DNA of 52,989 nucleotides, taken from an uncultured Pelagibacteraceae bacterium. GTDB taxonomy: Bacteria; Pseudomonadota; Alphaproteobacteria; Pelagibacterales; Pelagibacteraceae. The notes under the pieces were generated by a model. It saw only the letters and a list, made by a program, of their open reading frames with translations, was not told where the DNA came from and made no database searches. Both the position numbers and the translations under genes were made by a program. Location of the stretch: positions 97,543-150,531 of the forward strand of contig CACNRP010000001.1 in assembly GCA_902622955.1 (NCBI GenBank), written 5' to 3'. Below are positions 1 through 52,989 of this stretch, in pieces. The stretch's first letter is position 1, and each line of letters opens with the position of its first letter.

Positions 1-765
1 CAACTCGACATTGGCTGCATGCAGTTGATTTTCATCTCTCATAGGTGCTGTACAACCTTCTAAGTAACTCACATAACTACCTTTATCAGCAATAATTAAT
101 GTTCTTTCAAATTGACCAGTATTAGATGCATTAATTCTAAAATACGTAGAAAGCTCCATCGGACATCTTACCCCTTCGGGAATATATGCAAAAGATCCAT
201 CTGTAAAAACTGCAGAGTTCAATGTTGCAAAAAAATGATCAGTTGTTGGTATGACTGAACCTAAATATTTTTTTACAAGATCTGGATGTTTTTGAATAGC
301 TTCAGATATTGGACAAAATATAATTCCGTGTTTTGTCAATTCCTCTCTAAATGTTGTTGCAACTGAAACAGAGTCAAATACCGCATCTACGGCAATACCG
401 TTTAATCTAGCTTGTTCTTGCAAAGGAATACCTAATTTTTTATAAGTTTCCAAAAGTTTTGGATCAAGTTCATCGAGACTTTTGGGTTTATTCTTCATAC
501 TTTTTGGTGCTGAATAATAATATAGATCTTGATAATCAATTTTAGGGTACTTCGGTTTCTGCCAATTTGGCTCTTTCAAAAGTTTAAATCTCTCAAATGC
601 TTTAAGCCTAAAGTTTAACATCCAGTCAGGTTCTTTTTTAATTTTAGAAATAAATTTAATTACTTCTTCATTTAAACCCTTTGGAGCTTTGATATTTTCA
701 ATATCAGTTGAAAATCCATATTTATAATCTTTTAAATTATCTATCTCTTTTTGCCTATTATCCAT
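1..765 (-). CDS. sufB: SufB, Fe-S cluster scaffold subunit (C-terminus cut by window edge)
   Basis: SufB is the scaffold subunit of the cytoplasmic SufBC2D complex, which builds Fe-S clusters on the SUF pathway. The reverse-strand frame opens with an ATG at 765 and stays open to base 1, giving 255 residues; full-length SufB is roughly 480-495 residues, so about half is missing beyond the window. The visible part has the SufB-typical N-terminal region ([18 protein letters not shown], with the downstream [15 protein letters not shown] and YLEGCTAP segments). It starts only three bases after the stop of the Rrf2/IscR-type regulator gene and on the same strand, so the two are one operon. Regulation is probably through the IscR-like box upstream of the regulator. 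Identity is secure; the C-terminal half cannot be judged. Confidence 0.95.
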
Positions 766-768
766 TAT

Positions 769-1194
769 TTATAATCTGCTTTCTTTTTTATTTTGCACTA
801 AATCTTCCAAACTCTTTTTTTCAAAAAAACTATTAATATGATTTTCTAGTTCATCCCAAAGATTATGAGTTATACATTTTGTGGCTTTACCATTACATCC
901 TTTTTTTGAATCTTTTTTACACTGGACTGTTTTAACTTTTTCGTCTACAGCATGGAAAATATTTGTAAGTTTTATATCATTTGGATTCTTGCTTAAAACA
1001 TACCCCCCTTGATTACCTCTTACGCTTTTTACAATATTATTTTTTTTTAATTTTGAAAAAATTTGTTCTAAATAATCTATTGAAATACCCTGTCTTAATG
1101 AAATATCTCTTAGCGATACAGGATTGATGTTATCAAACCTTGCTAAGTCAACGAGAGCCATTACGGCATATCTGCCTTTTGATGTTAATTTCAT
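769..1194 (-). CDS. iscR: IscR-type Rrf2 family Fe-S-sensing transcription regulator
   Basis: A 141-residue Rrf2-family repressor with an N-terminal winged helix-turn-helix (start MKLTSKGRYAVMALVDLA, recognition-helix region around residues 28-60 including SIDYLEQIFSKLKK) and three cysteines at 92, 100 and 107 followed by His110. In E. coli IscR the cluster ligands are Cys92, Cys98, Cys104 and His107, so first-Cys position and the Cys-x2-His ending match while the middle spacing is longer. It is the first gene before sufB, the expected place for a regulator of Fe-S assembly, and it probably represses its own operon through the box at 1226-1250. An AAAGGG ribosome-binding site precedes the ATG. 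RirA or another Rrf2 paralogue is possible, but the His and the operator favour IscR. Confidence 0.9.
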   Translation of the reverse strand: MKLTSKGRYAVMALVDLARFDNINPVSLRDISLRQGISIDYLEQIFSKLKKNNIVKSVRGNQGGYVLSKNPNDIKLTNIFHAVDEKVKTVQCKKDSKKGCNGKATKCITHNLWDELENHINSFFEKKSLEDLVQNKKESRL

Positions 1195-1225
1195 AATTTA
1201 CCCTTTAAAATGTGAGTTTTTAATC

Positions 1226-1250
1226 ATACCTGACTAAAATGGTCAAGTTT
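1226..1250. promoter_or_regulatory. IscR operator (type 1-like box)
   Basis: A 25-base imperfect palindrome with left arm ATACCTGACT, five-base centre AAAAT and right arm GGTCAAGTTT. Compared by eye with the E. coli type 1 IscR consensus as I remember it (ATA, SYY, GACT, RWWWY, AGTC, RRS, TAT), 23 of 25 positions agree. It lies 32 bases upstream of the iscR start, in the position for autorepression, and also just upstream of the plus-strand hydrolase promoter. Seen by eye; not tested by matrix scoring. Confidence 0.75.
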
Positions 1251-1274
1251 AGTTTAAAAAAAAAAATTCACATA

Positions 1275-1303
1275 TTGTCGCTGACTTGTGATAAAGCTAC
1301 ATT
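1275..1303 (+). promoter_or_regulatory. Candidate sigma-70-type promoter for the hydrolase gene
   Basis: TTGTCG at 1275-1280 and TACATT at 1298-1303 are separated by 17 bases, each matching four of six bases of the -35 and -10 consensus. It lies 29 bases before the ATG at 1333. Much of the surrounding DNA is A/T tract, so chance matches are easy and this is only moderate evidence. Confidence 0.4.
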
Positions 1304-1332
1304 TTTTTTGAGAATAATTATCAATATCAATT

Positions 1333-1989
1333 ATGGATAATAAAATTTTAGAAATTTTCATACCTGGCCCTGCGGGAAGATTAGAGGCCAAATATTATAA
1401 AAGTAAAAAAAGTACATCGCCAATTGCCTTAGTGTTACAGCCACATCCTCAATATGGAGGAACAATGAACAATAAAATTGTGGTAGATACTTTTCAAACA
1501 TTTATGGATAATGATTTTTCAGTTTGTAGAGTAAATTTTAGAGGCGTTGGTAAAAGTGATGGTGAATTTGACAATGGTCAAGGTGAGCTTGCAGATGCTG
1601 CAGCTGCTTTAGATTGGTTAGAAAGAGAAAATTTTGACAATTCTCAATGTTGGGTGTCTGGATTTTCATTTGGGTCGTTAATAGCAATGCAGTTATTAAT
1701 GCGAAGACCGGAAATAAATAGATTTATTGCTATATCGCCTCAACCCAATGTTTATGATTTTTCATTTTTGTCACCATGTCCCACATCAGGTTTGGTTGTT
1801 TATGGTAAAAAAGATGAATTAGTGCCAGTAGAGTATATTACAGAACTTGATAAAAGATTAAGTGCACAAAAAGGAATAAAAGTAGAATTTAATTCTGTTA
1901 ACGAGGCTAATCATTTCTTTTCAAAATCAAGTAGTGCTTTAGTAAAAAATTTAGATAAATATATAAAAAAAGAAATAGCTCTATTCTAA
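1333..1989 (+). CDS. Alpha/beta hydrolase (COG2945-like)
   Basis: A 218-residue cytoplasmic alpha/beta-hydrolase. The nucleophile elbow is GFSFG with Ser112, the acid is probably Asp160 in YGKKDELVP, and the histidine is His193 in NEANHFF; the oxyanion region LQPHPQYGGTMNNK and NFRGVGKSDG are typical of the small COG2945 group of predicted hydrolases. There is no signal peptide. The substrate is unknown for the family; esterase or thioesterase activity is the usual guess. It stands alone on the plus strand, opposite iscR-suf, and its end overlaps the end of anmK by four bases. The family is clear, the function is not. Confidence 0.85.
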   Translation: MDNKILEIFIPGPAGRLEAKYYKSKKSTSPIALVLQPHPQYGGTMNNKIVVDTFQTFMDNDFSVCRVNFRGVGKSDGEFDNGQGELADAAAALDWLERENFDNSQCWVSGFSFGSLIAMQLLMRRPEINRFIAISPQPNVYDFSFLSPCPTSGLVVYGKKDELVPVEYITELDKRLSAQKGIKVEFNSVNEANHFFSKSSSALVKNLDKYIKKEIALF

Positions 1990-3128
1990 AAATTTTCTAC
2001 TAGTTTTCCGCCCACTGTAAATTCTTTACATCCAGTTGTTGTGCTAAAAGAAATTGGTAGATTTAAAAAAGACCTTATAGCCAAAAATCCAAATGCCTGA
2101 GATTCAATATGGTCACCATTTAGATTATAACTATCTATAATTTCTAAAGTAATATTTTTTTCATTTGATATATAATTTTTTATACGATTAACTAAATTAC
2201 TATTTTTTCTACCTCCACCACAGAGTAAAAATGTAATACTATTATTTTGGCATATATATTTTAATCCTTCTGCAATCAAATATGCTGTAAAATCTGTTAT
2301 AGTTGCACAACCATCTTCTAAAGATAAACCTCTTGCAAAAGATACATCGAAATTTTTAATATCCAATGACTGGGAGTAAGAATCAATTTTAAAATTATCT
2401 ATTGCTTGATTTAGAATTAATTGATCAACTTTACCTATTTTAGATAGTTCCCCATTTTTATCAAATTTTTTATCAGAATTATTTCTTACCCATTCATCAA
2501 TTAAACAATTACCTGGACCTATATCAAAAGCAGAAAGGTTATTTTGAAAATTATCTGAGCCATTAATAACTTTTGTAACATTTGCGATACCGCCAATATT
2601 TAAGAAACCTATTGGAAATTTAATATTAAATTTTTGACTGATTTTTTTTGATAATATATAATGAAAAATTGGTGTTAAAGGTGCGCCTTGACCATTATTT
2701 TGAATATCCGCTTGTCTAAAATCATATATGACTTTTTTTTTGACTATTTGGGATAATAATTTCCCATCTCCTAATTGATTAGTAATTTTCTCATGTGGGT
2801 TATGAAAAATTGTTTGACCATGAAAACCTATCAAATCAATGGGATCTTTAAATTTTTTTAATGATTGATTAATTGCATCTGCATGAAAAAGAGTTAAATT
2901 ACGCTCCAATTCTCTTAATTTTTCTGAATTTTGTAAAAAATCTTTCTTTGTTAAGATTAAGTCTCTTAATTTAACCAACCGATCCTGAAGATTTTTATCA
3001 TACTCATAATAATCATCTAAAATGTTTGTGAATTCATTGTATCCATCAGAGCTAATTATAGATAAATCAATACCATCCATAGATGTTCCGCTCATTAATC
3101 CAATTGCAGTATATAATTTTTTTTTCAT
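1986..3128 (-). CDS. anmK: Anhydro-N-acetylmuramic acid kinase
   Basis: AnmK phosphorylates and hydrates 1,6-anhydro-MurNAc released from peptidoglycan turnover, returning it as MurNAc-6-phosphate. The 380-residue protein has the family signature GLMSGTSMDGID at residues 11-22, the GFHGQTIFHNP segment, the glycine-rich NIGGIANVT and the DIGPGNCLIDEW motif, all of the hexokinase/actin-like ATPase fold. Length matches the usual 370-385. It is divergently placed from tyrS with only 45 bases between the starts. A peptidoglycan-recycling step in a streamlined genome is notable because other recycling genes (murQ, nagZ, ampG) are not in this window. Confidence 0.95.
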   Translation of the reverse strand: MKKKLYTAIGLMSGTSMDGIDLSIISSDGYNEFTNILDDYYEYDKNLQDRLVKLRDLILTKKDFLQNSEKLRELERNLTLFHADAINQSLKKFKDPIDLIGFHGQTIFHNPHEKITNQLGDGKLLSQIVKKKVIYDFRQADIQNNGQGAPLTPIFHYILSKKISQKFNIKFPIGFLNIGGIANVTKVINGSDNFQNNLSAFDIGPGNCLIDEWVRNNSDKKFDKNGELSKIGKVDQLILNQAIDNFKIDSYSQSLDIKNFDVSFARGLSLEDGCATITDFTAYLIAEGLKYICQNNSITFLLCGGGRKNSNLVNRIKNYISNEKNITLEIIDSYNLNGDHIESQAFGFLAIRSFLNLPISFSTTTGCKEFTVGGKLVENF

Positions 3129-3173
3129 TGATATGTTTTTTAAAAAAAATTTGTATATTGTAACTATAAACTT

Positions 3174-4403
3174 ATGAATAAATTTTTAAAAGAATTTAAA
3201 GATAGAGGTTTTTTCTATCAATGCACAAGTGAAGATGAATTATCTAAAAAATTAGATAAAGAAAAGATAAAAGGTTACATAGGTTTTGATTGCACGGCTG
3301 AAAGCTTGCATGTGGGTAGCTTATTACAAATAATGTGTTTACGACTACTTCAAAAAAATGGACATCGACCAATAGTTTTACTTGGTGGAGGAACTACAAG
3401 AATTGGGGATCCTTCTGGTAAAGATAAAACTAGAAAAATATTAAGTGAAGAAGAAATTGAAAAAAATATTAAAAATATAAAAAATATTTTAAAAAAATTT
3501 TTGGATAATGATGATAAAAATACAAAACCAATATTTGTAAATAATTACACTTGGCTAAAAGATTTAAATTATATTTCATTTTTAAGAGATATAGGAAAAC
3601 ATTTCACGATAAATAAAATGTTAACATTTGATAGTGTAAAACTTAGATTGGATAGAGAGCAGTCACTGAGCTACATGGAGTTTAATTATATGATTTTACA
3701 AGCATATGATTTTCTTGAATTAAATAAGAAAGAAAATTGTGTCTTACAAATCGGAGGTTCAGATCAATGGGGAAATATTGTTAATGGTGTTGAGCTTATA
3801 AAAAGATATTCTAACAATCAAACCTTTGGTTTAACAACACCCTTAATCACGCTAGCATCAGGTGCTAAAATGGGAAAAACCGAAAGTGGAGCTATTTGGT
3901 TAGATGAAAAGTATTTATCAGCTTACGATTATTGGCAGTTTTGGAGAAACGTAGATGATAGAGATATAATTAAATTTTTAAAAATGTTTACTGATATTGA
4001 AATTAATGAAATAGAAACGTTTAAAGATAGAGATATAAATGAATTAAAAATACTTCTTGCTAATAAAACTACTGAAATGTTACATGGAAAAGAAGCAGCT
4101 AAAAATTCTGAAGAGGCAGCAAAAGAAGCTTTTTCAGGAAACTCTCTTGGTGCAAACTTGCCAAAAGTAAATATTCAATCTAAGAAAATTGAGAAAAAAA
4201 TTAATATTGTAGACCTTGTTTTGTTATCTAAGTTAGAAATCTCGAAAAGCGAAATCAGAAGACTTTTAAAAGGGAATGCAGTTAAAATAAATGACAATGT
4301 TATTTCAGATGAAAAATTTGAAATTAATAAAAATTTATTTAAAGATAACTATCTAAAACTTTCTCTCGGAAAAAAAAGACACATTAAAATAGAATTAAAT
4401 TAA
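3174..4403 (+). CDS. tyrS: Tyrosyl-tRNA synthetase
   Basis: A class I aminoacyl-tRNA synthetase charging tRNA-Tyr. The HIGH-type motif is HVGS at residues 46-49, within GFDCTAESLHVGSLLQ; the KMSKS-type loop reads KMGKT near residue 232; the tyrosine pocket segment YMILQAYDFLEL and QIGGSDQWGNI are present. A C-terminal S4-like RNA-binding domain covers roughly residues 340-405 (SKSEIRRLLKGNAVKIN). The 409-residue length is normal for the TyrS family. It ends directly against the stop of the convergent AsmA-like gene with no spacer. AT-rich -10-like sequence lies in the 45-base gap to anmK, but no clear promoter could be assigned. Confidence 0.97.
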   Translation: MNKFLKEFKDRGFFYQCTSEDELSKKLDKEKIKGYIGFDCTAESLHVGSLLQIMCLRLLQKNGHRPIVLLGGGTTRIGDPSGKDKTRKILSEEEIEKNIKNIKNILKKFLDNDDKNTKPIFVNNYTWLKDLNYISFLRDIGKHFTINKMLTFDSVKLRLDREQSLSYMEFNYMILQAYDFLELNKKENCVLQIGGSDQWGNIVNGVELIKRYSNNQTFGLTTPLITLASGAKMGKTESGAIWLDEKYLSAYDYWQFWRNVDDRDIIKFLKMFTDIEINEIETFKDRDINELKILLANKTTEMLHGKEAAKNSEEAAKEAFSGNSLGANLPKVNIQSKKIEKKINIVDLVLLSKLEISKSEIRRLLKGNAVKINDNVISDEKFEINKNLFKDNYLKLSLGKKRHIKIELN

Positions 4404-6830
4404 CTATTTTTTAATTTTTTCTAAAGTTCTAGTAATAAATCTGGGTGTTAAAGTTTTTATAGGATTTACAGTAGTTTCTAAATCTTTTGGGGGACCTTTA
4501 ATTTTAAAGCTAACTCCAAAAACTCCTTCACCAACTTTCTTTCCAATGAGTAAATCTCCTAACAAAGGTATTGAGGCGATAGATCTATTTATTGTAGTTG
4601 CAGGAACCAACGTGCCCCTTAAACTAACTAAATTATCATCTGCAATATAGCCTTCCAGTAAAATAGATATTGCTGGTCCAATTGCATACAGCTCCTCAAT
4701 TGTCATAACTTTATTTTTGTTTGAAAAGGACATTTCAAAATCTGTAAATCTAATCCCTTCTCCTGTAAGCAAGTCTGCTATCCCTTGAAGAGATGCGAGA
4801 GCCAGCAATTTAGCCAACGCTGGAATTTCTTTAACTTTAAAATTATCAATTACTAATTTAGAAGTTGAGACTCCATCTTTTTTCAAAGAGTAAAAGTCTA
4901 AATACCCCTCTCTGTCATCTTTAAATCCTTTGATGAATTTATATCTATCTACCAAAGGTTTTGCCTTAGATGAAAAAAGAGTAGTAATTTTTTCACCTTG
5001 ATCATTTGTTCTAATTGTAAATTTTAAATTTTGTGAATTGTTATAAAAAGCCAAAATATCTGCCTCTTCTACTTTATTGTTAATAATATTTATCTTTCCT
5101 TTCAAATCCTTAACAAAATATATTTCATCAAAGTAAACTTCCTCAAAATTGAGGTCTATACTTACGTTATTTTCAAAAAGATTGTTTTCTTTTTTATCCT
5201 CAGTATCTAGTAAATTCGAAATTAAAGAGTTTGCATTAAATGAAGTGCCGTCAATTAAATAATTATGGCCTTCTATTTTTTTTATATTGTAATTATTTTT
5301 TTTATTTTCTGTATCTAAATAATTAAAATTTGCCTGATCAATTTTAATTATTTGATTAGAATCATTGAGAAATAAATTTTCAATTTTAATGTTATTATTT
5401 TCCTCATTAATAATAAAGTTATTTATATATAAATTTTTGTTATTTTTTAGTTCTCCATTAATTAGAAGACTCATCTTACTTTTGTCTTTTTTTTTATAAT
5501 TAATATTATTAATTTGAAATTTTGTATTTTTAACATTTAGATTGGTATTAAAACTTATTTCGTTTTCTTTTTTTTCAATAAAATAATCAATTTCTTCAAA
5601 ATCTTTATCAATTTTTAATTTTCCAGAACCTGAAAAGGTTAGATTATTATTTTTAAAATTAATCTTTAATTTTTGATTATTTAAATTAATATTTTCATTA
5701 GTTTGAGGGAAAAATATTTTTAAAAAATCTTGTTGCTTTAAAACTATATTTTTTAAAAATAATTCTGAATCTATACTCAGGTCCTTATCTTTTTTATTTA
5801 TCAAATATCTAATTTCATTTACTTCATCAGTATTTAATTGAATTTGCCCCTCACCATTAATTGATAAATTTTTATCCCTATAATTTAAATTCAATTTATG
5901 TTTATCGAGTAAAATTAAATCATCAACTTCTGGAAAATAATCATTAATTATTTTTAATTTTTTGTATTTTAGCTGAGCAATATTTATATCAGAGCTGAAT
6001 ATAATATTTTTAATTTTGAATTTTTCATCTATTTCCAAAGAAAATTCATTATTTGTTTTAAATGTAGAATCATCAATAATAATATTTTCAAAACTTAAAT
6101 TTAATAATTTTAATAAATTTGAATTTAAACTTGACTGATCATTTTCAACAACACCTTCAATAAAAAAGTTATTTTTTTTCTTTTTAACGTTTAGTTTTTT
6201 TGAAATAAATTTTACTTCTTCCACTTTAAAATCTATTTTATTAAAAAAATAATTATCTTTTTGAAAATTGAAATTAAAATTTATATTCTTAATATTTGCC
6301 TTATTTACAAAATTAATACTTGCATCTTTTATCAGACCTTCGACTTTATAATTTTTTTTAATATTACCATTTTCATCAATGTTAAAACTCAGATTTATAA
6401 TTGCATTACCTTTTTTTACAATTTTCTCTAATATAAATAATTCAGGTTTATTATTTGTGGTCCGAATAAATTTAATTAAATCTTTTAATAATAATGACTT
6501 AGTTGTTGCCTCAATACTTGAAGATGATATCTTTTTTTTAATTAAAGAACTAAGTGAAACTTGCATTTTAATACTCTCTAATGCTAAGGGTCTTTTTGAA
6601 AAATATACTGTGGTACCGACTGTTTTTGCATAAATTTTAAGTTTAAAAGGATCTAGATTTAATTTAATTTTTTTTAAATCTATATCTATCTTTTTATTTA
6701 TTTTTAAAATTCTTTTTTTAATTTGATCATTAAATTTATCTGTCTCTATGCCTACTGTGGTAAGGTAAACTATCAAAATAAACAACACCGACAGAAGTAG
6801 GATAAAATATTTTAAAATATTATTTTTCAT
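4404..6830 (-). CDS. AsmA-like / YhdP-type membrane protein
   Basis: An 808-residue protein with one N-terminal membrane anchor (about residues 8-26) followed by a long, Asn/Lys/Ile-rich beta-repeat region and an AsmA-like C-terminal domain (about residues 640-800, including LASLQGIADLLTGEGIRF and VPATTINRSIASIPLLGDLL). Members of the AsmA/TamB/YhdP group span the periplasm and are thought to carry lipids to the outer membrane. Residues about 312-387 and 388-440 look like consecutive copies of one repeat unit, as expected of a repeating-groove bridge. Alphaproteobacterial relatives are usually longer than 1000 residues, so this is a short version. The start overlaps the end of prfB by 11 bases, placing it last in a mrcA-prfB-asmA-like operon. 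The family is secure; cargo and partner are unknown. Confidence 0.8.
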   Translation of the reverse strand: MKNNILKYFILLLSVLFILIVYLTTVGIETDKFNDQIKKRILKINKKIDIDLKKIKLNLDPFKLKIYAKTVGTTVYFSKRPLALESIKMQVSLSSLIKKKISSSSIEATTKSLLLKDLIKFIRTTNNKPELFILEKIVKKGNAIINLSFNIDENGNIKKNYKVEGLIKDASINFVNKANIKNINFNFNFQKDNYFFNKIDFKVEEVKFISKKLNVKKKKNNFFIEGVVENDQSSLNSNLLKLLNLSFENIIIDDSTFKTNNEFSLEIDEKFKIKNIIFSSDINIAQLKYKKLKIINDYFPEVDDLILLDKHKLNLNYRDKNLSINGEGQIQLNTDEVNEIRYLINKKDKDLSIDSELFLKNIVLKQQDFLKIFFPQTNENINLNNQKLKINFKNNNLTFSGSGKLKIDKDFEEIDYFIEKKENEISFNTNLNVKNTKFQINNINYKKKDKSKMSLLINGELKNNKNLYINNFIINEENNNIKIENLFLNDSNQIIKIDQANFNYLDTENKKNNYNIKKIEGHNYLIDGTSFNANSLISNLLDTEDKKENNLFENNVSIDLNFEEVYFDEIYFVKDLKGKINIINNKVEEADILAFYNNSQNLKFTIRTNDQGEKITTLFSSKAKPLVDRYKFIKGFKDDREGYLDFYSLKKDGVSTSKLVIDNFKVKEIPALAKLLALASLQGIADLLTGEGIRFTDFEMSFSNKNKVMTIEELYAIGPAISILLEGYIADDNLVSLRGTLVPATTINRSIASIPLLGDLLIGKKVGEGVFGVSFKIKGPPKDLETTVNPIKTLTPRFITRTLEKIKK

Positions 6831-7921
6831 TTAATTTATAAAGCGATTGTTCCAAAAATTCATCGATATCACCATCTAATACTTTATCAGGACTGGTGCT
6901 TTCAAAATTAGTTCTATTATCTTTTACAAGTTGATAAGGCTGTAAAACATATGATCTGATTTGATGACCCCACCCAATTTCAGATTTAGAACTTTCAACA
7001 TTTTGACTTTCTTTCTCTCTTATTTTAATTTCATAATCATATAATCTTGCTTTCAACATATTCATGCATGTTTCTTTATTTTTATGTTGAGATCTTTCAT
7101 TTTGGCATTGAACAACAATTTTTGATGGAATATGGGTTATTCTAACTGCACTATCAGTAGTGTTAACATGCTGACCACCCGCTCCACTGGATCGATAGGT
7201 GTCTATTCTTAAATCTTTTTCTAAAATTTCAATATTTATATTTTCATCCACAACAGGGTAAATCCAAACACTTGCAAAACTTGTGTGTCTTCTTGCTCCC
7301 GAATCGAAAGGCGATATTCTTACTAGTCTATGTATGCCAGACTCTTTTTTTAACCAACCAAATGAATAATCTCCATCTATTTTTATTGTTGCTGATTTTA
7401 TTCCAGCCTCTTCACCTCTATGTTCACTAATTAAACTTGATTTAAAATTTTTTTTATCTGACCATTTTAAATACATTCTTCTTAGCATATCAGCCCAATC
7501 TTGACTTTCTGTACCTCCTGCACCGGCATGTATTTCTATGTAACAATTTAAAGGGTCTGCTTCATTAGATAAAAAACATTTAATTTCATTTTTTTTAACT
7601 TCACTTCTTAAGTCTTTTATATTTTGTAGAACTTCTTTTTGAACTTGTAAATTCTCTTCTTCAATTGCCAGTTGATTTAAATCATTTAAATCTTTTAGTT
7701 TTTCAACATTTTTATTTAAAGAGTCAGTTAAATCTTCATAAAATTTTTTTTCTTTGATTACTCTTTGAGAGTTTTTTTTGTCTTGCCAAAATTCGGCACT
7801 CAGCATTTGTGAATTTAAAGATTGCAGTTTTGAATAGATATTATTTTTTTCAAAGATACTCCTGAATTTTTTGATTTATCTTTTCAACTTCTTCTTTAAA
7901 ATTTTGATAATTATTATCCAT
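6820..7921 (-). CDS. prfB: Peptide chain release factor 2, with programmed +1 frameshift
   Basis: RF2 terminates translation at UGA and UAA. The main frame from 7851 holds the codon-recognition tripeptide SPF (RISPFDSGARRHTSF) and the catalytic GGQ loop (SGAGGQHVNTTDSAVRITH). The true start is the ATG at 7921, read as MDNNYQNFKEEVEKINQKIQ and so on for 23 codons to CTT followed by an in-frame TGA at 7852-7850. Skipping the T at 7852 continues with GAA in the main frame, giving 366 residues against 365 in E. coli. An ATG at 7806 exists but would drop the conserved N-terminal helix. The start ATG shares one base with the stop of mrcA (TAATG), so translation is probably coupled. RF2 autoregulates through this site: scarce RF2 favours shifting. 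Confidence 0.95.
7850..7863 (-). promoter_or_regulatory. prfB: Programmed +1 ribosomal frameshift site of prfB
   Basis: Read on the minus strand the site is AGGAGTATCTTTGA: a Shine-Dalgarno-like AGGAG at 7863-7859, three bases, slippery CTT at 7855-7853, and the UGA stop at 7852-7850. This is the same layout as the classic E. coli prfB site (AGGGGG, spacer, CTTTGA). Codons on both sides join two halves of one RF2 protein, which is direct evidence that the site is used. Confidence 0.92.
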
Positions 7922-10257
7922 TAGTAAAACTTTAATATATTATTTGAGTCTAATCTATCTGAATTTGTATAAAGTACTTTTCCATCAACAACATTTTCTT
8001 TTTTAAAAACCTCAATAATAGTATTCTTTGAATTAAATTTTGCCTTTTGACCGGTTAAAGGGTCAACAACCATCATGACTGTTCCTTTGGCAGCCTTAAA
8101 TGGTCTTGCGTCATATTTGTTTACAGAATCACTTATAAAACTTTTGAATATTGGCAAAGCAGTTTTAGATCCTGTTTCATATTTTCCTAATGGAGTTGGG
8201 TTATCTGAACCAACGTATACACCAACTAATACATTTGAGGTAAAACCTATAAACCAAGTATCTGTATTTTTATTTGTTGTTCCAGTTTTGCCTGCAATAT
8301 TTAAATTTAAGTCTCTTAATTTTTTAGCTGTGCCTCTTTGCACAACTCCTTCTAAAATAGATGTCATTTGAAAAGCTGTTTCTGGAGAAAAAATTTGAGT
8401 ATAGTTATTTTTAATCTCTGGATAATCATTAGTTAAATAAGAAATTTGATCACAATCAACACATTTTCTTTTATCATTATTAAAAATGGTGTTTCCCTCG
8501 CTGTCTTGAATTCTATCTATCAGTATCGGATCAACAAGTTTTCCTCCATTAATAAAAACTGAATAAGCAGATGTAAGTTTTAATAAAGTTGTTTCAGCAG
8601 AACCCAAAGATATGGATAAAAGTTCCTCTGGATTTTCATAAATTTTTAATGCTTTTGAAAATTCAACTATTTTCTCTACACCAAGATTTTGGGCTATTCT
8701 TACTGTCATTAAATTTCTAGATTTCTCTAAACCAACCCTTAAAGTCGAGGGCCCATAAAATTTTTTTCCATAATTTTCTGGTTTCCACATTTTTAAATCA
8801 TCGCCTTGGTCTAAAACCAGTGGTGCATCTAGAACTAATGATGTCGGTGTAAAATTATTCTCTAAAGCTAATGCATAAACAAAAGGTTTAAAAGCTGATC
8901 CAGGTTGTCTTTTAGCTTGAGTTGCTCTATTAAATTCACTTTGTTTAAAACTAAAACCACCGCTTAGTGCTAAAACTCTTCCTGTAAATGGATCCATTAC
9001 TACAATTCCACCATTTACCTTTGGTAATTGTTGTAAATTAAAAATATTTTCTTTAACATTTTTAACATAAATAATATCACCAGGTTTTAATAATTTATTA
9101 AATTCTTTCTTTGTCCAAGAAATACTCTGATATTCAATAACACCTTTTATATTGTCTTCTGTTTCTATTTCTGCTGAAAATTTATTTATCTTTTTGATTA
9201 TTGCTAATTTCCAATTAATTGAATTTTCTAATTTGTATTTTCCTAAATCTTTTTTCCATTCTGAATTATAAATCTTGTTTGTAAGTGGTCCTCTCCATCC
9301 CTTTCTTTTATCATACTCTATTAATCCATCTCTAAGTGATTTTGTTGCAATTGTTTGTAAATTTAAATCTATTGGAGTGTTAATATTAAAACCTTGTTTA
9401 TAAACTTTATCATAACTCAAAGTTTCAATTACACTCTTTCTCACATCTTCAATAAAATATTGAGCATCTTCTAAATAAATTTTTTTATTTTTTTTTAAAG
9501 TTATTTCCTCTTTTGCAAGTTTTTCGTACCATTCTGAAGTTAAATAATTATTATCTAACAAATTTTTTAAAACTAAATTTCTTCTAAATTTTGCTACTTC
9601 AGGGTTTCTAAAAGGGTTATATCTGCTTGGTGCTTTTGGTAGAGCTGCTAGTAATGCGGCTTCTGAATAATTTAAGTCTCTGATAGATTTATCAAAATAT
9701 TCTAAGCTCGCAGCAGCCACTCCATAAGCTCCACTACCTAGATAAATTTGATTAAGGTAAAGTTCCAATATTCTCTCTTTAGATAAAGCTCTTTCAATTC
9801 TAAAGGCTAAAATTGCTTCCTTAATTTTTCTATTTAAGCTTATTTCATTTGTTAATAAAAAGTTTTTTGCAACCTGCTGAGTAATCGTCGATGCGCCCTC
9901 AAGTCTCTTTGAGGATATTAAGTTTGAAATATTATTTATAATTGCCCTGATAACCCCTTTAGCATCAACACCTGGATGTGAAAAAAAATTCTTATCTTCA
10001 GCAGATAAAAAGGAATTGATCACATTTTTTGGAATAGAATTAAATGGTATAAATATTCTTTTTTCCTGAGAAAAATCTGAGACTAATTCACCATTTCCTG
10101 AATAAACCTTGCTTGAAACTGATGGTTTGTAATTTTTTAAAAATTTATAATCAGGAAGGTCATTTGAAAATGTCCACAATATACTAATTATCAAAACTCC
10201 TGATAAAAGAATACAAGTTAAAGCTAAAATAAAGATATTTTTTATTAATTTATTCAT
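7921..10257 (-). CDS. mrcA: Penicillin-binding protein 1A, bifunctional peptidoglycan synthase
   Basis: A 778-residue class A PBP that polymerises and crosslinks peptidoglycan in the periplasm. There is an N-terminal membrane anchor (about residues 7-30), a GT51 transglycosylase domain with catalytic Glu87 in SAEDKNFFSHPGVD and the EGASTITQQVAKN motif, and a transpeptidase domain with Ser454-x-x-Lys457 (PGSAFKPF), SRN as the SxN motif and GKTGTT as KTG. An OB-like segment lies between the domains. Length is typical for alphaproteobacterial PBP1A. It is the first gene of the mrcA-prfB-AsmA run and is divergent from rne across 100 bases of A/T-rich DNA. Confidence 0.96.
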   Translation of the reverse strand: MNKLIKNIFILALTCILLSGVLIISILWTFSNDLPDYKFLKNYKPSVSSKVYSGNGELVSDFSQEKRIFIPFNSIPKNVINSFLSAEDKNFFSHPGVDAKGVIRAIINNISNLISSKRLEGASTITQQVAKNFLLTNEISLNRKIKEAILAFRIERALSKERILELYLNQIYLGSGAYGVAAASLEYFDKSIRDLNYSEAALLAALPKAPSRYNPFRNPEVAKFRRNLVLKNLLDNNYLTSEWYEKLAKEEITLKKNKKIYLEDAQYFIEDVRKSVIETLSYDKVYKQGFNINTPIDLNLQTIATKSLRDGLIEYDKRKGWRGPLTNKIYNSEWKKDLGKYKLENSINWKLAIIKKINKFSAEIETEDNIKGVIEYQSISWTKKEFNKLLKPGDIIYVKNVKENIFNLQQLPKVNGGIVVMDPFTGRVLALSGGFSFKQSEFNRATQAKRQPGSAFKPFVYALALENNFTPTSLVLDAPLVLDQGDDLKMWKPENYGKKFYGPSTLRVGLEKSRNLMTVRIAQNLGVEKIVEFSKALKIYENPEELLSISLGSAETTLLKLTSAYSVFINGGKLVDPILIDRIQDSEGNTIFNNDKRKCVDCDQISYLTNDYPEIKNNYTQIFSPETAFQMTSILEGVVQRGTAKKLRDLNLNIAGKTGTTNKNTDTWFIGFTSNVLVGVYVGSDNPTPLGKYETGSKTALPIFKSFISDSVNKYDARPFKAAKGTVMMVVDPLTGQKAKFNSKNTIIEVFKKENVVDGKVLYTNSDRLDSNNILKFY

Positions 10258-10357
10258 TTTGATATCATTATATCTTGGAATTTGTTAAAGATATGGCAAA
10301 AGAATTAAACAAAATTTTTTAAAATTAAAAAATAATGAAAATAATAATCATAAAATT

Positions 10358-12172
10358 ATGGAAAAAAATTTATATATTGATGCATCGCATCCTAATGAAA
10401 CAAGAGTTGTTCTTAAATCAGGCGAAAATATTGAAGATTACGAATACGAAGGTCTAAAAAACAACTTAATTAAAAATAATATTTATTTAGGCAAGGTAAG
10501 TAGAATAGAGCCCTCTCTGCAGGCAGCCTTTGTTGATTTTGGAAGAGAGAGACATGGATTTCTCTCGTTTAATGATATTCAGTCAGATTACTATCAAATT
10601 CCAAAAGCAGATTTAGAAAAAATAAAAGAAGAGGAAAAAAAAGCTAGAGAAGAGCTTTCAAAAGAAGTTGAAGCTAAAGAGGAGGAAAATATTGCTAAGG
10701 GAAAATTAGAAATAGATGATCCCATTGAAAAAGAAATTCACGAACAAATAGATGAAGATCCTCTTGAAAAAGAAAATGTAATTTCTAAAGAAAATTTAGG
10801 ACAAGAAAAAGAAAAAAAAGAGCATAAATTTAAATTCAAAAGATATAAAATTCAGGAAGTAATTAAACCTAATCAAGTAATTTTAGTACAAGTTATTAAA
10901 GATGAAAGAGGTCAAAAAGGTGCTGCTTTAAGCACATTCATTTCTATAGCGGGGAAATATATAGTTTTAATGCCTAACACTCCAAAAGGTGGAGGTATTT
11001 CTAGAAAAATTTTTAATCCAACTGATAGAAAAAAAATTAGAACAATTCTAAATGAAATAGAAATACCCAGAGAAATGGGTTTAATAGTAAGGACTGCAGG
11101 AAGCAATAAAACAAAAAATGAAATAAATAATGATTTAACAACTTTAATTAATACTTGGGGTCAAATAAAAGATAATGCAATTAACTCTATAGCTCCATCT
11201 TTAATTCATCAAGAAAGTGAAATAATTAAAAGAACACTAAGAGATATTTTTGATGATAGCACACAAAATATAATTGTTGAAGGAAACGAAGGTTATAAAA
11301 AAGCACAATCATTCATGAAAATTATGATGCCATCCAGTGTTAAAAAAGTAAAAAAATATAGAGGTAAAGTTCCACTATTTATACAAGAAAATATTGAACA
11401 AAAATTAAATCAAATATTTGACTCTGAAATTAAACTCAAATCAGGAGGATATTTAGTTATTAACCCAAATGAAGCTTTAGTGTCGATAGATATAAATTCT
11501 GGGAGCTCGATAAAAGGGAAAAATGTTGAAAGTACTGCTTTAGACACAAACATAGAAGCCGCAGAGGAAATAGCAAGACAAATTAAGATAAGAGATCTGT
11601 CTGGTTTAATTATTATAGATTTTATCGATATGCTAAGTTATGGAAACAGGAGGTTGGTAGAAAGAAAACTAAAAGAAAAATGCAGAACGGATAGAGCTAG
11701 AATTCAAATCGGTAGAATTAGTAATTTTGGACTTTTAGAAATGTCAAGACAAAGACTTCGGGAAAGCGCCATTAAATGGAAAGTAACATTAACCGACGAA
11801 TCTTTTGCTCAAAAACTTCTAAAAATTGTGGAGTTGAAAGCTGTAATTAACAAAGCTAAATTTGTAGAATTAAAAGTTTGTAAAAAAATTTCAGATTTTC
11901 TTAAAGAAAATTTTGTAAATGACTTAACCTATTTTGAAAAAAAAAATAAAATAACAATAGATATTATTAGCGATAACTCTTTAATTATACCTGAGTACAT
12001 TATCAATATTCAAAATAAATCAAAAAAAACAATTGAATTAGTAGAATACTACGAAAAATTAAAAAATTTAGAAATACAAAAAAAAGAGAGTAAATTTCTA
12101 GAAAAAAAAGTAAATAAAATTACTAGTAAAAAAACATATAAAAAAAAAAGATATTTTAAAAAAACTAAATAA
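10358..12172 (+). CDS. rne: Ribonuclease E/G family endoribonuclease, short form without zinc-link
   Basis: An RNase E/G homologue of 604 residues. An S1 domain starts near residue 38 (NIYLGKVSRIEPSLQAAFVD), is interrupted by a charged Glu/Lys insert at about residues 83-157, and resumes at KRYKIQEVIKPNQVILVQV. The DNase I-like catalytic core has Asp378 in VSIDINSG and Asp421/Asp424 in IIIDFIDM, corresponding to the metal-binding aspartates of E. coli RNase E. After MSRQRLRES (about residue 470) the expected CPxCxG zinc-link motif, used for tetramer assembly in E. coli, is absent, and only two scattered cysteines occur. There is a short basic C-terminal tail and no long scaffold domain. RNase G cannot be excluded, but the S1 insert is typical of alphaproteobacterial RNase E. 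Confidence 0.85.
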   Translation: MEKNLYIDASHPNETRVVLKSGENIEDYEYEGLKNNLIKNNIYLGKVSRIEPSLQAAFVDFGRERHGFLSFNDIQSDYYQIPKADLEKIKEEEKKAREELSKEVEAKEEENIAKGKLEIDDPIEKEIHEQIDEDPLEKENVISKENLGQEKEKKEHKFKFKRYKIQEVIKPNQVILVQVIKDERGQKGAALSTFISIAGKYIVLMPNTPKGGGISRKIFNPTDRKKIRTILNEIEIPREMGLIVRTAGSNKTKNEINNDLTTLINTWGQIKDNAINSIAPSLIHQESEIIKRTLRDIFDDSTQNIIVEGNEGYKKAQSFMKIMMPSSVKKVKKYRGKVPLFIQENIEQKLNQIFDSEIKLKSGGYLVINPNEALVSIDINSGSSIKGKNVESTALDTNIEAAEEIARQIKIRDLSGLIIIDFIDMLSYGNRRLVERKLKEKCRTDRARIQIGRISNFGLLEMSRQRLRESAIKWKVTLTDESFAQKLLKIVELKAVINKAKFVELKVCKKISDFLKENFVNDLTYFEKKNKITIDIISDNSLIIPEYIINIQNKSKKTIELVEYYEKLKNLEIQKKESKFLEKKVNKITSKKTYKKKRYFKKTK

Positions 12173-12947
12173 TCCCTTTTGATGGAGACGAAGGATTACC
12201 CATAATTATCTTGTCAATTCTTCCAGATGTATAAGATTGCCTTCCAGCAATAACAGCATTCTTAAAAGCTAAAGCCATTTCAAAAGGTTTTTTTGCCTTT
12301 GCAATTGCTGTGTTAACAAGTACCCCATCACAACCTAATTCCATTGCAATAGTTGCATCAGAAGCTTGACCTAAGCCAGCATCTATAATTAACGGAAGTT
12401 TAGTCTGATTTCTAATTATCTGAACATTAATTTTATTTTGTATACCTAATCCTGATCCTATTGGTGCAGCTAAAGGCATAATTGCAACAGCACCTGAATT
12501 CTCTAAACGCTTAGCCATTAAAGGATCATCATTGCAATAAACCATAACTTTAAATCCTTCTTTAGCTAACACTTCTGTTGATTTTAGAGTTTCAATCATG
12601 TCAGGAAAGAGGTTTTTTTTGTCTCCTAAAACTTCTAATTTAACCAATTTCCAACCACCTATTTCTCTAGCGAGCCTAAGAGTTCGTAAAGCTTCTTTAG
12701 AATTAAAACATCCTGCCGTATTAGGCAAATAAGTAATTTTTCTTGGATCAATATAATCCATTAACAATGGCTTATTTTTATCAACAATATTTACTCTTCT
12801 AACTGCTACAGTTACAATTTCAGCCCCAGAAAGCTTAATTGCTTTAGCACATTCCGACATACTATTATATTTTCCAGTACCAACTATCAATCTTGATTTA
12901 AATTTTTTCTTTGCAATAATAAAATTATCTTTTTTCAATTTAACCAC
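12165..12947 (-). CDS. thiG: Thiazole synthase ThiG
   Basis: ThiG forms the thiazole phosphate ring of thiamine from 1-deoxyxylulose-5-phosphate, a dehydroglycine donor and ThiS thiocarboxylate. The 260-residue TIM-barrel protein carries the family segments SRLIVGTGKYNS, VTVAVRRVN, YLPNTAGCFN, VKLEVLGDKKNLFPD, VMVYCNDDP and the phosphate-binding IDAGLGQASDA and GVLVNTAIAKAK. Its start overlaps the end of thiS by eight bases, so the pair is co-translated. Its end overlaps the end of rne by eight bases tail to tail. The length is normal. Confidence 0.96.
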   Translation of the reverse strand: MVKLKKDNFIIAKKKFKSRLIVGTGKYNSMSECAKAIKLSGAEIVTVAVRRVNIVDKNKPLLMDYIDPRKITYLPNTAGCFNSKEALRTLRLAREIGGWKLVKLEVLGDKKNLFPDMIETLKSTEVLAKEGFKVMVYCNDDPLMAKRLENSGAVAIMPLAAPIGSGLGIQNKINVQIIRNQTKLPLIIDAGLGQASDATIAMELGCDGVLVNTAIAKAKKPFEMALAFKNAVIAGRQSYTSGRIDKIIMGNPSSPSKGII

Positions 12948-13158
12948 CTCCTATGAAATGAACTATTTCAATTTTATCATTTTTTTTCAATTTAATTTTA
13001 TTAATTTTTTTTTTATCAATTATTTCTTCATTAAGCTCTATAGCTACTTTTTTTAATGGTATTTTAAGATGTTTTAACAAATCTGAGAGTTTAGAGTCCA
13101 AAATTAAAGATTTGACTCTACCATTTAATTTAATTTTTATTTTTTTTATTTTTTTCAT
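12940..13158 (-). CDS. thiS: Sulfur carrier protein ThiS
   Basis: A ubiquitin-like sulfur carrier of 72 residues ending in GGG, whose terminal glycine is adenylated and thiocarboxylated to feed ThiG. The conserved ending KNDKIEIVHFIGGG and the LNGR and LKIPLKKVAIELNEEII segments identify it. The start is taken as the ATG at 13158 (MKKIKKIKIKLNGR). An upstream ATG at 13182 would add eight residues that do not fit the fold and would overlap the aroQ start on the other strand. Divergent from aroQ across only 16 bases. Confidence 0.88.
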   Translation of the reverse strand: MKKIKKIKIKLNGRVKSLILDSKLSDLLKHLKIPLKKVAIELNEEIIDKKKINKIKLKKNDKIEIVHFIGGG

Positions 13159-13174
13159 CGTATATAAATGCTGA

Positions 13175-13621
13175 ATGAACAATAAAATAATTATTATTAA
13201 CGGTCCAAATCTTAATCTATTAGGTGAAAGAGAACAATCACAATATGGATCAACAACTTTTGATCAGCTTAAAGAAAATTGCTTGAAAAAAGGAAAAGAA
13301 ATTGGTCTAGAAATAGAATTTGCCCAATCTAATATCGAGGGAGAATTGGTTGATATAATTCAAAATGCAAGAAATAAATATGAGGGTATTATTATAAATG
13401 CTGCTGGCTTCACACACACATCTGTAGCAATAAGAGATGCTCTTGAACTATTTAAAAAACCAATAATTGAGCTACATATATCCAATATCTATAAAAGGGA
13501 GGAATTCAGACATAAATCACTTATAAGTGGTGTGGTAACTGGGGGAATTTTTGGATTAGGTTCTGAAGGATATATTTTGGCCATAATTTCATTACAAAAG
13601 ACAATTCAAAATGAAAATTGA
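13175..13621 (+). CDS. aroQ: Type II 3-dehydroquinate dehydratase
   Basis: Third step of the shikimate pathway, converting 3-dehydroquinate to 3-dehydroshikimate in the cytoplasm. The 148-residue protein has the hallmark INGPNLNLLGERE with catalytic Tyr24 in SQYGSTTFDQL, the flexible-loop arginine Arg19, NAAGFTHTSVAIRDAL, and the histidine in EEFRHKS. Type II enzymes are dodecamers of about 145-150 residues. It begins an aroQ-accB-accC run, a common alphaproteobacterial order, and its end overlaps the accB start by 11 bases. Confidence 0.96.
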   Translation: MNNKIIIINGPNLNLLGEREQSQYGSTTFDQLKENCLKKGKEIGLEIEFAQSNIEGELVDIIQNARNKYEGIIINAAGFTHTSVAIRDALELFKKPIIELHISNIYKREEFRHKSLISGVVTGGIFGLGSEGYILAIISLQKTIQNEN

Positions 13622-14045
13622 TAAAAAAATAATTAAAGAATTAAGTGATTATTTAAATGAATTTAATCTAACCGAAATAGAAATAACAGAGAAAGACACT
13701 AAAATAAAAATTTCAAAGAATAATGTTACATTAAGTAGTCAACCACAAGTTAATTCTCTAACTGAGTCCAATACAAATATAACCTCAACACCAATTCAAA
13801 ATATTAAATCAGGCACTGAAGTTACTTCTCCAATAATAGGTACTGCATATCATGCTCCAGAACCTGGGGCAAAAAAATTTGTTGAGATAGGTAAAAAAAT
13901 TAAAAAGGGTGATACTATCATGATTGTAGAAGCGATGAAAACAATGAACCATGTTCCTTCTACAGCAGATGGTGTAGTAAAAGAAATTTGTGTCGAAGAT
14001 GGACAGCCTGTTGAATTTGGTCAAACTATTATTATCCTAGAATAA
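13611..14045 (+). CDS. accB: Biotin carboxyl carrier protein of acetyl-CoA carboxylase
   Basis: AccB carries biotin between the carboxylase and carboxyltransferase halves of acetyl-CoA carboxylase, the first step of fatty-acid synthesis. The 144-residue protein has an N-terminal helical region (residues 1-40), a Ser/Thr/Asn-rich linker (about 41-70) and a biotinyl domain with the biotinylated Lys110 in EAMKTMN. The ending DGQPVEFGQTIIILE is typical. It is followed three bases later by accC, its enzymatic partner. The linker is poorer in Pro/Ala than in GC-rich relatives, as expected from base composition. Confidence 0.96.
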   Translation: MKIDKKIIKELSDYLNEFNLTEIEITEKDTKIKISKNNVTLSSQPQVNSLTESNTNITSTPIQNIKSGTEVTSPIIGTAYHAPEPGAKKFVEIGKKIKKGDTIMIVEAMKTMNHVPSTADGVVKEICVEDGQPVEFGQTIIILE

Positions 14046-14048
14046 ATA

Positions 14049-15386
14049 ATGTTTAAAAAAATTTTAATTGCAAACCGTGGGGAAATTGCAGTTAGAATTA
14101 TTAGAGCATGTAAAGAATGGGGAATACCTACAGTTGCTGTTCACTCAGATGTAGATAGAGAAAGTATGCACGTTAGAATGGCAGATGAAAGCGTTTGCAT
14201 TGGTACGCATCAACCAGCTAATAGTTATTTAAATATTCCTGCTTTAATGTCTGCGATAGAATTAACAAATTCCGATGCTGTTCATCCAGGATATGGCTTT
14301 CTCTCTGAAAACTCAAATTTTGCAAGAATATTAGAGGAAAATAAAATTAATTTTATTGGGGCTTCATCAGAACATATTGAAATGATGGGAGATAAAATTC
14401 AAGCTAAAAAAATTGCAAAGGAAAATGGTTTACCTGTTATTGAGGGATCTAAAGGTGGTGTAAACGATATTGCTGAAGCAAAGGAACTTTGTAAAAAAAT
14501 TGGTTTTCCAGTTTTAATAAAAGCTTCTGGTGGGGGTGGTGGTAAGGGAATGAAAATAGTTTACAAAGAAGAGGAATTTGAAACATTGTTTTCAACTGCA
14601 AAATCTGAGGCAAAAAAATACTTTGGAAATGACGAGGTTTATATTGAAAAATTTTTTCAAAATCCAAGGCATATTGAAGTGCAAATATTAGCAGGTAAAA
14701 ATAGAGTAGTTCACCTTCATGAAAGAGATTGTTCAGTTCAAAGAAGGCATCAAAAATTAATAGAGGAAACACCTAGTCCAGTTTTAAATAACGATATAAG
14801 GAAAGATTTATTTGAGAAAACAGTAAATATGGTTTCTAAAATAGGCTACATGGGAGCTGGAACTGTTGAATTTATATATGAAGATGGACAATTTTATTTT
14901 CTTGAGATGAATACAAGAGTTCAGGTTGAACATCCTGTAACCGAAATGGTTACTGGAGTTGACATAATTAAAGAACAGATTTGGATAGCCTTTTCAGGTG
15001 AAACAGCTTTAAAACAAAACGATATAAATCCTAGAGGTCATGCGATTGAATGTAGAATTAATGCAGAGGATGCAAGTAAAAATTTTCAACCATCACCTGG
15101 AGTAATAACCATGTGTCATCAACCTTCAGGATTCAGAACAAGAGTGGATGGCGCAATATTTCAAGGGTATAAGGTTACCCCTTATTATGACAGTATGGTT
15201 TGCAAATTAATTTGTCATGGAAGAAATAGAACTGAAGCTATTCAAAGAATGAATAGGTCTTTAGATGAATTTGTTATTGAAGGAATTACTACAACAATAC
15301 CATTGCATAAAAAATTACTTAATCATAAAAAATTTATCAGTTCAGATTTTAATGTTAGTTGGCTAGATAAAGACTCAATTGTTTAA
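14049..15386 (+). CDS. accC: Biotin carboxylase subunit of acetyl-CoA carboxylase
   Basis: AccC uses ATP and bicarbonate to carboxylate the biotin on AccB. The 445-residue ATP-grasp protein starts MFKKILIANRGEIAVRIIRA, holds the glycine-rich ATP loop KASGGGGGKGMKIV, the ERDCSVQRRHQKLIEE segment with the bicarbonate/biotin residues, and FLEMNTRVQVEHPVTE. A biotin carboxylase C-terminal domain follows (GHAIECRINAED). The length equals the bacterial norm. It ends against the convergent DUF2155 gene with a four-base overlap. In many alphaproteobacteria an aat gene sits here; it is absent. Confidence 0.97.
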   Translation: MFKKILIANRGEIAVRIIRACKEWGIPTVAVHSDVDRESMHVRMADESVCIGTHQPANSYLNIPALMSAIELTNSDAVHPGYGFLSENSNFARILEENKINFIGASSEHIEMMGDKIQAKKIAKENGLPVIEGSKGGVNDIAEAKELCKKIGFPVLIKASGGGGGKGMKIVYKEEEFETLFSTAKSEAKKYFGNDEVYIEKFFQNPRHIEVQILAGKNRVVHLHERDCSVQRRHQKLIEETPSPVLNNDIRKDLFEKTVNMVSKIGYMGAGTVEFIYEDGQFYFLEMNTRVQVEHPVTEMVTGVDIIKEQIWIAFSGETALKQNDINPRGHAIECRINAEDASKNFQPSPGVITMCHQPSGFRTRVDGAIFQGYKVTPYYDSMVCKLICHGRNRTEAIQRMNRSLDEFVIEGITTTIPLHKKLLNHKKFISSDFNVSWLDKDSIV

Positions 15387-15790
15387 TAGCAATTAATTAG
15401 CCATACATCATAAACAGGATGATCAAAAGGGGCTATAGATGGGCTAGATGAAAACATCCATCCATTAAAAACAAAAACTTCATCATTATTTTTATTGGTT
15501 AAATCTCTGACCTGTATATAGGCAGTAATTTCAGGATTATCATCAAACTCAGAATCTTTACATTTAAGACTTTTTATAGCCAAATCTTTGAATTTTATTA
15601 ACTCACCATTTTTAAGTTTTAGCAAAGTATTTTTCGAACTTATTTTATCTAGAATTTTTATATCTGTAAAAGAACCTTCTAAATTATTTTGTGAATTTAA
15701 GTTTAAGATCGAAAAAAAATAAAATAAAATAACTAAACTTATTAATTTAAAATTATTCTTTCCAACTTGAATATTTTTTTTTGACACCAT
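15383..15790 (-). CDS. DUF2155 domain protein, exported
   Basis: A 135-residue protein with a basic N-terminus and one hydrophobic stretch (about residues 17-31) that looks like a signal peptide or anchor, followed by the DUF2155 pattern: AYIQVRDLTNKNNDEVFVFNGWMFSS and PFDHPVYDVWLINC. The family is conserved in alphaproteobacteria beside the NDUFA12 gene, as here, and has no assigned function. The two cysteines Cys96-region and Cys134 could form a periplasmic disulfide, as an inference only. Its start lies 38 bases inside the end of the NDUFA12 gene, an unusually long overlap, but no later ATG is available before the hydrophobic segment. Confidence 0.78.
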   Translation of the reverse strand: MVSKKNIQVGKNNFKLISLVILFYFFSILNLNSQNNLEGSFTDIKILDKISSKNTLLKLKNGELIKFKDLAIKSLKCKDSEFDDNPEITAYIQVRDLTNKNNDEVFVFNGWMFSSSPSIAPFDHPVYDVWLINCY

Positions 15791-16112
15791 TTTTATTTTT
15801 GTTTGGATAATATGCCTCTTCAGTTCCAGTTAAATTTTCTTGATGAGGTTTTTGCCAATCATATTTTTTCAAAGTATGTTTTTTTTCAATTTTATTTGGT
15901 GTAAAGTGTATCCAGGAATACCACTCTACAGGAATTTTTGATGCATCAATAGTGTTTGAATAGATAACCCATCTTTTTCCATTTTTACTTTCATAGTATT
16001 TATTGCCTAACTCATCTGTACCGACAAATTTTCCAAAAAGAATAGTTTTTAATCTAGTCCCAAAAGTATCTTGATTCCACCAAATGAAAATTTTTTTTAA
16101 AAGTGTCAACAT
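15753..16112 (-). CDS. NADH:ubiquinone oxidoreductase subunit NDUFA12 family
   Basis: A 119-residue homologue of the mitochondrial 17.2 kDa complex I accessory subunit NDUFA12, which alphaproteobacteria share. Recognisable are FGKFVGTDELGNKYYESK, RWVIYSNTIDASKIPVEWYSWIHF and the C-terminal PHQENLTGTEEAYYP. It would bind the peripheral arm of respiratory complex I at the cytoplasmic membrane. It is transcribed with the DUF2155 gene and separated from the main nuo operon, which is not in this window. The start faces the TSCPD gene across 112 A/T-rich bases. Confidence 0.9.
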   Translation of the reverse strand: MLTLLKKIFIWWNQDTFGTRLKTILFGKFVGTDELGNKYYESKNGKRWVIYSNTIDASKIPVEWYSWIHFTPNKIEKKHTLKKYDWQKPHQENLTGTEEAYYPNKNKNGVKKKYSSWKE

Positions 16113-16224
16113 TTTATTTTTTTTTATTCAATTAAAAATTGTAAAATTTAAATTAGACTAAAATATGAATATGTATATAAATAAATTGATTCATTATTCA
16201 AATTAAAATTAAAACAGAGGTCAA

Positions 16225-17049
16225 ATGGCAAAATATCTAGTTGAAACTTATTATACGTGTACCTTCAAGGTTAATCATTATTTAGATGATATTAATGAGG
16301 CAGAATTAAAAAATTTAGAAAAAAGAGATGACGGAAAATTTGAGGTTTTAGACGTTAAATTAGACAATAGAAAAACGAAAAACCTTGATCCAAAAAATAA
16401 TAAAGTAATTGAGAATAACAAAGCAGACGTGCTATCTGAACAAAACAATAAAAGTTCAATGTCTAAAGAAAATACAATAACCGGTATACATAATATAAAC
16501 GAGAAATCAGGAAAAAGATTTAGTATGCCAGATAGAAGAAAAGGATATATTCAAAAAGCATCTATTGGGGACCATAAAGTTTACCTTCATACTGGGGAAT
16601 ATGAAGATGGAAAAATTGGTGAAATATTTATTGATACTAGTAAAGAAGGCGAATTAGTAAAAGCTCTGATGAATAACTTTGCAATTGCTATTTCTCTTGG
16701 TCTTCAATACGGAGTTCCTTTAGATGAATTTATAAGCGCATTTGTTGGTACAAAATTTGAACCATCTGGTAAGGTATATGGCAATGATAGAATTTTAAGT
16801 GCTACTTCGATACTAGATTATATATTCAGAGAGTTAGCGATTTCATATCAAAATAGAGAGGATCTAGCCCATACTCCAGCAATTGGAGGTAATGATAATC
16901 TAAGTACTGAAGATCAAAACTCTGAGGATCAAAATCAATTATTAAAAATAGTAAAAGACATTACCAGTAAGGGTTTTGTAAGAAATAACTATAAAAAAAA
17001 TTTAGTTGATCTTTCTGATGTCAAAATAAGTTTAAAAGGTAAAAAATAA
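16225..17049 (+). CDS. Stand-alone TSCPD domain protein, related to the C-terminus of B12-dependent ribonucleotide reductase
   Basis: A 274-residue protein. Residues about 97-218 match the TSCPD region found near the C-terminus of adenosylcobalamin-dependent (class II) ribonucleotide reductases of alphaproteobacteria: [40 protein letters not shown] and [14 protein letters not shown]. Residues 1-55 ([14 protein letters not shown] and beyond) form a separate conserved-looking domain, joined by an Asn/Ser-rich linker. None of the RNR catalytic barrel is present and there is no Cys-rich tail. Pseudomonas splits NrdJ into NrdJa and a small NrdJb, a possible parallel, but no nrdJa lies here. A strong AGAGG ribosome-binding site precedes the ATG, and a TATAAA lies at 16176. 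The function is unknown; a regulatory or accessory role in nucleotide metabolism is an inference. Confidence 0.75.
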
Positions 17050-17055
17050 TTTTTT

Positions 17056-18840
17056 TTATTTTTTAGACTTTAAAGTAAGATTTAATTCTTTTAATTGGTC
17101 AGGATTGACTTCTGATGGAGCGTTCATCATTAAATCTTGTGCATTTTGGTTCATTGGAAACATTGTAACTTCTCTAATATTTTTCTCATTAGCTAACAAC
17201 ATTACTATTCTATCAATTCCAGGTGCTATCCCTCCATGTGGTGGAGCTCCATAACTTAATGCATTTATCATTCCACTAAACTTTTCATCAACTTGTTTTT
17301 TATCATATCCTGCAATTGAGAAAAGTTTATACATAAGTTCTGGTTTATGATTTCTAATTGCTCCCGAAGATAATTCTATGCCATTACAAACTATGTCATA
17401 TTGATATGCAAGTATATCTAATGGGTTTTCAAAATCTTTTTCACTGAAATCACCTTGAGGCATTGAAAATGGATTGTGACTAAATTCAATCTTGTTCGTT
17501 GATTCATCTTTTTCAAACATTGGATAGTCTACAATCCAGCAAAATGCGAAAACATTTTCATCAATTAAATCTAGATCTTTTGCAATTTTATCTCTTGCTA
17601 ATGCAGTAATTTTTTCTAATTCATCTTTTTTTCCACAAGCCATGAAAATACTATCCCCTATTTCACAGTTTGTTTTTTTCATAATTTCAGCCAATGCATC
17701 TTGAGAAAAGAATTTTCCTATAGGGCCTTTTGCTGAAATGTCCTTATCTTTTTCAAAAGTAAAATAAGCTAAACCGGAGGCACCTTCTTCTTTTGCCCAT
17801 TTATCAATATTATCAAAGAAACTTCTTGGCTTATCTTTCGTATTTTTTGTAATAATACATCTTACTTTAGATCCAGATTTTACTAATTTTTTAAATATTT
17901 CAAATGAAACATCTTCTCTTGTAAAAATTTCAGTTATATCATTCACAATGAGCGGATTTCTTAAATCTGGTTTATCAGTACCATATTTAAGCATTGCATC
18001 CTTGTATGAAATCTTTGGAAATTTATCAAACATCAATTTTTTTGTAGAAAAATTTTTAAATGTATTAACCATTAACTTTTCAACAACATTGAATACATCC
18101 TCTTGTTCAACAAATGACATTTCTAAATCTAATTGATAAAACTCCCCAGGACTTCTGTCTGCTCTTGCATCTTCATCTCTGAAGCAAGGTGCTATTTGAA
18201 AATATCTATCAAACCCAGAGACCATTATTAATTGCTTAAATTGTTGAGGAGCTTGAGGTAGTGCATAAAATTTTCCTGGATTTAAACGACTTGGTACTAA
18301 AAAATCTCTAGCACCCTCTGGACTAGATGAGGTTAAAATTGGTGTTTGAAATTCTAAAAAACCTAATTTAGTCATTTCGTTTCGTATATATGAAATAACT
18401 TTAGATCTTAAAATAATATTTTCATGAATTTTTTTTCTTCTTAGATCTAAGAATCTATATTTTAATCTTATTTCTTCTGCGTATTCTTGATCGCTAAAGA
18501 CTGGCATAGGCAGTTCTTTACAAGTTCCCAAAATTTCATGTTTCTCAATAACAACCTCTATTTCACCTGTATCAATTTCAGAATTAATTGTTTCTTTTGA
18601 TCTATTAACAACTTTTCCCTCCACTTTAATTACCGTTTCTAATTGCATTTTTTCTAATTCAGAAAAATATTTATTATCTTTATCAATTATACATTGGGTA
18701 ATTCCGTAATTATCTCTTAGATCAATGAATAATAAATTCCCATGGTCTCTTTTTTTATTTATCCAACCTGCAAGATTAATTTTTTTATCTACATGCACTT
18801 TTCTTAATTCATTGCACTTATGTGTTCTATATTTATTCAA
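17056..18840 (-). CDS. aspS: Aspartyl-tRNA synthetase
   Basis: Class II synthetase of 594 residues, the bacterial long form. An N-terminal OB anticodon-binding domain (about residues 1-110, with LAGWINKKRDHGNLLFIDLRD), motif 2 in FRDEDARADRSPGEFYQLD, a bacterial GAD-type insertion in the middle, and motif 3 in GIAPGIDRIVML are visible. Whether it also makes Asp-tRNA-Asn cannot be decided from the motif view alone; asnS and gatCAB are not in the window. It begins immediately after the hdaA stop (zero spacer) on the same strand, forming a DUF2066-hdaA-aspS run. Confidence 0.97.
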   Translation of the reverse strand: MNKYRTHKCNELRKVHVDKKINLAGWINKKRDHGNLLFIDLRDNYGITQCIIDKDNKYFSELEKMQLETVIKVEGKVVNRSKETINSEIDTGEIEVVIEKHEILGTCKELPMPVFSDQEYAEEIRLKYRFLDLRRKKIHENIILRSKVISYIRNEMTKLGFLEFQTPILTSSSPEGARDFLVPSRLNPGKFYALPQAPQQFKQLIMVSGFDRYFQIAPCFRDEDARADRSPGEFYQLDLEMSFVEQEDVFNVVEKLMVNTFKNFSTKKLMFDKFPKISYKDAMLKYGTDKPDLRNPLIVNDITEIFTREDVSFEIFKKLVKSGSKVRCIITKNTKDKPRSFFDNIDKWAKEEGASGLAYFTFEKDKDISAKGPIGKFFSQDALAEIMKKTNCEIGDSIFMACGKKDELEKITALARDKIAKDLDLIDENVFAFCWIVDYPMFEKDESTNKIEFSHNPFSMPQGDFSEKDFENPLDILAYQYDIVCNGIELSSGAIRNHKPELMYKLFSIAGYDKKQVDEKFSGMINALSYGAPPHGGIAPGIDRIVMLLANEKNIREVTMFPMNQNAQDLMMNAPSEVNPDQLKELNLTLKSKK

Positions 18841-19503
18841 TTAAACCTCTAATGCTTCTCTAATAATTTTAAAATCGATTGGTTTCTTTCTTTTTAAACT
18901 AATTTCGTCGATTTTATATATGAAATCAGAAATTTTGCCATAGGTTCTATCAATTCTCTTAATTATAAACTCAATAAGTTTTTGGTCTATTGATATTTGA
19001 CGATCAGAAAGATTTTTTAGTATTAATGCATAAATTAAATCGTCACCAGGTTTTTCAATTTGAGTTAAAATAAAATTGGCAGATCTTGAACTTAGATCAT
19101 TAAGTTTAAATTTAAAGTCAACTATTGGTATTTTTGAGGTTACTATTAAATACTTATTATCCTGATCTATTATATTAATAAGTGTAAATAATAAATTTTC
19201 ATTTATTTTTTCAGTTAAATCCTCAACAACAATATTTTCATATATTTTTATTTTTTGAAGAAAATCATTATTAATATCTTCTGCATTTATTTTAATTCCT
19301 CTATGCTTTTCTAAAAATATATTTATTAAATGGCTTTTTCCTGAAAACTTTTCACCTATCAAGTTTATAAAATTTTTATCCCATTTTGGCCAACTACTTA
19401 AAAGACTAAAAGAATGTTCATTGCTATTTGAAACATAGAAATCCTGATCTTTAAAATTTTGTTCATAATCAAATTTAAGTATTTGCTGATTAAGATTTTT
19501 CAT
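18841..19503 (-). CDS. hdaA: HdaA/Hda-type DnaA-related replication regulator
   Basis: A 220-residue AAA+ protein resembling DnaA domain III without DNA-binding domain IV. A Walker A motif GEKFSGKS lies at residues 50-57, a Walker B-like IVVEDL near residue 90, a sensor I-like VTSKIP, and the arginine-finger region DLSSRS. In Caulobacter and E. coli, Hda proteins bind the sliding clamp and stimulate DnaA-ATP hydrolysis, resetting initiation. A possible N-terminal clamp-binding peptide is QQILKFDY at residues 6-13, close to the QL-x-LP/F type. The start lies 14 bases inside the end of the DUF2066 gene; this gene order near purMN is common in alphaproteobacteria. DnaA itself is excluded by length. 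Confidence 0.85.
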   Translation of the reverse strand: MKNLNQQILKFDYEQNFKDQDFYVSNSNEHSFSLLSSWPKWDKNFINLIGEKFSGKSHLINIFLEKHRGIKINAEDINNDFLQKIKIYENIVVEDLTEKINENLLFTLINIIDQDNKYLIVTSKIPIVDFKFKLNDLSSRSANFILTQIEKPGDDLIYALILKNLSDRQISIDQKLIEFIIKRIDRTYGKISDFIYKIDEISLKRKKPIDFKIIREALEV

Positions 19504-20578
19504 TTAAAACCCAAATTTTATTTTTAATTTCAAAATAATAATTTTGATAACTCATGACTTCTAAAAATTTATCAGGTGTTCCATTAAAAATAACCTTATA
19601 ATAATTATTTTGATTATCAAATTTATAAATATAAGAATTATATATCAAATCCATATTAGATAAAATTTTTTCAAATTTATTAATCTTTATATTATTAGAA
19701 TTATCTATAGAAATATTTAAAGTTAGTTTTACTGAGGTATTAATTTGATTTTGCGATTTCCAAAAATCTTCATAAACTAATTTTAAATTATCAATAAATT
19801 TAAATAGCTGTTCTTCATCATCAAAATTAACTTTGGTATAATTTAAATTTTTTAGATTATTCTTTTGATTAAAAAAAATTTTATTAAATACTCTTATTTT
19901 ATTGTCATCTTTAAACACAATCATAATTATGTAATCATTTATATTGTATTTATTTATAATTTCTTTGAAGTCATAAGTTTCTAAATTATTAATATTTTTT
20001 TTTATTAAACTAAAATCATCAAGATCTTGAGTGGGTAATATATAATTTAAAAGACTATATTTTTTGTTATTCAAATTCCAGCTGAAAAATAATTTATTCT
20101 CAGAAAACATTGAAACTTGATTTTTATTCTGATCAACAAAAACTGGAATGAATAAGAAATCTTTTTTTACAGGTAAAGATGGAAATACATTTTTTGACTC
20201 TAGTAAATCAAATATATTTTTTTTATTAAAAGAAACATTCAGGACAAGATAATAAATTTCATCGATAAACTTTTCTTCCTTAATAGAGAACGTTTCTATC
20301 ATTCCTTTTATTTGATTAATCGGCGTATTTTGTAATTTTATTTGATCTTTGCTTTGGACAATTGAAAAAATTAGTTCATTAAATGCCTTAAAAAATCCTT
20401 TATCGATAATTTCATTTTTATTAAAATTTATTTCAAAAGGTGTTGATATTTCAATATCATTTATAGAAAATGTCTTTGCATGACTATTATCTGTGGAAAA
20501 AAAAATATTTATTAAAGCAAGAAATAAAAAAAAATTATATAAAAGCCTTAATTTAAAAAGTTGAGAAATAAATTTCAT
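19490..20578 (-). CDS. DUF2066 family protein, exported
   Basis: A 362-residue protein with a hydrophobic N-terminal signal (about residues 9-34, ending near NSHA) and a mature part of alternating strands rich in Asn, Lys and Ile. The placement directly before an hda-like gene and divergent from purM, the length and the ISIKEE/FLIPVFVDQ-type pattern fit DUF2066, a proteobacterial family of unknown function found beside hda. It probably acts in the periplasm. The overlap of 14 bases with hdaA indicates co-translation. Only 11 bases separate its start from that of purM, so promoters of both genes must lie in coding DNA. Family assignment relies mostly on context and is moderately certain. Confidence 0.65.
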   Translation of the reverse strand: MKFISQLFKLRLLYNFFLFLALINIFFSTDNSHAKTFSINDIEISTPFEINFNKNEIIDKGFFKAFNELIFSIVQSKDQIKLQNTPINQIKGMIETFSIKEEKFIDEIYYLVLNVSFNKKNIFDLLESKNVFPSLPVKKDFLFIPVFVDQNKNQVSMFSENKLFFSWNLNNKKYSLLNYILPTQDLDDFSLIKKNINNLETYDFKEIINKYNINDYIIMIVFKDDNKIRVFNKIFFNQKNNLKNLNYTKVNFDDEEQLFKFIDNLKLVYEDFWKSQNQINTSVKLTLNISIDNSNNIKINKFEKILSNMDLIYNSYIYKFDNQNNYYKVIFNGTPDKFLEVMSYQNYYFEIKNKIWVLNEKS

Positions 20579-20589
20579 AAAACATATTA

Positions 20590-21621
20590 ATGAATAAAAA
20601 AAAATTTACCTATAAAAAAAGTGGAGTTAATATTAAAGCTGCAGATAAGTTTATTGATTTCATTTCTACAGTTTCAGCAAAAAAAAGAGGCAAAAAAAAG
20701 TTTTCAAATATAGGTGGTTTTGGCTCAATAACAAATATACCAAATAATATTAAACAACCTCAAATCGTAGCTTGTACCGATGGTGTGGGTACCAAAATTG
20801 AAATTGCTAATACGTTAAATAAATTTGATACCATTGGAATTGACTTGGTTGCTATGAGTGTAAATGATTTAATCGTACAAGGAGCTAAGCCTTTGCTTTT
20901 TTTAGATTATATATCAATAAATAAAATTGATCTTAAAAAACTTAAGGCAATAATAAAAGGAATTAACAAAGGCTGCAATCAATCAGAATGTGAGCTCGTC
21001 GGAGGAGAAACTGCTGAGATGCCAGGTACGTATGAAAAAGGTAAATTTGATATCGCAGGTTTTGCTGTAGGAGTTGTAGGAAAGAATAGAATTTTAAATA
21101 AAAAAAAAATAAAAAAGAATAATCTTATAGTTGCAATTCCTTCTAACGGTTTACATTCAAATGGGTATTCTCTTATAAGATATTTATTAAAACAAAAAAA
21201 AATAAATATTAAAAAAAATAAATTTTTAAAATCAGAGCTTCTAAAACCAACTAAAATATATGTTAAAGAAATAATGAATTTAATAAACAACAACTTAATA
21301 AATGGCTGTGCAAATATAACTGGGGGAGGTTTGTCTGATAATATTAAAAGAATTATACCAGATAAACTCTCAGCACACTTAAGTTTAGATAAAATTGAAA
21401 CTTCTGAAATATTTAATTGGCTTAAAAACAATGGAATTTCTGATCATGAAATGCTTAAAACATTTAACTGTGGAGTTGGTTTTTGTCTCATTGTTGAAAG
21501 TAAAAATTTAAAAAAAATAAGTAAATTTTTTTCAAAAAAATATAAACCATATGTTATTGGAAAAATTTTTAATGGTAAAAATAAAGTTAAGTTAAATGGC
21601 TCTATCAACTGGTCACAATAG
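20590..21621 (+). CDS. purM: Phosphoribosylformylglycinamidine cyclo-ligase (AIR synthetase)
   Basis: Fifth step of purine synthesis, closing FGAM to AIR with ATP. The 343-residue protein has the PurM features YKKSGVNIKAADKFID, ACTDGVGTKIEIA, GIDLVAMSVNDLIVQGA, VGGETAEMPGTY, SNGLHSNGYSLIR and NITGGGLSDNIKRIIP. It is transcribed with purN, whose start lies 26 bases before the purM stop. Length and motifs are normal. Divergent from the DUF2066 gene across 11 bases, so its promoter must overlap that gene's start region. Confidence 0.97.
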   Translation: MNKKKFTYKKSGVNIKAADKFIDFISTVSAKKRGKKKFSNIGGFGSITNIPNNIKQPQIVACTDGVGTKIEIANTLNKFDTIGIDLVAMSVNDLIVQGAKPLLFLDYISINKIDLKKLKAIIKGINKGCNQSECELVGGETAEMPGTYEKGKFDIAGFAVGVVGKNRILNKKKIKKNNLIVAIPSNGLHSNGYSLIRYLLKQKKINIKKNKFLKSELLKPTKIYVKEIMNLINNNLINGCANITGGGLSDNIKRIIPDKLSAHLSLDKIETSEIFNWLKNNGISDHEMLKTFNCGVGFCLIVESKNLKKISKFFSKKYKPYVIGKIFNGKNKVKLNGSINWSQ

Positions 21622-22177
21622 AATAAGAACAGCTGTATTTATTTCAGGGACGGGCAGTAACTTAAAAGCTTTAGCAAAATTTTCTAAAACTAAAATATCT
21701 CCTATATCGATTAACTTTATTGTTTCAAATAACTCTAAGGCAAAAGGTTTAAATTATGCCAAAAAATTTCAAATTAAAAAAAAAGTTTTTAATTTTAAAA
21801 ATAAAAAATTAAGTGAAAATAAGATACTTTCTATCTTAAAAAAAAATAATATTGAAATGATTTGTCTAGCTGGATTTATGAAAATTTTGTCAAAAAATTT
21901 TATAAAAAAATTTAAAGGACAAATTTTAAATATACATCCCTCTTTACTGCCAAAATATAAAGGATTAAATACTCACCAAAGAGTATTAAAAAATAAGGAA
22001 AAATACTCAGGATGCACTGTTCATTTTGTAAATGCTAGATTAGACTCGGGGAAGATTATTCTACAAAAGAAAGTCAGGATTTCAAAAAAAGATACTGAGT
22101 CTTCTCTTGCTAAAAAAATTTTAGCCCAAGAACACAAGCTATACCCAAAAGCAATAATAAAAGTGTTTACTCTTTAA
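21596..22177 (+). CDS. purN: Phosphoribosylglycinamide formyltransferase, folate-dependent
   Basis: Third step of purine synthesis, transferring formyl from 10-formyl-THF to GAR. The 193-residue protein contains the family nucleotide motif VFISGTGSNLKAL and the catalytic set Asn112, His114 (LNIHPSLLPKYKGLNTH) and Asp150 (ARLDSGKI), matching Asn106, His108 and Asp144 of E. coli PurN. It starts 26 bases inside purM, an arrangement consistent with coupled translation; no later start codon precedes the conserved motif. It ends 11 bases inside the end of the convergent ndk. Confidence 0.96.
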   Translation: MALSTGHNRIRTAVFISGTGSNLKALAKFSKTKISPISINFIVSNNSKAKGLNYAKKFQIKKKVFNFKNKKLSENKILSILKKNNIEMICLAGFMKILSKNFIKKFKGQILNIHPSLLPKYKGLNTHQRVLKNKEKYSGCTVHFVNARLDSGKIILQKKVRISKKDTESSLAKKILAQEHKLYPKAIIKVFTL

Positions 22178-22577
22178 AAAAAAAATCTATTTCAATTTTA
22201 GCATTTTCAACACTGTCTGAACCATGAACTGAATTTTTGTCAATTGAAATTCCATATTTTTTTCTAAGAGTGCCCTCTTCTGCCTCTTTTGGATTTGTTG
22301 CTCCCATTAACTTTCTATTTTCTATCACTGCATTCTCTCTTTCAAGAACCATTACAACAATTGGGCCAGATGATAGATAATCACATAAATCGTTATAAAA
22401 TGGTTTAGTTTCGTGCACTTTATAGAATTTTTCTGCTTCTGATTTCTCTATTTGAATTTTTTTTTCTTTTAAAATAGAAAATTCTTTTTTTTTGAACATT
22501 TCTTTTATTTCATTTTCAAGATTTCTTTCAACAGCATCTGGTTTAATAATTGATAAAGTTTGTTCTATGTTACTCAT
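22167..22577 (-). CDS. ndk: Nucleoside diphosphate kinase
   Basis: Transfers gamma-phosphate among NTPs and dNTPs through a phosphohistidine. The 136-residue protein starts with the canonical TLSIIKPDAVERN, has the MGATNPKEAEEGTLR loop, and the catalytic His118 in NSVHGSDSVENA. Length is typical (about 140). It overlaps the end of pepA by eight bases and is co-transcribed with it; its tail overlaps purN from the other side. Confidence 0.97.
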   Translation of the reverse strand: MSNIEQTLSIIKPDAVERNLENEIKEMFKKKEFSILKEKKIQIEKSEAEKFYKVHETKPFYNDLCDYLSSGPIVVMVLERENAVIENRKLMGATNPKEAEEGTLRKKYGISIDKNSVHGSDSVENAKIEIDFFFKE

Positions 22578-24015
22578 AATGATCCTCGACTAATTTATTT
22601 AATAATCTCACTCCATAACCTGTTGCACCGCTTGAATTTAATGCTCCGCCATATTTTGAAAAAGCCATACCAGCTATATCTAAATGTGCCCAAGGAGTTT
22701 TATTTAAAATAAATCTCTGTAAAAATTGAGCAGCAGTAGTGGACCCTGCTCCTCCAATATAATTTATATTTTGCATATCCGCATTTTTTGAATCAATTAA
22801 CTTATCAAAATTTTTATTTAAAGGCATCCTCCAAACTTTTTCTTCAACCTTTTCTCCAACATCGATTAACTGTTTGGACAATTTATCATTATTTGAAAAA
22901 AGACCTGCATACTCAGAGCCTAATGATACAATTATTGCACCAGTCAATGTAGCTAAATCAATAATAAATTTTGGATTAAATTTTTTTTCTGTATAAGTTA
23001 ATGCATCAGCAAGTACTAATCTCCCCTCAGCATCTGTATTTAAAACTTCAACTGTTTTTCCACTGTATGATTTTAAAATATCACCTGGTCTTAACGCATT
23101 ACCTCCAGGCATATTTTCAACAAGTCCAACAACACCAACAGCGTTTATCTTTGCTTTTCTTAAAGCTAAACTTTTCATTAAACCAACCACGACGGCTGAA
23201 CCTGCCATATCGTAAGTCATATCTTCCATAAATTTAGCAGGTTTAAGAGATATACCCCCTGTATCAAAACAAACACCTTTTCCTACAAATGCCAAAGGTT
23301 TAGAATTATTTTTTAATCCTTTCCATTCCATTGTTACAAGGTAGGAGCCTCTTATACTTCCTTGACCTACCCCAAGCAGTGTATTCATTCCAAGTTTCTT
23401 TAATTTTTTTTCATCGTAAACAGTAATCTTCAATCCATATTTTTTTAATGTATTTATTCTTTTTGCGTATTCATCTGGGTGCAATACATTCCCAGGTTCA
23501 GACACTAAATCTCTTGTATAAAAAGAACCTTCTTCTATAGCTTTAAACTTTAATTGCTCATTAGAGGAAGGTAAATTTTTACCAAAAACATTTATTGTTA
23601 TATTGTTATTATTTTTTTTAGTTAAATATTTGTCAAATCTATAAGATTTTAATTTTAATCCATGTAAAAAATTTCCAACAATATTTTTTGAAGTAATATC
23701 AGAATTAATATTAAATTGAATTTGTTTGAAGCTTTTAAAATGATCATAGAATTTTGCCCCCTGCCTCTCTATTTCAGAATTAATTAATTTTTTTTTTAAG
23801 GATACTAGAACAATCTTTTTTTTTGAGCTTAGTTCAAAAGATAAAATACTTTTCTTAAGATCTCTTGTCTTTAATAAGTCAGAAATAAAAGAATATTCAT
23901 TGCTAGAAATATGTTTTTTTGAGCTTAAAAGGCTAAAATTTTCATCAACAAACAAAATAAGATTATTATCCTTTTGTTTTTTTGACGTAGTTTTATAACT
24001 AATTTTTATTGGCAT
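22570..24015 (-). CDS. pepA: Leucyl aminopeptidase (M17, cytosol aminopeptidase)
   Basis: A 481-residue M17 metallopeptidase releasing N-terminal residues from peptides in the cytoplasm. An N-terminal macro-like domain (residues 1-150) is followed by the catalytic domain with GKGVCFDTGGISLKPA, MTYDMAGSA and the signature NTDAEGRLVLADAL holding the two-metal site. The start is the ATG at 24015; a GTG five codons upstream is possible but has no better ribosome-binding site. In some bacteria PepA also binds DNA; nothing here speaks to that. Divergent from lptF across about 60 bases, as in many proteobacteria where pepA faces the lptFG genes. Confidence 0.95.
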   Translation of the reverse strand: MPIKISYKTTSKKQKDNNLILFVDENFSLLSSKKHISSNEYSFISDLLKTRDLKKSILSFELSSKKKIVLVSLKKKLINSEIERQGAKFYDHFKSFKQIQFNINSDITSKNIVGNFLHGLKLKSYRFDKYLTKKNNNNITINVFGKNLPSSNEQLKFKAIEEGSFYTRDLVSEPGNVLHPDEYAKRINTLKKYGLKITVYDEKKLKKLGMNTLLGVGQGSIRGSYLVTMEWKGLKNNSKPLAFVGKGVCFDTGGISLKPAKFMEDMTYDMAGSAVVVGLMKSLALRKAKINAVGVVGLVENMPGGNALRPGDILKSYSGKTVEVLNTDAEGRLVLADALTYTEKKFNPKFIIDLATLTGAIIVSLGSEYAGLFSNNDKLSKQLIDVGEKVEEKVWRMPLNKNFDKLIDSKNADMQNINYIGGAGSTTAAQFLQRFILNKTPWAHLDIAGMAFSKYGGALNSSGATGYGVRLLNKLVEDHYE

Positions 24016-24074
24016 AAATTTTAAATACACTCTATGAGAGTAGTGTTATATAAGAATAAAATAATCATAATTCA

Positions 24075-25217
24075 ATGAAAAAAATTTTGTTTAGAAAGCT
24101 ATTATCTGACTATATTAACTTCTTTTTTCTAGCCTTAGTTAGCTCTAGCGTGATTGTATGGGTTTTTCAGGCAGTAAATTTTTTAGATATTATGATTGAT
24201 GATGGTCGCGACTATATTGTGTACTTCAGTTATTCTATGTTAAATTTTCCAAAAATATTGAGCAAACTACTTCCTTTTGTTCTTTTCTTTAGCTTATTTT
24301 ATGTAACCTTAAAATATGAAAGTAATAATGAATTAATGATATTTTGGAATTTTGGAGTTAATAAAATCCAATTGGTTAATTTTATATTAAAAGTTTCTTT
24401 CATTATAACGATAACGCAAATTATTTTAACCACCATAGTAGTTCCAAAATCGCAAAGTTTAGCTAGAGGTTATTTAAAAAATTCAACAGTGAATTTTTTT
24501 GAAAATTTTATAAAGCCAAAAAGATTTAATGATACAATTAAAGGTGTAACTATATATAGTCAAAAAAAAGATGCCAATGGAAACCTTTATAATCTATATT
24601 TAAAAAAAGAGATTGATAACAAAAACTTCCAAATTACTTATGCTAAGCGCGGTCAATTCAAAGAAAAAAATAATATACCAATTTTAATTTTATATGAAGG
24701 TGAAACTATTACAGGAAAAAAAGATGAAATAACAAATTTCAGCTTTTCAAAATCAGACTTTCCTTTAAATACTTTTGAGACAAATACAACTACTTATACA
24801 AAAACTCAGGAGTTAACAACTTACAAACTTCTTAGATGCATTGATTTAATGTTTTATTCTAATTCAAAATTAAAAAAAGAATTAATTAACAAAATTGAAA
24901 ATTGTTCAAAAAAAAATATTGGAAATATATTCAAAGAAATTTACAAAAGATTAATTGTTCCTTTATATATTCCTATATTGATGCTTACACCTTTGTTGTT
25001 AATAACTTCATCCAAAGAAAATTCTAATTATTTAAAATTAAGAACTATAACTTTTTTATTAGGAGTAGTTGTAATAATATTTTCTGAAACAACCATAAGA
25101 TTGATTTCTAAGAATCTTATTAATAATGCAAGTATAATTTTTATACCTATAATTTTAATTATAATTTTTTACATCTTCTATTATAAGAAGTTTTGTTTTT
25201 GGAATTTTGCAAAATGA
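24075..25217 (+). CDS. lptF: LPS export permease LptF
   Basis: LptF is one of two membrane subunits of the LptB2FG ABC exporter that pulls lipopolysaccharide from the inner membrane. The 380-residue protein has about six membrane helices, three at each end (about residues 14-35, 60-80, 102-122 and then 295-315, 325-342, 350-372), around a periplasmic beta-jellyroll. The start MKKILFRKLLSDYINFFFLA and VVPKSQSLARGY are family-typical. It begins a six-gene overlapping run lptF-lptG-lptD-surA-pdxA-rsmA. Its stop overlaps the lptG start by four bases (ATGA). Confidence 0.92.
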   Translation: MKKILFRKLLSDYINFFFLALVSSSVIVWVFQAVNFLDIMIDDGRDYIVYFSYSMLNFPKILSKLLPFVLFFSLFYVTLKYESNNELMIFWNFGVNKIQLVNFILKVSFIITITQIILTTIVVPKSQSLARGYLKNSTVNFFENFIKPKRFNDTIKGVTIYSQKKDANGNLYNLYLKKEIDNKNFQITYAKRGQFKEKNNIPILILYEGETITGKKDEITNFSFSKSDFPLNTFETNTTTYTKTQELTTYKLLRCIDLMFYSNSKLKKELINKIENCSKKNIGNIFKEIYKRLIVPLYIPILMLTPLLLITSSKENSNYLKLRTITFLLGVVVIIFSETTIRLISKNLINNASIIFIPIILIIIFYIFYYKKFCFWNFAK

Positions 25218-26287
25218 GAACATTTGTAAAATTTCTAACTTTAACTTTTTTTAAATCACTAATTTTTGTTTTAATAGTTATGTTATGTTTGGTTTATATT
25301 TTAAATCTCTTAAGTGAACTTGATTTTTTCAAGGAAATAAATGTTGATGTTTATTTCCCACTATTTTTATCATTATTAAATTCACCTGACATGGTATTTG
25401 AAATGTTTCCTTTTATATTTTTAATTTCTACTCAATTATTTTTTATAAAACTTTTTAATAATAATGAAATAGAAGTTTTTAAATATTCGGGTTTAAAAAA
25501 TACAAAAATTATTCAAATATTAAGTATAATATCAATTATAACTGGAATTTTATTAACCACTATTTTTTATAATTTTTCATCAAATATGAAAAATTTTTAT
25601 CTCAAACTCAAATCCCAATATACATCAGATGGAAAATATTTAGCAGTTGTGACTAAAAATGGGTTGTGGATAAAAGATGAAATTGATAATAAAATTATAA
25701 TAACCAACTCTTCAGAGATAAATCAAAATTTTCTAATAAACAATTTTATAACTGAATTCTCGAAAGATTATACAGTAATTAGAAATATCAAAAGCCCTAA
25801 AATAGATATCACCAATAATGAGTGGTTAATATTTGATGCAAAAATTTATAATAAAAATGATTATACAAATTATGATACTAAAAATTTAAAAACAAATTTC
25901 AATTTAGACAGAATTCAAACTCTTTATTCTAATTTATCCTCATTGAGTCTGATAGAGCTCTACGAATTAAGAGAAAATTACAAAAAACTTAATTATTCTG
26001 TGACCGAAGTTGAGTTACAACTTTTGAAATTGATATCTTTACCTATATATCTGCTCTTAATTTGTATTTTTTCATCATTGATAATGCTTAGAGTTAAAAG
26101 ACTTGAAAATACAACATTTAAAATAGCCTTAGGTCTATTTTTTTCTGTAATTATATATTACATAAATAATTTTTTTTTCGTATTAGGAAAGACTGAGAAA
26201 ATACCATTGTTAGCCTCTATTTTTTTTCCAATATTAATTTTTATTTTAATTAACAGTATTATGATATCTAGAATTAATGAAAAATAG
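25214..26287 (+). CDS. lptG: LPS export permease LptG
   Basis: Partner of LptF in the LPS exporter. It is 357 residues from the ATG at 25214, which overlaps the lptF stop as ATGA; an in-frame start seven codons upstream would add residues of no family value. It has the same three-plus-three membrane-helix layout with a periplasmic domain between; NSPDMVFEMFPFIFLISTQLFF and VELQLLKLISLPIYLLL are recognisable LptG segments. The end overlaps lptD by 11 bases. Sequence is strongly Ile/Asn/Lys-rich, as in neighbours. Confidence 0.9.
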   Translation: MRTFVKFLTLTFFKSLIFVLIVMLCLVYILNLLSELDFFKEINVDVYFPLFLSLLNSPDMVFEMFPFIFLISTQLFFIKLFNNNEIEVFKYSGLKNTKIIQILSIISIITGILLTTIFYNFSSNMKNFYLKLKSQYTSDGKYLAVVTKNGLWIKDEIDNKIIITNSSEINQNFLINNFITEFSKDYTVIRNIKSPKIDITNNEWLIFDAKIYNKNDYTNYDTKNLKTNFNLDRIQTLYSNLSSLSLIELYELRENYKKLNYSVTEVELQLLKLISLPIYLLLICIFSSLIMLRVKRLENTTFKIALGLFFSVIIYYINNFFFVLGKTEKIPLLASIFFPILIFILINSIMISRINEK

Positions 26288-28916
26288 AATTCAAAAAATT
26301 TTATTAACTTTATTTATATTAAATTGTATTTTTTTTAATGTTCAAGGCCAAGATCAATTCAATTTTGATGTAACAGAAATTCAAATTTTAGAAAAGGGTA
26401 ATTTATTTATAGGTGACAAAAAAGGAGTCATTACCACTGATAACAATATAATTATTAACTCTGAGAAATTTGAATTTAATAAAAAAAAAAATATTTTGAA
26501 AACGTTTGGTAATACAAAAATTAATGATTTAAATAATCAAATTATAATTACCTCTAATCAAACAACTTATTTTAAAAATGAGGAAAAGGTAATAACTAAA
26601 GGAAATTCTAAGGCAGTAAATGAAGATGGTATGATAATTACTGCTGATGAATTTCGTTATGATAAAATCAAAAACATAATAATAGCATATAAAAATGTAA
26701 AGATAAATAATCCTGTTAAAAATTATTTAATTTTTGCAGATGAAGTTACCTATTTACTAAATCAAAAAAAAATATTTTCTATAGGTAAAACTAAATCGAT
26801 AATTCAGTCAAAATATACAATAAAATCTGAAGACGTTGAATATCTCATAAATGAAAATTCTTTAAGCTCAAAAAAAAATACTGAAATAAATGATTTAAAT
26901 TCAAATTATTTTTATTTAGAAGAATTTAAATTCAACTTAAATAGTGAACAATTAAAAGGTAAAGATGTATTATTGGTTTCGAATTTTGGTTTACCCAAAA
27001 GTGATCAAATTTATTTTTCAAATGTTATTTTTGATTTTATAAAAAATAAATTTGTTGCAGGAAAAACAACTTTTAGAGCTGACAAAGAAATTTTTGATAA
27101 TAAAAATCAAGATCCGAGACTAATTGGAGTATCCTCAAAAGGTGATGAAAATCTTACAATAGTTAATAAAGGAATTTTTACTAGTTGTGATAAAGACGAA
27201 AAATGTCCTCCATGGTCGATATCTGCAAAAAAGATTACACATGATAAAAATAAGAAACAACTTGAATACGATAATGCATTATTAAAGATCTATAATATTC
27301 CTGTTCTTTACTTCCCTAAGTTTTTTCATCCTGATCCGTCAGTAAAAAGACAGTCTGGATTCTTAAGGCCTCAATTAAATGAAAGCAGTGTATTAGGTAG
27401 CTCGCTATATCTTCCGTATTTTAAAGTTTTTTCTGAAAACAAAGATATGACATTAAGACCAAGAATTTACGACGATGGTATATACATGCTTCAAAGTGAG
27501 TACAGACAAGAAAATAAGAATTCATCTTTTATTGCAGATTTTGGTTATACCTATGGCTATAAATCTGAAATTGAAATAGACGATAAAAATAGTCAAATAC
27601 ACTTCTTTTCTAAATTTAGTAAAAATTTACAACTACAAAATTTCCAATCAAGTGGACTTAATGCATCTATTTATAGAGTTAATAACGATCATTATTTAAA
27701 AGTATTCGACAATAGTTTATCCCAAACTATTTTAAATCCGACAAATAAAAATGTTATTACTTCCGCCGTAGAATTAATTTTAGACCATGAAAATTTTAAT
27801 TTTGATGCTGGGATGAATATTAATGAAACTCTGACTGTCGATAAAAGTAGTGATAGATTTGACTACGTCCCTTTTTATTACAATTATAATAAAAGTTTTG
27901 AAATTGCAAAATTACCTGGAAATTTTAATTTTTATTCCAAAGGAAATAATACCTTATCAAATACAAATAACTTAAATTCTGAAATACTAAATGACATTAA
28001 CTTTCAGTCTAGAGATTATATTTCAAAAAATGGTTTTAAAAATAACATAAATATGTATTTTAAAAACTTTAATACCATAGCAAAAAAAGATTCTATTATT
28101 AAAAATAGTCCTACAATTAGGTTTGATAATATTTATGAATTTACATCCTCTTGGCCACTTAATAAAAAAACCATTGAATATAATAATACGATAATTCCAA
28201 AAATTTCTTATAGAATTAATCCAAATGGCATGAACGATATGAGCAGTACATCAAGGAGAGTTCTATATAATAACGTCTTTAATATAAATAGACTTAATAT
28301 TAATGAGTCATTTGAAGATGGTCAATCTTTGACGCTGGGAGCAAATTATTTAAAAGAAAATAATCAAAACAAATCTATTAAATTTGATTACGGTATTGCT
28401 ACAGTTTTAAGAAATAAAAAAAGTAACAAAATTCCTACATCTTCTTCAATAAATGAAAAAAATTCAAATATACTTGGATCATTTAAAAATTCATTTAACG
28501 AAAATTTTTCACTAGATTTTAATTTTTCAGTTGATGATGACTTAAATAAAGTAAATTATAATCAAATTACTAGTAAATTAAGTCTAAATAATTTTGTAAC
28601 TACTTTTGATTTTATTGAAGAAAATACCGACACAAATGACATTAATACTATCTCTAATACAACAACTTATAATTTAGATGATAAGAATTCGTTTTCTTTC
28701 AAAACCAAGAGAAATAGAAAAATAAACTTAACTGAATATTATGATTTGGTATATGAATACAAAAATGACTGTTTAACTGCAGGAATAAAGTTTAGAAAAA
28801 CATATTATAAAGATGATGCAATTAAACCATCTGAAGATTTATTGCTTACTTTAACCTTAATACCTCTAACAACATATGAACAAAGAGTTGATAATTTAAA
28901 TGTTAGCTTTGATTAA
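26277..28916 (+). CDS. lptD: LPS-assembly outer-membrane protein LptD
   Basis: LptD forms the outer-membrane barrel that inserts LPS. The 879-residue protein has an N-terminal signal (about residues 7-25), an OstA-like periplasmic domain made of repeated strands (about 40-230, with TADEFRYD and FADEVTYLL), the conserved TSCDKDEKCPPWSISAKKITHD leading into YFPKFFHPDPSVKRQSGFLRP, and a long C-terminal beta-barrel. Cysteines sit at the TSC/EKC pair and singly near the C-terminus (KNDCLTAG), which differs in layout from the four disulfide cysteines of E. coli. It is placed directly after lptFG and before surA, its chaperone. Start and end overlap both neighbours. Confidence 0.94.
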   Translation: MKNRIQKILLTLFILNCIFFNVQGQDQFNFDVTEIQILEKGNLFIGDKKGVITTDNNIIINSEKFEFNKKKNILKTFGNTKINDLNNQIIITSNQTTYFKNEEKVITKGNSKAVNEDGMIITADEFRYDKIKNIIIAYKNVKINNPVKNYLIFADEVTYLLNQKKIFSIGKTKSIIQSKYTIKSEDVEYLINENSLSSKKNTEINDLNSNYFYLEEFKFNLNSEQLKGKDVLLVSNFGLPKSDQIYFSNVIFDFIKNKFVAGKTTFRADKEIFDNKNQDPRLIGVSSKGDENLTIVNKGIFTSCDKDEKCPPWSISAKKITHDKNKKQLEYDNALLKIYNIPVLYFPKFFHPDPSVKRQSGFLRPQLNESSVLGSSLYLPYFKVFSENKDMTLRPRIYDDGIYMLQSEYRQENKNSSFIADFGYTYGYKSEIEIDDKNSQIHFFSKFSKNLQLQNFQSSGLNASIYRVNNDHYLKVFDNSLSQTILNPTNKNVITSAVELILDHENFNFDAGMNINETLTVDKSSDRFDYVPFYYNYNKSFEIAKLPGNFNFYSKGNNTLSNTNNLNSEILNDINFQSRDYISKNGFKNNINMYFKNFNTIAKKDSIIKNSPTIRFDNIYEFTSSWPLNKKTIEYNNTIIPKISYRINPNGMNDMSSTSRRVLYNNVFNINRLNINESFEDGQSLTLGANYLKENNQNKSIKFDYGIATVLRNKKSNKIPTSSSINEKNSNILGSFKNSFNENFSLDFNFSVDDDLNKVNYNQITSKLSLNNFVTTFDFIEENTDTNDINTISNTTTYNLDDKNSFSFKTKRNRKINLTEYYDLVYEYKNDCLTAGIKFRKTYYKDDAIKPSEDLLLTLTLIPLTTYEQRVDNLNVSFD

Positions 28917-29865
28917 TTTATTTAAATCTTCAAAAAAAAATTTAAAGATAAATATTTTGATTATATTTTTGTCTTTTTTTTTTAGTAAGGATTTAATTGC
29001 ATTAGAAAATAAAATACTAATTAAAGTGAATAATGAAATTATCACTTCACAAGATTTAAAAAATGAAAAAAAATATTTAATTTTATTAAATCCAAATTTG
29101 AAAAAACTAGACCAAGACAGTTTATTGAAAGCTGCTAAAAACTCGATTATAAGAGAAAAAATAAAAAAAATTGAAATAGAAAAAAATACTATACCTTTTA
29201 ATGTAAAAAATGAAATTCTAGAGGGCTATATTAAAAATATTTATTCTAAAATAAATTTACAATCAAAAAATGAATTTGAAAAATTTTTAATTTCTAATAA
29301 TTTAAATATTGATTTTATAAGGCATAAAATTTCTGTTGAGCTTTTATGGAATAATCTAATTTATATGAAATACTCTCGAAGTGTGAAAATTAATAAAAAA
29401 GCTTTGAAAGACAAATTAATTAAAAACAAGAGTAAATATGTAAAAAGATATAATTTAAATGAAATAATTTTTAATTATATCAATAAAGAAGAATTAAATA
29501 GTAAATTTATAGAGATAAAAAAAGATATCGATCAAAAAGGATTTTCAAGTGCTGCTTTAATTCACAGTATATCTGATACCAATAAAAATGGTGGTGAGTT
29601 AGGATGGATTGATGAGAAATCAATTAATAAAAAAATTTATAAGCAATTGGAATTATTAAAAGATGGAAATTACTCTGAACCAATAATAATACCAGGGGGG
29701 GCTTTAATATTAAAACTTAATAAAACAGAAAAAATAAAGTTAAAAGTTAATTTAGATAGTGAACTAAAAAAAATGATTGAGATTGAAAAAAACAATCAAT
29801 TAAATCAATTTTCAAACTTATACTTCAATAAAATTAAAAAAAATATCATTATAAATGAAATATAA
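28900..29865 (+). CDS. surA: SurA-like periplasmic peptidyl-prolyl isomerase
   Basis: A periplasmic chaperone for outer-membrane proteins such as LptD. The 321-residue protein has a signal-like hydrophobic segment (about residues 16-34), a SurA N-terminal chaperone domain (KVNNEIITSQDLKNEKKYL onward) and one parvulin domain (about 185-285, with NEIIFNYI, GGELGWIDEKSINKKIYK and KDGNYSEPIIIPGGALILKL). E. coli SurA has two parvulin domains and 428 residues, so this is the compact form. Context after lptD and before pdxA-rsmA is the classic proteobacterial order. Overlaps lptD by 17 bases and pdxA by 11. Confidence 0.88.
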   Translation: MLALINLFKSSKKNLKINILIIFLSFFFSKDLIALENKILIKVNNEIITSQDLKNEKKYLILLNPNLKKLDQDSLLKAAKNSIIREKIKKIEIEKNTIPFNVKNEILEGYIKNIYSKINLQSKNEFEKFLISNNLNIDFIRHKISVELLWNNLIYMKYSRSVKINKKALKDKLIKNKSKYVKRYNLNEIIFNYINKEELNSKFIEIKKDIDQKGFSSAALIHSISDTNKNGGELGWIDEKSINKKIYKQLELLKDGNYSEPIIIPGGALILKLNKTEKIKLKVNLDSELKKMIEIEKNNQLNQFSNLYFNKIKKNIIINEI

Positions 29866-30820
29866 ACCTATATTAATAGTTGCTGGCGAACCAAATAGTA
29901 TCTTTCTTGAAATTTTTTTTAAAGCTTTAAAAAAAAAAAAAATTAAAAGTCCATTAATACTTATTTCATCACAAAAAATATTAAAACTTCAAATGAAATA
30001 TTTTAATTTTAAAAAAAAAATTAGAATTATAGATTATCAAAAATTACAAAACTATAAAATGGACAATAAATCTATTAATTTAATAAATATAAATTATGAT
30101 CAAAATCAACCATTTGAAAAAATCTCCACAAGATCTAATGATTTCATAAAAAAATCATTTAGTGTTGCTTTTAAAGTTATTAAAAAATATAAAATAATGA
30201 AATTGATCAATGGTCCAATTGTAAAGAAGACTTTTTTGAACAAAAAATATCTTGGAGTTACAGAATATATCTCAAAAAAATTTAAAATTAATAATAACGC
30301 TATGTTGATTTACAATAAAAATCTTTCAGTTTGTCCAATAACAACTCATCTTCCTTTAAAATCAGTAGCTAAGAAAATTACTAAAAAAAATATCTACCAA
30401 AAAACTAAACTCATAGATAATTTTTATAAGAAAAAATTTAATAAAAAACCTAAAATTGGTATTTTAGGTCTCAATCCTCATTGTGAAAGTATAGATAAAT
30501 TTAACGAGGACGATAGAATTATTAAACCAACTATTAAATTACTTCATAAAAAAGGTTTTAATATTTCAGGCCCATATCCTGCTGATACATTTTTTATAAA
30601 AAAAAATAGAGATAAATATGATGTAGTTTTGGGTATGTACCATGATCAAGTATTAACTCCTATTAAGACATTATTTGAATATAACGCTATTAATATTACA
30701 TTAGGTCTTCCTTTTATTAGAATTTCTCCAGATCATGGGCCGAATGAAAAAATGTTGGGAAAAAATTTATCTAGTCCTTTGAGTCTTATTCATGCAATTA
30801 ATTTTTTGGATAAAAATTGA
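29855..30820 (+). CDS. pdxA: 4-hydroxythreonine-4-phosphate dehydrogenase, divergent PdxA
   Basis: PdxA oxidises 4-phosphohydroxythreonine in pyridoxal phosphate synthesis. The 321-residue protein keeps the three metal-binding histidine contexts (ITTHLPLKS, LGLNPHCES and GMYHDQVLTPIKTLF) and the ending NITLGLPFIRISPDHGPN. It departs from the common pattern in two places: GEPNSIFLEI replaces the usual GDPAGIGPE, and HGPNEKMLGKN replaces HGTAFDIAG. These look like a lineage-specific subfamily rather than decay, since length and order are intact. A run of 14 A lies in the coding sequence at 29929. The stop overlaps the TTG start of rsmA. Confidence 0.85.
   Translation: MKYKPILIVAGEPNSIFLEIFFKALKKKKIKSPLILISSQKILKLQMKYFNFKKKIRIIDYQKLQNYKMDNKSINLININYDQNQPFEKISTRSNDFIKKSFSVAFKVIKKYKIMKLINGPIVKKTFLNKKYLGVTEYISKKFKINNNAMLIYNKNLSVCPITTHLPLKSVAKKITKKNIYQKTKLIDNFYKKKFNKKPKIGILGLNPHCESIDKFNEDDRIIKPTIKLLHKKGFNISGPYPADTFFIKKNRDKYDVVLGMYHDQVLTPIKTLFEYNAINITLGLPFIRISPDHGPNEKMLGKNLSSPLSLIHAINFLDKN
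29929..29942. repeat. 14-base poly-A run inside pdxA
   Basis: Fourteen consecutive A residues encode part of a Leu-Lys-Lys-Lys-Lys-Ile stretch in frame. Runs of this length are prone to slippage by replication and transcription machinery and to sequencing error. The frame remains open through it here. Confidence 0.9.
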
Positions 30821-31602
30821 TTAAAGCAAAAAAAAGTTTGGGTCAAAATTTTTTAATTGACAAAAATATTTTAGAGAAAATAACAAATACGACTGATATT
30901 CAAGATAAAATAATCTTAGAAATTGGACCTGGAACTGGAAACTTAACATCAAATATTCTTAAAAAAAAACCAAAAAAAATGTATGTAATAGAAAAAGATA
31001 ATAAACTTGTAATTGAGTTAGAAAATAAATTTACCAATCAGATATCAATAATTAATGATGACGTTTTAAAAATAGATGAAACCAATCTTTTCAATAACAA
31101 GGTTAAAGTTTTTGGTAATTTACCTTATAATATTTCAACTGAGATTTTAAATAAATGGATAATTAATTTAAAAGATAATTTTTGGTTTGAGTGTTTGGTT
31201 TTGATGTTTCAAAAAGAAGTTGCCGACAGAATAATTGCAAAATTTAATACCTCAAAATACGGAAGATTATCAATTCTCTGCAACTGGAAATTAAATGTTA
31301 AAAAAATATGCGATATAAATCCAAATTCATTTTATCCAAAACCAAAAGTTGATAGTTCATTATTATTTTTTTATCCTAAAAAAAATTTTATTAAAATTAA
31401 TAATCCTTATAATTTAGAAAAAGTTACTAGGGTTTTTTTTAACCAAAGAAGAAAAATGTTAAAAAAACCATTTAACCAACTTTTTAATGGAGATAAAAGA
31501 ATTTTAGATAAGCTTAAAATTGACCTTAATTTAAGACCACAAAATCTTAGTTTAGATACTTATTATAGATTGGCATATGAATATGAAAACTTAAGATGTT
31601 AG
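30817..31602 (+). CDS. rsmA: 16S rRNA adenine dimethyltransferase (KsgA/RsmA)
   Basis: Dimethylates two adjacent adenosines in the 3' end of 16S rRNA during late 30S assembly. The 261-residue SAM-dependent enzyme has [11 protein letters not shown], the SAM loop [15 protein letters not shown], and the catalytic NLPYNIST motif, followed by the C-terminal RNA-binding helices with [12 protein letters not shown]. The start is TTG at 30817-30819, overlapping the pdxA TGA (TTGA); no ATG or GTG precedes the conserved N-terminus, so the TTG is well supported. It is the last gene of the lptF operon and overlaps the gmk end by 12 bases. Confidence 0.94.
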
Positions 31603-32223
31603 ATTATCTACATGGCTTCTAATATAATCTAAATCATAATCTTTTGAGCCATTATTTATTATTGCGTTAATTAAATTTGTTATTTTGTTATAGCACTCAC
31701 TCAAATCATTATTTATAACCACATAATCATAATTAATCCAATGTAATACATCTCTTTCAAATTGATTCATTCTTTCTTTGGCTATTAATTTATCATTTGA
31801 GTGTCTTTTGGATAATCTTTCAAACAAAACTTCTTTACTAGGAGGTAATATAAAAAAAGTAATCAATTTATAATCTAATTTTTTATTTTTTATTTGATCG
31901 GCTCCTTGCCAATCTATATCAAAAAGAACATTTCTTCCTTTGTTTAATTTGTCTATAACTGGAGTTCGAGTTGTTCCATAAAAATTATTAAATACTTTTG
32001 CATACTCAAGAAACTCCTCATTTTTAATCAGTCTTTTAAACTCTAGCTCATCAACAAAGTAATAATCTTCATTTTGATTTTCTTCAGGCCTAGGTTGCCT
32101 GGTTGTATGTGATATTGAGATTTCAAAATTATCTTTTTCAGATAATTTTTTAACTAAGGTAGTTTTACCAGCTCCTGATGGAGAGGATAAAATTATCATT
32201 ACTCCATCTTTTTCTGATGGCAT
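31591..32223 (-). CDS. gmk: Guanylate kinase
   Basis: Phosphorylates GMP and dGMP with ATP. The 210-residue protein has the P-loop [11 protein letters not shown] at residues 13-23, the GMP-binding [21 protein letters not shown] segment, and [14 protein letters not shown]. Length is typical. It lies eight bases after acpP on the same strand, at the end of a fabD-fabG-acpP-gmk run. In most alphaproteobacteria fabF, mltG and a YicC-family gene stand between acpP and gmk; all three are missing here. Confidence 0.96.
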
Positions 32224-32231
32224 TAAAATTT

Positions 32232-32471
32232 CTAGTTAGCTTTCCCTTCGATAAACTTAACCGCATCACCTACAGTTAAAATTTTCTCAGCTTCACTGTC
32301 CGAAATTTCAGATCCAAATTCTTCTTCAAAAGCCATCACTAATTCAACTGTATCTAAACTATCAGCTCCTAAGTCGTCTATAAAACTTGATTCTTCAGTA
32401 ACTTTAGCTTCATCGATACCTAAATGATCTGCTACAATTTTTTTAACTTTGCTTGAAACGTCTTCTGACAT
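32232..32471 (-). CDS. acpP: Acyl carrier protein
   Basis: Carries acyl chains in fatty-acid synthesis on a phosphopantetheine arm. The 79-residue acidic protein has the attachment Ser38 in [18 protein letters not shown], the usual four-helix length and the ending VGDAVKFIE. It sits 48 bases after fabG, the largest gap of this operon. Its base composition is less extreme than its neighbours, as usual for a highly expressed gene. Confidence 0.98.
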
Positions 32472-32519
32472 ATTGATCCTTTTTGTTATAAATTCTTAAT
32501 AGTTTAAAAACCTATTTTG

Positions 32520-33257
32520 TCAAGCCATATACATACCTCCATTAACATGCAGGGTTTCACCATTTATATAACTTGATTGTTTGGAGCATAAAAAAAGTAC
32601 TACATTTGCAATATCGTCTGGCTCTCCTAGACGTGCTGAGGGGATTTTGGATATAATAGCCTCCTTAAATTTATCATCTATTTTGTCCGTCATCGCTGTC
32701 TTAATAAATCCTGGAGAAATACAATTAATATTAATATTTTTTTTAGCATATTCTATAGCCAAGCTTTTTGACATCGCTATAATGCCTGCTTTAGATGCTG
32801 TGTAATTTGCTTGCCCTAAATTTCCTGTATGACCAACAACAGATGTAATATTAACAATTTTACCTGATTTATTTTTTAACATTTTCTTTATTGCAGATTT
32901 ACTCATTAAAAAAGTTGATGTTAAATTAATATCAATTACTTTTTGCCACTCCTCTAGACTCATTCTTATTGCTAAATTATCTTGAGTAATACCTGCATTA
33001 TTAACTAAACAATCTAAACTACCACCAAGTTCTTGGGTTGCGTTTTCAATAAATTCCTCAATCTTATCAGTTAGAGAAATATCAAACTTCAATATTTTAA
33101 TATTTTTGTACTTTCTTTTAAGTTCTTCAAGTTTTTCTATTCTTGTGCCTGAAGCTATAATATTTGCACCTGCTTGGTTTAATTTTTCAATAATTGAATT
33201 GCCAATTCCACCTGAAGCACCTGTAACGATAAAATTTTTACCTTTTAAATCTATCAT
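32520..33257 (-). CDS. fabG: 3-oxoacyl-[acyl-carrier-protein] reductase
   Basis: NADPH-dependent reductase of the fatty-acid elongation cycle. The 245-residue short-chain dehydrogenase has the cofactor motif TGASGGIGN at residues 12-20, NNAGI at 86-90, and the catalytic Ser139, Tyr152 and Lys156 (YTASK). The ending YINGETLHVNGGMYMA is FabG-typical. It shares four bases with the end of fabD, and acpP follows, which separates it from other SDR enzymes. Confidence 0.96.
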   Translation of the reverse strand: MIDLKGKNFIVTGASGGIGNSIIEKLNQAGANIIASGTRIEKLEELKRKYKNIKILKFDISLTDKIEEFIENATQELGGSLDCLVNNAGITQDNLAIRMSLEEWQKVIDINLTSTFLMSKSAIKKMLKNKSGKIVNITSVVGHTGNLGQANYTASKAGIIAMSKSLAIEYAKKNININCISPGFIKTAMTDKIDDKFKEAIISKIPSARLGEPDDIANVVLFLCSKQSSYINGETLHVNGGMYMA

Positions 33258-34180
33258 ATTTTTAAACCTTCAATATCATTTTGACTGTTAATTGTATCAA
33301 TTTTTACATTTCTATTAATTCTTTTTACCAAACCTGACAATACTTTCCCAGGTCCAATTTCTATAAAATGATTTATATCATTTTCTATCATATTAATGAC
33401 GCTTTCTCTCCATCTAACTCTATTTTCTATTTGCTTTATTAAGAGATTTTTAAGCTCATCTGGATTTTTAATCTCATTAGCTGTTACGTTTGAAATTAAT
33501 TTATTTTGTCCATTTTTAAAATTAAGTTTGTTTAACTCTTCTGTCATAATTTTTGTAGCATTACTCATCAATTCACAGTGAAAAGGTGCGCTCACAGGAA
33601 GTTTAATGTTTTTTATTGAATTTTTTTTTAAAATTTTAATTAGGTTTTCTAAATCCTTTGTTTTTCCACTCAAAACAATTTGACCTTCAGAATTATCATT
33701 TGCAATTTGTACTCTTAAATTTTCTTTATTTTGTGTCAAAATTTTTTCAATCATTTCAACTGTTGTGCCTAGCACTGCAACCATTCCACCTTGCCCTTTA
33801 GGCACAGCATTCTGCATTGCATCTCCTCTAATTCTTAATATTTTTAAAGTATCTTCAAAATCCAGATATCCAGCACACGACAAAGCTGAATATTCACCTA
33901 AAGAGTGTCCAGCAAAGTATTTTGCTTTATTTAAATCTAATTTGAATTCATTTTTAACTATATTAAATATTGAGTAGCTTATTAAAAAAATTGCTGGCTG
34001 TGTATTAGTTGTTAAATCTAACTCTTCCTTTGGTCCATCTAGTATAAGCTTAGAGATATTAAAATTTAATGTTTCATCTGCTTGTTTAAATAAGTTTTTA
34101 ACTATATCAAACTTATCGTATAGATCTTTTCCCATTCCTACAATTTGAGATCCTTGGCCTGGGAAAATTACTGAAAACAT
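33254..34180 (-). CDS. fabD: Malonyl-CoA:ACP transacylase
   Basis: Loads malonyl onto ACP. The 308-residue protein starts with the canonical FPGQGSQIVGMGKDLYD and has the catalytic Ser93 in GHSLGEYSALSCAG and the active-site histidine in VSAPFHCELM. Length is usual for FabD. It is first in the fabD-fabG-acpP-gmk operon and divergent from rpsF across 87 bases. The fabH gene is not here. Confidence 0.97.
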   Translation of the reverse strand: MFSVIFPGQGSQIVGMGKDLYDKFDIVKNLFKQADETLNFNISKLILDGPKEELDLTTNTQPAIFLISYSIFNIVKNEFKLDLNKAKYFAGHSLGEYSALSCAGYLDFEDTLKILRIRGDAMQNAVPKGQGGMVAVLGTTVEMIEKILTQNKENLRVQIANDNSEGQIVLSGKTKDLENLIKILKKNSIKNIKLPVSAPFHCELMSNATKIMTEELNKLNFKNGQNKLISNVTANEIKNPDELKNLLIKQIENRVRWRESVINMIENDINHFIEIGPGKVLSGLVKRINRNVKIDTINSQNDIEGLKI

Positions 34181-34229
34181 ATAAAAAAAACTATTATTTC
34201 TGCCTTTTTAACTATTGTAATTGAACTTT

Positions 34230-34235
34230 TATAAT
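34230..34235 (+). promoter_or_regulatory. Candidate -10 element of the rpsF promoter
   Basis: A perfect TATAAT lies 33 bases before the rpsF ATG in the 87-base gap between divergent fabD and rpsF. The matching -35 position, TTTAAC at 34207 with a 17-base spacer, is weak. The leader does not show an obvious S6:S18-binding hairpin with the CCGAC signature. Confidence 0.45.
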
Positions 34236-34267
34236 AGTATATCCTCATTTTTTATTAAAGAACTTAA

Positions 34268-34615
34268 ATGAATTTATACGAACATACCATTATAGCTAGG
34301 CAAGATACTTCACCCAGTGAATTAAAGCAACTAACTGAGAAATATTCTAAAATCGTTGAAAAAAATGATGGCGAAGTTGTTAAAACAGAAAACTGGGGAC
34401 TTCTAAATTTATCATATTTAATCAAAAAGAACAAAAAAGGAAGTTACATACATTTTAAAATAAAAGGTAAAGGTAATGTAATTGATGAACTAGAAAAAAA
34501 TGAAGCTATTGATAAAAAATTATTAAGATATTTAACTGTTAGAGTAAAAAAATTTGATTTAGAAACAATCTATTTTGGAAAAAAAGAAGATAGTGAAAAA
34601 AAAAGAGAGCAATAA
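34268..34615 (+). CDS. rpsF: 30S ribosomal protein S6
   Basis: A 115-residue S6, the ribosomal protein that pairs with S18 on the 30S platform. MNLYEHTIIARQD, WGLLNLSYLIKKNKKGSYIHF and YLTVRVKKFD are typical. The C-terminal tail is short and charged (KKEDSEKKREQ). First gene of rpsF-rpsR-rplI, with a TATAAT box upstream. Confidence 0.97.
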   Translation: MNLYEHTIIARQDTSPSELKQLTEKYSKIVEKNDGEVVKTENWGLLNLSYLIKKNKKGSYIHFKIKGKGNVIDELEKNEAIDKKLLRYLTVRVKKFDLETIYFGKKEDSEKKREQ

Positions 34616-34621
34616 AAACTA

Positions 34622-34894
34622 ATGCCAAAAAGACAAAGTGGAAATAAAAAAGGTAAACAAAGTAACTTTGCAAAGCTAAGCATTTTTCAACCAAATAAAT
34701 ATAAATTTAAAAAAACTTGTCCATTATCAGTAAAAGGTGCTCCAGAAGTTAATTATAAGAATATAAAACTTTTAAAAAAATATGTATCAGAGAATGGTAA
34801 AATTTTACCCTCTAGAATTACAAATGTGTCTCAAAAAAAACAACGGGAACTTTCATTATCAATTAAAAGAGCTAGAAATTTGGCATTAATATAA
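34622..34894 (+). CDS. rpsR: 30S ribosomal protein S18
   Basis: A 90-residue S18, partner of S6. The core [47 protein letters not shown] pattern is complete ([18 protein letters not shown]). The N-terminus is basic and longer than in E. coli. It lies six bases after rpsF and one base before rplI, so the three are one transcript. Confidence 0.97.
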
Positions 34895-34895
34895 A

Positions 34896-35354
34896 ATGAA
34901 AGTTATTTTATTAGAAAACGTTAAAAGAATTGGATCTATCGGCGAAGTGATAGATGTGAAAAGGGGTTTTGCAAGAAACTTTTTAATTGCTAACAAAAAA
35001 GCACTTTATGCCTCGAAAGAAAATATAAAAGAAGTTGAAAAAATTAAAGCAGAATTATCTAAAAAAGATAACGAAAAGAAAAAAGAGGCTTCTCAAATTG
35101 CCGAGCAAATAAATGGTAAAGAGTATTCTGTTAAAAAATTAAGCACAGAAAATAATGAATTATATGGTTCTGTAAAACCAACTGAGATTTCAAAACTTAT
35201 TTTGGAAGAAAATAAAATTAATATTAAACCTTCAACGATTCAACCAATTGAAGAAATAAAAGCTTTGGGAAAATATAAAGTTAAAATTTCTTTACACTCA
35301 GAAGTTGATGCTGAAATTACTATTAGTGTTTCATCAGCTGATTCAATTCAATAA
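34896..35354 (+). CDS. rplI: 50S ribosomal protein L9
   Basis: A 152-residue L9 with the N-terminal 23S rRNA-binding domain (MKVILLENVKRIGSIGEVID, VKRGFARNFLIANKKA), the long connecting helix rich in Lys/Glu (about residues 42-75) and a C-terminal domain (NELYGSVKPTEISKLI). Length is usual. It is followed by 68 bases with no recognisable element and then dnaB. A DUF2232 gene often found between rplI and dnaB in alphaproteobacteria is absent. Confidence 0.97.
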   Translation: MKVILLENVKRIGSIGEVIDVKRGFARNFLIANKKALYASKENIKEVEKIKAELSKKDNEKKKEASQIAEQINGKEYSVKKLSTENNELYGSVKPTEISKLILEENKINIKPSTIQPIEEIKALGKYKVKISLHSEVDAEITISVSSADSIQ

Positions 35355-35422
35355 TTATACATTCTTTTCCCCAGCACCATTTTAGAATTTGATTTGATTA
35401 ATTTTGGTATAGATTTATTTAA

Positions 35423-36841
35423 ATGGAAAACAATTTAAGTATAGTCAAAGATCAATTTAAAGAATTACCAAATAATATCGAGGCAGAACAAGCTGTAATA
35501 GGATCTATCCTTGTTAACAATGATATTTTTGATGAAATAAATACAATAATATCCAGCATCAACTTTTATGATCCAATGCATCAAAAAATATTTGAAGCAG
35601 TCGAAAGTCTTATTTACAAAGGAATGTTAGCTAACCCTATTACTTTAAAAAATTATTTTGAAGATGAAAAAGATGATCTTAATGTTCCAGAATATTTAGT
35701 TAAGATTACAAAGTTTTCTACTTCAGTACGACAAGCAATTGAATATTCAAAAATAATTTATGATATGTTTGTAAGAAGAGAATTAATAAAAATTTCTGAA
35801 CAAACTATTGATAGTGCGAAAATAAATGACCTTGATACAAATGGACAATCTATAATCGAAAGTTCTGAAAGGTTATTATTCGATTTAGCTGAAAAAGGTT
35901 CTTTCAATTCTTCTTTAGTAAAATTTGATGAAGCAATGAAACAAACAATTGAGATGGCTTCAGCTGCTTATAAGAACGAAGAGGGAATCGTTGGTGTTCC
36001 AACTGGTTTAAGAGACTTAGATGATAAGCTGGGTGGTTTACATCAATCAGATTTAATTATTATTGCTGGTCGTCCATCAATGGGTAAAACTTCTCTAGCA
36101 ACAAATATTGCTTTTAACGCAGCTCAAAAATTACAAGAAAGTGGTAAAAAATCATCCATAGCTTTCTTTTCACTTGAAATGTCTTCCGAGCAATTATCTA
36201 CCAGAATTATTTCTGAACAAGCCAGAATTAGTTCTAATGATATAAGAAGAGGAAGAATATCTAACGATCAATTTGATAAGTTTTTAGAAACTTCAAAAAA
36301 TATTTCTGAACTACCACTTTATATTGATGAAACTCCAGCAATAAGTATTGCTGCTCTTAGTAATCGAGCAAGACGTATTAAAAGACTTTTTGGTCTTGAT
36401 ATGATTGTGGTTGATTACATTCAATTAATGAGAGGAACTACATTTAACAAAGATGGAAGAGTTCAAGAAATATCACAAATTACTCAAGGACTTAAAGCAA
36501 TAGCAAAAGAACTTTCTGTCCCTGTTGTGGCTCTTTCGCAGTTGTCTCGACAAGTAGAACAGAGAGATGATCATAAGCCGCAATTGGCAGACTTAAGGGA
36601 GTCAGGCTCTATTGAGCAAGATGCTGATGTTGTAATGTTTGTTTACAGAGAAGGATATTATTTACAGAGAAAAGAACCAAGAGAAGCAACTGTTGAGCAT
36701 GCAGAGTGGCAAGCAAAAATGAATGAAGTGGCTCATTTAGCTCAAATTATAATTGGAAAACAAAGACATGGTCCTATTGGTAATGTAACTCTTGAATTTG
36801 AAGAAAGATTTACAAAATTTAAGGATACTCAATTAAGTTAA
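35423..36841 (+). CDS. dnaB: Replicative DNA helicase DnaB
   Basis: Hexameric 5'-3' helicase of the replication fork. The 472-residue protein has the N-terminal DnaB domain (PNNIEAEQAVIGSILVN), the linker region, and a RecA-like domain with Walker A GRPSMGKTSLATN near residue 215, Walker B MIVVDYIQLM, and SQLSRQVEQRDDHKPQLADLRESGSIEQDADVV (read in two parts). Length is typical, with no intein. The neighbours rpsF-rpsR-rplI upstream are the normal context. Confidence 0.97.
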   Translation: MENNLSIVKDQFKELPNNIEAEQAVIGSILVNNDIFDEINTIISSINFYDPMHQKIFEAVESLIYKGMLANPITLKNYFEDEKDDLNVPEYLVKITKFSTSVRQAIEYSKIIYDMFVRRELIKISEQTIDSAKINDLDTNGQSIIESSERLLFDLAEKGSFNSSLVKFDEAMKQTIEMASAAYKNEEGIVGVPTGLRDLDDKLGGLHQSDLIIIAGRPSMGKTSLATNIAFNAAQKLQESGKKSSIAFFSLEMSSEQLSTRIISEQARISSNDIRRGRISNDQFDKFLETSKNISELPLYIDETPAISIAALSNRARRIKRLFGLDMIVVDYIQLMRGTTFNKDGRVQEISQITQGLKAIAKELSVPVVALSQLSRQVEQRDDHKPQLADLRESGSIEQDADVVMFVYREGYYLQRKEPREATVEHAEWQAKMNEVAHLAQIIIGKQRHGPIGNVTLEFEERFTKFKDTQLS

Positions 36842-36862
36842 TTTCCAATATAAAGAGCTTGA

Positions 36863-39259
36863 ATGATAGCTCATTTTTATCAAAACGTTATCCTTAAAAA
36901 TCCTAAAGCAATATTCGTATTGTTAATTATTGCTATTTTAAGTTTTGGATACTATTCAAAAAATTTTAGGCTAGATGCTTCATCAGAAACCCTGTTAATA
37001 GAAGGTGACCCAGATTTAGCATACTTGAAAGAAGTCTCTAAAAGATATGGATCTAAAGAATTTTTAATTCTTACCTATACACCAAATGAGGGAATGGCAA
37101 CTGACTCATCAATTAATAATTTATTAAGTTTAAAGTATAAAATTCAGAGCCTCAATTGGGTCCATAGTGTGATTACATTATTAGATATTCCACTTTTAAA
37201 TAATTCAGAAGCTCCCCTTCAAGAAAGACTAGAAAGCTTCAAAACATTAAAAGATGAAGATGTTGATAGAGATCGAGGTTTTAAAGAAATTTTAAATAGT
37301 CCTGTTTTTAGAAATTTTGTAATTAGCGAAGATGGTAAAACTAGTGGTATTATTGTTAATATTAAACAGTCTCAAAAATTAGAAGATATAGAAAATAAAT
37401 CAAAAGAAGAAGTTGAATTAATTAAAGATCAAATCAAAAAACAAAACCACCAGAATATTTTAGAAATTAGACAAGTTATTCAAAGTTATGGTGATGTTGG
37501 AAAAATATATCTTGGAGGAATACCAATGATTGCTGATGATATGATGACTTTTATCAAAAGCGATATAATTGTTTTTGGTTCGGGGGTTCTATTATTTATA
37601 ATCGCTACTTTATGGTTTGTTTTTAGAAATCTTCTTTGGATTGTGGTTCCTATAAGCAGTTGTCTTTTTTCTGTAATAATAATGATGGGATTACTTGGAT
37701 TGCTAGGATGGAAAGTTACAGTCATCTCATCAAATTTTATTGCACTGATGTTGATTTTAACAATGGCAATGAATATTCATGTGAGTACAAGGTTTCTTCA
37801 GCTTAAAAAAGATTTTCCATCAAAAAATAATTTTGAAATTATTTCCTTAACCACTTCAAAAATGTTTTGGCCAATCCTTTATACTGTTCTAACAACAATT
37901 TTTGCATTCTTATCTTTAATTTTTAGTGAAATAAAACCTATTATTGATTTTGGTTGGATGATGACTTTTGGTTTGATTACATCATTTATCATTACATTTA
38001 CTTTGCTACCTACCCTTTTAAACTTTGCACCCACAAATAATATCTCAGTGAAGAAAGAACAAAAATCTAAAATTACAAATTTACTTGGTATAATTTCTAT
38101 TAATAATAAAAATTCAATTTTTTTAGTAGCTGGAATAGTTGTTGTTTTTAGTGTTATTGGAATAAGCAAGCTCGAGGTTGAAAACAGTTTTATAAATTAC
38201 TTTAGTAAAAATACAGAAATATACAAGGGCATGAAACTTATAGATGAAGAGCTTGGTGGTACTACACCTCTAGAAGTTATTATAAAATTTCCAAAGAAAG
38301 AAAAGGTAAAAAAATCTGGGGAAGACGATGAATTTGACGATTGGGGTGATGAAGAAGATGCAAATGATGAAAAATATTGGTTTACCAAAGATAAAATTGA
38401 TCTAATTACATCTATTCATAATTACTTAGATAGCTTACCTGAAATTGGAAAAGTTCTATCTTTTTCATCAATTATAGAAGTAGCTACTCAATTAAATAAC
38501 AACAAGCCTTTAGGCACTTTGGAAATGGGTGTTCTTTACTCTAAAATTCCTGAGAGTATTAAAACTGAAATCATTGATCCCTATCTTTCAATTAAAGATA
38601 ACGAAGCTAGAATTAGTTTAAGAATTATAGACTCTCAAAAAGATTTAAGAAGAAATGATTTAATTAACAAAATCAATTTTGATCTAAAAGATAAATTTGG
38701 TTTAGAAGAAAAAGATTATAAACTAGCAGGTGTATTAATATTATTTAATAATTTATTACAAAGCTTATTTAAATCTCAAATTTTAACATTGGGATTGGTT
38801 ATGATTGGAATATTTTCAATGTTCATAGTCTTATTTAGAAATATTAAGCTTTCATTGATTGGTGTTATTCCAAATTTTATTGCTGCTTTTTTTATATTAG
38901 GAATAATTGGATTGTTAGGAATACCTTTAGATATGATGACCATAACTATTGCAGCAATTACAATAGGAATTGCAGTAGATAACAGCATTCACTATATTTA
39001 CCGATTTAAAGAAGAGTTTAGCAAAATTAAGGATTATAATAAGACTTTAAAAATTTGTCATTCAACTGTCGGTGTTGCTATTCTAAATACTTCAATTACT
39101 ATTGTTTTTGGATTTTCAATTTTGGTTTTATCAAAGTTTATCCCAACAATTTATTTTGGTGTGTTTACAGGACTAGCTATGTTATTAGCTATGATATCGG
39201 TATTAACACTACTTCCTGCATTAATGTTAATTATTAAACCCTTTGGCAAATCATCTTAA
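36863..39259 (+). CDS. RND superfamily (MMPL-type) exporter
   Basis: A 798-residue membrane protein with two repeats of one helix, a large periplasmic loop and five helices, as in the MMPL/HpnN branch of RND proteins (COG1033). The first helix is at about residues 17-30; helices cluster at about 225-380 and 420-435, and again at 635-795. The sterol-sensing-like cores are FGSGVLLFIIATLWFVF and ITIAAITIGIAVDNSIHYIYRF, with charged residues typical of proton relay. A very acidic, tryptophan-containing insert (EDDEFDDWGDEEDAND) lies in the second periplasmic domain near residues 487-505. The substrate is unknown; hopanoid or other lipid export is the family precedent. It lies between dnaB and cvpA where alr and radA usually occur. 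Confidence 0.85.
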   Translation: MIAHFYQNVILKNPKAIFVLLIIAILSFGYYSKNFRLDASSETLLIEGDPDLAYLKEVSKRYGSKEFLILTYTPNEGMATDSSINNLLSLKYKIQSLNWVHSVITLLDIPLLNNSEAPLQERLESFKTLKDEDVDRDRGFKEILNSPVFRNFVISEDGKTSGIIVNIKQSQKLEDIENKSKEEVELIKDQIKKQNHQNILEIRQVIQSYGDVGKIYLGGIPMIADDMMTFIKSDIIVFGSGVLLFIIATLWFVFRNLLWIVVPISSCLFSVIIMMGLLGLLGWKVTVISSNFIALMLILTMAMNIHVSTRFLQLKKDFPSKNNFEIISLTTSKMFWPILYTVLTTIFAFLSLIFSEIKPIIDFGWMMTFGLITSFIITFTLLPTLLNFAPTNNISVKKEQKSKITNLLGIISINNKNSIFLVAGIVVVFSVIGISKLEVENSFINYFSKNTEIYKGMKLIDEELGGTTPLEVIIKFPKKEKVKKSGEDDEFDDWGDEEDANDEKYWFTKDKIDLITSIHNYLDSLPEIGKVLSFSSIIEVATQLNNNKPLGTLEMGVLYSKIPESIKTEIIDPYLSIKDNEARISLRIIDSQKDLRRNDLINKINFDLKDKFGLEEKDYKLAGVLILFNNLLQSLFKSQILTLGLVMIGIFSMFIVLFRNIKLSLIGVIPNFIAAFFILGIIGLLGIPLDMMTITIAAITIGIAVDNSIHYIYRFKEEFSKIKDYNKTLKICHSTVGVAILNTSITIVFGFSILVLSKFIPTIYFGVFTGLAMLLAMISVLTLLPALMLIIKPFGKSS

Positions 39260-39804
39260 TGATAGAAATCATACAAGGTTTTTATAAAGCAACATCAATA
39301 ATTGATTTAATTTATTTAATTTTAACAATCCTTTCTTTGATAAATTGTTACAAAAAGGGCTTCATTTTAAGTATTCTCTCTATGGCTAAATGGTTGCTTG
39401 CGTACATAATTACATTAATTCTATTTCCAAAAATTAAACCATATGTAAAAGATATAATTGATAATGAATATGTGCTCGATGTTGGTTTGGGAATAATAAT
39501 ATTTGTCATTGTTATCTTTTGTGTTTTATTAATTAATAAAGGTATCGGTAAAGCAGTCAGATATACAGGAATCGGCGGCTTAGATACAACATTTGGATTC
39601 TTTTTTGGTTTTATAAGAGCTTATATTATTTCTGTATGTATCTTTTCAGGTATTCATATCGTTTATAATTATGAAAAATGGCCAATAAATTTTGACAAAT
39701 CATACGTCTTTCCATATTTAGAAAAAGGTAGTAATTATCTGATAAAAGAATTTCCTAATGAAAAAACATATCAAGATTCTAAAGAAAAAATTACAGAGCT
39801 ATAA
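39259..39804 (+). CDS. cvpA: CvpA family membrane protein
   Basis: A 181-residue inner-membrane protein with four hydrophobic segments (about residues 16-36, 42-57, 72-93 and 108-128). The pattern KKGFILSILSMAKWLLAYI and GLDTTFGFFFGFIRAYII is typical of CvpA, first described for colicin V production and often next to purF. In recent work the family is linked to envelope homeostasis. The start shares one base with the RND stop (TAATG). The last 47 bases overlap purF in another frame. Confidence 0.85.
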   Translation: MIEIIQGFYKATSIIDLIYLILTILSLINCYKKGFILSILSMAKWLLAYIITLILFPKIKPYVKDIIDNEYVLDVGLGIIIFVIVIFCVLLINKGIGKAVRYTGIGGLDTTFGFFFGFIRAYIISVCIFSGIHIVYNYEKWPINFDKSYVFPYLEKGSNYLIKEFPNEKTYQDSKEKITEL

Positions 39805-41239
39805 TCCAAGATTAAAGGAAGAATGTGGGGTTTTTGGTATTAGCAATACTAGGGATGCATCAGCTTTAACAGCCCTTGGATTACATGCTTTACAACATAG
39901 AGGTCAAGAAGGCTGTGGGATAGTTACTTTTGATGGAGAAAAATATTATTCAGAAAAAAGATTTGGTTTAGTTGGTGATAATTTCAATAAAGAAGAGGTG
40001 CTAAATAATCTTAAAGGAAATTATGCAATTGGCCACAACAGATACAGTACAACGGGAAACAATATTTTAAGAAATATACAACCCTTTTTTGCTGATACCA
40101 ATGCAGGCGGTATTGGAGTTGCGCATAATGGAAATCTTACTAATTCAATATCTTTAAGAAAGAAACTAGTTGAAGATGGAGCTATATTTTACACTACTTC
40201 TGACACAGAAACGATTGTTCAATTAATTGCAAAATCAAAAAGACCAAAAACAATTGACAAAGTAATTGATGCAATTTTTCAAATTCAAGGTGGTTATGCA
40301 TTGGTTATGTTAACTCAAAATTCACTAATTGGTGTTAGAGATCCTTATGGTATTAGACCATTAGTGATTGGTAAACTTGGGAATAGTTATGTTTTAGCAT
40401 CCGAAACATGTGCATTTGATATAATTGGTGCAAAATTTGTTAGAGAAGTTGAAAATGGTGAGATAGTTTTAATTGAAAATAATGAACTGAAAAGTATTAA
40501 GCCCTTCCCTATTAAAAAAGTTAGACCATGCGTATTTGAGTATATTTATTTTTCAAGACCAGACAGTCTAATTGGAGGAAAAACGGCTTATGAACATAGA
40601 AAAAATATTGGTAGAGAACTTGCAAAGGAAAATAATACTAATGCAGATATAGTGGTTCCAGTTCCTGACTCTGGAAATGCAGCTGCTATGGGTTTTGCAC
40701 AAGAATTGAAAATGAATTTTGAGCATGGATTAATTAGAAATCATTATGTTGGAAGAACTTTCATTGAACCAAGCCAAAAAATTAGAAGCTTAGGTGTAAA
40801 ATTAAAATTAAATGCTAATCAAACAACAATTAAAAATAAAAAAATAATTCTAATTGACGATTCTCTTGTCAGAGGGACGACATCATATAAAATTGTAAAA
40901 ATGCTATATGAAGCTGGTGCAAAAGAAGTTCATCTTAAAATTGCGTGTCCAGAGATAAGATATCCTGACTTTTATGGGGTAGATACACCCACCAAAAAAG
41001 AATTATTAGCAGCCAATAAAACCAATGAAGAGATTTGTGAGTATATAGGAGCTAAATCTCTAAAATTTTTATCAATAGAGGGATTATATAAAGCACTTAA
41101 TTTTCAAAAAAGAAATGAAAGTTACCCTCAATTAACAGATCATTATTTTACTGGTGACTATCCTGTTGAATTAGTGGACGAATTAGGAGACAATAAGATT
41201 ACACAACTTTCTTTATTAAGTTCTGTGTCAAAAGTTTAA
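39758..41239 (+). CDS. purF: Amidophosphoribosyltransferase
   Basis: First committed step of purine synthesis, making phosphoribosylamine from PRPP and glutamine. The 493-residue protein is an Ntn hydrolase with a 22-residue propeptide and nucleophile Cys23 in KEECGVFGI, the glutaminase segments LHALQHRGQEGCGIV and NRYSTTGNN, and a PRTase domain with IILIDDSLVRGTTSYKIV near residue 365. The chosen ATG lies 47 bases inside cvpA; no other start precedes the nucleophile at a suitable distance, so the overlap is probably real. It is followed by the HD gene after one base. Confidence 0.95.
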   Translation: MKKHIKILKKKLQSYNPRLKEECGVFGISNTRDASALTALGLHALQHRGQEGCGIVTFDGEKYYSEKRFGLVGDNFNKEEVLNNLKGNYAIGHNRYSTTGNNILRNIQPFFADTNAGGIGVAHNGNLTNSISLRKKLVEDGAIFYTTSDTETIVQLIAKSKRPKTIDKVIDAIFQIQGGYALVMLTQNSLIGVRDPYGIRPLVIGKLGNSYVLASETCAFDIIGAKFVREVENGEIVLIENNELKSIKPFPIKKVRPCVFEYIYFSRPDSLIGGKTAYEHRKNIGRELAKENNTNADIVVPVPDSGNAAAMGFAQELKMNFEHGLIRNHYVGRTFIEPSQKIRSLGVKLKLNANQTTIKNKKIILIDDSLVRGTTSYKIVKMLYEAGAKEVHLKIACPEIRYPDFYGVDTPTKKELLAANKTNEEICEYIGAKSLKFLSIEGLYKALNFQKRNESYPQLTDHYFTGDYPVELVDELGDNKITQLSLLSSVSKV

Positions 41240-41240
41240 T

Positions 41241-41798
41241 ATGAAAAAAGTTAATTTTACTCAAATGAAAGATGGTAAAAAGGAAGATTATCAACTTTTA
41301 GAAAAATATGAAAAAAAATTTGAGAGAAATACCGCTAAAAGAATATTAAAATACCTTTCAGAACAAACCACAACATTAGAGGGTTATAAAATTACAAGAT
41401 TGGAGCATTCATTACAGGCAGCAACTAGAGCATTTAAATCTGGAGAAAATGAGGAAATGGTAGTAGCAACACTTTTGCATGATATAGGAGACGACTTGGC
41501 TCCAATGAACCATTCCCAATATGCTGCATCGATAATTAGACCTTACGTATCTGAAAAAACATACTGGATAATTAAACATCACGGTCTTTTCCAAACATAT
41601 TATAGCGCTCATCACTTAGGTGGTGATAGAAATGCAAGAGACCAATTTAAAGATCATAAATATTATCAAGCAACAGTAGATTTCTGTGAAAAGTATGATC
41701 AATCCTCATTTGATCCAAATTATAAATCTATGAGTTTAGAGGATTTCTCTCCGATGGTTGAAAGAATATTTGCTAGAGATCCTTATTATTTTGTTTAA
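41241..41798 (+). CDS. HD-domain protein with PhnZ/MIOX-like metal-ligand pattern
   Basis: A 185-residue soluble protein. Potential ligands are His56 (LEHSLQAA), His80-Asp81 (LLHDIGDD), His91 (NHSQYAA), His113/His114 (KHHGLF) and Asp153 (EKYDQSSFDPNY). This order, and the 24-residue gap from the first His to the HD pair, matches PhnZ (His34, His58, Asp59, His80, His104, Asp161), the mixed-valence diiron oxygenase that cleaves a hydroxy-phosphonate, and is similar to myo-inositol oxygenase. Ordinary HD phosphohydrolases often share part of the pattern, so activity is undecided. It sits between purF and gshAB, one base after purF. No phosphonate genes are nearby. The substrate is unknown. Confidence 0.7.
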   Translation: MKKVNFTQMKDGKKEDYQLLEKYEKKFERNTAKRILKYLSEQTTTLEGYKITRLEHSLQAATRAFKSGENEEMVVATLLHDIGDDLAPMNHSQYAASIIRPYVSEKTYWIIKHHGLFQTYYSAHHLGGDRNARDQFKDHKYYQATVDFCEKYDQSSFDPNYKSMSLEDFSPMVERIFARDPYYFV

Positions 41799-41828
41799 AT
41801 AACTTAATAAATAACTATCTAAGAAATA

Positions 41829-43115
41829 ATGATTCAACTAAAAGAGCAAATAATAGAATATTTTAAATCTGGTACCAAAGATACAAATAATTTTAAAATT
41901 GGTATCGAACACGAAAAGTTTCTTTTTTATAAAAATAAAAGAGTTGATTATTCAAAAATAAAAGAAATGTTTCGAGCTCTTCAAGAATTTGGTTGGAAGC
42001 CAATCTTAGAAAAAGGAAATATTATTGGATTAAACAAAGGAGGAAAAAATATTACTCTTGAGCCAGGAAATCAAATTGAACTATCTGGAGATAAATTAAA
42101 TCAAATGCACGAAGCATGTGCCGAGTCGCAAGATTATTTGTTTGAACTTGAACAGGTAACTAAGAAATTAGATATTAAAATTGTAAGCTCAGGTTTTGAT
42201 CCATTCTCTAAATTAGAAGAAATTCCGAATAATCCTAAGCAAAGATATAAACTAATGACGAAAAGTATGCCTTTAGGTGGCGAGTTAAGTTTGGATATGA
42301 TGTATAGAACATGTGGAACTCAACTTAATATAGATTATAACAGTGAAGAAGATTTTAAAAAAAAATTTCTCATAGCAAATTCTATAGTTCCGATTACAAT
42401 AGCTCTATTTGCAAATTCATCTATAGTTGAAAAAAAAAAAAGTAATTATTTATCTTATAGGTCAAAAGTATGGCAAAGCACTTCGAGGGGTGGACTACCA
42501 AAATTATTTTTTGAAAATTTAAATTTCGAGAAATATGCTGAATTCGTAATGAGATTTCCAATTCTTTTTATTCAACATGAAGATAAATATATATCTGGAT
42601 CTAATTATACATTTAATGATTTTATGAATGGTGAAATCAATGAAATTGAAAATAGACTACCGACAGAAAACGACTTAACCATTCATTTGAGCACGATATT
42701 TACAGAAAATAGGCTAAAAAAATATATAGAATTAAGATCTATGGATACTTGTGGATGGGATTGTCTATGTTCTGGACCAGCTTTTTTTATTGGAATGCTT
42801 TACGGCAACATAGATGAAGTACATGAATTGATTAAGAGATGGGATAAAAATAAAATTATTAATGCCTATCTTGAAGCTCCAAAAAAGGGTTTTAATACAG
42901 AACTTATGGGGAAGGATCTGCATTATTGGGCTTCTACTTTATTAGATTTATCGCGTAAAGGTCTTAATAATAGAGACATGATAAGTAAAAAAGGAAAAAA
43001 CGAAACTCTATTTTTAAATCATTTAAAAAAAGTCATTTTTAATAAATCAACAAATGCAGATTATATGATTGATAAATTTTCAAATAACGAAAATTTAGAA
43101 GAATTGTATGACTAG
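41829..43115 (+). CDS. gshA: Glutamate-cysteine ligase, plant/alphaproteobacterial type
   Basis: First step of glutathione synthesis, joining glutamate and cysteine with ATP. The 428-residue protein belongs to the GCS2 family shared by plants and alphaproteobacteria: FKIGIEHEKFLF, ITLEPGNQIELSG, MPLGGELSLDMMYRTCGTQLNIDY and IELRSMDTCGWD. E. coli-type GshA is unrelated at this level. The length suits the compact bacterial form. It overlaps gshB by eight bases, so the two are co-translated. The cysteines involved in plant redox control were not assessed. Confidence 0.93.
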   Translation: MIQLKEQIIEYFKSGTKDTNNFKIGIEHEKFLFYKNKRVDYSKIKEMFRALQEFGWKPILEKGNIIGLNKGGKNITLEPGNQIELSGDKLNQMHEACAESQDYLFELEQVTKKLDIKIVSSGFDPFSKLEEIPNNPKQRYKLMTKSMPLGGELSLDMMYRTCGTQLNIDYNSEEDFKKKFLIANSIVPITIALFANSSIVEKKKSNYLSYRSKVWQSTSRGGLPKLFFENLNFEKYAEFVMRFPILFIQHEDKYISGSNYTFNDFMNGEINEIENRLPTENDLTIHLSTIFTENRLKKYIELRSMDTCGWDCLCSGPAFFIGMLYGNIDEVHELIKRWDKNKIINAYLEAPKKGFNTELMGKDLHYWASTLLDLSRKGLNNRDMISKKGKNETLFLNHLKKVIFNKSTNADYMIDKFSNNENLEELYD

Positions 43116-44034
43116 TAAAATTATTGCTATACAAGGAAACGATCCTTCAAAATTAAATCCTAAAACTGATACTAGTGTTTTTCTAGCACATGAAATACAG
43201 GGTAAAAAATATAAGATTTTCTATTATGAGCCAAAAAATCTTTCAATTTTAAAGTCAAAAGTTATTGCTAAAGGTTTTTTTATTAAATTTAATTATGAAA
43301 ATAAAAATTTTTTTAAAATATTAAAGAAACAAACACTAGATCTTACAAATTGTAAATTTATTTTAATTCGCCAGGATCCCCCTTTTAATCTTGAATATAT
43401 ATCAACTACTTACATTCTTGATAGAATAAAGAATAAAGTTAAAATAATAAATAATCCAACTTCTATAAGGAATATATCTGAAAAATTATACTCAGCAAAT
43501 TATCAAAGATTTATGCCTAGTACAATTTTCACTAGAGATATGAGTGAAATTAAAAGTTTTATCAAGAAAAACAAAAAAATAATACTTAAACCTATTCATG
43601 GTTTCAGTGGTAATGATATTCATTTACTGAACAAATTCGATATAAATTTGCTTAATAAATTTATAAAAAAACATGGTCATATTATGTGTCAAAAATTTCT
43701 TCCTAGAATAAGTAAAGGAGATAAAAGAGTTTTTATTATTAATGGAAAAATATGTGGTGCAATTTCAAGAGTTCCAAAAAAAGGTTCATTTTTAAGTAAT
43801 ATGAGCAAAGGGGCAAAACCAATTAATATTAAATTAACAAAAATAGAAAATAAAATTTCAAAAATAATTGCAAAGAATTTAAAAAAAGAAAATATATTTT
43901 TTGCAGGAATTGATTTTATAGATCAAAAACTAAATGGAGATATTAATGTAACATCTCCGACTGGACTTAAATCTTTGTTTGATATATCAGGAAAAAACCT
44001 TGCCAAAACTTTTTGGAAAGAACTAAGAGCGTGA
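43108..44034 (+). CDS. gshB: Glutathione synthetase
   Basis: Second step of glutathione synthesis, adding glycine to gamma-glutamylcysteine. The 308-residue ATP-grasp protein keeps RQDPPFNLEYISTTYIL, NNPTSIRNISEKLYSANY, VFIINGKICGAISRVPKKG and the C-terminal NVTSPTGLKSLFDISG. The ATP-binding small loop reads LKPIHGFSGNDI, whereas relatives commonly have a GNGG-type sequence there, so that loop is altered. The start overlaps gshA and the stop TGA overlaps the GTG start of the next gene. Confidence 0.9.
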   Translation: MTSKIIAIQGNDPSKLNPKTDTSVFLAHEIQGKKYKIFYYEPKNLSILKSKVIAKGFFIKFNYENKNFFKILKKQTLDLTNCKFILIRQDPPFNLEYISTTYILDRIKNKVKIINNPTSIRNISEKLYSANYQRFMPSTIFTRDMSEIKSFIKKNKKIILKPIHGFSGNDIHLLNKFDINLLNKFIKKHGHIMCQKFLPRISKGDKRVFIINGKICGAISRVPKKGSFLSNMSKGAKPINIKLTKIENKISKIIAKNLKKENIFFAGIDFIDQKLNGDINVTSPTGLKSLFDISGKNLAKTFWKELRA

Positions 44035-44906
44035 ATAATTTAACAAATCAACAAAGGGGTTCGTTAATGGCGTTTGTTGCTATTATGTTTATCACTCCTG
44101 ACTCATTACTAATTAGATTGTCAAGTATTGAAACCTGGGGAATGCTTTTTTACAGGGGAGCAATACCTTTTTTAGTTGTTCTAATTGGACTTCTTTTATT
44201 TTATAAAAATAATTTTTTGAAAGCTTTGTTTAATATTGGCTATCCTGGGATTTTTTATGTAATTAGTTTTTCTATTTGCAACATTACTTTTATTATTTCA
44301 ATACAAAACACTAATGTAGCTAACACATTGTTAATGGTAGCACTTGCTCCAATGCTTTCAGCAATATTAGGGGCTATTTTCTTAAAAGAAAAACCAGATA
44401 ATAATACTTGGATTGCAATAATTATCACTTTTATTGCTTGTGTTTACATTTTCTATGATTCATTGAGCTTAGGTAATTTTTATGGAGATCTTTTTGGCTT
44501 AATCACTTCTTTTGGATTGGCATGTAATGCCAACATAGCAAGATATGCAAAATCAATTGATTTAGTACCCGCTGCTGTAATTGGAAAGTCTTGTGTCGCA
44601 ATATTTGCTTTTTTCTTTGTTAAAGATTTCTCTTTAATAGGAAATGACCTTTTTTATATACCTTTGATGTGTGTGATGTGTGTGGCTATACCTTTCGTTT
44701 TAGTAACTATTGCACCAAGATTTATAACTGCAGCTGAAGTAAATCTATTTTTCCTTCTAGAAACAATTCTTGGACCGTTGTGGGTTTGGATGGTTATTAA
44801 AGAACAGCCATCTAACGAGACTATCTATGGCGGTGTAGTCATTATTATAACTATAGCAATTCATTCAATACTAGCCATAAAAAAAACACAAACCAAAACT
44901 ACTTAG
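44031..44906 (+). CDS. EamA/DMT family transporter
   Basis: An inner-membrane permease of about 291 residues with ten predicted helices in two EamA repeats (for example FVAIMFITPDSLLIRL, AIPFLVVLIGLLLFY, TNVANTLLMVALAPMLSAILGAIFLKEKP, and in the second half LFFLLETILGPLWVWMVIKEQPS). Drug/metabolite transporters export or import small metabolites; the substrate cannot be read from sequence. The start is uncertain: GTG at 44031 overlaps the gshB stop (GTGA), but the ATG at 44067 has a stronger ribosome-binding site, AGGGG seven bases upstream. A position after gshAB suggests a thiol-related cargo, which is only a guess. Confidence 0.82.
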   Translation: MNNLTNQQRGSLMAFVAIMFITPDSLLIRLSSIETWGMLFYRGAIPFLVVLIGLLLFYKNNFLKALFNIGYPGIFYVISFSICNITFIISIQNTNVANTLLMVALAPMLSAILGAIFLKEKPDNNTWIAIIITFIACVYIFYDSLSLGNFYGDLFGLITSFGLACNANIARYAKSIDLVPAAVIGKSCVAIFAFFFVKDFSLIGNDLFYIPLMCVMCVAIPFVLVTIAPRFITAAEVNLFFLLETILGPLWVWMVIKEQPSNETIYGGVVIIITIAIHSILAIKKTQTKTT

Positions 44907-44938
44907 CCGTCAATTATCAAAATTTAAAAAAATTATAA

Positions 44939-46222
44939 ATGCAAAAAGAAGTAAAAAAATCTTGGGCTCTATTTATTGGTATAGGAGTAATGATGATTGC
45001 TCATGGTTTGCAAATGCAAATAATGGGTATTAGATCAGTAATTGAAGATTTTAGTGTTTTAACTACGGGTATCTTCATGTCTGGATATTATGTTGGTTAC
45101 TTTGTTGGTTCAAGAACTACACCTAATTTTGTTTCAAAAGTTGGGCATATAAGAGTATTTGCTGCATTCGCATCTCTTGCATCCTTAAGCGCTCTAGTAG
45201 CAGTAGTTTATGTAAACCCATTTATGTGGACGATAAGTAGATTCATAACGGGTATAAGTTTAGTAAGCTGTTATGTGGTTACAGAAAGTTGGCTAAATGA
45301 CAGAGCAACTAACAAAAATAGAGGACAATTACTATCAGCTTATATGATGGTAATCTACTTTGGTTTAGCTATTGGAATGTTGTTACTTAATATTAGTAAA
45401 CCCGAAGATTATGAGCCTTTTATTTTAGTTTCTATTTTACTTTCTGTTGCTCTTGTTCCAATTTTATTAACAAAGAGACCTGCACCAAAATTCAAAAAGA
45501 TTGAAACAATAAGTATTAAAGAATTATTTAAAATTTCTCCTCTAGGTTCTTTGAGTTCATTTTTTACAGGTATAATTCATGCAGCATTCTTTTCTTTAAT
45601 TTCTGTTTATGCAACACTTGCAAAATTTACTTTAGCTGAAATATCTATACTTTTATTTATTTCAACAATAGCCGGTGTTATCGGTCAGGGCCCGATAGGA
45701 TATTTTTCAGATACTTTTGATAGAAGAAAAGTGATTATTTTTACAACTTTTGGAAGTTCTTTTTTGGCTTTTATTTCTATTTTAACTTCAAATGATCCTA
45801 TCCAAAATATTTATTATATGGACGAATTTGCTTTTAAAAAAATTATTTTTTTTATTGCTGTAGGACTGTATTCAAGTCTATGTCTTCCTTTATTTTCACT
45901 AAACCTTGCTCACACAAATGACTTTGTACCTAAATCAAAATTCGTTGCTGCAGGTGGTGGGTTACAGTTTATTTTTGGTGTTGGAGCAATTAGTGGTCCT
46001 ATTTTATGCTCCATATTTATGGAATGGTTTGGATTAAATGGTTTGTTTATTTTTTTGATTATTGCCCATTCGATAATTGGTGGATTTGGCTTATATAGAA
46101 TGAAAGTAAGAGATACTGTTGAAAATCCAGACTCTACATTTACACCTATTCCAGCAACAATTACTCCTGCTGGGTTAGAATTGGATCCTGACGCACCGGA
46201 AACATTAGATAATAATTCTTAA
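44939..46222 (+). CDS. MFS transporter, YcaD-like
   Basis: A 427-residue major facilitator with about twelve helices. The A-type loop motif and YESWLNDRATNKNRGQLLSAYMMV, IGQGPIGYFSDTFDRRKVII and GGGLQFIFGVGAISGP recall the YcaD branch of MFS_1. The C-terminal tail (about residues 393-427) is Pro/Asp-rich and cytoplasmic. It lies 32 bases after the DMT gene on the same strand. The substrate is unknown. Confidence 0.85.
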   Translation: MQKEVKKSWALFIGIGVMMIAHGLQMQIMGIRSVIEDFSVLTTGIFMSGYYVGYFVGSRTTPNFVSKVGHIRVFAAFASLASLSALVAVVYVNPFMWTISRFITGISLVSCYVVTESWLNDRATNKNRGQLLSAYMMVIYFGLAIGMLLLNISKPEDYEPFILVSILLSVALVPILLTKRPAPKFKKIETISIKELFKISPLGSLSSFFTGIIHAAFFSLISVYATLAKFTLAEISILLFISTIAGVIGQGPIGYFSDTFDRRKVIIFTTFGSSFLAFISILTSNDPIQNIYYMDEFAFKKIIFFIAVGLYSSLCLPLFSLNLAHTNDFVPKSKFVAAGGGLQFIFGVGAISGPILCSIFMEWFGLNGLFIFLIIAHSIIGGFGLYRMKVRDTVENPDSTFTPIPATITPAGLELDPDAPETLDNNS

Positions 46223-46283
46223 CTATAAATTCTTTAATAATAAAATATATATTAAATAATTATAAATATTTAGAATAGAACTT

Positions 46284-46793
46284 ATGAAAAGATTAAGCAA
46301 TTCTTATTCAATATGGGGTATTTTTAAAAATAAAAATATTTCTTCGTTAAAAAAAATACAAAGAAAACTTACTAAAAAATTTAATAGTCCTGATATTCTA
46401 TTACACTTAACTTTATCCTCAGGTTTTAAAATAAATAAATCTAGTATTAATAAAAAATTAAAATTAATTAAAAAAGATAGTAATAATTTTTTTATAGAAA
46501 CAAATAATTTTGGATATAAGAATAGTTTTTTTGAAGCTTTATATTTAAATGTAAAAATAAACAAAAATTTATTATCACAAAAAAAGATTTTACAAAAATA
46601 TCTGCCTTCTTCAAAAAGAAAATATTTTCCACATATAAGTTTATTTTATGGAAAGTTATCTCTTAAAAAAAAAAGAGAGATATTATTAAAATTAAATAAA
46701 TTCAATAAGAGGCTTGAAATAAGCGAATTGTATTTAGTTCATAATGACGAAAAAAACTTAAAATGGACAATTCTTAAAAAAATTAAAATTTAA
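46284..46793 (+). CDS. 2H phosphoesterase-like protein
   Basis: A 169-residue basic protein with two His-x-Thr/Ser motifs: HLTLSS near residue 41 and HISLFYG near residue 116, about 75 residues apart, the hallmark of 2H phosphoesterases (cyclic phosphodiesterase, RNA 2'-5' ligase/phosphoesterase ThpR). A plausible activity is hydrolysis of a cyclic nucleotide or tRNA-splicing 2',3'-cyclic phosphate intermediate. The motif spacing and small size fit; overall sequence is too divergent for a specific subfamily. It stands alone on the plus strand, 61 bases after the MFS gene, and ends one base before the end of the minus-strand dehydrogenase. Confidence 0.65.
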   Translation: MKRLSNSYSIWGIFKNKNISSLKKIQRKLTKKFNSPDILLHLTLSSGFKINKSSINKKLKLIKKDSNNFFIETNNFGYKNSFFEALYLNVKINKNLLSQKKILQKYLPSSKRKYFPHISLFYGKLSLKKKREILLKLNKFNKRLEISELYLVHNDEKNLKWTILKKIKI

Positions 46794-46794
46794 A

Positions 46795-47868
46795 TCATAA
46801 AGATAATATAACTTTGGAAAATTTAAATTCTTTGTTATACATCGATTTAAATAATTTTGGTGCATCAGAAAATTTAAAATTGTGTGAAATTAAATTTTTA
46901 ATTTCAAGTTTTTTACTTTTCATCATATAAAGACTTTCTTCCCATTCGTTATGAGGCTCTATGACAGAACTCCAAGATCCTTTTATTTGTATTTCGTGTC
47001 TTATTATTTTATTTAATGTTTCTTTTGAAAGAGTGGAATTTTTGATTTGATTACTTAATAAAATCATTTTCCCTCCTTTTTTTAAGCTTTGAATTCCTCT
47101 ATTTAATAATTCTTCCGAACCTGAACATTCAAAAGCAATTTCAGCTAAGTCTTTATTAGTAAATATATTTATTTTTTCTTCAAAATTACTTTTGCTTGTG
47201 TCAATAGTATTTTCAAAACCTAGATCAGTAAAATTTTTAAATCTATTTTCATTTCTATCAATTCCGATAACATTAGAAATTTTATTTAATTTACACCATG
47301 CTGCTAATAATATCCCAATTGGTCCTAAGCCTAATATTATTACAGTATCAAATTTTCTATCTTGTTTTGCAAGATTGTAACCATGCAATGCTACAGAGGC
47401 AGGTTCAGTAAAAACAGCAATATTATTATCTAAATTTTCAGGAACTTTAACTAAATTCTTTATTGGAGATAAAACATATTCTGCATATCCACCATGACTT
47501 CTAGATCCTAAAAAATCATAATCAGAGCATAAATTGGGAGCTTTGTTAATGCCATAAACCGAATGAGCTCCACCACAACAGTTATCATCTGTACATTTAG
47601 TTATTAATGGATATACGCAGACTTTATCACCTTCTCTTAATCCATCTATCTTTGAGCCAAGTTTATAAATACTACCTAACATTTCATGCCCAGGAACTAT
47701 GGGGTATGAATAAAAGCCAAATAACATTGATCTTACAACATCTGTGCTACAAATTCCTGATTTTAAAATTTTAATTACTGCTTGATCTTTATTTGGATTA
47801 GGAATTTCTATTTCGTCATAAATCCAATCACCTAAATTTTTTAAAATTGCCGCTTTAGCTTTTAACAT
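46795..47868 (-). CDS. Zinc-dependent dehydrogenase, GatD-like (MDR family)
   Basis: A 357-residue medium-chain zinc dehydrogenase. Catalytic zinc ligands are Cys40 (GICSTDVV), His61-Glu62 (PGHEMLG) and the cofactor motif is GLGPIG; the structural-zinc lobe is a variant with CTDDNCCGG and a later Cys. Segments such as YDFLGSRSHGGYAEYV and KGSWSS resemble galactitol-1-phosphate dehydrogenase GatD, suggesting a polyol-phosphate substrate. It is the last gene of a five-gene minus-strand operon and overlaps the nucleotidyltransferase gene by 14 bases. The substrate is an inference; sorbitol- or other polyol dehydrogenases are alternatives. Confidence 0.8.
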   Translation of the reverse strand: MLKAKAAILKNLGDWIYDEIEIPNPNKDQAVIKILKSGICSTDVVRSMLFGFYSYPIVPGHEMLGSIYKLGSKIDGLREGDKVCVYPLITKCTDDNCCGGAHSVYGINKAPNLCSDYDFLGSRSHGGYAEYVLSPIKNLVKVPENLDNNIAVFTEPASVALHGYNLAKQDRKFDTVIILGLGPIGILLAAWCKLNKISNVIGIDRNENRFKNFTDLGFENTIDTSKSNFEEKINIFTNKDLAEIAFECSGSEELLNRGIQSLKKGGKMILLSNQIKNSTLSKETLNKIIRHEIQIKGSWSSVIEPHNEWEESLYMMKSKKLEIKNLISHNFKFSDAPKLFKSMYNKEFKFSKVILSL

Positions 47869-49387
47869 AAAAGTATTTCTCCCAGAAATTATAAACCATT
47901 AAATCTTCAGGTGTTCCAAGACATATATATTGCTGAACTTCAAATGGTACAACACTATAATTTTCTTTTATCAATTCATTAATAGAATTACCAACATAAT
48001 ATTCATTATTAATTTTATTTTTTTTTCTTATCATTTTTTTAAAAGCTTTCATGAATATTTTTTTTGATTTAAAATAAAATATACCTTGAGCAATATGATC
48101 TAAATGTGGAGTTTCGCTGATAGGTGTTTTTTCAGAAATATTTTTTACTTCTCCATTTTCTATTTGACAGTAAGCATACGCATATGGAGTTAATCTTGCA
48201 TCTGGATAATTTTTAAAGGTCCAAATTATCACATCTGGATCAAAAAATTTTATTGTTTCATTTAATTTTTGTTCATCGAATACAACTGCGTAGTCACAAG
48301 AACTAATTAAAATGGGTTTATCTTTTTTGTATTTTTTAAGATATTCGTAGCACGTGGTTGCCATACCAGATGTTTTTTTCTTTAAAACCAACACATCAGA
48401 ATTTTTAATTTGTGATTTTATCTTATCTTTAAATTTATATTTGATATTGTGATCTTCTCTAATAATTACTGCATTTTTAGTTGATAATGGTAATGAGTCT
48501 ATTGTTTTTGTTATCATAAACTTGTTACTTACCTTTACTAAAGGTTTAAAATTTTCGGTGTTTTTTATTTTAAATCTAGATCCCTCACCACAACTTGGTA
48601 TTAAATTTAAAAAATTAAATTTTAATTTCAATTTTTTATTAATATTAAATTTAAAATATTTATACCAAAAATTATATTCTTTAATATAGGAGACAAGTCC
48701 AAATGTGATATGTTTTTTTACGTAAAATAACTCAATTTTTTTATTTTTTTCTAGATACTCATTATAAACTTGGCTTAAAAAATATCTTCCTTTAACTGGA
48801 CTTTGATTTTCAAAAGTTTTTTTTGAAAACTTTATAAATTCATTCCATTTTTTAAAATGATATATTCCTGCTAGTCTTTTTGAATTTTCAATTTTAATTG
48901 ATTTTTCAATTATTTTAGAAATTTTGTTATTTTTGACAATTACTCTCCCTGTATGAGTTTCTGCAGTATTTGTTTGACTATCTTCATCAAAGGCAATTAA
49001 TAATCCATCAGCTCTATTTTCAATTATTTTTTTTTCAAAATCTTTTTTGGAAAAAAAAATATTTATATTGTCTGGATGACAAATTAAAACCGACTCATTT
49101 TTTTTTACATATTCTTTTGCATAATAAACTGTATCTATTACACTTGATGTATCTTTATTAATTGAAACTATTTGTTTCTTAATTTTCAATTTTTTAATAA
49201 TCTTTAGTAAATCAGTCTCAATTAAATCTCTTTGTTTACATAAAAAAATATATTCATAGTCAAATTTAAAATTTTCAACAAAGGTTTCGATCATTGTTTT
49301 ACCTCCAAGATTTACTAATGGTTTGATTGTTGAAAAATTTTCTAAAATTTCTTTATCAGTGCTTGCAATAGGAATGATTATTTTCAC
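47855..49387 (-). CDS. Tandem-duplicated nucleotidyltransferase (two GT-A-like domains)
   Basis: A 510-residue protein made of two related halves, about residues 1-245 and 260-506, each like a sugar-phosphate nucleotidyltransferase. Paired landmarks keep an offset of 259 residues: KPLV at 22 and 281, Met at 32 and 291, a Thr-Ser pair at 80 and 339, and the metal-binding-type Asp at 106 (HPDN) and 365 (SCDY). Each half ends in YNFW-x-KYF, at 238-245 and 499-506. The nucleotide loop GxGxRF is intact only in the second half (CGEGSRF); the first half has ASTDKEI there and may be non-catalytic. It is in an operon with two dehydrogenases and an HxlB-like isomerase. The nucleotide and sugar are unknown. 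Confidence 0.75.
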   Translation of the reverse strand: MKIIIPIASTDKEILENFSTIKPLVNLGGKTMIETFVENFKFDYEYIFLCKQRDLIETDLLKIIKKLKIKKQIVSINKDTSSVIDTVYYAKEYVKKNESVLICHPDNINIFFSKKDFEKKIIENRADGLLIAFDEDSQTNTAETHTGRVIVKNNKISKIIEKSIKIENSKRLAGIYHFKKWNEFIKFSKKTFENQSPVKGRYFLSQVYNEYLEKNKKIELFYVKKHITFGLVSYIKEYNFWYKYFKFNINKKLKLKFNFLNLIPSCGEGSRFKIKNTENFKPLVKVSNKFMITKTIDSLPLSTKNAVIIREDHNIKYKFKDKIKSQIKNSDVLVLKKKTSGMATTCYEYLKKYKKDKPILISSCDYAVVFDEQKLNETIKFFDPDVIIWTFKNYPDARLTPYAYAYCQIENGEVKNISEKTPISETPHLDHIAQGIFYFKSKKIFMKAFKKMIRKKNKINNEYYVGNSINELIKENYSVVPFEVQQYICLGTPEDLMVYNFWEKYFYVKS

Positions 49388-49394
49388 TTTTATT

Positions 49395-49994
49395 TTATTC
49401 TAGATTAGCGTGATTTTTCCATAAATTTATTTTATTTAATTTAAGTTTTTCAATAATTAGAACAGAAACTATGTCTCCGTAGATGTGAAGAACTTGATCA
49501 AATAATGTGCTCATTGGTTGTATCGATTTAGTTTTGCTTGCTGAGTCTGATAAGCTTTCTTTAGTTTTTATACTGGTAACTATTTTTGTTGGAGCTTTTA
49601 GTTCTACAACGTGGTCAGCTATTTTTCTAATCGATGATTTTTTTGAAGAAGTAATATGTAATATTTTACATCCAATACTCTTTGCTTTTTTTGTTATGTG
49701 AAGAGGTATTAAACTTTCTCCTGATCCACTAGCAACGATGAGTAAATCTTTTCTTGTTGCTGGCTTTTCGGTTAAAGATCCAACTAATTCAACTTTAAAA
49801 CCAAGATGAGCTAGTCTCTTTCCAAAGCATTGAAGTGATAAGTTTACACGCCCAATAGCAACTAAAAATATTCTGTTACTTTTTATTATTTGGTTTATCA
49901 AATTTGAGGTTTGTTTTGTTGGGATATTATTTAAAATATTACTGATTTCGTTAACAATTAAACTAGTATTTTTATTATATCTATTTTTTTTCAT
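49395..49994 (-). CDS. SIS-domain sugar-phosphate isomerase, HxlB-like
   Basis: A 199-residue SIS-domain protein close in pattern to 6-phospho-3-hexuloisomerase (PHI/HxlB): phosphate loop SGSGES at residues 89-94, IQPMSTLFDQVLHIY (like the PMGSLFEQ motif), and the conserved tail HANLE. PHI interconverts fructose-6-phosphate and 3-hexulose-6-phosphate, normally in formaldehyde fixation with HxlA. No hxlA lies here, so a role in making an unusual sugar phosphate from fructose-6-phosphate is plausible. The stop of the upstream dehydrogenase shares one base with this start (TAATG). GmhA-like enzymes are the main alternative but lack the HANLE tail. Confidence 0.8.
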   Translation of the reverse strand: MKKNRYNKNTSLIVNEISNILNNIPTKQTSNLINQIIKSNRIFLVAIGRVNLSLQCFGKRLAHLGFKVELVGSLTEKPATRKDLLIVASGSGESLIPLHITKKAKSIGCKILHITSSKKSSIRKIADHVVELKAPTKIVTSIKTKESLSDSASKTKSIQPMSTLFDQVLHIYGDIVSVLIIEKLKLNKINLWKNHANLE

Positions 49995-51019
49995 TAGGTT
50001 GGTTTAAATATTGATTTAATTTCTTTTCCTTGTTTTAATAAATTAATCTTATTTTTAAAATTGTTGAAATTAGAATAAGATGTTATTATTTTTGAGAAGT
50101 CTATTGATTTATTTTTAATAATTTTAAAAGCTTTATTTAAATGTATTTGATTAGATGAAAAAGATCCTGTTATTTTAGCCTCTTTGTAATGAATAAAATT
50201 TGAGTCAATTTTAATTTCTTTATTCTTTTGAGGAATTCCTCCAAATAAGTTTACTGTTCCATTTTTTCCAACTAATTTACAACTTAACTCATGTGCCTTT
50301 AAGCTTGATGTTGCAGAAATGACAGCATCATAGCCCGAATATCCTGTGGGTTTTAATATTTTATTTATTTTTTTATTATTAATTGATAAGTTAAAAAGTT
50401 GGTTTGCACCTAGTGATTTTGCAATCTTTAATCTACTCTTATTCAAATCTATAACAGATATAAACTTTGCTTTCTTCAGTTTAGCCAAGGCAACAAATAA
50501 TAAACCCATATACCCAGCACCAATTATTACTATTGATTTATTTTTTTTAAAATTTGTAATTTCTAAACCATTTATAACACAAGCTAAACTTTCAGACAAA
50601 CTAGCATACTTTAAACTCTTTTTAGCTTTATAAATAACATGTGGAATTTTTTTTAAAAATTTTTTTTTTAATATAAAATAATTTGAAAAACCTCCATCAT
50701 AATTTGAGCCAACTGAGACAGGATTATTACATAAGTTAGAGTAGTTTTTTTGATCTCTACATATTTGGCACTTTTGACAAGGAACTTCTGCGCCAAACAC
50801 AACAAATTTATTTTTATTTATTTGTCCTGAAATTTCATGTCCAAGGATAATAGGATATTTTTTTATTCTCGACCCTTTAAATATAAATTTTATGTCTGAG
50901 CTACAAATCCCACATGATTCTACTTTAACCAACAATTCATCCTTTTTAATCTTAATCCTTTTTTTTTGAACTTTTATTTTTTTAATTCCCTCAAGATATA
51001 TACTTTTTCTAATTATCAA
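49994..51019 (-). CDS. Zinc-dependent dehydrogenase (MDR family, second copy)
   Basis: A 341-residue medium-chain zinc dehydrogenase. It has catalytic Cys39 (GICSSD), His61-Glu62 (GHEISG), a four-cysteine structural-zinc lobe (CQKCQICRDQKNYSNLC) and the cofactor motif IGAGYMG. It resembles polyol dehydrogenases such as sorbitol and threonine dehydrogenase and, by size and company with a nucleotidyltransferase, the ribulose-5-phosphate reductase TarJ. It overlaps the epimerase gene by 11 bases at its start. It is not a close duplicate of the gene at 46795, since motifs differ in the structural-zinc region. Confidence 0.8.
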   Translation of the reverse strand: MIIRKSIYLEGIKKIKVQKKRIKIKKDELLVKVESCGICSSDIKFIFKGSRIKKYPIILGHEISGQINKNKFVVFGAEVPCQKCQICRDQKNYSNLCNNPVSVGSNYDGGFSNYFILKKKFLKKIPHVIYKAKKSLKYASLSESLACVINGLEITNFKKNKSIVIIGAGYMGLLFVALAKLKKAKFISVIDLNKSRLKIAKSLGANQLFNLSINNKKINKILKPTGYSGYDAVISATSSLKAHELSCKLVGKNGTVNLFGGIPQKNKEIKIDSNFIHYKEAKITGSFSSNQIHLNKAFKIIKNKSIDFSKIITSYSNFNNFKNKINLLKQGKEIKSIFKPT

Positions 51020-51905
51020 GATATTTCCTCCAGTATTTGACCGACTCTCTTATGTGTTTTATAGAACTTGAGTCAAATGGTTCTCTTTCTCTAAAGGAAA
51101 ATTCAAAATACAAAGTCACCTCTTTTATCCCAGTTTTTGAAATTTCATTTATTATTTTATCGGGTTTTATAAGTCCAATCTTATTATATTTTTTTATAAA
51201 AGGCTTATGAGAATAAATATCCTTTGTTTTTTGTTTCAGATGTATTGCTGGGCTATATTTTCCTAAAGATTTAATTATTTTATAAGGATTATAATCATCT
51301 TTATTTTTAGATTTTAAATCTCCATGATCAACGTCTAGGTTTAGTAGAATAGGTATATAAGATTTTTTGTTTAATTCATTATGTAGAGATTTTGTAGCTT
51401 TTATTGTTTCACCCATTTCTCTTTTTACTGACATTGGTTCCCAAATTAAATATTTTAAACCACAGGTTTTGGCATATTTTGAAATATCTACCCACCCCTC
51501 AATAACTCTTTTTCTGGTTTTTTGATAATTATTTTCTAAATCATCAAAGCTAAAAATCCCTAAAAGACTGCCTGCTCCTTCTGCACCTAATTCAGATGAT
51601 ATTTTTATAAAATTTTTTAACCAATTTTTCCAATAGTTACTTATATTGGGATTGCTATGACCCATGTAATTATATCTTGGTAATGTCATCGCATGCTTGA
51701 TATTAATCTTATATTTTTTTGTATAAAATTTTATTTTCTTTATTTCATTTTTAATTATTTTTTTTGGCAAGCTTGGTTGTATTAAATCTGAAACAAATTG
51801 AACATGATCTAAATCTAACTCGTTTTTTACAATATTTGTCCATATTTTTGGTTCATAAAACCTTGTCGATGCAAAGCCAAGATGTAGACCCAGATTAATT
51901 TTCAT
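51009..51905 (-). CDS. TIM-barrel sugar isomerase/epimerase (xylose isomerase-like)
   Basis: A 298-residue protein of the xylose isomerase-like/AP endonuclease 2 TIM-barrel superfamily. A metal site is visible as Glu156 (IWEPMS), Asp191 or Asp193 with His194 (NLDVDHGD), His222 (AIHLKQ) and Glu268 (YFEFSF), the layout of D-tagatose 3-epimerase-type enzymes. No signal peptide. It is the first gene of the minus-strand operon, with its promoter presumably in the 71 bases shared with the divergent GDPD-like gene. The sugar substrate is unknown; ketose or ketose-phosphate epimerisation is likely from family. Confidence 0.75.
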   Translation of the reverse strand: MKINLGLHLGFASTRFYEPKIWTNIVKNELDLDHVQFVSDLIQPSLPKKIIKNEIKKIKFYTKKYKINIKHAMTLPRYNYMGHSNPNISNYWKNWLKNFIKISSELGAEGAGSLLGIFSFDDLENNYQKTRKRVIEGWVDISKYAKTCGLKYLIWEPMSVKREMGETIKATKSLHNELNKKSYIPILLNLDVDHGDLKSKNKDDYNPYKIIKSLGKYSPAIHLKQKTKDIYSHKPFIKKYNKIGLIKPDKIINEISKTGIKEVTLYFEFSFREREPFDSSSIKHIRESVKYWRKYLDN

Positions 51906-51976
51906 TGTTTTTTATATTATGTTAATTTGAGTTAATTAAAATATATAATACTATTTTAAAAAATAACAAAATAATA

Positions 51977-52564
51977 ATGCAACTAATTAGTCATAGAGTA
52001 AATAAGGTAGAAGACTTAAAAAAATTAGATCAAAAATATGGAGTTGAAATTGATATTCGTGACATTGGAAAAAAATTAGTTGTAGTTCACGATCCTTTTA
52101 AAAAAGGAATTAATCTTGATACTTATTTAAAGAATTACAAACATAAAATTTTAATAGCGAATATAAAATCTGAAAGAATTGAAGATGCTGTTTTAAAAAA
52201 ATTTAAAAAAAAAAAAATCAAAAATTTTTTTTTTCTAGATACTTCTTTTCCAAAAATTATAGATTTAATTAACAAAAAAATATCAAATATTGCTTTAAGA
52301 GTTTCCTATTTTGAAGATGTATCAACAGCAAGAAAGCTGAAAAATAAGGTAAAATGGATATGGTATGATACTTTTTTTGGTTTACCAAAAAATATAGATG
52401 ATTTCACATATTTAAAAAAATTGAATTATAAGATTTGTCTTGTATGTCCAAAACTTCATAATTTAAAAATAGATACAAAATCTAAAGTCTTCATTAAAAT
52501 TAAAAAAGGTAATTTGATTGATGCAGTATGCACTAAAAAAAAATACTTCAAGTTATGGTCTTAA
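51977..52564 (+). CDS. Glycerophosphodiester phosphodiesterase-like protein, short
   Basis: A 195-residue protein resembling the GDPD TIM-barrel. His6-Arg7 (LISHRVN), Glu24 and Asp26 (VEIDIRD) and His38-Asp39 (VVVHDPF) occupy the positions of the catalytic HR, ExD and HD set. Typical GDPDs have about 240-300 residues; the barrel is shortened, and later strands (KWIWYDTFFGLP, KICLVCPK) are only loosely recognisable. A 13-A run at 52205 lies in the coding sequence. It is divergent from the operon at 51905 and overlaps the end of the glycosyltransferase by four bases. Activity is uncertain; it may act on a glycan or polyol-phosphate diester. Confidence 0.55.
   Translation: MQLISHRVNKVEDLKKLDQKYGVEIDIRDIGKKLVVVHDPFKKGINLDTYLKNYKHKILIANIKSERIEDAVLKKFKKKKIKNFFFLDTSFPKIIDLINKKISNIALRVSYFEDVSTARKLKNKVKWIWYDTFFGLPKNIDDFTYLKKLNYKICLVCPKLHNLKIDTKSKVFIKIKKGNLIDAVCTKKKYFKLWS
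52205..52217. repeat. 13-base poly-A run, followed by a 10-base poly-T run
   Basis: Thirteen A at 52205-52217 and ten T at 52225-52234 fall inside the GDPD-like gene, encoding Lys and Phe repeats. They could slip or base-pair as a small hairpin. The frame stays open. Confidence 0.85.
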
Positions 52565-52989
52565 TTTAATTTAATTAAAATTATTAAAGAGTAATATAAT
52601 TGTTCTAAACTTGCTTTCACTTTTTTTATAATACTATCACTGCTACCTTCGCCAAATTTTCTCTTTTTTTTGTTAAAATTTACTGGAAAACGAATTAATT
52701 TATATTTTCTCTTAACTGCATGAAGATAAATAGCTAAATCAATAGAAAAATCGTTTGGGTAATATTTTAATTCTTTTATTAAATTTCTTGAAAACAAAAC
52801 GGGCTGTGCGTGTATATCAAATAAATATTTTCTAAAAATTATCGTCGATAAAACTGTCAAACCGTAAGAGAATATTAAATCATCTAATGACCAATGATTC
52901 TTTAATTTATTAATTCTATTACCTTTTATAAATATTTTTTTAATTGAGTTGCTTTTTATTTTTTTTAAGATTTTAATTGATTTCAGAAT
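52561..52989 (-). CDS. Family 2 glycosyltransferase, C-terminal part (cut by window edge)
   Basis: An open minus-strand frame runs from the TAA at 52561 to the end of the window, giving 142 residues of a larger protein whose N-terminus lies outside. The segment DIHAQPVLFSRNLIKEL, followed by LAIYLHAVKRKYKLIRFPVNF and KFGEGSS, resembles dolichyl-phosphate-mannose-synthase-like GT2 enzymes, which transfer a sugar from a nucleotide or to a lipid carrier at the inner membrane. The internal start ATG-like TTG near 52860 is not a real start, since the coding pattern continues upstream. Membership in the same glycan island as the genes at 46795-51905 is likely. Confidence 0.7.
   Translation of the reverse strand: MLKSIKILKKIKSNSIKKIFIKGNRINKLKNHWSLDDLIFSYGLTVLSTIIFRKYLFDIHAQPVLFSRNLIKELKYYPNDFSIDLAIYLHAVKRKYKLIRFPVNFNKKKRKFGEGSSDSIIKKVKASLEQLYYSLIILIKLN

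Follow-up and report, generated by a model that had tools for sequence, protein, structure and literature searches.

The window analysed here is a stretch of 52,989 nt from an uncultured Pelagibacteraceae bacterium (assembly GCA_902622955.1, contig CACNRP010000001.1, positions 97,543-150,531), whose genome is 67% complete. It carries an operon of five open reading frames, all on the minus strand (46795-51905), in the order TIM, DHB, SIS, NT, DHA (Table 1). Successive genes overlap by 11, 1 and 14 bases, and one pair is separated by 7 bases, so that the order and tight spacing given in a preliminary description of this DNA (overlaps of 1-14 bases or a 7-base gap) are borne out by the ORF coordinates. 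The protein families named there also agree with our searches, which returned ADH_N/ADH_zinc_N twice, SIS, an AP_endonuc_2-type TIM barrel, and nucleotidyltransferase folds in both halves of NT. The GT2 gene placed at the edge is present, as a C-terminal fragment only, since the contig stops at the window end. Between this fragment and the operon lies a gene for a compact GDPD-like protein, which had gone unmentioned. There is no kinase, transporter or regulator gene inside the five-gene unit; EamA and MFS genes lie on the opposite strand, about 0.6 kb and more from the operon, and are also found in relatives without it.

Table 1. Features of the operon and its immediate surroundings (positions within the window).
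Feature	Position	Strand	Remarks
DHA, GatD-like zinc dehydrogenase	46795..47868	-	357 aa
NT, tandem nucleotidyltransferase	47855..49387	-	510 aa, GTG start
SIS, predicted HxlB-like sugar-phosphate isomerase	49395..49994	-	199 aa
DHB, predicted zinc-dependent polyol(-phosphate) dehydrogenase	49994..51019	-	341 aa, TTG start
TIM, candidate EryC-like metal-dependent ketose-phosphate epimerase/racemase	51009..51905	-	298 aa
Intergenic region between GDPD-like gene and operon, divergent	51906..51976	.	71 bases
GDPD-like compact TIM barrel, divergent from operon	51977..52564	+	195 aa
GT2 glycosyltransferase, C-terminal fragment	52561..52989	-	contig end = window end

TIM had been described simply as an epimerase; the epimerase-type barrel is upheld, and its closest kin can be named as EryC. 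The protein scores 29.1 bits against Pfam AP_endonuc_2, just below the cut-off of 31.1, and its profile (A1) matches PDB entry 4k3z, named D-erythrulose 4-phosphate dehydrogenase, which we take to be EryC, at E 1.7e-83. The metal-site residues E156, D191, H194, H222 and E268 are kept in all 21 aligned TIM sequences, the window's included, and TIM shares these and K224, E273 and R274 with three plasmid proteins of ery-type clusters. The three plasmid genes adjoin kinase, glycerol-3-phosphate-dehydrogenase-like, TpiA-like and RpiB-like genes, as in the catabolism of erythritol or related polyols. In the phylogeny, TIM and its counterpart from a second Pelagibacteraceae genome (locus L057) form a clade of their own (100/100) and the plasmid proteins form another (100/100), with no firm branching order between the two; the window protein thus lies outside the plasmid clade and does not group with EryC of ery operons. 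By sequence kinship and metal-site residues TIM belongs with EryC; the portions of two reports available to us call EryC a tetrulose-4-phosphate racemase (PMC11508834, PMC5992420). A strict search (E 1e-30) of 367 genomes of the class returned the window's own TIM only, which adds rarity alone. The TIM alignment did recover relatives in a large genome collection and found none in viral contigs, and TIM had no phage match.

The HxlB-like character of SIS, proposed beforehand, holds as a likeness (PDB 1m3s, E 9.6e-26) and falls short of a curated assignment: SIS and its L057 counterpart, 72-73% identical, each score 153.8 bits against TIGR03127 (HxlB), just below the NCBIfam cut-off of 160, and SIS has Asp in the QPM-LFE stretch, at an otherwise conserved place where the HxlB relatives compared carry Glu. 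In formaldehyde fixation HxlB works together with HxlA. In the source genome the HxlA model reached 34.7 bits at best, against a cut-off of 200 (in a control, 12 of 14 named genomes gave a signal and 2 passed), and since that genome is incomplete such absences are weak evidence. The operon resembles the ribulose monophosphate HxlA-HxlB system in its SIS protein and differs from it in that this incomplete genome yields no HxlA above cut-off, and ribulose monophosphate formaldehyde fixation is not supported. Among 297 genomes searched within the order, one contains a strong match to SIS and two more match at E ~1e-4, and SIS is present at 1 of the 20 TIM loci of the large genome collection. HxlB-type relatives were found in 355 plasmid records, all below 60% identity, and the SIS alignment found no relative in viral contigs.

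DHA and DHB both carry PF08240/PF00107. The GatD-like label, given beforehand to DHA, stands for that protein and has to be widened, as GatD (galactitol-1-phosphate 5-dehydrogenase) is the best NCBIfam model for DHB as well; both (161.9 bits for DHA, 127.6 for DHB) lie far below its curated cut-off of 550. Among known structures, the DHA profile (A4) matches GatD itself (4a2c, E 7.5e-58), and the best match of DHB is 4ej6 (E 1.2e-32).

Within NT, the C-terminal half retains the G-x-G-x-R signature, and the arginine is gone from the signature of the N-terminal half. The nearest structures to the predicted model (pLDDT 82) are 4evw and GlmU and RmlA types, which use various nucleotides; the C-terminal half aligns to 4evw with Z 25.6 and rmsd 2.1 over 224 residues, and inositol-1-phosphate cytidylyltransferase 4jd0 fits nearly as well (Z 22.2). 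We abandoned the choice of a nucleotide from structure, since GlmU, RmlA, UDP-glucose and CTP-using folds score close together. NT has no match to PF01128; at E up to 0.01 its Pfam matches are limited to PF12804 and PF02348, neither of which reaches its cut-off. CDP-ribitol is made in TarI/TarJ by a nucleotidyltransferase with a zinc-type dehydrogenase, a pairing to which the operon had been compared. This comparison is weaker than claimed, given the missing PF01128, the lost N-terminal arginine and the nearest folds; the NT profile matches ribitol-5-phosphate cytidylyltransferase (4jis) only at E 5e-4, and the window operon has further enzymes, namely another dehydrogenase, an isomerase and a protein resembling a racemase.

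The GDPD-like protein gives no Pfam or NCBIfam match at E up to 0.01. Its predicted structure (pLDDT 92) has the GDPD/PI-PLC barrel fold, aligning to Pyrococcus furiosus GDPD 7e0v with Z 17.6 and rmsd 2.6 over 190 residues, and its top seven structural matches are all GDPDs. The GDPD catalytic motif consists of His-Arg, Glu-x-Asp and His; the corresponding H6, R7, E24, D26 and H38 are invariant in 6 of 6 sequences, and in a second set of seven R7 is Lys in one (L040). The role of this protein is the main puzzle of the cassette, and it may act downstream of the other enzymes. The long GDPD-like protein had no phage match. The GT2 fragment has no Pfam match and is 39% identical to part of an L057 protein that matches PF00535.

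Lack of co-occurrence outside the source genome had been named beforehand as a refutation. The operon does recur elsewhere as a conserved unit, though just one other locus, L057, has precisely this form. There the five genes stand in the same order and encode proteins 60-73% identical to those of the window (60% for DHB, 68% for DHA). The compact GDPD-like gene (62% identity) and a GT2 gene again adjoin, the former in the same divergent arrangement, 44 bases from the operon. Estimates of dN/dS between the two loci are 0.08-0.26, rough values with dS near saturation. The same gene order together with purifying selection indicates that the five-gene set did not arise by chance.

A sister form was found at six loci (L058, L060, L064, L065, L066, L067), where a ribulose-phosphate-epimerase-like (RPE-like) gene is present and no SIS gene is in view; at L058 and L060 the sequence is truncated by the end of the contig. 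The SIS form is known from two genomes only. Across L057 and these six clusters NT is found in 7/7, GT2 in 6/7 and the GDPD-like gene in 5/7, and gene order is related in L064, L065, L066 and L067. No GDPD-like gene was found in the 11.7 kb of sequence at L058 or on the contig stretch of L067, whose genome has one on another contig, and the L066 cluster has no DHA. Scored as ribulose-phosphate 3-epimerase, the L064 RPE-like protein reaches 178 bits (cut-off 212.6), and as D-allulose-6-phosphate 3-epimerase 172 (cut-off 271); it passes the cut-off of one general ribulose-phosphate epimerase subfamily (166.9 against 165).

Beyond these clusters, NT often accompanies GDPD-like and GT2 genes, and the adjoining sugar-phosphate enzymes vary. 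In three Pelagibacterales loci (L044, identified by Pfam; L045 and L051, by BLAST) the NT and GDPD-like genes adjoin a GatZ/KbaZ-like protein, a family credited with fructose-6-phosphate 4-epimerase activity in the part of PMC11907403 available to us. Clusters in Azospirillum, an E. coli IncR plasmid and Hirschia combine NT, GtrA, GT2 and GDPD-like genes with kinase, HAD and class II aldolase genes; their tandem NT, GDPD-like and GT2 proteins are homologous to those of the window, whereas aldolase, kinase and HAD replace its TIM, SIS and two dehydrogenases. Glycan-type neighbours of the NT core elsewhere are GT2, GtrA, WavE and FkbM. Two sister genomes differ in their sugar-phosphate enzymes between matching flanks. 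The preliminary description had also passed over the kinship with EryC, the replacement of SIS by an RPE-like gene, and this modular context.

NT often travels with the GDPD-like and GT2 genes, the sugar-phosphate enzymes beside it vary, and two sister genomes differ in this way between matching flanks. The operon is therefore most likely a biosynthetic cassette that can be exchanged and that supplies a building block of surface glycans. Its setting looks biosynthetic, since NT and GT2 are present and genes for a kinase, a transporter or a regulator are missing from the five. We hold with about even confidence that the cassette starts from a sugar phosphate of central metabolism, fructose-6-phosphate being the likeliest, and yields a rare ketose or sugar alcohol in nucleotide-activated form, with a primary carbon bearing the phosphate, for use in a surface glycan. 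HxlB and AlsE also use fructose-6-phosphate, and this starting point is suggested by HxlB, the AlsE-type kinship of the RPE-like protein, and the GatZ-type modules. In the best-fitting route fructose-6-phosphate would end as an NDP-ketose or NDP-alditol: SIS would shift the keto group to give a 3-hexulose-6-phosphate and TIM would invert the carbon adjoining the keto group. DHB and DHA would reduce and then re-oxidise, thereby resetting a stereocentre; the resulting alditol phosphate, or a new ketose phosphate, would be activated with a nucleotide by the C-terminal half of NT; GT2 and the GDPD-like protein would work downstream. The data show directly the gene order and its conservation, the protein families, the predicted folds of NT and the GDPD-like protein, the metal-site residues and the SIS/RPE-like swap; from these we infer every substrate, the nucleotide, the order of steps, the product and the part played by the GDPD-like protein.

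Several points count against this reading. The RPE-like protein may equally take pentulose phosphates, in which case the sister products would be pentitols. GT2 enzymes normally take sugars activated at the anomeric carbon, and the operon has no obvious enzyme for producing these. To these points are added the score of SIS below the HxlB cut-off, its Asp for Glu, the restriction of the SIS form to two genomes, and the gaps at sister loci (no GDPD-like gene seen at L058 and L067, no DHA at L066), which weigh little where contigs or genomes are incomplete.

No described pathway with this five-gene set was found in the literature searched (titles and abstract openings, among the matches listed; literal terms miss papers), in agreement with the preliminary description. 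The synthesis of CDP-6-D-glucitol or CDP-mannitol (C. jejuni HS5.18/HS5.17, S. pneumoniae Mnp1/Mnp2) is similar in that a nucleotidyltransferase and a reductase handle a ketose phosphate to supply a surface polysaccharide. That route, as presented in the part of PMC10918830 available to us, starts from fructose-6-phosphate with only two genes, a PF01128 cytidylyltransferase and an SDR (PF01370) reductase, whereas the window operon has no PF01128 cytidylyltransferase, a GlmU/RmlA-fold tandem NT, two zinc dehydrogenases of PF08240/PF00107 rather than PF01370, and in addition SIS and the EryC-like protein. Erythritol breakdown by eryABC-HI (available portions of PMC11508834 and PMC5992420) likewise places an EryC-family barrel acting on a ketose phosphate beside a polyol-phosphate dehydrogenase, but it is catabolic, with an FGGY kinase, regulators, TpiA2 and RpiB, and has no nucleotidyltransferase in the stretches examined.

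Other products are conceivable. The cassette might yield a tetritol or pentitol activated with a nucleotide, or else the corresponding ketose, with SIS and the RPE-like protein acting on shorter sugar phosphates. We consider this rather unlikely: EryC, the closest characterised relative of TIM, acts on a four-carbon ketose phosphate, and the RPE-like protein fits ribulose-5-phosphate 3-epimerase slightly better than the allulose-6-phosphate enzyme and passes a general RPE cut-off, but the window SIS scores 153.8 bits with the hexulose-6-phosphate isomerase model against only 19.6 with the KpsF/GutQ arabinose-5-phosphate model, each on its own model, and the GatZ-type modules on the NT core likewise indicate hexoses. 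Somewhat less probable still is an NDP-sugar of the conventional type, with activation at the anomeric carbon; outside enzymes would then move the phosphate or supply a 1-phosphate, and GT2 would pass the sugar to a lipid carrier. The GlmU/RmlA fold group mostly activates aldose-1-phosphates, and a polyprenyl-phosphate sugar is suggested by the adjoining GT2 gene and, in other clusters, by GtrA; yet the unit has no mutase, kinase or obvious aldose-forming enzyme, and the nearly equal fit to 4jd0 means that the NT fold does not decide.

Relatives of GatD, EryC and HxlB are mostly catabolic, which together with the plasmid gene neighbourhoods and the nearby EamA and MFS transporter genes would favour a catabolic polyol operon. 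We rejected this reading as improbable because the unit lacks kinase, transporter and regulator; EamA and MFS genes also occur in operon-free relatives, and NT, GT2 and the GDPD-like gene are retained across the clusters at the frequencies given above. A chance assembly of neighbours without shared function would agree with the rarity of the SIS form, but is highly improbable in view of the order, overlapping ends and purifying selection at L057 and the related order at four sister loci.

If the proposed conversion of fructose-6-phosphate is correct, SAR11-type bacteria, which are among the commonest marine cells, would possess a pathway, undescribed in the literature searched and exchangeable as a cassette, by which rare sugars or sugar alcohols are made in activated form. 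It would link glycan building with EryC-type and HxlB-type enzymes, which are familiar from catabolism, and would offer six defined proteins for production and assay.

More tentatively, the operon may be one of a set of modular glycan cassettes with a constant core of NT and compact GDPD-like protein, usually with GT2, in which the GDPD-like protein performs an undescribed step on a nucleotide- or phosphodiester-linked sugar alcohol. The exchangeable modules would be SIS or an RPE-like protein with the EryC-like barrel and two dehydrogenases, a GatZ-like protein with a kinase, transketolase with FGGY kinase and HAD, and class II aldolase with an RPE-like protein. A swap of modules would then alter the surface residue, as expected under phage pressure. 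With NT alone as query, no relative was found in the large genome collection or in viral contigs. The pairing of NT with a compact GDPD-like protein, a testable puzzle by itself, is wide and includes many viral contigs.

The preliminary description had reported a compact five-gene operon near the right edge of the window, and the order of the open reading frames (ORFs), with their overlaps and single gap, bears this out (see table). The genes encode an EryC-like protein (TIM), a zinc dehydrogenase (DHB), an HxlB-like protein (SIS), a tandem nucleotidyltransferase (NT) and a GatD-like dehydrogenase (DHA). The contig carrying the operon at its end measures 150,531 bases and belongs to a genome of 855,832 bases that is 67% complete. 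To its right, a divergent gene encodes a 195-aa protein that is predicted to fold as a GDPD barrel and has no match in Pfam or NCBIfam; the GT2 gene beyond is a fragment, truncated at the contig end. The stretch to the left seems to be ordinary chromosome: the 20 ORFs scanned there against Pfam include genes for DnaB, RNase E/G, LptF/G, glutathione synthesis, EamA and MFS, and one is without any match. Since different genes follow the same MFS gene in three relatives sharing it (79-95% identical), the operon stands at a variable place. In genome G184 this MFS gene is followed by an apparent DNA methyltransferase and restriction/defence genes, judged by eye from protein starts, which suggests that the site is a hot spot for variable genes.

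Coordinates and loci of the features discussed (L-numbers denote loci in other genomes, plasmids or viral contigs)
Feature	Position	Strand	Remarks
Five-ORF operon	46795-51905	minus	ends overlapping by 11, 1 and 14 bases; a single 7-base gap
2H/cyclic-phosphodiesterase-like gene (PF07823)	46284-46793		convergent with operon, ends 1 base from operon end
GDPD-like gene	51977-52564	plus	divergent from operon
GT2 fragment	52561-52989	minus	
Variable genes after MFS gene, G184	L091:8382-16097		
GMC-type oxidoreductases	L041:7538-9010; L057:15862-17310; L087:13880-15370		near NT/GDPD-like core
Pelagibacterales loci with short GDPD-like/NT pair	L006-L011, L013, L014, L017-L020, L023		

The TIM profile matches structure 4k3z, named as a D-erythrulose 4-phosphate dehydrogenase, with an E value of 1.7e-83; we take this entry to be EryC of Brucella. 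EryC is described as a tetrulose-4-phosphate racemase in two reports (PMC11508834, PMC5992420). Residues E156, D191, H194, H222 and E268 are kept in all 21 TIM sequences compared, the window's included, while K224, E273 and R274 are common to 15 of them, including three from ery-type clusters, and absent in six remoter ones. SIS has five solved relatives (YckF in two entries, AF1796, MJ1247 and a chain named 3-hexulose-6-phosphate synthase), and scores 153.8 bits against the HxlB model, below the cut-off of 160; in its QPM-LFE stretch Asp replaces Glu both here and in L057, a locus of another genome. DHA and DHB are zinc dehydrogenases whose best solved relatives are GatD and 4ej6, respectively, and both score far below the GatD cut-off. 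NT has two nucleotidyltransferase domains, with G-x-G-x-R kept in the C-terminal half; the N-terminal half has lost the arginine in the window and L057, and the first domain keeps it in six clusters containing a ribulose-phosphate-epimerase-like (RPE-like) gene. Its nearest structures are mixed (4evw, Z 25.6; GlmU; RmlA; an inositol-1-phosphate cytidylyltransferase), and the nucleotide is therefore not readable from the fold.

An alignment of three TIM proteins, searched against a collection of 84,980 species, gave 20 loci, and relatives may be missed because the search used two short peptide patterns. NT adjoins TIM in seven of these loci; in the other 13 TIM occurs in other settings. The gene-neighbourhood check proposed in the preliminary description finds all five families, in identical order, in L057, where a divergent GDPD-like gene (62% identical to the window's) is followed by TIM (73%), DHB (60%), SIS (72%), NT (64%), DHA (68%) and GT2. 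In the remaining six NT-TIM loci an RPE-like gene is present, and SIS is not in view. The order is DHB-RPE-TIM-NT-DHA in L064, L065 and L067 (NT being split into two ORFs in the last two) and DHB-RPE-TIM-NT-GDPD-GT2 in L066, with no DHA seen; in L058 and L060 contig ends cut the clusters and leave DHB out of view. L060 is labelled Micrarchaeota on a 6-kb contig, and may be misbinned. GT2 is found in six and a GDPD-like gene in five of the seven NT-TIM loci; for L067 both are on a different contig of that genome, and no GDPD-like gene occurs in the stretch of L058 examined, which a contig end cuts. Among 297 Pelagibacterales genomes, TIM has a match in five, and the three strong matches all lie beside NT; SIS has a match in three, the sole strong one being the window's own. 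Over the two collections searched, the SIS form of the cluster is seen in two genomes only. In three bacteria (L061-L063, one a Candidatus Hydrogenedens) the TIM/EryC-like gene adjoins an apparent phosphoribosyltransferase gene, judged by eye, and NT is absent from the surrounding stretch.

Genes for GtrA, GT2, a homologue of the GDPD-like protein, a kinase, HAD and class II aldolase adjoin the NT relatives of Azospirillum, Hirschia and an IncR plasmid of E. coli. In the plasmid collection, the GDPD-like protein occurs in 24 records (query from L033) and NT in 20 (window query), with 18 accessions common to both. The 297 Pelagibacterales genomes include 13 with the GDPD-like gene and 30 with NT; 12 of those 13 have NT, and compared positions place the two genes at most 4 kb apart in ten genomes. 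Beside this core stand a GatZ-like protein with a kinase in L044 (by Pfam), L045 and L051 (both by BLAST), or transketolase with FGGY kinase and HAD in L040. In L046 (by Pfam) and L049 (by BLAST and inspection by eye) the neighbours are an RPE-like domain and class II aldolase, and NT has a single domain. G180 and G257, two members of the same genus, have matching flanks (82-90% DNA identity on the left, nadA/nadC side, 80% over 6.1 kb on the right), between which lie GatZ-like with kinase in one and DHB-RPE-TIM-NT-DHA in the other. From both flanks we infer that these modules occupy a single site, at which G257 is split over two contigs. GMC-type oxidoreductases lie near the core in three places; those of L041 and L057 are 30% identical, and that of L087, annotated as such, matches L041 over a short stretch only.

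The keto group of fructose-6-phosphate is shifted by HxlB, and inversion at C3 is the reaction of AlsE-type enzymes; against the AlsE model (cut-off 271) the RPE-like protein reaches 172 bits. GatZ-type enzymes are described as inverting C4 of fructose-6-phosphate (PMC11907403). Exchangeable modules carrying HxlB-, AlsE- and GatZ-type enzymes suggest fructose-6-phosphate as their putative common starting substrate. EryC-type racemisation next to the keto group and the two dehydrogenases could then reset further carbons, and NT would activate the phosphate. According to one study, Campylobacter jejuni activates fructose-6-phosphate first and reduces it afterwards (PMC10918830), and therefore either order of steps is possible for the cassette.

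In our judgement the unit is very probably a cassette that makes a building block of a surface glycan; its modular context deserves follow-up. The specific route from fructose-6-phosphate, as predicted from sequence, stands at about even chances. The preliminary description had read the operon as leading from this substrate to an NDP-alditol or rare NDP-sugar, which is partly supported: the five-gene unit recurs in L057, but SIS falls below the HxlB cut-off. That score counts against the specific route, as do the restriction of the SIS form to two genomes and the failure to see a GDPD-like gene in L058 or DHA in L066. Known CDP-hexitol routes use PF01128 and SDR enzymes, whereas the operon has neither, and GT2 enzymes usually require anomeric activation of the sugar; both points weigh in the same direction.

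In L049, a gene 39% identical to the PF07823 gene is situated about 9 kb away from NT. On grounds of proximity only, cyclic-phosphate chemistry close to a GDPD would be of interest. Among the best 80 of 548 viral loci (L097-L176), 62 pair an NT relative with a GDPD-like protein of very small size (seed 145 aa), always on the same strand and in 35 of the 62 at most 20 bases apart. Of 29 Pelagibacterales NT loci, 13 also have such a short protein, and there is in addition one short fused match. Queried with the other cluster enzymes, the same best 80 viral loci yielded a single weak match, of DHA in L102 (S-SM2), which appeared only once the low-complexity filter was switched off. Full-length tandem NT relatives also occur in the cyanophages S-SM2 (L035) and Bellamy (L036), within sugar islands that include aldolase and kinase genes, and the S-SM2 island has in addition annotated transketolase, zinc-dehydrogenase and phosphoheptose-isomerase genes.
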